A DNA stretch of 64,000 nt from Malania oleifera. Lineage: Eukaryota; Streptophyta; Magnoliopsida; Santalales; Ximeniaceae. The translations under genes and the position numbers were made by a program. Positions 1-64,000 of this stretch are shown here, piece by piece (position 1 is the stretch's first letter; every line of letters starts with the position of its first letter). The notes below the pieces were generated by a model. It was not told where the DNA came from and did not search any database. It saw only the letters and a program-made list of their open reading frames with translations. Where the stretch lies: positions 122,210,719 through 122,274,718 of the forward strand of contig NC_080420.1 of NCBI RefSeq assembly GCF_029873635.1, given 5' to 3'.

Positions 1-1117
1 TTTTAAGTGATTGATCCTCATTAGTATTATTGACATGTGGACTCATTGCTGATTTATTATTATAACTGGAAATTATAAATAATAATGAAATCTGGAAAAT
101 AACAGAAAGCCTACTTTTGGTGCTTGTATTTAGTATGGATTCTAGATAAGATATCTAAAAACATTATAAATTTATGACAATACTGTGAATTTGCAGCATA
201 AGCTTGAATGTCTCATGCCAGAATTATATACTTTTTTCCTTTTTTAATTTGGAAATTGCTTTTTCCTTGTGCATAGCTCAAGAAATGCATCTCATTGGAT
301 GATCAATTTAGGAATTCAGTTTGTAAAAGAAGTAATGATTTAATTCTTATTTCCTATCTCTTTCTGGCAGTTGAATTTTAGTTCTAAAAACCCCCAACAC
401 TTTTTGGATTTCAGAAAACATGATCATCTTTTAAAGATGATTGTGTGCAAGTTCAATACCTTTGTAGTTGTGACTATATGGTTGCAGATTGAATTTAAAA
501 TATTTCAGAAGAATATGGTTCAAAGTCAAAGTTATGAAAGGATTAAAGTTGATATCAATATCTTTTCATCAGAATGTTCAAATCTCTAGCATGATTCATG
601 ACATATTCAGAGTTTGCCCTAGTAAATTGCTCAAACTCCATTGCTAGATGTCAAATTGAAGGGGGAAAGAGAAACCTTATTGGGCTGGAAGACCTTACTC
701 CCTTGTGTACTTTGGAGATATGACATTGCATTAATTGCTAGATGTCAAATTGATGGTGGAAAGAGAAACCTTATTTGGCTGGAAGATCCCTGGTGTATTA
801 TGGATTTATGACATTTCATACAAACCAATATGAACAGGATCCCTAGATGAGGAACTCACCTTGAAATGCAGATTAGTTTCCTGTCTCATTTTAGCTAATT
901 GTAAATAGAACTTTGTGGAAACACTCCTCTTTTGGGGATGCATTTGATGACTTGTGTAATTGTGTTGCATTTATACATTGTTACTGTGTTCGAGTTCTTG
1001 CATCTCTACCTTTTTTGATTCTTTGATGAACAGAGAAATTTATTGTCCAAGGTTCCTGCACATCACACCTTCTGTTATTGATATGCTTTATTTAAGTGTT
1101 ACATTGATATCTTGCAG
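1..1117 (+). other. Intron of the SOQ1-type gene (3' part)
   Basis: No open stretch here fits NHL, thioredoxin or HAD sequence, and the segment ends in a normal acceptor at 1111-1117. It is read as the 3' part of an intron of at least 1.1 kb. It holds the tandem duplication listed separately. Confidence 0.6.
641..817. repeat. Two-copy tandem duplication inside the SOQ1 intron
   Basis: The block starting ttgctagatgtcaaattga at 641 recurs at 735. Both copies continue through gaaagagaaaccttatt and ggctggaaga and end near a gacatt motif. Unit length is about 94 bp. Several substitutions and a small length difference show the duplication is not recent. Confidence 0.8.
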
Positions 1118-2543
1118 GAAAACTTTTTATAGCTGATACAAACAATAGTGTAATCAGATATTTGGACTTGAGCAAGGAGGAAGCTGAACTTCTTACTTTA
1201 GAGCTTAAAGGAGTTCAGCCTCCTGCAACAAAATCGAGATCTTTGAAACGCCTTAGAAAGCGATCATCAGCTGACATACAGACTATTAGGATTAATGGTG
1301 GATCATCCAGCGAGGGCAACTTGTGTCTTGAAATATCTGTGCCTGAAGGTTACCATTTCTCAAAGGTCTTCTCTCTCTCTCTCTCTCTAACCCTTGTTTC
1401 CGACTGCATTATAATTGTTCTAACTGTACTTCATCCCTCTTGCACTCATTAATAAGTAAATCTTTTCTGTGCTGATTCATTTATATATGTCATGACATTT
1501 TTCCTTAAATTCTTGTGCAGGAAGCACGCAGTAAGTTCATTGTAGAAATTGAGCCAGAAAATACAGTATTTATTGATCCCTTGGATGGGAATCTTAGACC
1601 AGATGGATCTGCAGTACTTCATTTTAAAAGATCCTCTCCTTCTGCTTTCATGGGGAGAATAAACTGCAAGGTATGGCTCTTTATAGAAATAAGCTTTTGG
1701 AGTAAAGAGTTTTGCTTTATGCCTGGACTGCTAGGATCTCTTTAATCTTTACCCATTTCAAGGAGGGCCAAAATCTGCCTGTTCTTTGTTCAATCTTTGT
1801 GCATTCTGATTATTGTAAAGCTAATGCCTCAGGCCCAATATCTGTTTGGTAATTATGCATCCTAGTGACTGCCAAGAGACTTTCTATTGGATGTCGTAGC
1901 ACCAAATGGCTCATCAATCTAGTTTCATGAGAAGTTTAGCTTTATGTATCCTGTGGGCCCTACATTCTAGCGATTTTTGGCCTTAAAATTTTCCATATTC
2001 TGATGTCTTAGATCACTTAATAATAAGAAAGTACCAATTAAATCTTTTTCCAGTATAGAGTGGTCATTGACCATGCAAACACCTTTATTCTTTGATATGA
2101 TTATGGTTGATTACCCCAATCCACTTGCAAATTTTGTAAACAAGTTAATGGTAGGAAACAAAATTTAACAGTTCTTGAAAATTTCTAAATAAAATATAAG
2201 AAAATAAAACAAACAGAAATTAGGGCATTGTAATCCATGTAATCTGTAAAAATTCTATATGATTTTGAACAGTCCGTATCGTGAAATCAGTAGACACGCT
2301 GCTCTTATGGGTAGTGCTCTAAATTCAATCTAAATTGTTATTTTAGTTTGGGTACCATCCAATTTGGCGTGTGTTTTTCAGGTCTACTACTGCAAGGAAG
2401 ATGAGGTCTGTCTATACCAACCCTTGGCTTTCGAAGTACCCTTTGGTGAAGAAGTTCCCGACTCTATGCCCTCAAATATTTCCCTTGCATATATGGTGAA
2501 GCCCAGAGCTTCCACAAGCTTACAACTACCAGTTGCCCGCTGA
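1118..2543 (+). CDS. SOQ1: SOQ1-type HAD/thioredoxin-like/NHL protein, last three exons (5' part outside window)
   Basis: Three exons read in one frame through good splice sites: 1118-1365 (acceptor ttgcag, donor AAG|gt), 1521-1670 (acceptor gtgcag, donor AAG|gtatgg) and 2382-2543 (acceptor ttttcag, stop TGA at 2541-2543). They give about 185 C-terminal residues. The first exon begins in the last NHL beta-propeller blade (LFIADTNNSVIRYLDL), followed by LELKGVQPP and a basic SLKRLRKRSSAD stretch. The next exons give EARSKFIVEIEPEN and VYYCKEDEVCLYQ, which I recall from the C-terminal domain of Arabidopsis SOQ1 (At1g56500, about 1,050 residues). In that family an N-terminal HAD phosphatase domain faces the chloroplast stroma, and the thioredoxin-like and NHL domains face the thylakoid lumen, where SOQ1 limits the slow qH form of energy quenching. 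No break is seen in this part. The HAD and thioredoxin-like exons must lie left of the window, so integrity of the whole gene cannot be judged. The identification rests on remembered family sequence, not a search. Confidence 0.9.
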
Positions 2544-5500
2544 TGCTTAAGCGTACACAAATGAAACTTGTACATAATGCCTGACCCACTGTTATTCAAT
2601 TGGGTAGAGCAGTTAGTTGCAGTGAGTTGAAAAAAGTAGTACAATGGTAGCATTCAAATTATGGGGAAAAAAAATCATTGTTCAACACAGCTTGTTACTT
2701 TTGCATTTTACTATAATTTGAAGTCCAATAGATTTTTGTTCCTTACAGAAGTAACATGTAGAGCAAATTATGTTCTCTCTGGTCATAGTTACCCTAATAA
2801 TCGTCCCTTTTTATATTGAAAATATTTTAGCTTGAACAAGAAAAAGAAATTTACCATGTCTGGGAGACGCAAGCCAGTATTCTTCTCTGTGCTGTAAACT
2901 TATGTACTAATGGTTGATGCAAACCGTTGATGCGAACCATTTGATTTACTTAGAATATAATATTGCCACTGCTGATCTTAATATCATGTTTGCTCTGGGT
3001 ATTTTGTTACTCTCAAATTAAATGGCCATCTGGGTTTGCAGCTTTAGTACAAATTAACAATTTGTGGTTCTGTATTAGGTCCCTCCAGTGCCCACATTTC
3101 AGATGCCTGTCTTGATTGCATCTCCCCCCTCGCCTCGCCTCCCCTTCTCAATTTATTTCTTTATTAGTGTTATTGTTGTTAATAATATTATTATTATCAT
3201 CATTGTCATTATTCTGTTCTGTGAAAATCATCAGATGGATTGCTGACCACTCGTGCGCACTTGACTTTAATTGGCGGAATGATTACGGTGCAGTCAATTA
3301 TTTTGGATTGTATAAACTGAGTTTTTTATTGATGCAGGAGGAGCGGATTAGCACCCCACATACCGGGCAAAGGATTATATTATCAGATAAGTACAATCTT
3401 TAATCAAATAATGCTAGAGGATTGCAATTGTTTACTGGTCTTGAGCTTTAAAACACATTATATTATCATAAGTTGACAGCGTAAATTGCGTCAGTCCTGC
3501 CAAATCCCGTGGTTATCTTATTCCCAACATTTCTGCCTGAAATATATATATTGAAATGCACTATGCAGTCTGCAAGTAAATTTTATGCACTGACTGGGTC
3601 CTTTTCTGGTTGGCTTTCTTTATTTCCTCTCCCTGAACTTGTAACCAAACATTGTGGCTACACTGCCATGGAATCCCAAGTTCTAATCAGTCTTTTTTTT
3701 TTTTTTCTTTTCTTTTTCGTTTTTTATATTCGATTTTCGATTTCTGTTTTGGTATTTTCTGGGTTACATTTTCTCTATCATAAAATGAGTGTTTGAGTGC
3801 TTGTTCATATGATTATATCATAGAATCACTTGCATATGATTGTCTTTGGGATGACTAGTTTGGGTCCTCATCATCAGTTGGACAAAGTTTTACTTTGTCT
3901 AGAAAATGTGTTCTACCTTCAAATTTGCTATTTGGTCTCTTCAAAGATTCCTCTATATATATTTCCCCCGTTTCTAAATCATTCAGAAAGGAACATGAGG
4001 CACCCAAGGTGTGAATGTTTTAAATCCTTATTATTTTGGTACTACTCTTCCTTGTCAATATGCGACCCAAATTGCTAAAATGAAGGTTTAGTTGTTATTT
4101 GTGCCTCGTGTTCTTCCCTGCAAAAGCCAGAGTAAAAAAAATGTCCATGTGATGAGATCAAAGAGCCAAGTATATTCTCAAATGTCCTTAAAAGTTAAAA
4201 CGCCAACAGAAGAACCAAGCCAGTGGAAAAAATGTCCTTGCAAAGCTTCACCCCCTAATTCCTGCAAAGCTGCACCCTCCACCCCCAACTAGATCTACCT
4301 TTACCATTCTTTCAATCACACCCTTCCCCCCATTGTTATTATAGCCTTTCCTTTTCCTCTTTCTTTCTTTCTTTCCCTTCTTTTGTTTAAAAAAAATTTA
4401 AGCAGTGATTGGGGAAATTTTCATTCACATTTAGCTAGGGAAAATTCCATTGGACCATCCAAAAAGAAAAGAGAAAAAAGCCCTATTGAAAACACCAATC
4501 ATATGCAGATGCTCTGCCCACATATGCCTAAACCCTAGTGGGATAAACCCTAGAAGGGTGGCATGAGGCTGGGGGAGGCATAAACTGCAAATTGAACCCA
4601 ACACCTTTCCACTCCTTGAGGCATAAATGTTGGCCTAGGGCAACAAGTTGAGTAGTTGTTCTATGTGCTAGCCACCACATATGGTTCTCTCTCGCACGGA
4701 AGTGGGGTCATCATTCCAGTCTAAAACATTTCCGCCGCCCCGCCCCACCTCACCCCTCTGTTCGGGATACCCACCTTCTTATTTTAGAATTTTTAAAGGT
4801 CAAGCTTCTTTAAAGTGAAATAAAAATTGGCAATGCAGAGGAATTATTGAAAAAAAGAAAAGAAAAGAAGAAGCACGTACCGCGAAGAGCCTTTAAATCT
4901 TCTTCAATCACAATATGCATGTTAGAGTCGCAGCTCTACAATTTTTAAAACCCTAAATTCGTGACAGATCAAACAAAAACAAGCAACGATTTGTCTGTCC
5001 AATTTAAGAATTCATGACTAATCATTATTAATCTAATGATCATAATTTTTAAAGAATAGCTAGAGGCGTATTAAGAACAACTCTGTCTTATTTAATTCAA
5101 AAACCCATGTTAGGGAGCAGTGCACAAAGACCCAATGGAGTTATTTGTCTTGTCCAATCAAGGGATTTAATTTGTCTTGTTCCCATTCGGTGATTGGGAT
5201 TCAAAAAATAATCCCTTTTATTAATTGACAATGAGACCCCATTGGCACTTTCAAAGGGAAGTGGTTGGAGCAATGGATAAGTAAGAATCTCATTGGGAAA
5301 ACCAATACAGAATTGGTGGTTTAATGAGACAAATACCAAATGCTAGACAGAGGAGAATTGTTATTAATATTGACTCATTCTATTATGGGAGGGTGTATGT
5401 TTTGAATGGTATTTATTCAACCAATGTATCAATTTATGATGATTTACTTCTCGTGATAAGAATATTTTAAGTAATATTTAAATAAAATTTTATTATTTTT

Positions 5501-6008
5501 AACTAAATTTTTATTAAAATTAATTAATATAACTCAAAATAAATAGTCCTAAGTGAATTTTACTGAATTTTTCTATTTTGTATCCTACATATCTCTTATT
5601 CATAAGTTAGGAAACAATTATGATAATGAATGGTTCCCAATTGTCATAGAATTTTAACAAATCCCAATAATTTTTTTAATCAAATTTATAACTTATAAAA
5701 TGTACTTTTTTTGGTAAATATTATATACTCTTCAACTGAACCCTCTTCTGTGATTGACTTTGAAATCAGCTACTTCAAATAATACACATTGTTTAGAGAG
5801 AGCAGAGAGAGATGGGTCTGCAGTAGAATCCAAAAATGTACTGGACATGAATTTTTTTTTCTTTGTATTATATGCTTAAGAGTAAATCTCCTGGCCAAGA
5901 TAACTTTAAAAAAGAAGAAAGAGAAAAAAAAAAAAAAAAACAGCTGCACTTGGCAGCCAGGAGTGTCAGTAGATTTGCAAAGGAACAAATCTGAAATGGG
6001 ATTTTGTC

Positions 6009-6012
<4 letters not shown>
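2544..6012. other. 3' UTR of the SOQ1-type gene, then intergenic DNA without a recognised gene
   Basis: The first few hundred bases are probably the 3' UTR. Beyond them I see T-rich and A-rich tracts, short open frames with no family resemblance and no splice-consistent coding series. A GC-richer patch at about 4500-4760 contains aaaccctag-like words and resembles a degraded repeat, but I could not classify it. Confidence 0.5.

Positions 6013-6051
<39 letters not shown>
6013..6051. repeat. (AG)n microsatellite
   Basis: An uninterrupted AG dinucleotide run of about 39 bp. An A-rich tract of about 18 bases lies nearby at 5923-5940. Confidence 0.95.
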
Positions 6052-6056
<5 letters not shown>

Positions 6057-7768
6057 AAAGAGTGTGACCTTCTATCTATCCCAGTAATATGCAGTGCACC
6101 TCTAAATTAAATATTATAGATTGACTCTTCCCTTTTGACATCACAGCTTGTCTCACAGGGGGAGGCAGCCTCTCTGGCATGTCCATTGCATAATGGGGCT
6201 CATGTGGCTCTTTTTAAGGTTCTTTTTTATTTAATCTAAACTACATTAACTATGAGACTTACTCTTTATTTTTGTGATCATGTACTTAATCTAATCATGA
6301 TTTCAGGGTTACCATACATTTCTCGAGTAATTTACGGAGATCTGATTAAATAAACCCAAAAAAATAAAATAAAAATTCACTATCTACACTTTTAAAGAAT
6401 AGTGACAGATTTATCATGAAAGGTCTCCAATTCAAATCTCATGAACTTTACCTAACAATAAAAAAAAAGACTATTCGTAGGTTTAGACTTTTGAGATATG
6501 ATCATTTTTCAACAATCTCATTGAAATCACTTGTGAATAAAAGAACTTATAGGCTAATGGTAACCTATTCTAGATAAAATTTTACTAGAAAATGATGATT
6601 AGACAAGCCGAAGTTCATTGAACTTTAGAATATATTTCTTTGTGCCAATTATTATTAACGAAAAAAATACTAATGTAAAAGAAAAATAATCAATTTTAGT
6701 TAACTTTTTCTTCTATTGACATTTTCCTTCCCAAGTTTTAATTTACTTCTTTTGTTCTACACACAAATAGTTTGTATGGCTTTATTTTATTTGATTCTCT
6801 ATTAAGCGATTAGAGGTTGGTCACAGCACAAACAATATAGCTATTAGTATGGATAAATGGAGGTGAGAAAAGAAAAAATAGAGAGAACTTTCTTAAATGA
6901 AAACTAGCCATGGGCACGAGTTTACGGCTTTGTATTTTTTAAATTTTTTTTAAAAAATAATAATAATAAATAAAATAGTATAATGACATTTTGGAATAAT
7001 TGAAAAATAATTATAGGGGTCTTTAGAAATAATTATTAGTAGTTATAGGGATAAATTTGACATAATTATAAGAGTATTTTGGGAGAGTTGTGAGTAGTTA
7101 AAAGAGTATTTTGGAATAATCATGGAAAGTTATAGGGATAAATTAAAATGTCATCAACTAAGGGAATCCCTTTTATAGTAGTATAGAAGAAGATGTATAG
7201 CTGGCAATGTGGGTCAATGTTTTAAAAGGTAAAAAAACGCAGGGTATAAGTTCTTTAGAAATTTTTTTAAAAAATAAAATATGTAAATAAATTACATTAT
7301 TTTTAAAAAATAAAAAAAAATTACAAACTACTGGCTGGCCACTCAAAAATTGCTCACTTGAATTCATTATGTAAATCATAACCAGAGATGATTATACCAT
7401 ATCAAAATTCAAATTATTTTCAAGATTTAAGATACAACTTTCAATTATTTTGAAAATATTGAGGCTCAAGAGTTTTAGAAATCAACTCAAATTATGATAT
7501 TCCTTTTATATAAACATGGAACTAAAATTTTGTAGCAAAATCTAACTTGAGAATCACACCAAATTGAATAAACCTCAACCAGAAAGGCTCAAAAGAAGCA
7601 TCTTTTGTGCAAATGTGCAAGTCTCGATACGTAATGCATTGAACTTTTTTGAAATTTGGTATTTTAAAATAAGCCTCGAGCCATTTTAGGCATGCCTTGC
7701 CTTAAACGCCTTGACTCTCGGTTGAGCCTTTAGAACACTATGTGGATCAAACTTGTTGAAACACATTA
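6052..7768. other. AT-rich intergenic DNA with a degenerate internal repeat
   Basis: No gene seen. At about 6985-7150 the phrases agtagttatagggataaa, attttggaataat and aagagtatttt recur at irregular spacing, so this stretch looks like an old short tandem repeat of roughly 60 bp. Confidence 0.4.
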
Positions 7769-8075
7769 AGGCTCTGTTTGGAAGTTGGAACTCATAAAAT
7801 ATTAGGGAAAAACAAAAAGAAAATACTAAAGAATCTATATTTCCATATTTGGTTATCAGGAAAGTTAAAAAGAAAATAAAAAATATACCAAACTTATCAA
7901 CAAAATTTTAATTTTACACATCGTTAATATTGGGTTTTTCTTAATTTTTAGTTATATTAAAACAAACTCTCATTTTCGATAGTATTTAATAGAGAAAGGA
8001 AAATATAAGGAAAAATGAGTTCCCTTCTTATTTTTCTTTTCTGAAGCAAAATTCTTAATCTAAATGGACCCTAAA
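7769..8075. mobile_element. Long MITE family, copy 1
   Basis: About 307 bp beginning aggctctgtttggaag and ending in the imperfect inverse, taaatggaccctaaa. The interior shares ttttaattttacacatc, aaaatataaggaaaaatgag and a TTTTTCTTTTCT-type block with two other copies in the window (43129-43367 and 49060-49368). The terminal inverted repeats and lack of coding potential fit a non-autonomous DNA transposon. The superfamily is not determined. Confidence 0.65.
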
Positions 8076-8893
8076 GGAAAACGAGTCCAAAACCCACATA
8101 GAAAATTTTGAATTAGAATTTTTTTTTTAAAAAAAATCTAGGATAACATAATTAAAGTGCCATGAAATCACACACAAAAGGCAAAAAAAAATGCAATTCT
8201 TTTTTTGTAAAAAAAAAAAAAACAGAAAAACTCTTTGCTAACAGAGGAAATTAAAAACAAAAAACAAAAACAAAAAGAGGAAATTGCATCTGCATTCTAG
8301 CAGGCAATGTGGATCAAACCTGTCCAAGGTGACTCCATAACCCTTCATATGAAAACAAAATAAAGGCCAGAGTGATAGAAAGTGCCATGAAAACAACCAC
8401 ATGCCTTCCTTATTCTCCATCCTTTTTTCTTTCTATTTTTTCCCTATTTGTGCACATCACCCACTAATCATTGCAGGGAATAAAAAACAAAATTCAACCG
8501 GGCCCACGCCGCAGCCAATCAGCCGAAGCCAACACGACAGAGTCACCCAATAAGCCATTTTCCTGCACAAATTTTCCAGGGAAAATGAGAGAAAATATAT
8601 TAATGCAGAACAGCATACTGGCCTTGCAAGACAAGATAAGGAGACACATGCTGATATTACTTGTGTTTTTCTCTCCTCATTATAATAAAGGTTTGTGGGC
8701 TAACACACTTTGCCTCCAAATGTTTAATAAAAATGGCTTTGCTGGGTAAGCTCCAATAGCAAGCCAACAGTTGGCCTTCCACGGGCTTGATCAATCGCGA
8801 CTGCCCGATCCAGGGCTCCACGGCTCGATTTCCCACTACCCATTTACAAAATACTTTAACTCCTTGAACGGGAGCCTGTAAAGTCATCTAACC
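8076..8893. other. Intergenic DNA, no gene recognised
   Basis: Poly-A tracts at 8100-8280 are followed by a more GC-balanced stretch (8480-8890) with short open frames on both strands. None matches a family I know. Confidence 0.4.
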
Positions 8894-9002
8894 CTATGTT
8901 TGGAGAGATCTTGAATTTGGATAAGATGTAATATAAAACTGTATTAAATTTTGTTCACATCCAAATTCAAGACTTGATCGATGTCCATGCTCCCAAACAT
9001 AG
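8894..9002. mobile_element. Short hairpin MITE, copy 1
   Basis: A 109-bp element with perfect 10-bp terminal inverted repeats (ctatgtttgg / ccaaacatag). Further inside is a second complementary block (tcttgaatttggat / atccaaattcaaga). A transcript could fold into one long hairpin. A related copy in opposite orientation lies at 48313-48431. Confidence 0.75.
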
Positions 9003-11319
9003 TGTAAATATTTTTCAGTTGCAAATGCTGGTGACTTAGACCATAAAACATTAACCATACCGAACACATCCTATGTTCCTTAATAAACCATTATAGTTGC
9101 ATTACATTGCACCAGAAGAAGGCTTAGGTTGACCTAATTACTTTTTAAGTATTTTATTTATTTTTGTCTTTGTAGTTAAGCAAGTTAGGTTGATTGAAAG
9201 AGCATGCAAGCCATTAAGGGGTTGCCTTCATTGGACAAAAACAATTGTTGAGTTGAATTAAAGTTCAGAAAATCTGAAATTTCCAAATCACAGACATTGA
9301 AAAACAATATTTGTATTTTTTTTTTCTTCTTCTAGAAATCAAATTGTCCTAAGTCAAAATACGCAACATGGGCAGGTTCTTTTAGGGTTTTTTTCCACTT
9401 AAGAGGGAATCTCTTTGGCTACCACTTTCTCAACACATTCATTCAGCCCACCTTAAGTTTCAAGGGGCCTAGTGGGATTTTGCCAATGCAAATCTTCTCA
9501 ACAGATCCTATTTGCACATGCAGATTCTATGAATGGTAGAAGAATATGGGGGCAGATGGTTGATTTTTTGTGGAGTACCCAAATTAATTAATCAAGTCTG
9601 GTGTCTATTCTCAAGAAAGAGATGATGGATTGAAGTGAAGGCTTGACAGCTTACATGCATATATTTTGAATATCCTTGAATTAGGTCATGAAGGACTGTA
9701 ATAGAACTGCACAAGTTTTCCCACATATGACTTTTAGGGTTTTTTCTGCAACTTGTTTGGCTTTGGATTATGAATTTCATAATCAATTGGTTGTGGGTAA
9801 CATGAGCTGCATGTGACCATTTTTATGTCAAACTACCAAAAAGAAAAAGATTATGGAAAAAGTTGTGACAATGGGTGCATCTTCAAACATCATCTTTGAA
9901 TATTATATATATATATATAAAGAGATTGAGAAAAAAAAGTATTGTATTGAATTAAGTTGGATCTATAATTAGTGAGGATTGAGAATTGCAAGTGGGAAGA
10001 CAATGGGTGGGCTAAGGGGGCAATCAACCCCTAGGTTTAGAAAATTTGTGTTTTGGCATATGTATTTTAAGTCATTAAAAATAATTTTATGCCTTCATGA
10101 ATAAGTATTTTATAAATAATTTTTAGAAAAGTTGTGATAACGAGTGCATATGTATTATAGTAGGGCTGATGAACAGATAAATTACACGAAGCCTTCTCAC
10201 CAGAAATAATATTTTATATCCAGTTTTAAATTATCATAACTTTTAATCCAGGAAGAATTATAGAACCCTAAATGTGGTAAAATTGGAACTTGTTTCATAC
10301 ACAATTTTTTTTTTTATAGCTAGGATGTTTTTGTTACTTTAGTCATTTTTAATTTGGAGGTTCTTTCGTTTATTATTGAGACGTCTTTAGAATTTTATGA
10401 CAATCTTATTTCAAGATTTCATAATTTTCTATTTAATTTTGTTTTCGTTTTTATCTTTTCTATTTTGTTATTGTATGATGAATATATTTGTTATAAAAAT
10501 GCGTTAATTTGTGCTGCTATCTTTTTTGTTTCTACTGTCATTTCGTAAAATTTAAAAATAAATTTTATGTTGTTGTAGCACTTTGATATTACGAATTGAC
10601 TTTTGTGGTTTAGCCACTCATTCAACCCAAATTAAGATGAAATATAATTAAAATAAAATACCCACAAATTTTCTTAAAATGAAAAAAAGTAATAAAATTC
10701 AATAAAAATTATTTTTTTTTAGCATTTTACATTTATCATTTACTACATGATTGTTCTCGGACCACTAAAAGGTGAATTTTAAAATATAAAATTAAATAAA
10801 TTTATCATAGTTAGTTTTTATTTTTATTAAAATATTTTAAATTTATATTCTTTGCTTTTTATTATTTTAATCATATTTTATAATTTTTATTTGATTCAAG
10901 GATAACAATGAAGATTGAATGTAATTGTGTTTTTATTATTTTAATGTGGAAAGCATTAGCCAAACATATTGTTAGTTTTAATTTTTAGTTCTAGCTTTTG
11001 GTTTCTCTTGTCTAATTTTGTTTAATGTAATTCTTTTATAGTGATATCAAATCATTTAAATTGTTTAGGGTTTTATAATTATAAATAACTTTGTAAAGTT
11101 GTTGGCCGCCCTCGGAATTTTTATCAATAAATCCCAACTTTTCTCTACTCAAAACCCTAAAATGATTCACAAGTAGAATTAGCCGCTTCAATTTTATATC
11201 TTATTACTTTTAAGTCACCATGAAGAAAAATCTGAACTCAACCACATAGATGTCCTTGACTTTCACATATGATCCCTCCTTCATTAACAAGATTGCCCAC
11301 TCACAACATGATGGTGAAG
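9003..11319. other. AT-rich intergenic DNA
   Basis: No gene recognised. Contains a short AT microsatellite near 9904-9919, several poly-T runs and, from about 10040, very AT-rich sequence with only accidental short frames. Confidence 0.5.
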
Positions 11320-11337
11320 AAAGGAAGGAGATCAAAG

Positions 11338-11556
11338 AACCCCCAGGGTGTGGTTCAGGTGGTAATGCGGGTTGCAAGAGTGCCTTTCACGAGATCAGGT
11401 GTTCAAACTCTTATGAGCTCGTTTCCGCCCTTGGACTCCTGAATTTACCCTCCATTTGGAGTTGTGGGGTCAACTTCAAGGGGCGCAGGATTAGTCACGT
11501 GGATCGTAAAACGGACGCGTGGATACCCGGTGCGTAATCCAAAAAAGAAAAAGAAA
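11338..11556 (+). mobile_element. tRNA-derived SINE, apparently full length, with 18-bp target duplication
   Basis: The 219-bp body lies between perfect direct repeats aaaggaaggagatcaaag at 11320-11337 and 11557-11574. A Pol III A-box-like stretch (gtggttcaggtgg, 11350-11362) and a B box (gttcaaactc, 11401-11410) are about 40 bp apart, as in tRNA-derived SINEs. The 3' end is cccggtgcgtaatcc followed by an A-rich tail. The body is far GC-richer than its surroundings. A minimal copy of the same 3' end occurs at 58818-58833. Confidence 0.85.
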
Positions 11557-11574
11557 AAAGGAAGGAGATCAAAG

Positions 11575-11895
11575 TAATCAAGTGGTACTATTTTTATTTC
11601 ATTTGAGTTACTATAATTTTTTGTTGAGTAAGAAATGACTACGAGAGTTTTTTCTAAAGCAAAAAATAAAAAAAGGGAGACATCTACTCTATTAAGCTAT
11701 TACGATTAAGGGATAATATACATACATTTTTTGAAAAAGGTTCATAAAATTTGTATATACTCTTTTAATTTTTAACCGTATATTTCTTCACCTTTAGAAG
11801 ATTGATAATTTAAAGAGAAATTTAGAATTTCCATATAATTTTAGAGAACAAATAGTTTTATTTTGACATAATACTATTTCAAAAGTTTGAGAGAT
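11575..11895. other. AT-rich spacer between SINE and Copia A
   Basis: No gene or repeat recognised. Its last bases, agaca at 11896-11900, form the left target duplication of Copia A. Confidence 0.5.
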
Positions 11896-11900
11896 AGACA

Positions 11901-12042
11901 TGTTAGATAATAATATATATTATCTAGGGCATTTTAGTCTCTGTACATATATTAGGTTTATGTTTATTCTTTTATGTATTCACTTGTATTGAGTTGTAAA
12001 GTATGCATTTTGGTGTAGTTGCTCGCCTGTGTGCGGCTACCC

Positions 12043-12086
<44 letters not shown>

Positions 12087-12109
12087 CATTTGGATTATGA
12101 ACTTTAACA
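11901..12109 (+). repeat. 5' LTR of Copia A
   Basis: A 209-bp LTR from TG to CA. It contains a (CT)n run at about 12046-12084. It is matched by the sequence at 30636-30812 plus 32783-32814, i.e. the right LTR on either side of the insert. Confidence 0.92.
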
Positions 12110-12121
12110 TAGTATCAGAGC
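12110..12121 (+). promoter_or_regulatory. Primer-binding site of Copia A
   Basis: tagtatcagagc lies immediately 3' of the LTR end. Apart from one base it is the word complementary to the 3' end of plant initiator Met tRNA that many Copia elements use. Confidence 0.8.
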
Positions 12122-12628
12122 AGGTGTAATGCCTTCTCAGTTGTTCAACGCTGCACTCGCCACTGTACTCTTGCTTGTTCAGAATTTTTGGTTGCAGATT
12201 TCGTCCGTTCTTTCTCTCGCAGGCGACCACATACTGGTTTGTTCGGTTCTTTTCTAGCAGGTTTGTTTTCGTCGGTCAGAGTTCTTCCTCGTGGAAATGA
12301 CTGTTCCGTCGGTCGGCGTTATGCACTCTCAGTCTTAATTTCGTCTCCCTCTCGTCTTGTCTCTGGTCTCTTAATTTCAGATCGGACTCACGGTACGCAG
12401 AGTCGCAGCTCAACGAGTCGGCGACAACAATCGGAGTTCCTTTTGGTTTGTTCTGTTTTGGTAAAGTTGAGTGTGCCTGCAATTGGTGTGTTTTGTTGAA
12501 ATACAGTGAGGAGTAGAGAATCTTATGGTGTGGAAGCGTAAAAGTGTTGGAGTGAGACGTGGGGGGTTTCTTTCTATTTGGATGGGTTCATGTTAGAGCA
12601 ATCGTATAAAATGTAGCCGTGCTTATAC

Positions 12629-14689
12629 TATAACGACCTGCCTATTTTATCATAATTCTTTTTAAAGATATAATTAACTTGGTAAAATATAATTCACCTG
12701 GACCCAAGGGTATCAGGAATATACCTGAAATACAACATTGATACCTAAGCAGCGGGGAGCGTAAAATCATATACATTTCAAATTATCTATCCAACACAAT
12801 ACCAGAGTTTTACTACTACTATCATATACATATACATATTCCAAAATATCCAAAAAGTACCCTAGGATCGTCATCCAAAAATTCATCAGACTTTAGAAAT
12901 GACTTACCCTTCAGAAAGGGTAGAATAGTCGAACTCTAATGTTGCAAAGCTCTATCCGCTCTTCTATCTGGGGCTCCTGAAATGTTTGTTGAGCTGGGGT
13001 GAGACACATTTCATTAAAGCAAATAAACTAATATCAGTGTGTGGCAACATGAGTATTTTCGTTTTATACGTATAACAGTACATAAATCATACTTGTTAAA
13101 ACTGTTTGTATCATATTTGGGAAAAATATAATTTATCATAACATGGTATAGCATACTAAATTTCTATACATATAAATCATCTCATATAACGGTACATGAA
13201 AATCACCTTGGATGGATAGCTGACTGATGTCATGTCTTACCCCCACATGACTGGGTTGTGCGGCTCGAAGGCGGGACCTAACAATGGCTGGTCGAACACG
13301 CTAGATCAACATAAGTCCATAAGTACGATGGGTCTGCCCCTCCTGGTCCGGACACTAGAGGGATGCCTGCACTACCATAAAACCACATCGACTGCCGATC
13401 TCCCATTGCCCCTCATAGTAAGTGGTAGCACTAATATATAAATGATCGTGATCATATAACTACGATACCGTACTTCGTGAAAGCCTAAACCAAGCGAACC
13501 AGGTTCTGATAACATATAGTATATTTCCAAATAATGATACATGACTATTTCATAATAATATCTGTTATGTTAATATTTTCATAAAACCTTGCATAACATA
13601 TCATATAAAATTTACGGCCCTTACGTCGGCATAGCATATCATAAAAACCCTCGGCTCTTACGCCGGTATATCATATAAAACCTTGGCTCTTACTCCGGCA
13701 TATCATATAAAGTTCTCGGCCCTTACGTCTGCATATCATATAAAATCCTTAGTTTGAAAATCCCTGTATCATTTAATATTTTCCTGAAAGCAGTAATAAC
13801 ATGCTTATGCTGAAAACATAATATTTCATTTTCATAATTTCTATGATAAATGTTACTCATGCCACACAAAAGGGAATATATTCAGAATATAAGAATCTAT
13901 TCTAAAATCATATTTCTGATATTATACATGAAAACCATATTTTTAAACAATAACATTATTTCCAACATAATCATACAATATACATATTTACTTGAAATTA
14001 AATGCTGTAAAATAGTAAATATATTTTCATAAAATGACTGACTTAATTTATCCCCTTACCTGACTTATGAAAAAGCCTACGAATTACTCCAAAATCACAT
14101 CCGTGTGGTCCCCAACTCAACACCCTGAAATTGATATTTTTCCCAACAAAATCATCTTACCTAACATATTATTCTCAGTCCAGAAACACCAAAAACCTAA
14201 TAAAACTGAAATTAACTAACTTACCCAAATTTTGGGATGGTTCCCAAGTAGGCCTAATCAATGATCCACTCTAGTAGATATGGAGAGAATCTTCCCAGGA
14301 GTAGTGTGGCAGCTTCGGATCATTGAACCGGAAAAAAATCGGCCCAAAAACTTAGAGAGAAAGGGTAAAAGACGAAAAGAGAGAAAGATGAGGGTTTGCA
14401 TGCAGGTTTTCTCGCTGAAAACCCGAGTTTGAGCTATTTATACACCTGCCTTCATTGACGAGACACGTCACTTCGTTGGCGAGACCAAGTAGAGAGTTCG
14501 TCGATGAACACTTATTCATCGTCGATGAATCTCAGGCTCTGAAATAGCCCTCTCGGTAATTCCTTGTCGACGAGACACATGTCCCCGTTGACGATCCGTT
14601 GACGAGGACTTGCTGAGACCCCCTTTAAAATTTCCTTTTCCTTTCCTTCCTTTTATTATTTAATTGCTATAACTCATCGGGTCTCTACA
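12629..14689 (-). mobile_element. Solo LTR, Gypsy-type, inserted in the Copia A leader
   Basis: A 2,061-bp block on the minus strand between perfect tatac duplications (12624-12628 and 14690-14694). Read on its own strand it starts TGTAGAGACCCGATGAG and ends CAGGTCGTTATA. It has a TATAAATAG box (plus positions 14434-14442) next to a cluster of GTCGACGA palindromes (14448-14605). It shares the conserved blocks cggtaccgtag-like (about 13458) and cacaacccg-like (about 13235-13280) with LTRs 28146-30470, 30813-32777 and 60379-62352. No internal coding region is present, so it is a solo LTR. Confidence 0.88.
13605..13750. repeat. Tandem repeat inside solo LTR 12629-14689
   Basis: About four units of roughly 35-38 bp, each made of ggcccttacgtcggca-like and tatcatataaaa words. 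The position corresponds to the variable tandem-repeat zone of the related LTRs. Confidence 0.8.
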
Positions 14690-15039
14690 TATACTTACAA
14701 TGGCAGTGGCGGGTGTTCAATGTGGAATGGAGATTTTTTGAATTTGCAGCAACTAAGAATTGCCGCATCAGAATTTGTTAGTTCTAGAGGACTTGGGTTC
14801 CGTTGGCTTGAAATCAATAAGTGTTTTCAATTTGAAATAAATAAGCGCAATGTTATTTTTGTTCCTTAGTTTGCAATTAATTCACATACCTCCCCTCCGT
14901 CTTTGGCTTTGTTGCCGCTTTCGGCTTGAATAGTCTTCGTCTTCATTTATTTATTTATTTTTGCTTTTGCCTTCACCAAAGCTCCTGTCAGCTTTGTAGT
15001 TCTTTGTATTTGAAGATAGTTGTTGCCATTGATGAATGT

Positions 15040-16090
15040 AGTTATTGCAAGAAAAAAGGTTCATTGGAAGGCTCAATGCCCATTAGTACTTTGAGTAAGG
15101 GACAACAATCGATTTTGAAGGATAGACATTATCACACTGCAACCACTACATCATCAGAAGAGTCGTCTCCCACCATGCCTACACTATCTCTTATTGCAGA
15201 GCGGTTGCAGAAGCTTCTTTCTACATCAAAGCCTAAAGTCTTATCTATTTCTTCCTCCCTAGGTTTGTCCTCCTCATCCACTTCAGGTATATCTCCGTTT
15301 ACTTGGGTATTTGACTCGGGTGCTACTCATCATATGTCAAATAACATCTCTTTATTTACATCAATATCTTCTACCTCGACACCTTCATCTGTTTTGGTTG
15401 CCAATGGTACCCTAATGCCATTGGTAAGTACTAGTTCCATCATTTCATCTTATTTGTGTCTTTCTAATGTTTATTGTATTCCTCAACTTTCATTGAATTT
15501 GATTTCTATTAGCCAACTTTGTGATTCTAGATACTGTGTTTTTTTTACTTCAACCTCATGTTTTGTGTAGGATCCAAGTTCCAAGAAGTTGATTGGGACA
15601 GGTCGTATGAAGGGGGGACTGTATGTGTTAGAAGAGTTTTGGGTCAAGGAATTTGCTAGTTCTAGTGTTGACTTGTCTTCATTTCATTTGAGTTCAAATT
15701 CTTCTGACTTTTATTTATGACATTTCGCCTTGGACATGTTTCTAGTTCATGACTGAGATTTTTGGCTTCCACAGGTATCTTAGGAAATGTATCTTCTCAT
15801 GACCTTTTTGATTGTAGTGGTTGTAAGCTTGCCAAATTCTCTACTTTGCCCTTTAATAAAAGTACATCAGTGTCTCTTTCACCCTTTGATATAATCCATT
15901 ATGATATTTGGGGACTAGCTCCTCTTGCCTCAAAGGATGGGTCTCGATATTATGTTTCTTTCATTGATGATTATACTTGTCTTACTTGGATATACCTTTG
16001 AAGAAACGTTCTGATTTCATCAGCATCTATAAAATGTTTCGTGCTTTGATTCAAACACAACATTCAACTGTCATCAAGTGTTTCAGGTGC
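15040..16090 (+). pseudogene. Copia A gag-end, protease and integrase N-terminal remnants
   Basis: A trace of a zinc knuckle (YCKKKG) lies near 15040-15085. A protease active-site motif, WVFDSGATHHMS, lies near 15305-15340. Integrase core sequence (HYDIWGLAPLASKDGSRYY, then VSFIDDYTCLTWIY) spans about 15895-16000. Motifs and order are those of Copia pol. The segment is broken. Confidence 0.85.
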
Positions 16091-16407
16091 GATTTGGGGG
16101 GGGGGGGGGGGAAGAATTTACTTCTACTGAGTTTTCCACCCTACTCACATTTTATGGCAACATACATCAATCTTCATGCACAGACACTCCTGAGTAAAAT
16201 TGTAATAACCCGAGAAAAAAATTTTAAAAAATGAATTAATTAAAATTATCAATCAATTAATTAATTAAACATTATTAAATTAATGTATTAAATAAACAAA
16301 TAAAAGGAATAACAATAAAAATTAAATTAAATTAAATTAAAATTATTTATTATTAATCAATTAATTAATTAAGTATTGTTAAATTTGATTTGTTGAATAA
16401 ATAATAT

Positions 16408-16431
16408 GATATATATATATATATATATATG
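16408..16431. repeat. (AT)n microsatellite
   Basis: An uninterrupted AT run inside the 16201-20137 insert. Confidence 0.95.
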
Positions 16432-17539
16432 TAATGGTTAAAGTATATATATAAAATATTATTATCATATAAGTTAAAGTAAGTAAAGGAAAAAAAAAAG
16501 AATAAAGGAAGCTTACCTGGGCAGATTTCAATTGAAATCCATTTTCAATTTGAAACAAAGACGCCTCTCCACACTGCTTTTCTCTATCTCCGTCTCACTG
16601 CTGTCCTCTTCCTCTCTCTCCTGGATTTCATTGGCCTAACTAGCGTTGATCGAAAAACGGAAGGTATGGTTGAGTTCCTAACTCCGCCACCGACATTTCT
16701 ACTAGAGCGGATTTGTCGTGGGAGCAGTGTAGGCACCACTCTTGGGGAAAGGTATATTTCCTCTAAATCCTAAATTTTTTCCTTAAATCTGCCGTTAAAT
16801 TGATGATCAGACACCACCATGGAATGTTAGTCGTGATCATCGTCATTTTGGGATGAGTAAATTTTCAATTAAGGTTTTCAGGCCCCACTCCAAAGCGAGA
16901 GTGGGATTTGAAAAATTAAGTAAATTGGTTATATTTGAGGGTATAATTATTTATTGAGAATTTATGAGTCTAGCAAATGTTAAAATAGTATTTTATTTAG
17001 GATTGATTTAATGGATTTGGGATTTTTGATTCAGGGTTCAGGTGAGTGCTGCATGTATTTTTCGAGGTCCTTGTTGGTATAGTTCAAAAAACCAGGTAAA
17101 GGAAAAAAAATATATTAAATCATAATTTTTATGAATTTAATGGAAAATAAATTGTGTTATATATATGTGTATATGTTACGGTATGGGTTTAAAATGTCAA
17201 CCATTTAAATTATATTTTTTTGAGTTTAGGACTGTTTATTAGATACGTATATGCGAAAATGAACTGATGAAAGTGGAAAATATTTTCAGGATAATTACGT
17301 AAGAAATGAAAGGTATTTTCAGTATATAAACGTTAAATGTTGGTTGACTTATTTTACAGGTAATGTATGAATTTTATTACTAAATTGTGTGGCATGAGTA
17401 AATATAAGTTCTGTGCAAATATATGTTAAATGTATGAGAAGCATGCTAAATAAGTAAAGCATTAAGAATAAAATATGATATGAATCATGTTGCTTGTGTA
17501 TGTTAATGCAACCATATAAATGTATGACAACCGAAAGCC

Positions 17540-17645
17540 ATGTTAGCATATTCTAACGCATTTCTATGTGGACTAACTGATGACAGCTAAAAGGAGTTGT
17601 GTTAGCAGATTTTAGCGCATTTCTATGTGGACTAACTGATGACGG
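17540..17645. repeat. Two-copy tandem repeat, about 60 bp
   Basis: gcatttctatgtggactaac followed by tgatgac occurs twice, each preceded by a gttagca..ttttagcgc-like word. It lies inside the 16201-20137 insert. Confidence 0.85.
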
Positions 17646-17873
17646 CAAAAGAGCAACTGTAGTACGAATGAATGAAATGAAAGGGCAATGAAATGACAAT
17701 GGAATGAAATGAGAAATGTGAACGATGTAAATGGGAAAGAGTCACTTAAAGTGAAATGCAATGAAATGTTAAAACTATGAACATGAACATATATGAATGG
17801 TTGAATAATGACAGAAAGAATAATGTATTATGATATTAGAAGTATCTATGCTCGTAGAACATGTTACGATTGA

Positions 17874-19110
17874 TGTAGGACGGGAATGGTCGACCTATGT
17901 CCTACGATTCAACCCTCACACAAGCACATACACTTAAATACTTTAATTTAAGAATTTAATTATCCGAACATAAACACAATAAATCATGTTTTATTTCACA
18001 TGTTCAAGGATTTTGAGAAGGTGTATGACTTGTCCAGCAATTAAGTTTCGATTGGTTCTTTCACAAAGGAATCAAGTTATATACTGAAAAGTTGTTATTT
18101 CAAAGATTCAAGAATAAAAGTTCTATGTTAGCAAACTAATATTCATACAATTGATTTTAACTAGCAAGTACCAATATTGCAATCTATGGATCAAATGGGC
18201 TATTCAAAGATGTGATTTTAATCTACTAGCAAGGGTTCACAAAATATAAAAAAGATTCAAACACAAGTATTGAAGTTACCAAGATATTGGTTTGGATGAC
18301 TTGACGTTTTTCCACACGTAGTTAGGTCATACCGTTGGTCCTTTGTACAAGCTTTGAATCACAAGATGAACACAGCAATGAAGTGTAGATGATGATCGTC
18401 ATGTGGCTATATGAAGACGCTGGCCGTGTGGTGTTGATGGGGGCCGTGAGAATATTAGATGGAGGAGGGGTTGATGGAGTCGTTGGATAGTTTAGTGATC
18501 TCTCACTACTTGATCTCCGGAGAGAACGTCGTAGCTTCACACTACTCACTCACAAGGAGAGGAACAAGCTTTACAAGCTCAAGCAAAGAGATGCTTCTTC
18601 AATATTCAACTTCACTTCCTTTCTTGTTCTTACAATAAGAAAGCTATCTATAGGCATAGCCTAGGAGACAAAGCTTTAAACACTCAACAACTCTCAACAA
18701 TTTTCAACAACTCTCAATAACTTTCAACAACAACTCTCAGCAACTTTCAACAACTATTAACTTAACACAATTAATACTTACTAAAAAACAAGGAACTCCA
18801 ACTCATAAGCACACAAGTCAAGCTTAGTTGTCTTGCATTATTACAATTCAAATTTGAAATTTAAACACATTCCAAAAGGAAGGCCAAAACCGTGTGGGAC
18901 CCATTGGAGCCATGTGGCGGCCACATGGGTTTTGAGTTGGACTTTGCTTCAATACTTCACTTGGGTCTTCAAGCATGGTCTTCAAGCACCTAGTAATCTT
19001 GAAATAACATATACACGAAAAATATAAATTAACACAATAGCAAAGTCTTCACATAAAAAAAATCTTCCATCAAAGAAGTAGATAATCTTCAATTAATCCC
19101 ATATGTTCCT
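17874..19110 (-). mobile_element. Probable further insertion inside the 16201-20137 insert
   Basis: Composition and style change sharply here. On the minus strand, sequence from about 18680 to 18450 resembles the transcribed part of a plant LTR (cctaggctatgcctatagat, cttattgtaagaacaag, ctccggagatcaag). No coding domain is seen and I could not find a convincing target duplication, so both limits are approximate. Confidence 0.35.
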
Positions 19111-19239
19111 GCAAAATAGATATAAATAATAGTGGACATCTGGAGGTCGTCCACGTGTCACCATGTCAGCAAAGGAGTGGAGATCGGGAGGTCGTCCATG
19201 TGTCATCATATCAGTAAAAGGGATACATAAGGCATGTTG

Positions 19240-19590
19240 ATCCCCATCAACGATTGGGCGGGGCGTACTCTTTGCTTGAGGGGTTTCTGAGAAAGGCGAG
19301 TGCGCTAGTAACTTCAGATGCGGCAATAGTTGCATAACGTACTAAGACAGAGGGAACTTACTTGTATGGGTGGGTAGATTTCCCTATCCTTGGGGCCTTC
19401 GTTGGTAAACCTTTGTTTGAACTGTGTGAGTACGAGATCAATCTAATACTTGAGGGCTTACTGAGTAAGGTGAGTGCCTAGATATGTTTCAGTAGCGACC
19501 CTTGGGTTGCCAAATGTATCAAAGCAGAGGGATGCTACTTGTATGGGCTGGTAATCACCCCTATCCTTGGGTAATCTCGTGGGGCTAAAT
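19240..19590. repeat. Diverged two-copy tandem duplication, about 190 bp
   Basis: Two blocks share cttgaggg..t.ctgag.aagg.gagtgc, cagaggga..ctacttgtatgggt-like and ccctatccttggg words in the same order. It lies inside the 16201-20137 insert. Confidence 0.75.
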
Positions 19591-20137
19591 ATTTTGCATG
19601 TGTTTGATTAGACTCAGAGAATGGTTTTAGTGTTTATGATAACGTTTTGCAAATGTTATTAAAATAATATTTATAAACCTCATGTTAGCCACATGCTGTT
19701 TTAATATATTGTTTCTTCCCTTACTGAGATGTGTCTCACTCGAATATAAATGCATCTTTTTCAGGATTTCCTTGAGATCGAGCTTAGAGAGCTCGATGTT
19801 TTATAGCATTTTTGGGAAATAGAAAGAGAAAATGATATATTTTTATGTTAATTTTGAGATGTATAAATTTATGTTTTGTGTTCTATGTTTTAAGTTTTCT
19901 GAGATATGGATGGTTGAGAATACTGGTATTTGGGGATTATGTTTTGGAGACATGTATATATGTGATTATAGATGGTGAATAGTTAATTTGGATTATGGAT
20001 AGGAATAAAAAACTCTGGTATTATATTTGTGGAGATTATATTTATGTTTTCCACTGTGTACATGACGTTAGTATGTGGATTATCAGGTGAATGGATTAGT
20101 AGCACTCCGGGCCCACGTAAAGGGTCGAGGCATTACA

Positions 20138-20900
20138 AAAATGGTGTGATTGAAAGAAAATATCGGCACATCATTGAGATAGTTCGCCCCCTTCTCCTTT
20201 TTGGTGATGTTCCTAAAGTTTTATGGGGAGAAGTAGTTCTCACTGCCACATATTTGATTAACCGAATACTGCTCTTAATGTGGGAGTATTTCCTTTTGAG
20301 AAATTGTACGGCAAAGATCTAGAGTATTTTCATTTGCGAGTATTTGGTTGCACACACTTTGTCCTTTGTCCTCATACTGAGTGCTCTAAGTTGTCTGCAT
20401 GATTCTCTATGTGTGTGTTTCTTGGTTATGGTGATGGAAAAAAAGGATATCGTTGTTATGATCTAGTAACACAAAAATTTTATGTTTCTCATCATGTCAC
20501 CTTTCTTGAACACACTCCTTTCTTCTCTATTCCAACAAGCTCTAGCATCTTAAATGAGTCTAGCCTTGTAAATATTGATCCATTTACTTGTGATATTGAT
20601 TTAGAGTCTTCCTAAGTTGCTCCTATTTCTTTTCCTTGTCCTTCATTTTCTTTTGTAGGTACAAATCCCCAATCCTCCTTGACGGACTCCTCTTCATCTT
20701 CTAATCATGTGGACCTTGCATCTTCTCGTTATCCAACGCGACTACGTAAGCCCCCTTCTCATCTTGATTCATATGTTCTTGCATCTAATTCTTGTTATTC
20801 TTCTAGTTTTGCTACTTTTTAAGTTTCTCTTCATTCCCATTATGAGCCTGCTTCCTATAAGGAGGCAGCTCTTGATCCTCTTTGACAACAGACTATGAAT
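20138..20900 (+). pseudogene. Copia A integrase C-terminal and linker remnants
   Basis: Integrase continues directly after the nested insert (NGVIERKYRHIIE, then ATYLINR). The conserved Copia stretch CVFLGYGDGKKGYRCYD (about 20409-20460) and HHVTFLEHTPFF follow. The segment is broken. Confidence 0.85.
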
Positions 20901-21210
20901 GAAGAACTTGCTACTTTGTATAAAACCAGCACGTAGGAGTTGGTACCTCTTCCTCCTGTAATGGGATGTGTTATTTATTGCTCTTATACTTCTATTTTTA
21001 TAAGCAAAGAAGGAAGGAGGAAAAACATGAAGGGGGCAGCACAGCAGGACTCGTCGACGAGGGGCCTATGCTCATCAACGAGGGAACAACAGAGGTTTGT
21101 CGACGAAGGCTCTGAAGCTCATCGAAGAATAATTACCGAGAGTAGGAATTTTTTAGATTTCTTGCATCGTCGACGAGAGCCCTGTATTTGTCGACGAAGG
21201 GTCCTCTTGG

Positions 21211-22369
21211 TAGGGATGTACAAAATTTACCGAAAACCCGAGAATCGGACCGAAACCGAACCGTTTGAAGCTTCGATTCGGTTTTTTGGTTTCGGTTTTG
21301 AACATATAAAAAATAGATTTTCGGTTTCGGTTTCGGTTTCACTCAAAAACCGAACCGTAAAAATCGAAAACTGACTATAATTTTAAAATAATTATATCCT
21401 GGGAACTTTAATTACAAGTGCATGTGGAAAAAATAATTATACCTACATTATTTTTTTAATTTAAATTATTGGCTTATACTTTCTCAAGGAGTGGGGAAGG
21501 ATTTTATAAAAGAGGAATGAGAACCAAAACTTCCCATTTTGGCCATGTGGGAGGAGTGCTATTGGGAAGAAGGACCGAACCAATAGCAGCCTGCAACAGT
21601 GCTACTGCCAGTCTACCACAGCAAGCAAGGCATCATCTTCTCCATCTTACGCTCACACAGACACGCACAGCAGGCAACGCATAGCAACTGCAACGCCCAC
21701 ATCTCCAGTAATGCCCACGCTCACGTTCACACAGACACACACAGCAACGCCCACGCTCACGCTCACACAGACACACACAGCAACTGCAACGCCCACATCT
21801 CCAGTTCTCCACGCCCGCGCTCACACACACAGGCACACAGCAACGCCCACGCTCACGCCCATCACCCACGCCTGTTGCTCATGGTCACGCCCACGCTCAC
21901 GCTCACACAAACACACACAACAACGCCAGTCGCTCATGGTCACGCCCACACTCACGCCCATCGCCCATGCCAGTCGCTCACGGTCACGGACTCACGCTGA
22001 CATTATCTTGGTGCTCTACTGCTTTGGCCGTCCCACATTGGTTGGAAATGGGAAGAAAAAATTTTCCTCACCCTATTTATTGAAGTTGGATCTGCTGAAT
22101 CTCTTCCGTGCTAGGCTTTGTAGTCAAAGCCCTAAAGTCGTGGCCCAGTTGGCTGTGGCTGGCTTCATATAATTATTTTTTTATTTTGTTAGTTTAAAAT
22201 TTGGTAAAACCGAAATAACCGAACCGAACTGTAAAATAAACAGTTTGGTTTGGTTTTAAATCGACGGTATATAGTTCGGTTGTGGTTCAGTAGTTTTGAA
22301 AATTGAGAGGTTCGGTTCGGTTGACGGTTTTGGCAATAACCAAACCGAACTGAACCATGTACACCCCTA
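21211..22369. mobile_element. Non-autonomous hAT element in the Copia B 5' LTR
   Basis: A 1,159-bp element with 12-bp terminal inverted repeats TAGGGATGTACA / TGTACACCCCTA (one mismatch). The flanking 8-bp duplications are cctcttgg and cttcttgg (7 of 8 identical), the target length of hAT transposons. Both arms carry complementary runs of AACCGAACCG-type words, as in common plant hAT derivatives. No transposase is present. The 3' LTR of Copia B lacks the insert and continues straight through the empty site, which confirms the limits. Confidence 0.92.
21650..22005. repeat. C-rich minisatellite inside the hAT element
   Basis: Higher-order repeats of cacgctcacgctcacacag, acacacacagcaacgcccac and similar words, with a unit of about 36-60 bp and about six irregular copies. 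Open frames across it are by-products of the repeat. Composition is completely unlike both AT-rich hAT arms. Confidence 0.9.
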
Positions 22370-22710
22370 CTTCTTGGTCTCGTCGACGAGACCCTGTGGC
22401 TACGACAGTTTTTCTGAATTTTGAATTTTTGAACGTTGAGTGGTTGGGAAAATGGGGGGAAACCTCCAAGGAACTTCTATATATGTCATCTGGGCATATT
22501 TTGAGAAGGAGGATGATCATTAAAAGAAGTGTATTGTGTATATTTTGATTTCCTTAGTGAAATTTGTGTGTCATTTCCCGTGGATGTAAGTTTTTCCGAA
22601 CCATGTAAATCTTTGTGTTTATCTTGTTTTGGTTGTGTATGTGTTATTTACATTTACTTGTTATTGTTTATTCCGCTGTACATCTTCATTATACGATCCC
22701 TATCACAACA

Positions 22711-22725
22711 AATTGGTATCAGAGC
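22711..22725 (+). promoter_or_regulatory. Primer-binding site of Copia B
   Basis: aattggtatcagagc directly after the LTR matches the initiator Met tRNA complement used by Tnt1-like Copia elements. Confidence 0.88.
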
Positions 22726-22734
22726 ATAGTTGTT

Positions 22735-25700
22735 ATGGCATCGGGATCGTCATCTGCAAGATTTGACGTTGTCAAATTTGATGGAACCAGAAATTTTGGT
22801 TTATGGCAGAGGAGAGTGAAAGATATTCTAGTGCAACAAGGAATGACTAAAACATTGCTTGATACTCAATTGGAAGGAATGTATGAGATAATATGGGTAG
22901 ATTTGAAAGCAAAGGCAGCGTCGATAATACGCTTGTGTTTGGCCGACGAAGTTCTCTATCGGGTGATGGAGAAGGATTCTCCAACGGCTATCTGGTGAAA
23001 GTTAGAAAGTCAGTACATGTCTAAATCCCTCAATAACAAACTTTTTCTTAAGTAGTGTTTATATTGACTTAAGATGGTAGAAGGATCTAGTCTAGATCAA
23101 CACATCATTGCGTTTAATCAAATCATAAGTGATCTTATGACAGTTGATGTGAAGTTTGATGAGGGCAATAAGGCTTTGATATTGTTAAATTCTTTGCCCT
23201 CAACTCATACCTATGAAAATCTTGTGATTACTCTTACGTGGGGAAAAGAAACACTTGATTTAGAAGAAGTAACAAGTGCTTCATTAAATTTTCATCAAAG
23301 ATTGAAAATATGTGATGAAGGAGAAGGAATTTTGGTAAAGGGCAGTAATGAGCAGGGCAAAGGAAAGTTTAAAATTAGGTCTAATCAGAAATTTCGGAAT
23401 CAATCCAAGAAGAAGAAGGAAATCTGGTGTTATAAATGCGGTAAAAAGGGGCATTTGAAACCGGAGTGTCCAGATTGGAAGAAGGGAAATGCTAATAAGC
23501 ATGAGGGGATTTCTAAATCTGTGAATGTTGTTCAAGAAGAAAATTCAATAGATGGTGATGTTTTATCAGTTTCAGTGGAGTTGGATAATCTAACAGACTC
23601 TTGGATACTTGACTCGGCATGTTCTTATCACATGACTCCAAATAAAGAATAGTTCAACACTTACAGGTTAGTAAATTCTAGATCAGTTGTTATGGGTAAT
23701 GATGCTTCTTGCAAGATCGTTGGTATAGGAAATGTAAAGATAAAGATGTTTGATGGAGCAGTAAGAACATTGTGTAATGTAAGACATATACCTGAGTTGA
23801 GAAAGAGTCTGATATCTCTTGGTAATTTGGATTGTAATGACTTTAATTACAAGTCCAAAGGTAGAGTCGTGACGGTATGGAAAGGTAATTTGACTGCAAT
23901 GAAAGGACAGAAATTGGATGGAAATATTTACACGTTGTTGGGAACTACCGTTGTAGGTGGAGTTGCAACCTTGGATGCTGAATTAGGTGAGATCGTCTTG
24001 TGGCATTTGCGTCTTGGGCATATGAGAGAATATGACATGAAAGAACTACACAAGAGAAAATTTTTGAAAGGTTTAAAATCATGTCAATTGGAATTTTGCA
24101 GATTTTGTGTTCTTGGAAAACAGAATATGACAAAATTTAGATCAGTTACTCACAAGACGAAAGGAATTCTTGACTATGTATATTCAGATGTTTGGGGTCT
24201 AGTTAGAGTTGCATCAAAGGGTGGACATGTGTACTCTGTGAGTTTCATTGATGATTACTCACAGAAGGTTTGGGTTTACTTCATGCGTCACAAATCTAGT
24301 ACGTTTGCCAAGTTTAAGATTTGGAAGACTAAAGTGGAAAACCTGACAGGGAGGAAAATCAAATATTTAAGGTCAGATAATGGGACCGAGTACGTGGATT
24401 CTCGGTTTATGGAGTTTTGTGTGAAGCAGGGCATCAATAGATATTTTACAATTCACCGGACGCCTTAGCAAAATGGTGTGGCAAAACGGATGAATCGGAC
24501 TCTTACTGATAAGACTCGGTGTCTCAGATTGAATGTAGGGCTACCGAAGAACTTTTAGGCTGAGGCAGTTAGTATGACTTGTTTTCTGGTTAACCGATCA
24601 CCAAGGGCATTACTAGCAGGTAAAGTGGCGGAAAAGGTTTGGATGGGAAATGCAGTAAACTACTCCGAATTGAAGGTATTTGGGTGTCTAGCCTATGTCC
24701 ACGTGTCTAGCAAGGAGAGGTCTAAGCTTGACTCGAAGTCTCGTTATTGCATCTTCTTGGGATATCTAGAGGGTATGAAGGGGTATAAACTATGGGACCC
24801 AATGGCAAATAAGGTGGTGATCAGTAGAGATGTAGTCTTTGATGAGAAGGTTATGGTGAAGTGTACTTAAAAGTTTGATGAACAGAAATAGGAGCTAGAA
24901 AGTCGGGGCAGTAATGAACATGTTGTGCAAGTGGAGTTGGAAGCTCAGGACAACGAAAATGATCATGGTCCCGTGGTTGTAGGGAGCTTTAGCTTGGAAA
25001 GCCAGCAAGTCGATGATATTCCGTTAAGAAGATCCAGAAGTACTATTCGGCCTCCGCCAAGGTATGATTTTGATGAGTTAGTATCTTATGATTTCCTTGT
25101 TGCAATGATCTAACTTTTTTTCAAGAGGCAGTGCATGGCCAGGAGAAAGATACGTGGATGGGAGCGATGATTGAAGAGATGGAATCATTACATAAGAACC
25201 TAACTTGGGATTTGGTGGAACTTCTAGATGGAAAGAGACCGATAGGTTGAAAATGGGTGTATAAGAAGAAGGAGGCAATTTCAAAAAAGGAAGGAGAAAA
25301 ATTCAAGGCACGATTGGTGGCAAAAGGATACTCACAAAAGAAGGGGATAGATTATGATGAGATCTTTTCTCCAGTGGTCCGACATACTTCTATCAGAGTT
25401 GTGTTGGGGTTGGTAGCTTATTACGATCTTCATTTGGAACAAATGGATGCGAAAACGGTGTTTCTTCATGGTGACTTGGAGGAACAAATCTATATGGTAC
25501 AACCAAAGGGATTCATTGAACCAGGAAAATAAAATTTTGTTTGTAGTTTGAATAAATCTCTTTATAGGCTGAAACAGTCTCAAAGGCAATGGTATAAACG
25601 GTTTGATTCGTACATGATGAAGATTGACTACAAACGGTGTGAGTATAATTGCTGCGTTTATGTGAATAAACTTGAGGATGGTTCTTTTTTTTTTTTTCTG

Positions 25701-26675
25701 TTATTGTACGTCGATGACATGTTGATAGTTGTAAGAGATTTAACTGAGGTGAATCAGTTAAAGGGTCTGTTGCCTAAGGAATTTGACATAAAGGATCTTG
25801 GTTCAGCCAAGAAAATACTTGGGATGGAGATTCGCCGTGACAGGACTACAGGAAGATTATGGTTATCTCAGGGTGGTTATGTGCAGAAGGTGTTGGAGAG
25901 GTTTAACATGGTTGATGCAATACCGGTGTGTACACCTCTAGTGAATCATTTCAAGTTGTCTACTGCAAATTGCCCAAGTTCGGATGAGGAAATCTGGGAC
26001 AAGTTAAAGGTCCCCTATGCTAGTGCTGTGGGGATTTTAATGTATGCCATGGTATGTAAGAGGAAAAATTTGGCTTATGCGGTAAGCGTGGTGAGCAAGT
26101 TCCTCTCTTATCTAGGAAGGCAGCATTGGGAAGCCGTCAAATGGATACTTAGATACTTGCCGGGTACATCGGGATATGACATCATGTTCGGCAAGTAACA
26201 GGGTTGTCCTTCAGTTATGGGGTTTGTTGATGCAGATTATGCTGAAGATATGGATGACAGAAGGTCTACAAAGGGATATGTGTTTACCCTTGTAGGAGGA
26301 CTAGCATATTGGACATCCATGGTACAGTCTTTAGTTGCATTGTCCACGATTGAGGCAAAGTATATGACAGTTACCGAAGTTGCAAAGGAAGCCTTATGAC
26401 TTACTGGTTTAGTTAGAGAGCTGGAGTTTCAGCAAGATGGTGTGGTGTTGCATTGTGATAGTCAGAGTGTCATTTACTTGGTGAAGAATCAGGTATACCA
26501 TGCTAGGACCAAGCACATTGATGTGAGGTTCCACAGAGTTCGGGAATTGATTGCTTCGAGTGAACTCGTGTTGGAGAAAGTTCACATATCTGATAATGCA
26601 GCAGATATTCTGACCAAATTAGTTACTATAGAGAAGTTCAAGCATTGCTTGGACTTACTTCATGTCTCCAAGTGA
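22735..26675 (+). pseudogene. gag-pol remnant of Copia B
   Basis: Landmarks in order: gag N-terminus (FDGTRNFGLWQRRVKDIL, about 22775); zinc knuckle CYKCGKKGHLKPEC (about 23430); protease WILDSACSYHMTP (about 23602); pre-integrase LWHLRLGHM (about 23998); integrase YSDVWG and VSFIDDYSQKVWVYF (about 24178-24285); RT ARLVAKGYSQKKGIDYDEIF and QMDAKTVFLHGDLEEQIYM (about 25306-25495) and YVDDM (about 25708); RNase H ADYAEDMDDRRSTKGYVF (about 26228). Typical of the Tork/Tnt1-like branch of Copia by general appearance. Broken, with about eight breaks. Confidence 0.9.
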
Positions 26676-26776
26676 TAAAAGGGAGACATACCCAACCAAG
26701 CGTTTTTAAGTTCAAAGAGAAATAGTTCATGTTTTCGAGATTCTCCTAAGGGGCATATAATTGCCAAGACGAAGAT

Positions 26777-27201
26777 TGTTATTTATGACTCTTATACTTC
26801 TATTTTTATAAGCAAAGAAGGAAGGAGGAAAAATATGAAGGAGGCAGCATAGCAGGACTCGTCGACGAGCGTTGACAAAGGCTCTGAAGCTCGTTGACGA
26901 ATAATTACCGAGAGCAAAAATTTTTCAAATTTCTAGCATTGTCGACGAGAGCCCTGTATTTGTCAACGAAGGGTCTTCTTGGTCTCGTCGATGAGGCCCT
27001 GTGTTTGTCGATGAGAGGCGCTTGGGCTGCAGCAATTTTTCTAAATTTTGAATTTTTGAACATTGAGTGGTTGGACAAACAGGGGGGAAACCTTTGAGGA
27101 ACTTCTATATATGTCATTTGGGCATATTTTGAGAAGGAGGATGATTATTAAAAGAAGTGTATTGTGTACATTTTGATTTCCTTAGTGAAATTTGTGTGTC
27201 A
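26777..27201 (+). repeat. 3' LTR of Copia B (incomplete)
   Basis: Repeats the 5' LTR from TGTTATTTAT through the palindrome cluster to ttagtgaaatttgtgtgtca. The 5' LTR continues beyond this point. Confidence 0.85.
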
Positions 27202-27204
27202 TTG

Positions 27205-28140
27205 CTTATGCGAAATGCTTTGTATGGTCTTAAACAAGCTCTCATGGCTTGGTTTGAGAAGTTCTCTAAAGTACTTTGTTCTTTTGGCTTCCGCTCAAAT
27301 GATCATGATTCTGCCATGTTTACTTGTTATACATCTGCTGGACGTATTATTCTCCTTCTTTATGTAGATGATATGATTTTAACTAAATATGATACAGATG
27401 GAATTGCAAAATTGAAATCAAAGTTGCACCACCACTTTGAGATACTTTCTTGGCATTGAGGTAGCCTATTTTCCTAAAGGTTATCTTATTTCTCAGTCTA
27501 AATATGCAACTAATGTCATTCAAAAAGCCCGTCGTACTGATACTCGAACTGTGGAAACTCATTTTGAACGCAATGTTCATTACACCTGATCTTCTGATGG
27601 GGTTCCATTGGTGGATCCAACTTTATACCGTACTATTGTTGGAAGTTTGGTTTATCTCTCCATCACTCGACTTGATATTACATATGCAATTCATATTGTG
27701 AGTCAGTTTGTCTCCTCTCCCACTACAATTCATTGGGTTGTTGTTCTCCGTATCTTACGTTATATCAGAGGGACATTGTATCAGAGTATATTACTTCCTT
27801 CTACATCTACTTTGAAATTTTGTGCTTATCCTGATGCTGATTGAGCTGCAGATCCTATAGATTGCAAGTCTACATGGTTTCTGTATTTTTCTTGGTGACT
27901 CTCTCATTTCCTAAAGAAGCAAAAAGCAATCTGTAGTTTCTCATTCTTCTACTAAGGTAGAATATCATGTCATGACTTCAACTACTGCTGAAATAGTTTG
28001 GTTGCGTTGGTTACTTGCTAACATGGGTGTCTTACTTGCTGAACCTAGTACTATGTATTGTGACAGCACTAGTGCTATTCAGATTGCTCATAACTCTGTC
28101 TTTCATGAACGTACTAAGCATATTGAAATTGATTGTCGTC
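27205..28140 (+). pseudogene. Copia A RT and RNase H remnants
   Basis: Copia A resumes after element B with ALYGLKQALMAWFEKF (about 27220), LLLYVDDMILT (about 27352, the RT catalytic YVDD), GSLVYLSITRLDITYA and the RNase H landmarks TAEIVWLRWLL and YCDSTSAIQIAHNSVFHERT (about 27980-28115). Broken; the element's 3' end follows the next insert. Confidence 0.87.
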
Positions 28141-28271
28141 TCACATGCAACAACCCGAATAATAATGGAATTTAAATAATAAGAGGAGGGGAAATGGAAA
28201 CGGTAACAGAAAGAGGGAGTTGACTTCGTTGACGACATTGCATTTTGGAAAGAAAAATAAAAAGGGGGTCA

Positions 28272-28528
28272 TCGGGGATTCGTCGACGAATACAGGGGAT
28301 TCGTCGACGAGAGTTTAAGAAAATTCGTCGACGAAGAAATACCGAGAGGGTTTGAGCTGACTGAATTTCGTCGACGAGGTTTTAACATAATTCGTTGACG
28401 AAGACTGAATTTCGTCGACGAAGAAATGCCGAGAGAGGTTTTAAGCCGCCTGAATTTCGTCGACGAGGACTGAATTTCATCGACGAAATTACTGAAGGAC
28501 TCATCAACGAGATGACGTGGCTCGTCGA
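28272..28528. repeat. Palindrome array TTCGTCGACGAA / CTCGTCGACGAG
   Basis: About ten copies in 257 bp of a 10-12-bp self-complementary word centred on GTCGAC, several with single C-to-T or G-to-A changes. Two copies are followed by ataccgagag or atgccgagag. The array ends just upstream of the TATA zone. Confidence 0.92.
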
Positions 28529-28537
28529 CGAATCCAG

Positions 28538-28573
<36 letters not shown>

Positions 28574-28635
28574 AAAATCCGATTTTTAACTTCATTCTTA
28601 AGCCATCTTCGCTCTCTCTTTCTCTCCCCTCCGGT

Positions 28636-28690
<55 letters not shown>
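28538..28690. repeat. (TA)n followed by (CT)n microsatellites in the solo LTR
   Basis: A TA run at about 28540-28571 and a CT run at about 28640-28690. They sit where the LTR promoter and early transcript should be. Confidence 0.93.
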
Positions 28691-28694
<4 letters not shown>

Positions 28695-29349
28695 ATTTTT
28701 GGGCCATATTTACGACGGATCAACAATCTGAAGTCACCACGACGCTCCTGGGGAAGTTCTCTCCAATTCTGCCGGAGCGGATCGTTGGTGAAAGCTAGTT
28801 AGAAATCATCCCTGAGTTGAAGTAAGGCTTTTTAAGCCGAATTTGGTCTTGCGATAGTTATAGGAAATGATGTATGCATGAAAATACTGAAGTTTAATAC
28901 TGAGAATTTTCAATTTCAGGGTATTGATCAGGAAATCCTACGGGGGTTAGGCTAGGATATTTTAGGGGCTTTCTCAGTAGCCAAGTAAGGGAATAAACTA
29001 AAGCAGTTATTTTCCATGCAAATTATTATTAATTATGAGTAAATCCATTTTTAGAAAAGCACATGCTATATTTGTATATCACATATGAAATGTATGTTTG
29101 GAAAATACTGATATCATGATTAAAATGTATATGTATGTATGAGATGCCAGAAATGATAATTTTAGAATATGAAGTATGACTTTAAACGGCACATGTGTGG
29201 CATGAACATTATTTTATATGAAGTGAATCATGATATGAATGATTTTACGAGCAAAGCATATTTTCAGATATTTTGAAAGGACGAGTTATGTTTTATTGAG
29301 TTTGATGAATATATGATAAATGAGTTATTTTTAGAATGTAAATACCTGA

Positions 29350-29585
29350 AACGATTCTGGCGTGAGGCCATATTTATGTTATATGCACAAGGCCGTATTC
29401 ATGTTATCGGCACGAGGCTGTATTTACGATTTCGGCATGAGGCCATATTTATGATTTCGGCGCGAGGTCGTATTTATGTTATCGGCACGAGGCCATATTT
29501 ACGATATATTCGGCACGAGGCTGTAATTGCGATACATTAGGCACGAGGCCGTAATTGCGATATATTAGGCACGAGGTCGTAATGA
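29350..29585. repeat. Tandem repeat, about 29-bp unit, about eight copies
   Basis: Units of the form ggcacgaggccgtatttatg with c/t changes, separated by ttatcgg or atattcgg-like spacers. Specific to this LTR copy. Confidence 0.9.
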
Positions 29586-30470
29586 TGTTATGTATGATCA
29601 TGTATTATATGTTATCACAACCAGGATGTTAGTTTAGTTCAGTTCAGAGGCTCGGTACCGTAGCTTATAGATTAGATGTTTATGATCAGATTAGTGCTAA
29701 CCATCCCATAAGGGGATGGGAGATGGATAGTCGATGTGGCTTTCAGTAGAGTGTGGACGTCCACCTGGCAGTCCGGACCAGAGTGTAGCTAGCCCATCAT
29801 ACTTATAGACATATTTGACTCAGTAGTGGTCGGCCAGCCATTGTCAGGTCCCGCCTTCGGGCTACACAACCCGTCATGGGGGGTAATACATGGCATTAGC
29901 TAGCTATTCATCCTGAGTATATGTTTTCAGTATTATCATTATAATAGATACATTACTTATGATATGATTTACTAGTAAATATGAAAGTATATGATGATTT
30001 ATTATATGATGATGAATGTTTACAGAAATATGAAATGTACTGTATATGTATAATTGCATAAAATGTTCATGTTGCCACACAGCTGTATTTAGTTTATTTT
30101 CCCTTCCTGAGAAGTGCCTCACCCCCAAACTTAATTAATTTTTCAGGAGCCCCTAAGAGATCGGCGGATCAAAGCGCTGTTGAGCTAGTGAGATTATCCT
30201 GTGAGGAGGGTAAGATTTTGTAATAGGGTCAGAGTTATTTTGTGTTTAACCCTAGAGATATTTTGATGCATATGAGGATGTATAGAAGTTCAATTTTATA
30301 ATGTTAAAGAAAACTCTGGTATTATGCTTTATGGATGGATGTTGAATTTTATGTTTACTGCTACGTAGAATTCCGCTGTGCTTGACAGGTATCCCCATTA
30401 CCCACGGGTTCGGGTTGACCACTTTATCTATTATGTAACATTTTATATTAAGAAATTGAGGGACGTTACA

Positions 30471-30635
30471 TCACATGTCATCATCTTCGCTTGGGTACCA
30501 TCTCTCTCCCATTCATTTCCTTTACCATGCAGTTGGCTGACTTCTTCACAAAGTCCCACACTATTAGTCGTTTCCAGTTTCTACTCGACAAACTCTCAAT
30601 GCTTTTGGTTGTGCCATCGTGAGTTTGAGGGGGGA
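30471..30635 (+). pseudogene. Copia A 3' end of RNase H, 3' UTR and polypurine tract
   Basis: Sequence after the solo LTR resumes the end of Copia A pol (MQLADFFTKS-type words near 30525, the usual C-terminal RNase H region). It ends in the polypurine tract tttgaggggggatg just before the right LTR. Confidence 0.8.
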
Positions 30636-30887
30636 TGTTAGATAATATATATTATTTAGGGGCATTTTAGTCTATGGACATATATTAGGTTTAGGTTTAT
30701 TCTATTATATATTCCCTTGTATTGAGTTGTAAAGTATGCATTTTGGTGTAGTTGCTCGCCTATGTGCGACTACCCTCGATCTCTGCCTCTTTGTAATCTC
30801 TGTCTCTCTCTCTGTAACGACTCGAAAAATAATGGTATTTAAATAATGAAGAGAGAGAAATGAAATTAGTAACAGAAGGAGGCAGTA

Positions 30888-31132
30888 GACTTCGTCGACG
30901 AATGCTTTGCGTTCGTTGACGACATTGCATTTTGGAGAATATAATTTCAAGAATTTTCGGGATTCATCGATGAATGTCTTCAGGATCTCGTCGACGAGGT
31001 TCCGTTTCGTAGACGAGAAAATACTGAGCGAGGATTTTTGGGCTACTCTGAATTTCGTCGATGAATGATAAGGTTCGTCGACGAATTTACTAAAGGACTC
31101 GTCGACGAGGTGACGTGTCTCGTCAACGAATC
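30888..31132. repeat. Palindrome array in solo LTR 30813-32777
   Basis: About nine copies of ttcgtcgacgaa / ctcgtcgacgag and one-base variants in 245 bp, ending 6 bp before the TATA box. Confidence 0.9.
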
Positions 31133-31138
31133 TGGCCT

Positions 31139-31147
31139 TATAAATAG
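31139..31147 (+). promoter_or_regulatory. TATA box of the solo LTR
   Basis: TATAAATAG. The same nine bases occur at the same place in the related LTRs at 14434-14442 and 62008-62016 (both minus strand). Confidence 0.75.
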
Positions 31148-32819
31148 TGCAAACTCGAATTTTTATTCAAATTTCAGTGCTCTCTCTCTCTCTCCTCTTT
31201 CTCTCTCCTACCGTCCCTCTCCCTTCTCTCTTCGATTTTGGCCCCTCCAGTCGCCGGATCGACGATCTGAAGCCATCATGATGCTCCTGGCAAAGTTCTC
31301 TGCAAGTCTGCCAGAGCGAATTGTTGGTAAAACGAAGTTGAATTTCATCCCGAATCCAGGGTAAGGTCTTTTATTCAGTTTTTGGCTTTCTAGAAGTTGT
31401 AGGAAATGATGTAGGCCAAGAAATATTGATGTTTTGTTATAAGATTTATGGTTTTTAGGGTGTTGAGTGGAGAACCCTGCGGGTGTTGGATCCGTTATAG
31501 TAAGAGATTTTTAGTAGGAACCAGGTAAGAGAAATATGTTATACTAGGAAATTTTAAAATATTATACAGTTTATTAAATTATGAATATTATGTATTAAAG
31601 TATGGTGTGGCTTGAGAATATAAATATAGTACAGAAATATGTTTTACAGTATTTTCGTGTGTTATGTTTTACAGAATATACAAACAGTGGCTATGTTTTA
31701 TAGTAATTACAGAATACCATGATTATACAGTTGATACAGATACAATTTACAACACCATGACATATAGCTTTAGAGTTTATTACAGAAACACAGTTGATAT
31801 AGATACAGTTTTCTACAACGTCATGGTTTATACAGTTATTACAGAATCATGGTAAAACAGATAGTTGTATATATAAAGATGTATATAGTATCAGATCCTA
31901 TTGGACCATACAGTTTACAGAGCACGGTATCGTAGCTACATACAGTTTATAGAATGCAACCACCTATTCAGATAATACGTGGTATAAAGGTCGATCGCAT
32001 AGAGCCCACGAGTGGACAGGCTCCCCATCAGATATGGGTTGAGGAGGGCTGATCAGACTATGGAGTATAGTGATTTATTCCTAGTTGGCTAGCCAGGGTA
32101 AATCCCACCTATGGGCCGCACAACCTTGTCATGAGGGGTTAAATCATAACACACAATTATCTATAGGGAAGTTTACAGTTATTATTATGTTTATACAGCT
32201 TTATAGAAATAGAAAATATATACATATATTAGCAGTATTTTGAATAGAAACCTAAAGTACAAAAATGTTAAGCAACAGGAAAAAAGATGAAGACTACATT
32301 TCTAGTATTGTGCTTTATAGATTCAGTGACAAATGATTATATGAAAACAGGTTTGCATAATATTGTAACTCATTTGCGACACACTAGTAATAACATATTT
32401 TGTCTTACTGAGCGTTGGCTCATCGCAGAATTGAATAATTTTTCAGGTGATCCAAGTAGGCGAGCAGATCAGGCTCGTAGATAGAGGGGCTCCAGTACTG
32501 CCCTGTTAGCAGATAGTGAGTATGTTTGTGGAGGATTTTTGTATATCCTAGCATAGTTGGGGATATTTTGGCAATAGTGATATGTGTATATTTTGGAAAA
32601 CATGTTAGCACTCTGGTATTGTATTGTATATAATTATGTAAGGATATGTTTATGTGATTTTTGCTTCTTGCTGCTTAGGTTAATGATTGGGTTCAATCCA
32701 GTATGATATCAAAGCATGTTAAATATCCTAGTATAAAAAAAAAAAAAAAAACCCCAGTTAAATAGCGGGTCGTTACACTCTCTCTCTTTTGCATTTGGAT
32801 TATGAACTTTAACAAGACA

Positions 32820-34071
32820 AAAGTGAACAAACAAATCAAAAACATACATAGACCATATCTAAAAATATTGATACTATGTGAAATATTATAGGTCATATTA
32901 ATTTAGGTTGGCGAGTTGAACTTTTGAAGAAGTTGGGATTCATAAGTTTTTGAAGAATGCTAGTTATGTTTAGATCAAAAGGTATTACTAACCCAATAAA
33001 AACTTTAACTTGTCATAAATCTCGAATTAGTCATTTGTACTATATCTCAATCTCTTACAAATCCTCAATCAATTATACATACTAAAGTTTCAAGTTGAGA
33101 TTGATTAAAACATGAACATGGCTCGACTTGATTCATTTGTTATAATCTCTTTAAAATTAGGCTTAAGAATTGTTTTTTTATTCATAAATGAACTCATACC
33201 AGTGTTTTGGAAGCTTAAGTTGCTTGTGAGCGCATTTTAATCCATTTGTAGTTCTAATCATCTAGTGCCTTTTTCTATACTTTGTTTCTTGAATGAAATA
33301 GAACATCTTCTAAATATATCGTAATAGTAAAAAATTGGGATTTTCGTGTGAAAAAGTATGCGACTAAACCTAAATGAGTTATCCGTTTCTGTGTATTTCG
33401 AGGTCAATGTTAATTCAAAAAATAGGGATAGTTAATTAAGATTATTCACATTTTAGTTTGCAATGGAAGGGAAATTTTGAAAAAGATAATATAAAAATAC
33501 TATGATTTGTGTTGTGATAAAAATGGTTTAATTCCTCCAAAAAAATACCTAAGAGTTAATTTTAAGTATTTGAGTAAAAATTACAGGTTGCTCCAATACT
33601 TGAAAAGACAAATAAAAAATATTATTTTTAAAATACAAATTATGCATAGATAATTATGTAATATTTTTAAAAATTAAAAGTCCCTAAAGCAAACTAAAAC
33701 GACGGACAAAATCAATTATTAAATTTCCAAAATTTGTAATTTGTAATTTTTAAAAATTTTATAAAACAAACTTTTTAAATGCTCATAAATCATTTAGACC
33801 CTCTCTAAGCAAACATTAATTTCCCATAATAATAATAATAATTCAAATAGAGTAAATACATTCACATTCACGCTTTAAATCAAAGTATAATAATTAATTA
33901 ATTAATTAAAATAAGAGAGAGCAGAGAGAGAAGCAAAGTAATAATTACCAGTAAGGAAAGGACGCGTGTGTGTGCTTCCGTTTTTATTTTCTTTTTTATT
34001 TTTCCTTTTTCAATTTTTTCGGCTTTTAAAGTCTCTCCCTCTCCCCCCTTCTCCACTTTCCTTGTGAACCA
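32820..34071. other. AT-rich intergenic DNA upstream of the bHLH gene
   Basis: No gene or clear element seen. The last part, from about 33900, becomes purine/pyrimidine-asymmetric and probably belongs to the promoter of the bHLH gene. Confidence 0.5.
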
Positions 34072-34750
34072 ATTCTCTCTCTCTCGCTCTCTCTCTCTCT
34101 CCATCCTCTCTGACCTTCAAACCGGCGATCAACCACCACCTCCTCATCGAAGGTCCCCTACCGGAACGAACTAGGTGGAGGAAAAGCGCTTGCAACATCA
34201 TTAATTTGTTGCTTTTCTTCTTCTTGAAGGTGTCAATCTTTGAATTTCTTGGTTGCAAGTTTTGCTTTTTTTTTTTTTTTTTTCGGGTCTAATTTTGATG
34301 GTTTGAGCTTCAATCAAATTCAGTTTTAAACGAAAAGAAACTGTGAGAGTGATCGATCCTTCTGATCTTCCTAGTTTGATATCGAATTCCCTTTTGTGTT
34401 CGTAATTTTAAGACATTTTCTTTATTCAAGAGATAGTGTCAGCGTTGTTTAATTTCCTCCTCCTCCTGCCCTCCTCCTGCGATTTTTTTTTTTTTTTTGA
34501 ATTTCTGAACTGTTTTTTAATCCTGTCTCTAATGATTATATCTTGTTATAATTTTGATATTATGCTTGAGATTAAATTCAAATCGTTCGTTTGTAAACTG
34601 AAATGAAGCCGTGGAACTGGTCTTTTTTTTCCGATCTCCGTTCTTTCTCTTCGAATTTGCTTTTAATGCTACTGTTTTGAAACAGTGTATTTATTCCAGA
34701 GAATAATACTAGTTGTTGAATTGTACCGCAGATTCGCAATTGGCAGATTC
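34072..34750 (+). promoter_or_regulatory. 5' leader region of the bHLH gene
   Basis: A CT-rich tract (tctctctctcgctctctctc, from about 34073) resembles plant core-promoter pyrimidine patches. Between it and the start codon are T-rich stretches and two possible acceptors (accgcag near 34731 and ttggcag near 34747), so a 5' UTR intron is possible but not shown. Confidence 0.35.
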
Positions 34751-35368
34751 ATGGCGTCGTCGTCGTCACTTCTCTCGAATCAGGGATCGAACTCGTCCCA
34801 ACCGCGAGAGTCGAAAAGGAAGAAGAGACGGAAAATCGGAGCAGAATCTCAAGATCAGAACAACAGCAGGAACCAAACGAGGTGGAGGAGCCAAACCGAA
34901 CAACAGATCTATTCCACTAAACTTTACGAAGCTCTCCGGCACGTCCGCCGGAATTCGCCGTTGACGGCTAGTGCTCCGGGAGGCCGCGCGGTTCGGGAGG
35001 CCGCCGACCGAGTTCTTGCCGTCGCCGCCAAGGGCAGAACCCGGTGGAGTCGGGCGATTCTCGCGAGTCGCCTCGGTATGAGATTCAGAAACAAGCACAA
35101 GAAGGCGAACGCGAGGGCGACCGGCGATGGCCGCTTGAGGAAGACACGGGAGCGAGCGGTTTTGATGAAGAAGAAGAGGTTACCGGCTCTGCAGAGGCGC
35201 GTGCGAGTCCTCGGCCGGTTGGTTCCCGGTTGCCGCAAACTCTCCTTCTCCAGTCTTCTGGAAGAAGCCACTGACTATGTAGCGGCTCTGGAGATGCAAG
35301 TCAGAGCCATGGCTCAGCTCGCCAGCATCCTCTCCGGCACCGGCGGTCTACCTGGTACTTCCGGTTGA
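34751..35368 (+). CDS. bHLH149: Atypical bHLH transcription regulator, bHLH147/148/149 (AIF) type
   Basis: An intronless frame of 205 residues from an ATG at 34751. An in-frame ATG 66 bases upstream is less likely because the family proteins begin MASS-like. Residues 22-28 (KRKKRRK) look like a nuclear localisation signal. Residues 44-60 ([17 protein letters not shown]), 81-110 ([10 protein letters not shown], then [11 protein letters not shown]) and 144-190 ([20 protein letters not shown], then [17 protein letters not shown]) match the family as I remember it. Helix 1 is about 145-158 and helix 2 about 166-190. The basic region lacks the usual His-Glu-Arg DNA-contact residues. Arabidopsis relatives (ATBS1-interacting factors) are non-DNA-binding or weakly binding partners that restrain growth-promoting bHLH proteins in brassinosteroid and light responses. 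The coding part is much more GC-rich than its surroundings. Subfamily assignment is firm; which of bHLH147, 148 or 149 it corresponds to is not. Confidence 0.93.
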
Positions 35369-36953
35369 GCCGGCTCCGGTCTGCCCGAACCGGGTCATGA
35401 GAGCCGTGGCACCTAATGCCAGCCCTTTTTTCTCTTTTCTTAATTTTTTAATTATTTTTAAACTATGTTTATTGAGTTTTTAATTCATGTATTTTATTGT
35501 ACACATGCTTTTTTTTTTTCTTTTCTTTTTTGGGTCTTTCAAGCTTTTGAAATTCCACTAGTTCAATTATTCTTTTTTCTTTCAAGCCATTTGTCCTTAG
35601 CCTAATTTTTGTTTATTGAATTGAACATGCCCTCTTTCTTTTTCTTTTTTTTGTTTTTGATTTTGTTTGTTTGTTTTTTTTTTTTTTAATTTTCACCGGA
35701 ACAAATGAATCAATCCAATTTCGGAAAATTATATCTACTAATTCAAGTGTTTTTTTTTTTTTCTCAAGAAAAACTGAATGTGATTTACCACCTATGAGGG
35801 ATGTATTTGTGCGACACAACGACACAATAATTCTTATTTTGATAAGTTTTATTTTAAGAGCGATCGTTTTATTACTTGAGAGTAGATAGATGATGATAAT
35901 GACTTGTATCGTTATCTTATTTGAGAATATTATTAAGTCATCCAAATCTTTCATTTTCAAAATTTGAAGTGGTAATACATATAATTATCTATTATTTTAT
36001 GAATTTTCAAGGTTGTTTGCGTATGTGATTTTATTTAGGGAAAACAAATAATGTATTTACTATTTAGGATAAAGATTCATGTTTGTTTCGTGCCAGTGTT
36101 GGATTATAGATTTTACGGATCTTCTCATTAGCAAATGAGGGTCTTTCACAACCAATAGATAATTTTTTCAATTCGATGTTTTCTCATTTTGAAAGCTAAT
36201 CAGCATTTTATAGCCTATGATCTATACGAAAAATTAGTCACTTTTTTGTAAGATACGATTTGTGCATTTGTAAAATAGTATTGTAAAAGAAATTAACAAT
36301 TTTCGGATACTCGTAAAGCATCCAAAATACTTCTTTATTTTTTTTCTTGAAATTATAACATGTATAAATGATGTTCGACCGGGACATGAATTCCATGTTT
36401 GAGTTTAATAGACTCGAAAAACAGAGGATTTTAGCAAAGCCATCTTACAATTGTGTTGTGTTAATTTAGGGCAATGAATTATTGGGGTGGGGGTGCCAAG
36501 AAGATCTTATCAATTATTATGTGTTCATTCACAGGCCTTCAAGGTTTAAGGGTGGTTTTGACTAGTGCTTCCTAGGATTGGCTGGCATGGGTAGAAAACT
36601 ATACCACTATGATAAATTATATTGCATTATTATTATTATATTTGGGTATGAACTAATAGTACCTGGCCTACCAACTCTATAACGCTTTTTTCTTATTTAA
36701 ATATCTAAAACCCTAAAAAAAATTATATGTCAAAGCATTTCTATGGAAACAAAAGCACTAACTATGCTGCAAAAAGCATGCTTTGGGTAATAAACAAATA
36801 ATAATTTTCTGCAACAAAAACCTATGGGATTTTCCCATTTGAATTAATTAATTAAGACTATAGGCTTAGGCATAATTATTTTTTTCTTTTATACTTTTGG
36901 GGTGGTGGTAATGAAGAGTGCTGGCTATTGCTGATCATTAAGGAAATATATAG
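35369..36953. other. 3' UTR of the bHLH gene and AT-rich intergenic DNA
   Basis: Several pure T runs (about 35510-35525, 35675-35690, 35750-35762) and no gene. The first 100-200 bases are probably 3' UTR. Confidence 0.5.
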
Positions 36954-38540
36954 TGATTCTAAAAAATAAAAAATTAATTAATTAATTAAATTATTAGTTA
37001 ATGAATTAATTGAATAAATAAATATTATTAATTTAATAATATAATATAATTATATATATAATATTATATTATATATATTTTATAAGTTACCTGAGGCTTA
37101 AGGGAGCTCAGGAAACCAAAATTGATTTCATTGTGAGACCCCCAAATTCCTGCGTCATCTCATCTCTCTCCTCACGTCTCTCTCATCTTTCTCTCTCCTC
37201 ATTCTTTCTCTCTCTCCTCAATTTCTCGGTGATAAGTGTGCTGATTAAAAAATAGAAAATATTACTAGATTCCTATCTCGGCCACCAACATTTTAACCAG
37301 ACTAAATTTGTCTTAAGAGCGTCCTAAGTACCACTCCTGGGATAAGATAAGAAAAATAAATTATGTTAAGATTTTTTATAATTTAACCAATTAAATTGTG
37401 ATATGAGATTATATGAATTATATATACGTTTTTATGAATATTCTAGCATATGAAAGTTGAATTTTGGATTATTATTATTATTATTATGAGTTAATTAAAT
37501 TGATATTTGTGAGCCTAGAGATTTTATAATAATTGTTATTTTAAAGTTGAACCGATTGAATTAAAGTATTTGATTTCTGGGTTATTGTAATAGATTTTCT
37601 AAATGATTTGATCGGTTAAAATTATTGGTTTTATTTATTATACGTATTTTATAAAGAATTAAAGTGAGTCCGTTTTTTCTTTAAATACATATTTTGAGTT
37701 AAATAAATGGTAGAGATAATTAAACCGATATTTTTGTTAAAACATATATTAGGTATAAAATGACATGTTTTTCAATAGTTTATATAATTATAATTATTGA
37801 ATAAATTGTGTGATATGATATTTATTATATTTTATTGTATATTTGAATCTAAGTATTTTTTGTGGTATTATCATAAAAATGTGATTTGGACTATTTGATG
37901 AAAATATTGAAAATGTGGTAGAATTTGTGAAATCAGATATGACGGCTGAGAGTCGGGTTTGATATGACGGCTGAGTGCCGAGTTTGATTTGACAGTTATA
38001 CTGAAATACGAAAATGAGAATTTTATTACAGTTTTATTACTTAAATTGCATTATATGATTTAAGAACCCTGAAGACTAGTTGTGATGAGAGCACGGTACC
38101 GTAGCTAGTATTTGAGATAGTACAACCACATTGTCCTGGATAGAAGTGTTGGTAATGAAAAGTCGATTTGGTCACGGAAGACCCCCTGGAGTCTAAATCA
38201 GGCTGGGTAGGCAAATCGGACTTGTAGACATGAGCTTTGACTTAACTTGGTGATAGGCCAGGCAAGGTTAGGTCCAGTTTTCGGACCGCACAACCCGATC
38301 ATGGGGATTTATACATGATGATGTTGTATGTCCTTATTCGGGATTGAAATATGTTTTGGAAAGATGTTAATATTAAGGTTGAGAAGTAGTACTCTGTTAT
38401 GCATGGTTGTAAAAGTATATCTTACTTCCGTTGGTTGTATATTTAAATTATCTACCGAATATTAGCACCGCGGTCCACTGAATTTGGGGCGCTTCTTATT
38501 TGATATGAAAAATAAATATAGCATAATTTTCGGGTTGCTA
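36954..38540 (+). mobile_element. LTR-like block related to the Gypsy-type solo LTRs
   Basis: It starts with AATTAATTAATT-rich sequence like the 16201 insert. It continues with cggccaccaacatttt and accactcctggg (37278-37340), a short repeated atatgacggctgag (about 37940-37980), gagcacggtaccgtagcta (38088-38106) and ggaccgcacaacccgatcatgggg (split across 38284-38308). These conserved blocks are those of the other LTRs in the window. No coding interior, so probably a solo LTR. The ends are approximate: possible 5-bp duplications tatag / tatgg differ at one base. Confidence 0.6.
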
Positions 38541-38651
38541 TGGAATATATGTATAAAAGGTCTGACAGCCCCTTATGGGATGTCCCATATCAGCTAAATC
38601 ATTCTGCGCAATGTTCCTGTTAGCCATATCCATCTTGTTTTGCCCCACAAA

Positions 38652-38680
38652 GGATGGATGGATGGATGGATGGATGGATT
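38652..38680. repeat. (GGAT)n microsatellite
   Basis: About seven perfect GGAT units. Confidence 0.95.
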
Positions 38681-40630
38681 TTGGGATAGACAACTGTATT
38701 GAAGAGCAGGTGGAGAATTTGGCCTACTCGGAGTTTTGTCTTTTCTCTTCTTTTCTTTTCTTTTCTTTTCTGTGCTGTTACTGTCCTTCGGCAATCACAT
38801 GTCTCATAAACACACTCCACCCCCATTTGGGTCTCTCCTCATTCTTCCATGTCTGCCTTATTTTCACCACTATAACCACTAACAACATACCCAAGTATAG
38901 CTCGAGGCAAAGCTCAAAAAGAGCTAACGCTTCAGTAATTGCATTTGCACAAACCCAAATATCTGAGAGAGAGAGAGAGAGACCCACAGCCCTGAAAGTT
39001 GGGGCATCTGCCAAATTGGTCTTTACGGGAAAACAGTCGCATATCATGTGCTTTGAAGGGCCTACAATTCAAAATGGTGTGGCCTGCAGGGCCACCTCTC
39101 TTAATTGGGGCATGTGGGAAGAGAAATGAACTCATGGCTGTGGTGGATGTGAAAATCTCCACTTCTTCATAAATTCCATTTCAAGATTTGTGAAATGGTC
39201 ACCCCTCCCAAGTCCCATTCCAACATGTTCTGTATGACCAAACCTTATGGTCCAATTTCAGACCTATAGGCCAGAACCTCTTTCACCATTTAAGGGCGAA
39301 CACGTGCGCTACAGGACAGCCCATCGCGTTGCCCTTCAGGGTCGATTGAGGCAGTTTCCCAGAGGCATCCCCTATCAAAAATGCCCTAGGGGAAAGACTT
39401 TTTTGATGGCAAATTTAAGGACCACTTGTATAGGCTTAGTTTCAAGAGATGAGATCAACACATGCATTAGTTGTCCTTTTCATCTTTTTTTTTTTTCTTA
39501 GGACATGCTTGCACATGCACAATACATGTTCACATGCCCCCATGTGCCTTCCTTCATCTGAAAAAAAAAATATCATTCTTTGACAAATTACCCGATCGGA
39601 TCGACAATTTTGTTCAATCAAATCAATTATGGGCTTAGATGGGGAAAGTACCCTTCAAACCTGTTTGCATATATAGATCATAGAGCTTCTTTTGTGGGTG
39701 GTATTGTAATAACTTTAATTGGATTCATTGTGTTTATTTTACCAAGAACACTGTCATGCTCATCACAGTGCAGAGTATATGGATGGCCTCTTGGCAAACT
39801 GCCTCATGCTTTTCTTTGTCCAACACTGAAACAGCGAAGTAAAAGAAATGATGAGAAAAGAACCCTAATTCAACTAGGCAACATAAAGCATCCCCTAATC
39901 CTATTATCCTATATATATAATATGTCTCTAAATGCATATGTATGTACTTTCATAAATGGTAAATTACATGCTATAAAGCTGGTGCCCTTCATAATCTTGC
40001 TAGTGGGGTTGTCTTAAAACGCCTTTTCAGGTTTGGTAAAAGAGGTAGAGGGCATGTTTATCAAGAACAAACAGTTATATTCACTTCAGAGAATGATTAT
40101 TTCTGTAACCCATCTGCGTTAACAACTTCATGGACTGTTTTCTTTTCAAAGAAGAAGTTCTAAGCTTGGAAAACATCATGATTGGTAAGTAGATAAGTCT
40201 GAATGATTAAATTTGAAAACTTTGAGAACCCTTTTGACCACCACTGCCCCAGTTGCATTAAACATCCAAAACTTCAAATCAAGTGAATCCCCTTAATTTG
40301 CAAGAAAAAAGTTTTCTTCTCCCTCACACACACACATAAATAATAAATATATATAGTTTGCTTCAACTTCAATCCTGCATTGTATAATATTAGAAGAAAA
40401 TCCAAAATGAGCAGTAACATTGAATAATAATATAATTAGATAGCTTGGTTTTCTCTTCAATCTGTTTAATAAAATAATGAATTTCTCTGTTTATGGAATA
40501 AAAAAATTAGGGGGGCCAATGTTTACCTAACAGGATAAACACTAAACTTGCTACTGATTAACCCATCACACCACATGCAAAGCATTTGGATCCCTATAAG
40601 GGCTTTTATTTTATTTTATGTTACTTTTAA

Positions 40631-40633
<3 letters not shown>

Positions 40634-40668
<35 letters not shown>
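40634..40668. repeat. (TA)n microsatellite
   Basis: An uninterrupted TA run of about 35 bp. Confidence 0.95.
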
Positions 40669-40670
<2 letters not shown>

Positions 40671-42500
40671 TATGTATGTATATGGGCATGTATATTAATT
40701 GTGGGGGTGTGTGCTTGCTTGATTACAATATAAACATGTACTTCCCATTGTACAAAAATGCTGACTTCTAGGTGCTCATCATGTGATTGCACCATCAAAG
40801 AAATTCTCCAAATGAAACAAATTTTCATCCCTCATAATATATATACTATTTGTTTTTTTTTTCTTTATTTTTTAGGGTTTTATGTGGAATGAATTTAGAA
40901 TGAAAATTTGAAAGCCTTTCTATTTGTAAGAATTGCGATTTTAGGTTTACTTTCAAATAACCATAACTTCTAATAAGAGTTTTATAGTAGAACCTATATT
41001 GTCAGGCTCGATCAAGTCCTTTTTGAATCCCAAATTTAGATATTTCAATGGCATACCAGCCAATTTTTGTCAGTTTAATCGTTTTTAAAATTTTTGCTTT
41101 ATTTATTTATTTTTTTTTTGACAAGATTTAACTTTTATGATGTTTTATGAGGCTATCTTGTTATTTAGTTTTCTAAAAATTTGAGATTTCTAGGTAAATG
41201 GTAATTTCCTAAAAGAAATTTAGAGTATAAGTAGATTTTTTTTTTTTTTTGGGTTTCGACTTCTCTTTTGAACTTTAGTTATCTTTCTTATTCCCTATTA
41301 TCATAAGAATTCTAGAATTGAGCCAAGCATATGGTTATGACTTTGGCCTAAATCCCATTATCTTGATTCCACCTACCCCCACCACTCAAAAATAAAAATG
41401 TAAGCTATCTATAAACAAGCACACAAATAATTGCAAGATTAGACACCCAAATTTGGATTGTGAACTTTAGATGAAATAATTTTGATGATGTGATAAAAAA
41501 TCACTCGTACTAAAAGCATAAATTGTACCGATGTACAATTTTTTTTCAATGGACTTATTAATATAATTTACCCATTTAAAAAGAGTAAAATGTATATCTG
41601 TCTCACAACATAATTAAAAATGCATGTCATATTATTAATTAAAACAATGAGCAATTTTTAGAAAATGATGAATATTGAGATTACCTCACAATAGATTTTG
41701 TTTCACCCACCATTTTAGAATTAGTTCTTTCATTTGACTTTTATTGGCTAGCATTAGGGCTCAATGAGGGAAAATGATTTCACCCTATAAAATTATTTCT
41801 ACATTTATATGGTTCGAGACGTGGAAACAATCTCTTGTAAAAATGTAAAGTAAAATTGTGCATTGTAAGTCCATCATGGTCCACTTCTTCTCCGAACCCG
41901 ATATACGCAAGAGCTTTATACACCGGCCTGTCTTATATATATGATTTGGGATTCATATTTATTTTGAAGTACAAGGATGTGACTTTTCAACCAAATGGCT
42001 AAGGATTTGATGTGGCATTAATAGAAACATTATTTAGATTTGAGATTTAATGATAAAGAGAAATGGAGAGTGGGTTCAAAATAAAGAAGCATAAAAAAAA
42101 TTAAAAATTTTAGGGACTTAAGTTATGTTTGTTTTGTAGAATTTTAGTTGTGGGATTGACAGATTAATTAATTAATTGTTCTTCTAAGACACATTTGAAC
42201 TATTACCAAATATGTTTGGTATGCAATAAAATTGATCGGAATTGAATTCTTTTTTATATTTCTGTATATTCTTCAGTCTATATAAGTTTTTTTTTTTTCT
42301 TCAGTCTATATAAGTTTTTTTTTTTTTTTTTTAAATTATGTTACGCTTGTAAACCATTGCATTCTAGTGCACCAAACAAGTCTTAGAGTAGTTGGGCATA
42401 GTCCTTGACAATAGGCTTTTAATAGGATAAGCATTCCCACACACTTCACACTATGATCCTATGGGTGTCAAATTCTCATGAAACAAGATTATACATGATA

Positions 42501-42925
42501 TGCCCGAAATATATTAGTTAATGAAAGGAAGTTAATACTTAATGGACACTCCCCAAGTTAGACCTTCTGGCAAGAGCAATCAATTAGGGAGAGATCCATG
42601 CTGGGGCCTTGAACGTTCAGAGTAATACATTCTGACACTTTATGACCCGGGAGAGATTCACGTCCCCGCATCATAAAGACGATTCGCCTCAAGGATCAAC
42701 TCTGACCACTACAAAAGGGGAAGATGTGAACAGGCAAAGGTATCTCATTCTTATTCAATTTTACTGTTGCATTCAACCTTTGTGAAACATTTCCCTTACT
42801 TAGGCATCGGAGTGATCCCCCAGAGTACACCCTGAGTCCTCCAAGCCTGTTTTGCTTTCACTCTTTTCAGGTGATCGGAAGTCGGAGTGCAGTCTTACAG
42901 GTCATCGTTGTTTTATCCCGCAACA
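42501..42925 (+). mobile_element. Possible small solo LTR
   Basis: A GC-richer 425-bp block that could run from TGCCCGAAAT to CCGCAACA. It includes ctacaaaaggggaagatgtg and gtgatcccccagagtacacc, which read like the transcribed part of a plant LTR. No convincing target duplication was found and no second copy is in the window. Confidence 0.35.
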
Positions 42926-43128
42926 ATATGCTTAATTTGTAGTTGAAGAAAAGGAAGTTTTAAAAATGAAAAAAATTCAAATTACTTGGAAAAAAAAATT
43001 TATGAATTGGCCAAAATGTTTCAAATGATCAAAATGAATATGTTCGTTAGGAAAAGTAAATGACATATGGGTAATTTTATAATCTATTGAAATTGTATCT
43101 TTCAAAAAACTTTATACTTACAAACTTT
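42926..43128. other. AT-rich spacer
   Basis: Nothing recognised. Confidence 0.4.
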
Positions 43129-43367
43129 AATGTCTTGTTTGGAACTCCGAAAATAGTAAGGAAAGAAAATAAAATTATCAAGAAATCGTCATTTTTATGT
43201 TTGGTTATCAAGAATATGAAAAATAAACCAAATTTATAAACAAAAATTTAGATTTTATATATTATTGGTATTTAGAAGGAAAATATAAGGGAAAATGAGA
43301 TTTCTCTTTATTTTTCTTTCCTTTCATTTTTCCTTGTAAAATCTTTAATCCAAACAGATTGCAAAAG
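43129..43367. mobile_element. Long MITE family, copy 2
   Basis: Shares ttgtttggaac at the left end, tttggttatcaag, aaaatataagggaaaatgag, a cctttcatttttcc block and atccaaacaga at the right end with the copies at 7769 and 49060. Shorter than the other two. Confidence 0.6.
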
Positions 43368-44663
43368 ATTTTTTTTAAAAAAATAATTCACAAAATAAAA
43401 AGGCTCAACCAATTTTACAATCTAACTAGATTTGTTTCGCCCAAAATAAAAATGGGCTAGAATTATAAATTTATGATTTACTTGGTAAGTAAAAATAAAA
43501 TGAATTAAAATGAACTTAGTCTTCATAATTTTACTCATGCTGTTCTATTCCTAATCGATTGCAATCCAGCATACCAAGGACTGAATTAAAAACTAAAATT
43601 TAACTACGAATTCAATTCCATAATTTTAAGCTCATATTCGATACCGAACTAGACCAAAATTCACAAATTTTGTCGCTAAAAATTGAAAATAAAAGCTCTT
43701 AAATTGCATTTAACAATCTCAAAATTAATTTTGGACAACCAAAATGATTATGTCTAAAGACTCTGCATATTATAAATGCAAAAGAAAAAACAATATCCCA
43801 AATGTGTGACACATATTAAAGCAACCCATCTAAGAAATCATCACTGCACCCTTGTGAGTAATGAGCTAAAGGTCATGCACGTTGCCTTGCTTGCAAAAGT
43901 GAATGCTTTGCTTTCCTCTTTTTTGTTAGAACATGCATGCCCACTTGCTCCCAACACACCCACTTGTTCCCCCTCTTAAATGCCAACACGTTGTGCAATC
44001 CTGGCCCGCCACTTGTCGATGCGTGAGTGGTGCACTCATGTCCCCACATGGCCCCTCTTTATTGGGCCGTGCTGTTAGGTCCAATATCATATTCTGCAGG
44101 GCTTTTGCTGTCTCTCAAGAATCAACTAATTGAGCTTATAGTTTTTGTTGATTATTGCAAATTTGAATCATCTTGAATGGTTTTGGAATTTGATACCTAA
44201 TTTTCTGTTTTAAAATTTTTAGTAATGGAGAAGAAACACCCAAAATTTTGTATCTTATTTTTATTACCGTTAAGTGATTAGACTGAAGTACAAAAAAGAG
44301 AGAAAAAAATTATCGGGAAGACGAGGAGAGAGAAAATTATTTGATAAGAGAGAAATTTGAGGGCATAATGAGTGAGAAAGCAAAAGCTAATTATCATTTA
44401 AAAACGAATACCCCTCCCTTTCATGAGGTAATTTTTTTTTTTCTTCATTTCTCTATATTTCAAAGGAGGCAAAAATGATTTTCTTTGTAGAGTTGAATTG
44501 GCAAAAAGGGTATATTGTAACTATATTTTAGTTACATCACCTTCTGTAGAATTGAAAAGATTTTAATTTTATTAAATCCCATAATGATGAGTCCCAACAT
44601 GATACGATTTTAATAATTTTTTTATGCGATATTAATATGAAAAATATTATAAAATTAATGCTA
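43368..44663. other. AT-rich intergenic DNA
   Basis: No gene recognised. A GC-richer patch near 43930-44120 has short frames only. Confidence 0.45.
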
Positions 44664-45201
44664 CGTTGTGAAATGTAACTCACATTCTGAGTGAAAACAT
44701 ACACAAAGGGAAAGCATGAAAGAAATCAAGAAGCAATAGGGGAAACCGTCGACGATTTGGAGCAAAATTTTAGACAAAATGCATTATATCTAAAACCGTC
44801 GACGGTTTGGTTCGGGACACCCTGCACAAATTTTTAATTTTGAATGGGGGAATGTTAATATGGTTCGAGTTTGGAGGGAAACCCTCCGGGAACTCTATAT
44901 ATATGTCATATCTGATATATTTAGAGTGTAGGTTGATAGTTGTTGAGAGAACTGAGAAGGTTCTTGTATTCCTCTTATAATTTACACAAAAAGATAGTGA
45001 ATCCTTATCGTTTGCTCCCGTGGATGTAGGCATTGCTGAACCACGTAATTCCTTGTGTCTTTGTGATTGTTATTGCTTCCTTTAACTTGTTGTAGTCATG
45101 GATTGTTCTGCATTTTCACCATTAAAATGCTGCATTGTGTGTTTGATTCTTTATATACAAATATATATTCCGTTGTGCATATTTTGGGGTTTTACACAAC
45201 A
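44664..45201 (+). repeat. 5' LTR of Copia C
   Basis: About 538 bp, ending TTACACAACA before the primer-binding site. It contains aaccgtcgacgatttgg and aaaccgtcgacggtttgg (about 44747-44810), i.e. a GTCGAC-centred palindrome pair. A TATA-like ctatatatatgtcat lies near 44896. Confidence 0.85.
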
Positions 45202-47733
45202 AATTGGTATCGAAACATTGTTGTAATAGCCTATGGATCTTCATTTACGAAATTTGACGTTGTCAAGATTGATGGAATCGAGAATTTCAATTTGTGGTAG
45301 AGAATGGTGAAGGATCTCTTGGTGCAACAAGGCATGGGGAAAGCCTTATATGAAATTCAACCGGAAAGCATGTATAAAGCAACTTGGAATGAATTGAGGG
45401 CAACAACAATATCAACCATCTGACTTTATTTGACTGATGACGTGTTGTATCACGTCATGGATGAGGATTCTCCAGCATTATTTTGGAGAAAACTAGAAAT
45501 TCGATATATGTATAAGGGTCTGTCAAAATCTGCAAATGTAGTGGAAGGAGACTCGGGGAGCAGTGATAGTGATATGCTATGTGTTTCATTGGGTTCGAAG
45601 TGCCTCATAGATAATTCTTGGATCTTAGATACCGAATGCTCTTATCACATGACAGCAAATAGAAAATGGTTCAACACCTACAAGTCAGTTAATATTGGTT
45701 GTGTTTTGATGGAAAATAATATTTCATGCAAAATAATTGCTATTGAAAATGTCAAAATCAAAATGTATGATGCTGTTGTGAGAATCGTATGTGATGTAAG
45801 GTATGTACTGGGTCTAATGAAGAATGTAATTTTATTAAGCACTTTAGATTGCAACAGATATAGTTACAAGTCTGAAAGTGGGGAAATGAAAAAGTGTGAA
45901 GGCGACTCGTTAGTGATGAAAGGAGAAAAGGTAGCTGGAAGTATCTATACATTGCAGGGTAATACGGTTGTAGGTGGAGCTGCAGCTGTAGAATCTAAGT
46001 CATATGTTTTGTGGCATATGTTGTTAAGGCATATGAGTGACTACATGTATTCCGATGTTTGGGGACCGATAAGGATAGCATCACGGGGCAAACATATTTT
46101 TTTCGTGGGTGTATCACGAAAGGTTTTGGTTTTTCTCATGTGGCACAAGTCTGATGTGTTTTCCAAGTTTAACTTGAGGTTGAGGTGGAGAACCAGACCG
46201 AGAGAGAGGTCCTCAAGCTAGATATTGGGACTGAATACACTGGTTTCCTTCAAAGAGTTTTGTAAGTAGGGTAGGTTATATGTAGGGTTTTTAGGGTACT
46301 TCTTGGTGAAGTCAGTGAGTATGACACGTTTCTCATGTGACCGATGGCCAAAGGTATCTCTAGATGGGAGAGTTGCAGGCGAATTGTGGGCAGGTTTTGC
46401 GCTAGACTACTCGGGTGTGAGTGGATGTCCACTGGTGCACTATTCTAGTGATGGCAGATCTAGGCTTGGTATTATATTCGAACAGTATATCTTTTTAGGG
46501 TATAAGAAAGGTAGGTGCAAGCTGGATGATCCTGTAGCAAACAAATGGGTGATCGAGAACATGAATTTTAGTGATAAAGCTATGGGGCGGCGTACTCAAG
46601 TAAAAGAAGAGAAACTAATGCTAGAAAACTACGACAGCAACAAACATGTAATTCAGGTGGGGTTAGATACTCAGGGTAGAAATGTGGGGAGTTCTATCTC
46701 AAGTCAACAGTATCACAGTTTAAATGGGCATGTGATGCAGGTGGAGCTATAGACTCAGAAAAAGATGACATTGTTCATATTGTAGGGAGTTTTAGCTCAA
46801 GAAACCAGTAGGATCACGGTGGGCCTAAGTGCACTATTAGACCACCACTTAGGTATAAATTTGGTATTCTAGAATTTTATGCATTCATTACTACCAGCAG
46901 TAAGGTTCCTACTATTTTTCAAGTTGTAGTGCACGACAAAGGGAAAAATAGATTGATAAATGCTATGGTGGAGCAAATGAAGTCCTTTTATATGTAACAG
47001 GTGTGGGAATTGGTAAGACTTCCAATATGGAAGAGGGTGATAGGATGCAAGGTAGCGATGAATATGTTGTGTGTGAATGACATGTTATTGGCTCGAAAGG
47101 CTTTGACTGAAATTAATCAGTTGGGAATTCTGCTGAAAGGTTTTGACATGAATGTGTTGGGTACGACCAATAAGGGTCTTGGTTTGAAGATTCGCATAGA
47201 CAGAGCTGTAGGCAGATTGGTGTTATCTCAGGGTGGTTTTGTGGAAGGAACCGCATGTAGACTTTGTTTGCAGTCTCAGGGGGGTTATGTGGAGAATCGA
47301 TGTAAAATGTCTACCGCTCGACACCCAAGGATGGATTGTGATGTCCGGGATATGTCAATGGTCCTCCATGATGGTGCAATGGGGTGTTTCGACAAGCGAC
47401 ATAGTGGACCGTCAGTTGTGAGATTTGTTGAATACTATGCAAGGGGCTTTGGTGATAAAAGGCTTGCAGCAACGTTTGTGTTTACTGTTGTGGCAAGACC
47501 TTGTCAGAAGCCTAGGGCGCAGTCTCAGGTTGTTGCATCTACAACTGAATTGGGGTTGATGGTAGAAGTTGAAGCTGCTATTGGCAAGTTCAAGTGGCGT
47601 TACTTGGACTTGGTGTTTGTCTCCAGTTGCTAGACGGGAGGCGGTCCCAACTTAACGTCCCAAGTTCAAGGTGGAGCAGCGAGTTCATATTTTCAGTTTC
47701 TCCTAAAGGGCGTGTGTCTGCCAAAGTGGAGAT

Positions 47734-48080
47734 TGTTATGAAATGTGGCTCACATTCTGAGTGGAAAACATACGCAAAGGGAATGCATGAAGGAAATCAA
47801 GAAGCAGCAAGGGAAATCGTCAACAGATTGGCTTTAACTGTCGACGGTTTGGAGCAAGATTTCAGACAAAATGCATTCTGACTGAAATTGTTGACGGTTG
47901 GCTCGAGACACCCACTGCAGATTTTGAATTTTGAATGGGGAACGTTAATATGATTAGAGTTTGGAGGGAAAACCTCCGGGAACTCCAAACATATATATAT
48001 GTCATATCTATTTTATTTAGAGTGTAGGTTGATATTTGTTGAGAAAATTGAGAGGGTTCATGTATTACTCTTAACAGATA
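47734..48080 (+). repeat. 3' LTR of Copia C (incomplete)
   Basis: Starts TGTTATGAAATGTGGCTCAC and parallels the 5' LTR up to about gttcatgtattactctta. Confidence 0.85.
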
Positions 48081-48312
48081 CGAAAACTACTCTAAATGCT
48101 CTTCAATAGAATTTCCCCTAGTGCAGCATTTATGTACAAATTTGTAAGTGTACGTTTTTAGGTGTGTACCTTTTAGAGACTAGACACTGATTTAAAAGGG
48201 GGGGGGGGGGGAGAGAGAAGCTAAATGCACACAATTTAGGACCACATTGCTATAAGTCACATAATCAATGTTAAAAACTAAATATTTAAGATTAATGTGC
48301 AAAAAACTTTAA

Positions 48313-48431
48313 TGTTGCGTTTGGGAGCATGAATTTCGGACCTTGGATCTGAATAAATTTTAATAAAATTTTACATTACATCTTGTCCAATCCCAATACA
48401 ATTCCAATTACAAGGTCTCTCCAAACATCGA
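48313..48431. mobile_element. Short hairpin MITE, copy 2
   Basis: gcgtttgggagcatg at one end and aaggtctctccaaacat at the other reproduce, in inverse orientation, the two ends of the element at 8894-9002. Interior more diverged. Confidence 0.65.
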
Positions 48432-48892
48432 CAAGGTTAGTTTACAAATGAGTAGTATAAATAATTTTATTTGTTTGTTCAATTTTGTAGGATGAATAGT
48501 GCAATTGAGCCCTAAAGATAAGGATTATGGAGGGAAGAGAGAGAGAGAGAGGGTGGGAAATTGGGGATTGAACCATTTGAAGGGCTTCACGGTGGGTGAG
48601 ATGTAAGGCAGTAAAGGACACTAGAAAGAGGCACTTTTTGGCTTTATGGGTGTGAAAGGAGGAAGAGAGGCCAACCACTACCACAACACAGTTGGAGGTA
48701 TTAGGCTGGCAGCATCCTGCCAAAACCAAAACCAAAAAACACAAACAAATTATGTGTCCAAACAAAATTTTTTTTACCAAAAGTTTTGGGGGGAAGAGCA
48801 GCCACTTGTTCTGCTCTTATGTAGACATATCACATGCCCATCACCACGAATGATATTGAATGTGATGCTTCCTTGTCTTCCCTACTTCAACC

Positions 48893-48893
<1 letters not shown>
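48432..48893. other. Intergenic DNA
   Basis: No gene recognised. Just left of the neighbouring MITE is a 13-G run (48199-48211). Confidence 0.4.

Positions 48894-48965
<72 letters not shown>
48894..48965. repeat. (CT)n microsatellite, about 36 units
   Basis: The longest perfect dinucleotide run in the window. Short frames encoding Leu-Ser repeats here are artefacts. Confidence 0.97.
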
Positions 48966-48967
<2 letters not shown>

Positions 48968-49059
48968 GTCTTTAGATTGGGTTTTTGATGAACAGTTCTA
49001 TTTTTTTAAAATTTTTTTTAATATCAAGAAATGGGGTTTCAATATTTCATCTATTTTTA

Positions 49060-49368
49060 ATGGTCTGCTTGGAGTTTGACAAATATTGAGGGGGAAAAAA
49101 AAAAAATAGAAAGGATGTCACTCTTTTATGGTGGGTTATCAAAAAAAGTGAGAAAGAAAATAAGAAATATTTCAAATTTATAAATAAAATTTTAATTTTA
49201 CACATCTTAACATTTGATTTTTGTTAAATTTTAACCATATTAGAGCAATTTTTGATTTTTTGTGGTATTTAATATAGAGAGAAAATATAGTGGAAAATCA
49301 ATTTCTTTCTTATTTTCCTTTTCTTTCATTTTCTCAACCAAAATCCTTGATCTAAACTAGGCCTAAGG
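49060..49368. mobile_element. Long MITE family, copy 3
   Basis: Left end ggtctgcttggagttt, right end ctaaactaggcctaa. The interior shares ttttaattttacacatc, gagaaaatata and ttttctttcattttct with the copies at 7769 and 43129. Confidence 0.65.
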
Positions 49369-51796
49369 AGGAAAAAAAGAATTTAGTCTATTGACCAGTT
49401 GATTTCTTATTCTATTTTTAGCTAGAATTATCCTCATTTCGAGGACAAAAGAAGGAACAAGGTTTAGTTTGATTTATTAATAAAGAAAATATCGTACCAT
49501 AAAAGTATAGTGAACCTTGATAAAAAATAATTAAAATCAAATATGCATCCCAAATTTATTCTCCAAACCAAAAAATAAAATTTCAAATGGAGCAAAAGAA
49601 ACATAGAGGCACAAAACCACACAGCACACACAAAGAAGGAAGAGAATGGAGGAAGCAAAATAAGTGAACAGAGAACCCAAGGATTCAGTTGTCAAAAAGG
49701 AATCCACAGTCATGAAAGACCATTTGAAGACCCCATTACAAGGACAATAGATAAGGAGGCTTGCATAGTTGAGTTTGTGTGAATACTAGGCTTGCTGTGG
49801 GAAGCTGGGGAGTTCTAAACTATGTGTTGTGGATGGTTTCACTTTTTCAAAAAATGGAATGGGCCTTTCCATGCCAAGTGGCTCTCTCTCTCTCTCTCTC
49901 TCTCTAAATTGAACCAGACCTCTAAAACATGCCATCTCTCATTCCATGTGCCCTTCTGTCCTCTCAAATTTTAAATTCAAAATTTTCAACATAAAAGTCT
50001 ATAGTTTTAATGACTGTATATTGCTTGAAACACAATTAACTTTTGATTCTCTCAAGAAATTACCCACTTTTTCAAATTCACACAAATTCTAACTCAAAAT
50101 CCGTACTACCAAATACTACATATTTTTTAGTTGTTGACACCAACTTGCGTACATTTGAGTTTAAAATTTTTCTTGAAAAAAAAAAAAAAAAACTCATTTT
50201 CTCTTCTATTTTCCTTTTCTATTAAATACTATCCAAATTGAAATTTTATTTTCATGACTAAAGATCAAGAAAAACTAAATCTTAATGATGCGTAAAATCA
50301 AAATTTTTCTCGGCGAGTGTTTGAGACTACTCATAAGAATCATTCCCTGCGAATCCAACCGATATGGATTGCTACTCCTAAAACATTGAATTGGAGAGCC
50401 CAACATTTATAAAAATTATAGTGTGAAAGACACTTGTCTCACCTAAGATTTCAAAACAAGTTAGGAACCTTTCGGTTTCAAAAATTTCATTGGTCTTTCC
50501 TGAAATTTTAAAAATATAACTTAACTTTCCTGAGATTTAATAAAAAAAATAAATAATTCTATTGAAAAACTAATTCTTAAATTCTTAAAATTTCAAGGGA
50601 GGTCAGTATTTTTTTACCAATCCCTAAGCTGGGCCAATGTTTTTAAACCTAAAAATTTCAATCCAATTTGAAGGAATGGACACATAATTAGGGAAGTCAT
50701 TAACATTGATTTTTTATTAAGAATCAAAGTCAATTTTTAGGGAACTTAAGGTTTCCTGTACCAGAAAAAAAAAAAAAAAAGGTTTTACGGGCCAGAAATA
50801 GGGGCACGAATCAATTGAAGAAAAGGACGTGTATGAATAGTCCCTAAAAAATCCAAGCCCTAAATTTCTAGAAGACTTAGAAACGAATGAACCAAAGGAG
50901 CCTCTACAACCCAAAGATCTTTCCAAAAGCAAATCCTCTCTCCATTACACACCTGAGAAACAAAGACAACACACTTAAGTTTGATGGAGAAACTAGCTTT
51001 GATTAATGAGGATTCGCATGCAGTTTGAAGCTTCACCAAAGATGGTCTGCCTCGTACAAAAGCCCAACTTTGCGATGCAAAGCATCCAAGCCATTAAATT
51101 TGTGATGCTAAGCAGAATTCTGAATTATTTAAGCAGTTGTTTGGAAGAGCTGAAGCCTGCATCTAGGAGGGATGGAATCACAAATAGTTTTAGCTCTCTT
51201 CCAACACAACCCAGTCCTTGGGTGCTGTAGACCAGAGGATTGTTGCATTTGGAAAAATACAGATGGGAAGATGTAAACAATTTCCATCCTTTCAAACACA
51301 ACCATGAAAAATAATCAAAACTGAAAGAGAACAATGACCAGTGACAAAGGAAACTTGGCGCAATATATGAAAGGTAACCATTTCACCATTTGTAGAATGA
51401 GAAGGGGAATAGTTGAGAAAAATAAGCGAAGATTTCCATCAGCTGCGCGTTTTTGACAAGAAAGTAACAAAACATTACGAGATAAGTGAGGCTAATTTGA
51501 GGTTTTTATCACAAGGGCAGCGGGCTTAACAACAAAAATGCACTGAATTCTTCACCCAAGACCCACTTTTCTACTACGAATTACACATGTAGGTCAGTCT
51601 ACTTCATTAAAGTCTAAATTCATGAACTACATTCTTATTTCCAAAACACTAAATCTAGACCCCTCAGATATGGAAAGGATAAAGAAATATTGCATACATC
51701 AGCAATCCAAAACTCTTCAAACTGCCCCCACAAATCCACATAGGATACCTGACTATTTTACTTTTTGGGTCCTAAAGGGAAATCTCATTCCACAAG
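49369..51796. other. Intergenic DNA and 3' flank of the mS41-type gene
   Basis: Includes a (CT)n run at 49882-49905 and A runs near 50177 and 50767. No gene recognised. Bases just below 51797 should be the 3' UTR of the minus-strand gene, but I could not fix its end. Confidence 0.45.
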
Positions 51797-54700
51797 TTAT
51801 TGAGATTTCACCATATCTGCTCGAGGCCTCCACAATCCCAGCCTGTACTTATGAGTGTATTTCAGTATTAATTTTCTCTGCAACACCAAAGGAAAAAAGC
51901 AGTTTAGAGTTGGTAACTAACAGAGAAAAAAGTCATGACAACATTATCAATATGATGTCAACATGAAATTAAGTTGCAACTTCTACACCAGTTGAATCTT
52001 ATAAAAGGTTGAAAATTCTGTGACATCCACTTGCAACCCCCTTGCTTAACGCACAGCTCAAGTAAAATTAGAAGGATTCCACAGCACTACATAAAAGACC
52101 ATATCTCAATCTCGGCAAAACCAGGTAGCATGAAAGAAGCATAATTTTAGGTTGCCCATTAAGATACTTCAACAGTTCAACCCAACCTATCTTCGGCCAT
52201 TCCCAAATCCAACTTTCCACCTAAGCTGAACAAATCATACAAGATAATAATGTCCCACCATGAGACAGGACCACTGAGCAGAATTTCAGTGCTCAAAATC
52301 ATTTTCACCATCTAGATCTGATCCATTAATTTTGTTGATCATCTCAATTATTCACCAGATATATCTCTTGCTCAGGACTAATAATTGCATGGTCTTAATC
52401 TTACACTTGCAAGTTGCAACTCACATTGCAAAAGTCTCACATAGTATTTATCCCATGACCATTTTGCCTTGTTGTGGCAGTCAATCATACAGTAAGCGCA
52501 ACCTTCACATACCGCTTACAGATAATTGAGCCCTCATATACAAGACTCTTCTTCTACATCATAGTTGTAGAATCATACAATTCTACTAGGATTTGATTTG
52601 ATTCGATTCACTAGCTTATTAATTCAAATCTTACTCATGATTCAATATGCAATCATGTTCCATCCAGGTCAGACAAATCCATTTGGCACAAGTTAAATCC
52701 ACTAGTAAAACCCAAAATTAACCATTTTTAGACATAAAAAGGCCTTCAACCTTGTCCAAGAGCCCCTAAAAATAAAATAAACAAAATCCATCAAGAATAG
52801 TTTATTTGGAGTTTCAAGAGTTTGGTATGAAAAATTTTTAAAGCTTTGGTATTTCGAAAGTAAGTAATTTTTACTTTTTAACTTTCTAGTAAATAATATA
52901 TGTTCGACATACAGGTAGATATGCATATTAGGGCACATGATCATTCAGAGTTCATCAATATATTTCAAAGTTGTTATGTATTTTTCTTGTTTAACATATA
53001 ATGTGTAACTTGCAATTTATTCTTTAAAGAAAACTTGTGATGAAGTCACAATTCAAGTCGATTCTTGCTTCAAAAAATTACAACTGGACAACCCTGTTCA
53101 AAAAGCATATGAAAATGGACAAAAATAAATACCCGTGTGTAAGTATGTGATCAACTAAGAATTGTTGGATGCACATAAACTAGTCAGGACTAAATTCTTA
53201 ACCTATTTCTATTTTAGGGATTTGACTCCACCCCCCTGGTGGACCCTAACGCCACCAGATGGATTAAATTTCATAATTATTACAATCCTAGGGACTGCCA
53301 TAGCAAAAGCATAACCGAAGATATATTGCAGATTATACATAAGAAAAAATCCATCCAGTAGTGGTGAAAAATCAGCAAGAACCGATCCACTTTGGATGAC
53401 ACGCCATCTCTCTTCAATCTCCCTGTGTTGTACTTTCCCTCTCCTTTCCTTTCCATTCCTTCTCCCTCTGTTTTTTTTTTTTTTATCAATCCTCCAGACA
53501 GTTCAATCTCTCTTAAGTCAACTTGCTGCAGCTTATCTTCCCTCTCTGCGCTCCAAGTTCCCTCTTTCTCCCCTATCTCTCAGTTTCAGGTGCATACATG
53601 AAGAAACAAGTCAAGTCAGTTGCAATTCTGGGGTGTTGCAACCTTGGATTGTGATTCACAATGGTGGTTGATGAAGAAGGATGTGGTTTGCATCTGCAGC
53701 AGTGGGTTCAGACATGAGATTTGTGGTTGAAGACTCAAATGATAGTTGTTGGTTGAGGTCAGCTCTGCTGGTGGTTGACACGGACCACTATCAATGAATA
53801 TGGGGATTTGATGGCTGCAATTGTAGACAGTAGACTGTTGGCCACTAGCTTTAATGGTTACAAGATGAGATTGATTGTGATTTGCAGAGGTTATGTTGGA
53901 CGTAACAGTGGGGTGGTCAAGATTTTAAGCATCCAGGATTTGACCAGGGGATTCTGGGTTCACCAGTTACAGGGTTTTGATTTGACAGCATTTGGCTTTG
54001 AGGGTGAGGTTCAGGGATGGTGATGGTCATGTTCCAAGGTGACATAGTTTTGGTGGATAAGTTAGGGTTTGTTGAGGGCAATGATGATAGGAAGAGGGGT
54101 TTGTGGCAGCCGCAATTTGGTGATACACAGATATGGGCTACAAAGAACAAGGATTGCAGACATGACTGCACTGCAAGTGCAAGGGCAGTGACTGCAAGTG
54201 CCACTTTGTCCATTTTGGGTTAGAATACTTCACTCCCCATCAGCAATTTAAAATTTCCGGCTTCACTCTAACAGAAGAACTGAAAAAGGCGAAAGAATAG
54301 TAAGAAAAAGCCAAGATACAGTTTGGAGTTCTAAAGGAAGGATGTGGGATCTGTAACTTCAAACTCAAAAGCAATATAAAATTTACATCCATAGGATTTC
54401 TAATACCTCAAATTAAGATGCCATGATTTCTCAATTTTCATGCCAAATATTGCTTCAACATCTCACAAATTTCAGCCACTATAATTTCTCAATTCTGATG
54501 ACATATATTCCAAAACTACTAGAAGACATAGCCCACAGATAAAGAATTGGCAAAGCAAGATTATAACCCTTGGTAGAGTAGAATTGAACTGAATATCAAT
54601 CTATCCCAAATAGTTGGCCAGAGGTTGTCACATCAGTAGGGTTGCTTAGATTATGCTCATTTATGTCTTGAACAACATAAAAGTGTCAGCGGTCATGCTA

Positions 54701-56529
54701 AGAGTATAACTAATCAAACTGACAGTTTAAATTTATAAAATATCTTAAACCTTATTCAATGGTGGGGTGATTATTTTACACATCACAAGAATGAAGCAAT
54801 ATGAGGTGGCCCTTCAAGGATGCTGCCTTGAGTCCAGCAGCCAGTTCCATGAGGTGGGTCTTAAGGTTTTGTTATTTTTTTCATCCAAAAGAAGAGCAAA
54901 TTTTTTCCTCCTTGTCAGCTGTTTGGGTAAGTTACTGATTGAAAAAATAAAAGTGAGGTACCTGTCTAACCCTTAAAACAGAGTTTATGAAAAAACCAAA
55001 AAGAGAGAGTAGGTAGCAATGTAGCATTGAGAATCGAAAATCATCTGGAAAGATTAACTGATATTATGTTTGCCAAAAATTGCCCAATCATCACATAAGT
55101 GTATGAGGAGACTACATGGAACAATTGCTCCTAAATCCTATCATTCTAATTTCAAATGAGAGAGGGGATGCAGCTGGGTTTGATTTCTCATGCAAAGCAA
55201 TAACAACAACAACAAACCCAGCCTTAAGTTCCATTAGGTGGAGTCAGCCACATGAATCCTTCTGCCAATTTACATGATCATGGGCAATTTTCTATGACGA
55301 ATTCAGGGCTATTAAAGTTATTTTAGGTCATTTTCTCTTGCTATCTCATTCCAAGTTATTTTAAGCCAACCCCTACCCCTTCTACAGCCTCTCACAATAA
55401 CTAGCTCACTTCTCAATGGCGTACTATTTGGCCTATGTTGCAAATGCCCAAACCATCTAAACCGAACCTCCCTTATCTTGTCTTCTAGAGGAGCTCCACC
55501 TAACTTACCAAAAATATGTTCATTCCTTAATTTATCTTTTAACGTTATACCACTCATCCACCTTAACATTCTCATCTCGACAACTTTTACTTTTTGTTAT
55601 GTTATTTCTAGTCGCTCAACATAATGATCCATATGCATAGTTGGTCTTACAACCATCCTATAGAACTTCCTTTTTCATTTTAAGGGTATTCTACGATCAG
55701 ATAGCACACTTGATGCACTCTCCACTTTACCAAACCTATTTTAACTCTACGCATTACATCTTCTTCAATTTCTCTTTCAACTTGCATAATAAATCCAAGA
55801 TATTGAAATCTAAGTGTCATCGATTTCTTGACCATCAAGTTTAACCTTTTCTCCAATATTCCTCCTACTATGACTGAAATTACATTTCAAACATTATGTC
55901 TTATTTCTTCTTATCCTAAAAATTCTAGACTCTAAAGCTTCTCTCCACGATTCCAACTTAAATTCTACTCCAACCCTAATTTCATCAAGCAAGACAATAT
56001 ACTCTGCAAACAACATACACTACAAAACCTCGTTTTGGATATCCCTAGTAAGTTCATCCATCACTAGAGCAAAAAGATAAGGACTAAAAGCAGATCCTTG
56101 ATGTACACCTATTGTGTTTGGAAATTCCCTAACTTCTCTACCTATAATACTAATGCTAGACATCACTTCATTGTAAACATCCTTAATGACATCAGTATAC
56201 GATGCAGTACCAGCAATGGAGAATTTTAGATGTTCATATTATATCTAGGTTTTTATATTTTAGTTTGGGAAAGTCTTGCTATTTTAGAAGTTTAGTCAAT
56301 TTAGGTTTATTTTGTGTATTTAAGTACTTTAGATTTATTTTTTAATTTCTTGTTTTATTGGGGCTTTTATGTAAATATGTGTTCTAGTTAGTAGTGGGTA
56401 CAAGTTCTAGACATGTAAGTTATTGTACAGTTATTATTTGAATCAGATTGCCGTTTCTCAGTTAGAAGTGGGCATAAGTTCTGGACATGTAATTTATTGT
56501 ACAGTTATTATTTGAATCAGATTGCAGTT

Positions 56530-56565
<36 letters not shown>

Positions 56566-58618
56566 GCTCTGCTGTTCTTCTTCCTCTTCTTCTTACTCCT
56601 CCTCTCTTCTCTCTTCTAATTCTGTCTCTCACCCCTGTTCTGTTCCCTCCCTTTCTCTGTTCTTCCCACTGCTACTGCCGCTTCTCTTCTTCTCCTGCTT
56701 AACTTCTTCTTCTTCTAATTCTCTCAATTCTATATATATATGTTCTAACATCTGTCCTACATCAATATACCTACTACATACGCCCTTTTTTTTATAAAAT
56801 CCAACATATAACTTCCCTATGTACCCTCTCATATGCTATCTCTAAGTCAACAAAATCCATATGCAAGTTCCTCTTCTTTTTCCTAAACTTTTCCATTAAT
56901 CTTCTTAAAAAATATATAGCATCTGTAGTAAATCTACTAGGCATAAAAGCAAATTAATTTTCAGAGGCCCTTATTTCTAACCTTAATCTTTGTCAACTCC
57001 TAGGCTAAAAAAAACTAATCAAACTTGTAGTAGCAACAAGCTGGTGTCATTATGAAGAGGCAGCCAATTATACCCTCAGCATCTATAGATTCTAAACACA
57101 CTTGAAGAAGATTTAGAAAGTGAAAAAAAAAAAAAATCAAAATGATTTCAGTTAAAATACAACTCAACAGATGACCAATTATGAATTTCTAAAAAGAGAA
57201 GTTGCTAGCTCCACCAAGTATTGACTAAGGTTGGTACAATTGCTTAGGAAGTTTCAAAACCAGAACACTGAACAAATCATGTGCCATGGATTATGATTAG
57301 ATCAAAGAACAAAGTATCCAGATTGCTGCAGTTCTCAAAAGTCAAAATCTCTTCATCTTAAATATTGTAAAGCGCCTATAGAAACTTATTACCTGAGTTT
57401 AACCTGCATGAATTACAATGAACAGCTTGAACAATTACAAAGCCTACCACCCAGAAGAAACAAACTATTCACACAGTCCTAGCATAAGTATCAGTTTAAA
57501 AAGGCATACACATTCATAGCACATGCCCCATATTAAGTGCCAGTGTTAACTAAACATTGTAGGCGCCTGATGTAGTAGGTCCAAATGGTAAGACATCAGG
57601 TGGGGCATGCAGTAATGTTATTTCTGGGAGTTTACTCAGAATAAGCAAATATAGTGGGGGAATGAATATTTGGTATGGCTTGGCTAACATTTTGAAATCA
57701 TTCCTGCTTTCAAGAATCCAAAACCAACGTAAAGTTCCATTGCAAAAGCAAGAAAAGCAGTGCACCACAACTGGTAACTTAAAAAATGCAAAAAAGGAAA
57801 AGAGTTACATGTTTGCAAGGGATGCCAAGCTTCTTCAGCCTGAGGGTGCGGGTGACAAGCAGCTTCTGAAAGTCGCCAATATCTGCTTCTAGCTTCGGAA
57901 CATGGGTTTCCACCCCTTTACCCACTCCTTTCAGAAACTCCGGTATCCCAACCTTCACTGCAACCAACAATAAACCCTAAAATCTGTTTCGTTTCCAGTA
58001 AAGCATGAGGAAAAATAGCAACAAGTACAAAAAAGTTTCGTTTCTCCCCCCACCCCCCACCCCATATTTCCCCACTAAGCAAACGGGGTGGGGAAAATCC
58101 AGTTTCCAGACCTTCACTGCTACAAAAAATTAAAGTATGAGAACCATACGCAGATATTAACCCCTACGGCTCAGTTTGCTTCCCAAGAAACAAATACAGC
58201 AAGTGAAAAATAGATAGCTTAAAAACAAAAGAAAATATCTTTTCCCACAATTCCTCCCTATCCACACTTCCTCACCATCCAAACGGAGATATTTCAGAAA
58301 CTGATGGGAAAAGCTAACTGTTAAACCATTATGCTCATCTATGAAGCAGATTAAAAACCCTAAACCTCTGTTTGGTTCGCTAGAAAACAACTATTTTTGC
58401 GATCCCATACTTTTCCAATTTACCAAACAATGCTTTTTTCGCGTAAATTTGCCGGAAAAATCCAATGGAGCAAAATAAAATGATTTTACGCGTTTACCTA
58501 CGTAAGGAGAGGGTTTTGAGAAAAATCTCGCGAAGCTTGGCATGAAATCTGGTGGAGTAGAAATTGGAATTGCTCCCCGATTGGATAACATTCGCCTCCA
58601 CGCCATTACCATCGCCAT
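51797..58618 (-). CDS. IGR-motif mitochondrial small ribosomal subunit protein, mS41 type
   Basis: Three minus-strand exons join in frame at GT-AG sites. Exon 1 is 58618-58498 (donor GTAG|gtaaac), exon 2 is 57957-57809 (acceptor ggttgcag, donor CAT|gtaac), exon 3 is 51877-51797 (acceptor gtgttgcag, stop TAA). Total 351 nt, 116 residues. Residues 1-36 (MAMVMAWRRMLSNRG, then FARFFSKP) are rich in Arg and Ser and free of acidic residues except one Asp, as in mitochondrial presequences. Residues 41-104 hold the IGR-type region: VKVGIPEFLKGVGKGVETH, DIGDFQKLLVTRTLRLKKLG, IPCKHRKLILKYTHKYRLGL. The tail is WRPRADMVKSQ. The fungal member (Fyv4/mS41) is a mitochondrial small-subunit protein; the plant assignment follows from the motif. 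In-frame Met 4 or 5 codons are alternative starts. The second intron is 5,931 bp and full of transposon sequence. The gene looks intact. Confidence 0.88.
51878..53389 (-). other. Large intron 2 of the mS41-type gene, 3' part
   Basis: AT-rich sequence without recognised coding content between exon 3 and the 53390 block. Confidence 0.6.
53390..54235 (+). other. Unclassified GC-richer block in the mS41 intron
   Basis: A pyrimidine-rich leader-like stretch (ccctctcctttcctttccat, then a T run) is followed by about 600 bp rich in ggtggttg, gtgatttgcag and gtggtc words, unlike the flanking AT-rich intron. Only short frames are open. It could be a transposon leader or an old transcript-derived insert. 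I recognise no family. Confidence 0.3.
54236..55198. other. Intron sequence between the 53390 block and the LINE
   Basis: AT-rich, nothing recognised. Confidence 0.5.
55199..57010 (-). mobile_element. RTE-clade LINE, 5'-truncated and dead, inside the mS41 intron
   Basis: Minus-strand RT remnants: KFRKKKRNLHMDFVDLEIAY (about 56890-56830), then VHQGSAFSPYLFALVMDEL (about 56110-56050), then MLFAEYIVLLDEIR, where the family has FADDIVLLDE. The catalytic Asp pair is thus replaced. The RTE C-terminal stretch MRMLRWMSGITLKDKLRNEH and FRWFGHLQHRP lies at 55318-55575. The 3' end (cttaaggctgggtttg, minus strand) and the (TTG)n tail at 55200-55214 are those of plant RTE LINEs. Several frame changes interrupt it, and the block 56217-56750 is a later insertion. 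It lies antisense to nothing: LINE and host gene share the minus strand. Confidence 0.85.
56217..56750 (+). mobile_element. Insertion in the LINE, possibly a small solo LTR
   Basis: About 534 bp that could run from TGGAGAATTTTAG to GTTCTAACA. LINE sequence continues on both sides, and the target word acatca(g/a)tatac is present on both flanks. Contains a two-copy tandem repeat (56387-56459 and 56461-56534, unit about 74 bp, sharing gtacagttattatttgaatc) and a CT run (56532-56563). No perfect 5-bp duplication, so the class is uncertain. Confidence 0.45.
57011..57808 (-). other. Intron 2 of the mS41-type gene, 5' part
   Basis: AT-rich intron sequence between the LINE and the donor of exon 2. 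No coding content recognised. Confidence 0.6.
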
Positions 58619-58621
58619 GGC

Positions 58622-58646
58622 CTCTCTCTCTCTCTCTCTCTCTCTC
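58622..58646 (-). repeat. (CT)n at the 5' leader of the mS41-type gene
   Basis: On the gene's strand this is a GA run ending 3 bp before the chosen start codon, so it is probably in the 5' UTR. GA-rich leaders are common in plant housekeeping genes. Confidence 0.8.
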
Positions 58647-58817
58647 GGCCGCCGAGTGAGTTGGACGAAACCACTATGAATTTTGCGTTAGAGCGCGTGG
58701 GAGAGCCACTATCACAGAGCGTCAACCCGACCGTCGTCCCAAAATGAACAGTAGAAACCCAAAAGGAAGCCCCGGTTCGATTCACACACTTCCACAGAGA
58801 GAAAAGAACCCAATTGA

Positions 58818-58833
58818 CCCGGTGCGTAATCCC
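58818..58833 (+). mobile_element. Extremely 5'-truncated SINE scar
   Basis: Only cccggtgcgtaatccc is inserted between perfect 16-bp direct repeats aaaagaacccaattga (58802-58817 and 58834-58849). The word equals the 3' end of the SINE at 11338-11556. Read as a retroposition event that copied little more than the SINE tail. Confidence 0.65.
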
Positions 58834-58881
58834 AAAAGAACCCAATTGAATAAAGGGTGATTTTAAGATGATTAATCTTCT

Positions 58882-59306
58882 ACATCCTTTTTTTTTTTTT
58901 TTATTACATAACAACTCCAGTCACCAACGAACCCTTCGGACCCCCTGATGCAGCATCAAATTTACGGATTAGCATTATATGCCTCCAAGTTTCGCTGATC
59001 AGGGTAAAGTTCGGAATGCAGACATGGCTTCTATGCATCTGTTGGACGTTTGGTTAACCCAATCCTCGGGACACATCTTCATTACTATCCACGATTTCCG
59101 TTGGCTCATAGAGAATTCTCACCATCCACGATCCCCACTGGCTTACAGAGCGAACTCTCACCATTTACGGTTTCCACTGACTCACAAAGTAAATTCTCAC
59201 CATCCATAGGTACCGCTGGTTCCGCGAGTGTATCTACTTGAAATTGAACTTCCAGTACTCCTTCTTACTTGCTGATGCCTTTCTTCCGCGCCATGCCCAT
59301 GGGAGC
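58882..59306 (-). mobile_element. Retroposed sequence with poly(A) and 15-bp target duplication
   Basis: A 425-bp insert between perfect direct repeats gatgattaatcttct (58867-58881 and 59307-59321). On the minus strand it starts GCTCCCATGGGCATGGCG and ends TTATGTAATAAAAAAA, with a poly(A) of 15 bases (58888-58902) and six extra bases. These are marks of LINE-type retroposition. The parent transcript is not recognised. One frame is open for about 45 codons across the internal repeats, then stops. No Pol III boxes were seen, so a processed copy of an mRNA or lncRNA is more likely than a SINE. It lies about 260 bp upstream of the mS41-type start codon. Confidence 0.8.
59080..59218 (-). repeat. 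39-bp tandem repeat, about 3.5 units, inside the retroposed copy
   Basis: Minus-strand units of the form agtcagtggaaaccgtaaat then ggtgagagttcgctctgt, with 39-bp spacing. As a multiple of three it keeps frame. Units differ at about a quarter of positions. Confidence 0.85.
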
Positions 59307-59321
59307 GATGATTAATCTTCT

Positions 59322-60156
59322 TTGATAGTATAATAAGGTAGTCTATATATTGTTAAGTAAATTTTTTTTAATTTTTAAATTTTTTTATTAATATATAATT
59401 AAAACATTATACTTATTTATTTTATACTATTATACTTGTCTTTCTAATTTAATTTAATAATGTTAGTGAATCTCGTTCATAAAAAAAATATTAAAATGAA
59501 TTATACATTAAATTGCTGTTAGCTTTTAAGAAATCGGCTTTTAAAAAAGTAACCTCAAATTTTTTTTTTGTCGTCGCATGATTAATATGACTTTTAAAAC
59601 ATAGTTAATATTAAATAATTTTATATGTCGCCAACTATTTTGTAAGGTAGTAATACATTTCCTTAGCTCCTATACTACGATTCATAAACTAAATTGTTTT
59701 ATATGGTTGTTCCAGTTGAATTAAAGTAATAAGTAGAAATCCTTATACTATGTTAAAATAAGAGGACTAAATTAAGTTTTAGGCAATAATAGAAGGATTA
59801 CCTTATTATTTCACTCGGTCTTAACATTTTAAATTTCATATTTGTTTTGAGAAGTCTAAGACAAGGATAATCTTATATTTTATAAAAATGAATATTTTCC
59901 AAAAAAATATGAAAATTTCATTTCAATGCATTTTCTCTATGAATAAATTTCATAAAATCTCAATTCTCATAAGTATTTAATTTCATAACAAAATCATCAC
60001 CAATTATAATTTTGTGCAAATATCTAAGTTTTAGTATATAATAGGATGCTATTCACAAAAGAATTTAAATTCAAGATCTTTTACGGATTCAAAATTGCAT
60101 GTGCAATTAGTCTCAGCATTGTCATCTTTATAATAATAATAATAATAATAATAATA

Positions 60157-60198
<42 letters not shown>

Positions 60199-60254
60199 TG
60201 ACCCTGAGAAAGCATGTAATAGGATAACTAGGAAAGTTTTATGATGAGTTTAAA
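59322..60254. other. AT-rich intergenic DNA
   Basis: No gene recognised. Contains the AAT/ATT palindrome described separately. Confidence 0.5.
60129..60198. repeat. (AAT)n-(ATT)n palindromic microsatellite
   Basis: About nine to ten AAT units run directly into about thirteen ATT units, so the two halves are complementary and can form a loop-less hairpin or cruciform. Confidence 0.95.
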
Positions 60255-60378
60255 AAAAAAAAGTGTATGTAGTAGGTATATTGATGTCATTAAGGATATA
60301 TACGATGGAGTAATGACTAATGTAAGGCTATTGATGAAGAAACTAGAGAATTTCCAATCACCATAGGTATACATCAAG
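60255..60378 (+). mobile_element. RTE-clade LINE fragment, interrupted by Gypsy D
   Basis: Plus-strand sequence reading YIDVIKDIYDGVMTNVRLL and ENFPITIGIHQ, the RT stretch just before the GSALSPYLFALV motif of RTE LINEs. It stops exactly at the LTR end of Gypsy D. The rest of the LINE is expected beyond the other end of D, outside the window. Confidence 0.8.
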
Positions 60379-61329
60379 TGTAAGGACCTGCTTAATAAAT
60401 TGGGTTTTTATTTTTATTTTTATACTATGATAATCTACATGTTCTGATACCATACTGGGGGTAAAGTCAATCATTAACCTAAGCAGCAAGAAGTAGAAAT
60501 CACATAACATTCATAACTGTAGGTAAATATCTACAATACCATACAATACCAGAGTACTAACAAGTTTCCCAAAATATACACATATATCTGTTCTCCAAAA
60601 TACCCTCAACTATGCTGGGATATACAAAAATCCTCCACAATACTCACTTCACTGACAGGGCACCACTGAAGCCCCTCTATCTGCGAGTTTGGTCTGCTTG
60701 CCTACCTGAATCACCCGAAAAATGATTCAACATTGGGATGAGCCAACGCTCAGTAAGACGAAATATGCTATTACTACTGTATGACAAATGAACTACAATA
60801 TGATGAAAATATGTTTCCATATAAACATGTATAACTGAATATGTAAATACAGTATAAGTAATAAAATTCACCCCCTTTCCATGTTGCTTAACATAATAGT
60901 ATCGTAGGTTACTATTCAAAATACTTCTAGTATACATAAGTATGTTCCCTAGTTCTGTAAATCTGTACATACGTAATAGTAACTGAAAACTTTTCCTATG
61001 GATAACTGTGTGTCATGATTTAACCCCTCATGACAGGGCTGTGCGGCCCTGTAGGTGGGATCTACCCTGGCTAGCCAACCAGGAATAAATCACTATACTC
61101 CATCGGTCTGATCTGCCCACCTCAACCCATATCTGATGGGGAGCCTATCCACGTCAAGGGTCTAGGTGATCGACCTACTACCACGTATTATCTAAATAAG
61201 TGGTTGCACTCATAACATAACATAATATCTGTAACAACGGTACCGTGCTCTATAACTGCGTAGTCTAACAGGGTCTGATACTATATAATATATCTCTATA
61301 GACAACTATCTGATTTACCATGATTCTGA

Positions 61330-61515
61330 AATAATCGTAATAATCATGATGCTGCATAAACTGTAACTGTAATTCATACGTCATAGTACTGAGAACTGTA
61401 TAATCATAACACTGAGAACTGCATAATCATAGTACTGAAGTTCGTATAATCATGGTACTGAAATTCGTATAATCATAATACTGAAATTCGTAAAAATCAT
61501 GGTATAGAAATTTGT
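61330..61515. repeat. Tandem repeat in the Gypsy D LTR
   Basis: About six units of 27-29 bp: ataatcat.gtactga.a.tcgt. Confidence 0.85.
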
Positions 61516-62007
61516 AAAAATCATATCCTCGTACTATATTCGTATTCTCAAGCCACACCATTCTTATATATATAATTTTCATAATTTAATAAGTTGTATA
61601 ATATTTTAAAAATACCTAGCATAGCATATTTCCCTTACCTGACAACTAGAAAACCCCCTATGGTATACTGGTCTAACACTCGCAGGGCCTCCTACATAAC
61701 ACCCTGAAAACAATGTTTGCCAAAACAAAATATCAGTATTTTTTCGTTTACATCATTTCTTATAAATGTCATAAGGCCAAAAATGGACTAAAAGGCCTTA
61801 CCCTGAATTTGGGATGAATTCCAACTCGATCCCATCGACGATTCGTCCTAACAAACTTGAAGAGAACTCCACTAGGAACGTCGTGGTGGCTTCATATCTT
61901 CGATCCGGTGAGGAATAGGCCCGGAAATGAAGAAAGAAGTGAGAGAGGGACGTAAAGAAAGAGAGAGAGAGAGCGGCGTCGAAAATGGATAAAAATCCGA
62001 TTTTTAG

Positions 62008-62016
62008 CTATTTATA
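62008..62016 (-). promoter_or_regulatory. TATA box of the Gypsy D LTR
   Basis: TATAAATAG on the minus strand, directly downstream of the palindrome cluster, as in the two solo LTRs. Confidence 0.75.
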
Positions 62017-62025
62017 GGGCCAGAT

Positions 62026-62184
62026 TTGTCGACGAGACACGTCATCTCATCGATGAGTCCTTCATTAAATTCATCGACGACACCCTGTATTCGTCAACAA
62101 AATTTAGAGCAGCCCATTCTTGGCTCGGTAGTTTCTCGTTGACGAACCCCTGTATTTGTCGATGAATTCTAGCAATTTCTTAAA

Positions 62185-62225
<41 letters not shown>

Positions 62226-62283
62226 CTCCAAAATGCGATGTCGTCGACGAACACCCTGCATTCTTCGATGAAGTTTACTGCCT
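62026..62283. repeat. Palindrome array in the Gypsy D LTR
   Basis: About eight GTCGACGA-type words or one-base variants (e.g. ttgtcgacgagacac, attcatcgacgacac, atgtcgtcgacgaacacc), interrupted by an ATT microsatellite at about 62183-62225. Confidence 0.88.
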
Positions 62284-62614
62284 CCTTCTGTTCCTATTTC
62301 CATTTTCCTCCCTCTTTATTATTAAAATAATATTATTCTTCGAGTCAATACATTCTCCCCTCATAAAATTTCATCCTCGAAATTTACTATCTGTATTCCC
62401 TTCTATCATCTTATAAGGAAAAATGGTCTACTTATTTTATTACCTACCCTCACTTATGGCGGAGGAATACCGTGGTTACATGGGTTGTTCTGGGAGATTA
62501 CAAATATAAAAAAAAATTTCCCCCAAAACCAAAATACTACCTAACATATACTCTACATTACAATTACACTGGACTCATCAAAATAAAATTACCATCTTAG
62601 CGTATACATCAATA

Positions 62615-63997
62615 CTATAATTCATCAAATAAATAGGGATATTTTCGTCTGATTTCATCTTCAAGCTCCCATGAGGCTTCTTCAATCGCGTGGTTTTTCT
62701 ATAGAACTTTTACTAGTGGTATCTTCTTGTTGCGCAATTCTTGTTCTTTTCTATCTAAAATCTGAACTGGAGCTTCTTCATACGCTAAAGCCTCACTGAC
62801 TTCCAGTTTTGCATGGCTGATGATATGGGAAGGATTTGGGACGTATTTTCTTAACATAGAAATATGAAATACGTCATGAACTCGAAATAGAGATGGTGGT
62901 AAAGCCAGCCGATAGGCTACTGACCCAATCTTCTCAAGGATCTCAAAAAGGCCAATAAACCTAGGGCTCAACTTACCCTTCTTCCCAAATCTCAAAATCC
63001 CCTTTAGTGGAGTTATTCTCAGAAATACATAATTACCTACTTCAAATTCCAATACTCGACAGCGAGTATTCGTGTAGCTTTTTTGCCGACTCAGCACTAC
63101 ACTGATCCTATTTCGAATAAGTTGGACTTTATCACATGCTTGCTGAATTATCTCTGGACCCAAAACTCGTCTTTCACCTACTTCATCCCAAAAAAGAGGA
63201 GATCGGCATCTCCTACCATATAATGTCTCGTAAGGTGCCATGCTGATGCTAGTCTGATAACTGTTATTATAAGCAAATTCAACTAGCAGCAAAAACTGAA
63301 TCCAGCTACCTCCAAAGTCTAGCACACAGGCACAAAGCATATCTTTCAATATCTGGATTGTTCTCTCAGTTTGACCATCAGTCTGAGGGTGGAAAGCAGT
63401 ACTAAATGCTAGCTGAGTCCCCAATGCCTCCTGCAAACTCCTCTAGAACCGTGATGTTAAACGTCGATCATGGTCCGAGACTATGGATATCGGCACTTCA
63501 TGGGGTCGAATAATCTCCTGTATGTAAATCTCTGCTAACCTATTCATAGGGTAGTTGACTTTGATGGGCAGAAAATGCGCTGTTTTTGTCAACCTATCAA
63601 CTATTACCCAGATGGTATTCTGACCATGCAACGCCGACGGTAGCCCAGTAACAAAATCCATGGACACGTGGTCCCACTTCCACTCAGGAATGAAAAGTGG
63701 CTGCAACTAACCAGCCGACCTCTGGTGCTCAGCCTTAACCTACTAGCACGTCAAACACTGCTGCACAAACGCTGCTATTTCTCTTTTCATGCCACTCCAC
63801 CAGAAATAATCTCGTAGATTCCTATACATTTTCGTACTACCAGGATAAACAATGTATAGAGATCTGTGTGTCTCCTCTAGAATTGTCCTCCTGATGCTGT
63901 CATCTGCAGGCACACACAATCCGGTGCGGAATCTCAAAGCCCCATCATCAAAAATACTGAATTCCTCTCCTTGGCCATCATGTACTCTGACTATCAC
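62615..63997 (-). pseudogene. Integrase and chromodomain region of Gypsy D
   Basis: Reading on the minus strand: zinc-binding region of integrase (HRSLYIVYPGSTKMYRNLRD, WWSGMKREIAAFVQQCLTC) near the right edge; catalytic core with VSMDFVTGLP and IVSDHDRRLTS; FHPQTDGQTERTIQILKDML and the FAYNNSYQTSI stretch; GPFKILEKIG-like LFEILEKIGSVAYRLALP; then the chromodomain-like end VQILDRKEQELRNKKIPLVK and EEASWELEDEIRRKYP, ending at 62615. Families with this order are Tekay/Del-type chromoviruses. Confidence 0.88.
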
Positions 63998-64000
63998 CTC

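What the first reader, a model, noticed from the sequence alone, without database searches (positions are those of the whole stretch)
21049..28440. Same promoter module in Copia and Gypsy LTRs
Seen: Copia B LTRs carry GTCGACGA palindromes and the spacer aattaccgagag (21131-21142 and 26903-26914). The Gypsy-type solo LTR at 12629-14689 has the exact inverse ctctcggtaatt (14550-14561). The LTR at 28146 has cgtcgacgaagaaataccgagag in two 20-base-or-shorter overlapping parts near 28326-28348, and Gypsy D has a related taccgag word near 62130. Copia and Gypsy LTRs are not expected to share sequence. Inference: a cis-regulatory cassette was exchanged between superfamilies by recombination or template switching, or was captured independently from one host source.
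Basis: partly seen in the sequence, partly recalled or inferred. Interest (0 to 1): 0.82.

Follow-up and report, generated by a model that had tools for sequence, protein, structure and literature searches.

The report
Shared palindrome enhancer in unrelated retrotransposons
Several unrelated families of jumping elements in what appears to be a plant genome carry the same patterned array of a ten-letter palindrome in front of their start of transcription, which suggests that such elements can pass control switches to one another.

Summary
The words are real, but they are the edge of something larger. In the window and in 200 kb sampled from the same 1.49-Gb genome, Gypsy LTRs and two distant Copia lineages carry an array of TCGTCGACGA at start-to-start spacings of 20/21, 24/25, 20/21, a gap of about 46 holding ACCGAG, then 20/21, 24/25, 20/21, upstream of a TATA-like site. 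The palindrome occurs 132,361 times genome-wide, its reversed control 1,383 times. Pairs with 12-13-base spacers number 269, against 17,686 with 8-14-base spacers. Spacers between palindromes resemble each other across Copia and Gypsy more than shuffled or random spacers do. All 22 same-strand Copia-Gypsy LTR matches lie in the array or within 5 bp of it. The closest known kind is the palindromic boxes of Sirevirus LTRs (PMC2829016). One carrier has Sirevirus features; other Sirevirus-like LTRs use a sister palindrome, YRGTCGACYR (189,996 places). Best reading: a portable U3 enhancer array, moved between superfamilies and read by a host factor. Homology of the arrays is supported; factor, route and direction are inferred. 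Convergent assembly is the main rival.

The parts
20969..22575 (+). Copia B 5' LTR as far as it matches the 3' LTR; about 1.17 kb of extra DNA (21212-22381) lies inside it, and the LTR probably runs on to near the PBS-like site at 22714
21051..21197 (+). TCGTCGACGA array in Copia B 5' LTR, 6 sites at spacings 21,25,22,48,21
22380..22389 (+). one more exact TCGTCGACGA of the Copia B 5' LTR, beyond the extra DNA that interrupts the array
21131..21142 (+). AATTACCGAGAG in the long gap of the array
22704..26198 (+). Copia B internal region: gag, zinc knuckle, integrase and RVT_2 pieces, broken by stops
26777..27203 (+). Copia B 3' LTR (matching part)
26859..27014 (+). TCGTCGACGA array in Copia B 3' LTR
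26903..26914 (+). AATTACCGAGAG
12629..14689 (-).
14452..14605 (-). array in Gypsy A, with AATTACCGAGAG at 14550-14561; TATAAATA 9 bp beyond the last site
28146..30471 (+). Gypsy LTR; no partner LTR found in the window
28226..28531 (+). array in that LTR, 7 exact palindromes; ACCGAGAG at 28341-28348 and GCCGAGAG at 28428-28435; TATA 9 bp beyond the last site
30813..32779 (+). Gypsy E LTR
30892..31129 (+). array in Gypsy E (ACTGAGCG in place of ACCGAGAG)
60377..62352 (-). Gypsy D LTR, taken as the 3' LTR of the element whose pol end is at 62699-63442 (-)
62026..62271 (-). array in Gypsy D, ACCGAG in the long gap (CTCGGTA on + strand at 62124-62130)
44746..44805 (+). Copia C 5' LTR: CCGTCGACGA and CCGTCGACGG, same GTCGAC core, other flanks

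Best explanation
It is a compact enhancer array in the U3 part of LTRs: up to two groups of four TCGTCGACGA palindromes (20/21, 24/25, 20/21) around a central ACCGAG word, upstream of a TATA-like site. The Gypsy, Copia B and Cop7 arrays descend from a common array, so it has crossed between superfamilies at least once and more likely twice, as a block of about 150-300 bp. Shown: presence, spacing rule, U3 position, spacer similarity above chance, restriction of same-strand LTR similarity to the array, patchy presence among Copia lineages, and decay by CpG transitions. Inferred: that a host DNA-binding factor (or a family of them) recognises the GTCGAC-centred palindrome cooperatively at fixed spacing and drives transcription; that the exchange went by template switching or recombination between U3 regions, helped by the many short palindromes; and that the direction was more likely from Gypsy, where the array is common in the sample, to Copia.
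For: Genome-wide counts against reversed controls. Adjacent spacings of 19-25 bp in 21 Gypsy arrays: 0 of 104 are 22 or 23; in 5 Copia arrays 2 of 28. Spacers of each of 5 Copia arrays score higher on average against 21 Gypsy arrays than 400 of 400 shuffles and 300 of 300 replacements by random genomic pieces. All 22 Copia-Gypsy same-strand blastn matches among 15 LTRs lie in the array or within 5 bp of it. Of 19 clusters with at least 4 sites in 264 kb, 14 lie in LTRs that I had delimited, 1 inside the Cop7 element, 3 near a start motif within 3 mismatches of TGTAACGACCCG, and 1 (C7 block 39031) has neither, though a Gypsy pol end lies 0.3 kb away. Copia B and Cop7 RTs are 30% identical and fall in separate groups (support 0.976 and 1.000) that also hold members without this array. 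Cop7-type word 85 places, control 0; Copia-B type 37 places, control 0. CpG observed/expected 1.6-2.3 in four arrays against 0.24-0.84 in the rest of the same LTRs (the sites themselves hold three CpGs each). 158 of 174 site mismatches are CpG transitions. Last site 9-10 bp before TATA in 5 of 6 Gypsy LTRs.
Against: Plain pairwise alignment of palindrome-masked U3 regions is mostly at chance: of 32 Copia-Gypsy pairs, 2 had at most 3 and 7 had at most 10 of 300 shuffles reaching the observed score. The clear signal needs the palindromes as anchors and averaging over many Gypsy arrays. The best single Gypsy match of Copia B's 5' array is reached by 50 of 400 shuffles, that of L011 by 10 of 400. 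Copia B against Cop7 arrays: 52 and 11 of 400 shuffles reach the observed mean. For the Copia B 5' array the reverse complement scores nearly as well (91.8 against 94.4), and its CCCTGTATT spacers are the inverse of the Gypsy ATACAGGG spacers, so part of it is inverted or independently built. TATA-like sites are 91-109 bp from the last site in three Copia LTRs and 20 bp in one Gypsy LTR. No expression, binding or methylation data. No tree of the arrays, so no direction.
Confidence: 0.58

Rival explanations
1. Convergent assembly: unrelated LTRs independently built arrays for the same two host factors, one binding GTCGAC palindromes and one binding CCGAGAG, and selection on spacing made them alike.
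For: Sirevirus-like LTRs use YRGTCGACYR palindromes (189,996 against 11,321 for the reversed pattern) at other spacings, and still pair them with CCTCTCGG, 4,977 places against 5 in the control, in the opposite direction. Copia C has a third flank type. Weak similarity between the two Copia arrays themselves and the near-equal reverse score of Copia B. Recurrent gain of heat-responsive elements in COPIA LTRs is in print (PMC5059998, abstract seen).
Against: Spacers, not only sites, are alike between class-I Copia and Gypsy arrays; Cop7 and several Gypsy arrays share AC/ATACAGGG spacers and a TGAATT after ACCGAG; the order and the gap of about 46 recur.
Confidence: 0.28
2. The array is not a transcription enhancer but a by-product or target: a hairpin-forming, CpG-rich, recombination-prone block that is a hot spot for small RNAs and methylation, spread because palindromes promote template switching.
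For: The sites are self-complementary, so neighbours could pair (not folded here); CpG transitions dominate decay. [quoted passage not shown]
Against: The fixed place before TATA in Gypsy, the spacing rule, the non-palindromic ACCGAG word and its common direction are not needed for this.
Confidence: 0.1
3. A fragment of Gypsy LTR was inserted into the LTR of this one Copia copy.
For: Copia B 5' LTR does carry about 1.17 kb of extra DNA (21212-22381).
Against: The array is in both LTRs; 37 places genome-wide have the Copia-B form; a second Copia lineage has its own form at 85 places. The extra DNA interrupts the 5' array after its sixth site and is absent from the 3' LTR, so it is later than the array.
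Confidence: 0.02
4. Inheritance from a common ancestor of Copia and Gypsy.
For: None found.
Against: Three other Copia LTR types of the sample have no TCGTCGACGA-like site, and neither they nor Copia C match any Gypsy LTR (same strand, E up to 0.01); parts of array-bearing LTRs outside the array do not match either.
Confidence: 0.02

Closest known systems
Repeated-motif (RM) boxes of Sirevirus LTRs, Bousios et al. 2010 (PMC2829016; abstract and passages seen)
   Same: Many copies of a short palindrome in the LTR upstream of TATA, a further cluster 5' of the envelope gene, CpG-island character. The Vitis element has CGGTCGACCG, which belongs to the sister class found here.
   Different: There 12 of the 13 listed motifs have a CGG-CCG signature and all are in Copia Sireviruses. 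Here TCGTCGACGA lacks CGG-CCG, is shared by Gypsy and a second Copia lineage, and follows a 20/21-24/25-20/21 spacing with ACCGAG in the middle.
CpG islands in the 5' part of Del (Gypsy) LTRs, Cruz et al. 2014 (PMC4029996; abstract and passages seen)
   Same: CpG-rich, variable stretch in the 5' half of Del LTRs; the commonest Del U3 end there is TGTAACACCC, and Gypsy LTRs here begin with TGTAACGACCC-like sequence.
   Different: That study reports no CpG island in its eudicot Del group; the words 'palindrom' and 'tandem' do not occur in its text.
Concerted evolution of noncoding regulatory sequences between pararetrovirus species (PMC5491270; abstract and outline seen)
   Same: Regulatory DNA shared and homogenised between different reverse-transcribing elements in one host by region-specific recombination.
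   Different: There virus species in partnership; here different LTR-retrotransposon superfamilies, recombination not shown.
Recurrent heat-responsive elements in Brassicaceae COPIA LTRs (PMC5059998; abstract and outline seen)
   Same: A host-factor site gained in LTRs of several families.
   Different: Gains within COPIA families, mostly species-specific; the abstract claims no spacer sequence shared with Gypsy.

Membership tests
Sirevirus (element in block C7, LTRs C7:25,009,378-25,010,778 and C7:25,017,824-25,019,229, 'Cop7') | palindromic repeated motif in LTR upstream of TATA, at least 8 copies | tested here: met
   11 and 10 sites with up to 2 mismatches in the two LTRs; TATA-like TTAAATA 109 bp on
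Sirevirus (Cop7) | CGG-CCG core of the motif | tested here: not met
   motif is TCGTCGACGA; Tnd-1 is a printed exception to this feature
Sirevirus (Cop7) | several polypurine-tract copies before the 3' LTR | tested here: met
   four AGGGGGA-type tracts at block positions 17396, 17719, 17761, 17815
Sirevirus (Cop7) | poly-C signal near LTR end | tested here: met
   C11 and C6 runs about 30 bp before the two LTR ends
Sirevirus (Cop7) | motif cluster before an envelope-like gene | tested here: inconclusive
   4-site cluster at block 15767-15885 after pol; the two ORFs from 15854 on match no Pfam family
Sirevirus (Cop7) | RT in the Sirevirus clade | not testable with these tools
   no named Copia lineage references at hand; tree holds only elements of this genome
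Del/Tekay Gypsy (array-bearing Gypsy LTRs) | LTR start like TGTAACACCC, LTR about 2 kb | tested here: met
   by eye: TGTAACGACCCG (L002), TGTAACGACTCG (E), TGTAGAGACCCG (A), TGTATTGACTCG (D), TGCAACAACCCG (28); LTRs of 1.97-2.33 kb in the window; a second group begins TGTAAGAACCCG
Del/Tekay Gypsy | chromodomain at the integrase C-terminus (recalled) | tested here: inconclusive
   SH3_Tf2-1 found in 3 of 3 ORFs, chromodomain in none; ORFs are short or broken

The most novel reading that the evidence does not exclude
GTCGAC-centred palindromes are a shared regulatory currency of this genome's retrotransposons. Unrelated families plug into the same host (or element-encoded) activator by trading a whole spaced array, and a Sirevirus lineage has switched from the YRGTCGACYR class to the TCGTCGACGA class both in its LTRs and in its internal array, so that the trans-acting factor, not the DNA neighbourhood, is what is inherited.
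Probability: 0.3. Interest if true: 0.82.

Novelty: new variant of a known kind. Interest (0 to 1): 0.62.

Why it matters
Promoters of plant LTR retrotransposons are usually thought to evolve within a family (recalled, no call). A spaced array shared by Gypsy and two distant Copia lineages, in a genome with over 130,000 exact copies of its unit, would show that control DNA can spread between superfamilies. It gives a testable route by which one host signal may wake many families at once, and a test case for whether palindrome arrays favour amplification.

Tried and rejected
Plain local alignment of palindrome-masked U3 regions was mostly at chance and is reported as evidence against. Similarity of the 80 bp upstream of the array between Copia B and Gypsy is suggestive only: 7 Gypsy LTRs compared with each Copia B LTR, 0-3 of 500 shuffles for GypD and GypA, 12-387 of 500 for the other five; for Copia C 194-491 of 500. 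TAGTCGACTA alone is only twofold enriched (1,970 against 972); the sister class is the degenerate YRGTCGACYR. After TCGTCGACGA-like sites are masked, GTCGAC is only 1.43 times its Markov expectation in 264 kb (19 against 13.3), so the sample alone shows no strong general GTCGAC excess; the excess of YRGTCGACYR shows genome-wide. Of 21 CCGAGAG in 264 kb, 10 lie within 60 bp of a TCGTCGACGA-like site. A link of the spacings to small-RNA lengths was dropped for want of any test. A lead from recall only: cereal CBF/DREB-type AP2 factors accept GTCGAC; not tested. No organism was named by any tool; 'plant' is inferred from the kinds of retrotransposon. Paper searches for the palindrome or for cross-superfamily sharing; none of the listings showed this array, and subscription journals are mostly not held. 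PMC3601003 (LTR structure models) was seen in passages only. The 2016 Genome Research paper on palindromes in maize Sirevirus LTRs was seen only as a reference.

Rows left out of the 26-array set: the second C1 LTR (39152), four arrays of C7 taken as Gypsy (1878, 23227, 35945, 39031), the Cop7 internal cluster, L015, and L006-L008, which overlap L005. The set holds both LTRs of some elements, and the arrays from L-loci were chosen by an exact pair with an 8-14-base spacer. Copia C dropped out of the RT tree because its RT gave no alignable columns (13 of 14 loci used). Blastn was on the same strand only.
Full report
WHAT WAS CLAIMED AND WHAT IS THERE. The window belongs to a genome of 1.494 Gb in 510 contigs, taken to be a plant from its retrotransposons (inference). 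Copia B has direct-repeat LTRs at 20969-22575 and 26777-27203 with copia-type gag, integrase and RVT_2 pieces between them. Gypsy LTRs stand at 12629-14689 (-), 28146-30471 (+), 30813-32779 (+) and 60377-62352 (-).

THE UNIT IS AN ARRAY. TCGTCGACGA with up to two mismatches occurs 61 times in the window; 52 of these lie in six clusters, each inside one of these LTRs. With one mismatch it occurs 35 times; none of 29 other palindromes with permuted half-sites exceeds 2. Over 264 kb (window plus five 40-kb blocks) the count with one mismatch is 104; the next of the 30 palindromes has 8. One 40-kb block (C3) has no site with up to one mismatch. Genome-wide the exact palindrome occurs 132,361 times, its reversed control 1,383 times.

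SPACING RULE. Oriented by TATA, the fuller arrays read 20/21, 24/25, 20/21, about 46, 20/21, 24/25, 20/21 (start to start), often with ACCGAG or a close form in the long gap; many arrays have lost one or more sites. In 21 Gypsy arrays 0 of 104 adjacent spacings between 19 and 25 bp are 22 or 23; in 5 Copia arrays 2 of 28. The arrays include LTR pairs of one element, and the 3-kb loci were chosen for an exact pair with an 8-14-base spacer, so the counts are not independent. Genome-wide, exact pairs with spacers of 8-14 number 17,686, those with spacers of 12-13 number 269.

COPIA AND GYPSY SHARE MORE THAN SITES. Besides Copia B, a distant Copia in block C7 ('Cop7', RVT_2 E 5.7e-42) has 11 and 10 sites in its two LTRs. 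One of the 12 distinct loci brought in by the pair search (L011) has the Cop7 form; the others look by eye like Gypsy LTRs where the LTR start is in view. Keeping palindromes in place and shuffling spacer letters, each of five Copia arrays scores higher on average against 21 Gypsy arrays than all 400 shuffles. Replacing the spacers by random genomic pieces gives 0 of 300, and reversing or reverse-complementing them 0 of 100, at or above the observed score. The effect is smaller than among most Gypsy arrays. Against it: pairwise masked alignment is mostly at chance, the best single match of Copia B's 5' array is not significant (50 of 400), and that array is nearly as good in the other direction. 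Blastn of 15 LTRs on the same strand finds 22 Copia-Gypsy matches, all in the array or within 5 bp of it; four Copia LTR types without the array (three with no site, and Copia C) match no Gypsy LTR.

NOT A ONE-COPY ACCIDENT. A 35-base Copia-B form with its spacer occurs at 37 places on 12 contigs, two of them 4.6 kb apart on C2. The Cop7 form occurs at 85 places on 13 contigs, reversed control 0. In a tree of 13 Copia RT fragments, Copia B groups with three lineages 51-64% identical to it, one of which has an LTR pair without the palindrome; Cop7 groups with two others (61% and 65%). Copia B and Cop7 are 30% identical.

SISTER PALINDROMES. Sirevirus-like LTRs of the sample (so called by position and by eye) carry YRGTCGACYR arrays: 189,996 genome-wide against 11,321 for the reversed pattern, and YRGTCGACYR followed within 34 bases by CCTCTCGG 4,977 times against 5. 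The relative of Cop7 in block C5 (RT 61% identical) has this class upstream of its coding region, and CAGTCGACTA and CAGTCGACTG just after pol, where Cop7 has TCATCGACGA-type sites. Thus one lineage seems to have changed class at both places. That the C5 array belongs to that element's LTR is inferred from position; its LTR pair was not found.

HOW IT MOST LIKELY WORKS. The arrays are islands of CpG (observed/expected 1.6-2.3 against 0.24-0.84 in the rest of four LTRs), in good part because each site holds three. Of 174 mismatches at 191 sites, 158 are CpG transitions, the mark expected of methylation after insertion. In 5 of 6 Gypsy LTRs the last site ends 9-10 bp before TATA, in the sixth 20; in three Copia LTRs a TATA-like site follows after 91-109 bp. 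This fits an upstream activator array bound by a palindrome-reading factor at fixed spacing. That step is inferred.

WHAT IS KNOWN. Bousios et al. 2010 (PMC2829016, abstract and passages) described high-copy palindromic boxes with a CGG-CCG signature upstream of TATA and before the envelope gene of Sireviruses, with CGGTCGACCG in Vitis. The sister class here is of that kind, and Cop7 has repeated polypurine tracts and poly-C runs as Sireviruses do, though its box lacks CGG-CCG. Not in the passages and listings seen: the same box and spacing in Gypsy and in a second Copia lineage. The ten paper searches cannot exclude that it is in print elsewhere.

VERDICT.

Noticed in passing
genome-wide; sample C5:60025850-60026320, C7:25003350-25004100, C7:25000050-25000520: Second palindrome class YRGTCGACYR in Sirevirus-like LTRs, 189,996 exact places, paired with CCTCTCGG at one end.
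   Followed up: partly
L033:5767-5885 (C7:25015767-25015885): Four TCGTCGACGA-like sites inside the Cop7 element just after pol and before further ORFs: a possible internal promoter.
   Followed up: partly
21649-22001: Tandem CACGCACAGCAACGCC-like repeats inside the extra 1.17 kb of the Copia B 5' LTR, in a 220-aa open frame (21510-22172).
   Followed up: no
29351-29590: 25-base tandem repeat (CGGCACGAGGCCGTATTTATG-like) inside the Gypsy LTR at 28146.
   Followed up: no
L020-L022 (C2:45008437-45020388): About 12 kb of roughly 1.05-kb tandem units, about 81-95% alike.
   Followed up: no
11900-12080 and 30635-30813: 183-bp direct repeat, 87% alike, on both sides of a stretch that holds Gypsy A, Copia B and the 28-kb LTR: possibly two ends of an older element into which they inserted.
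   Followed up: no
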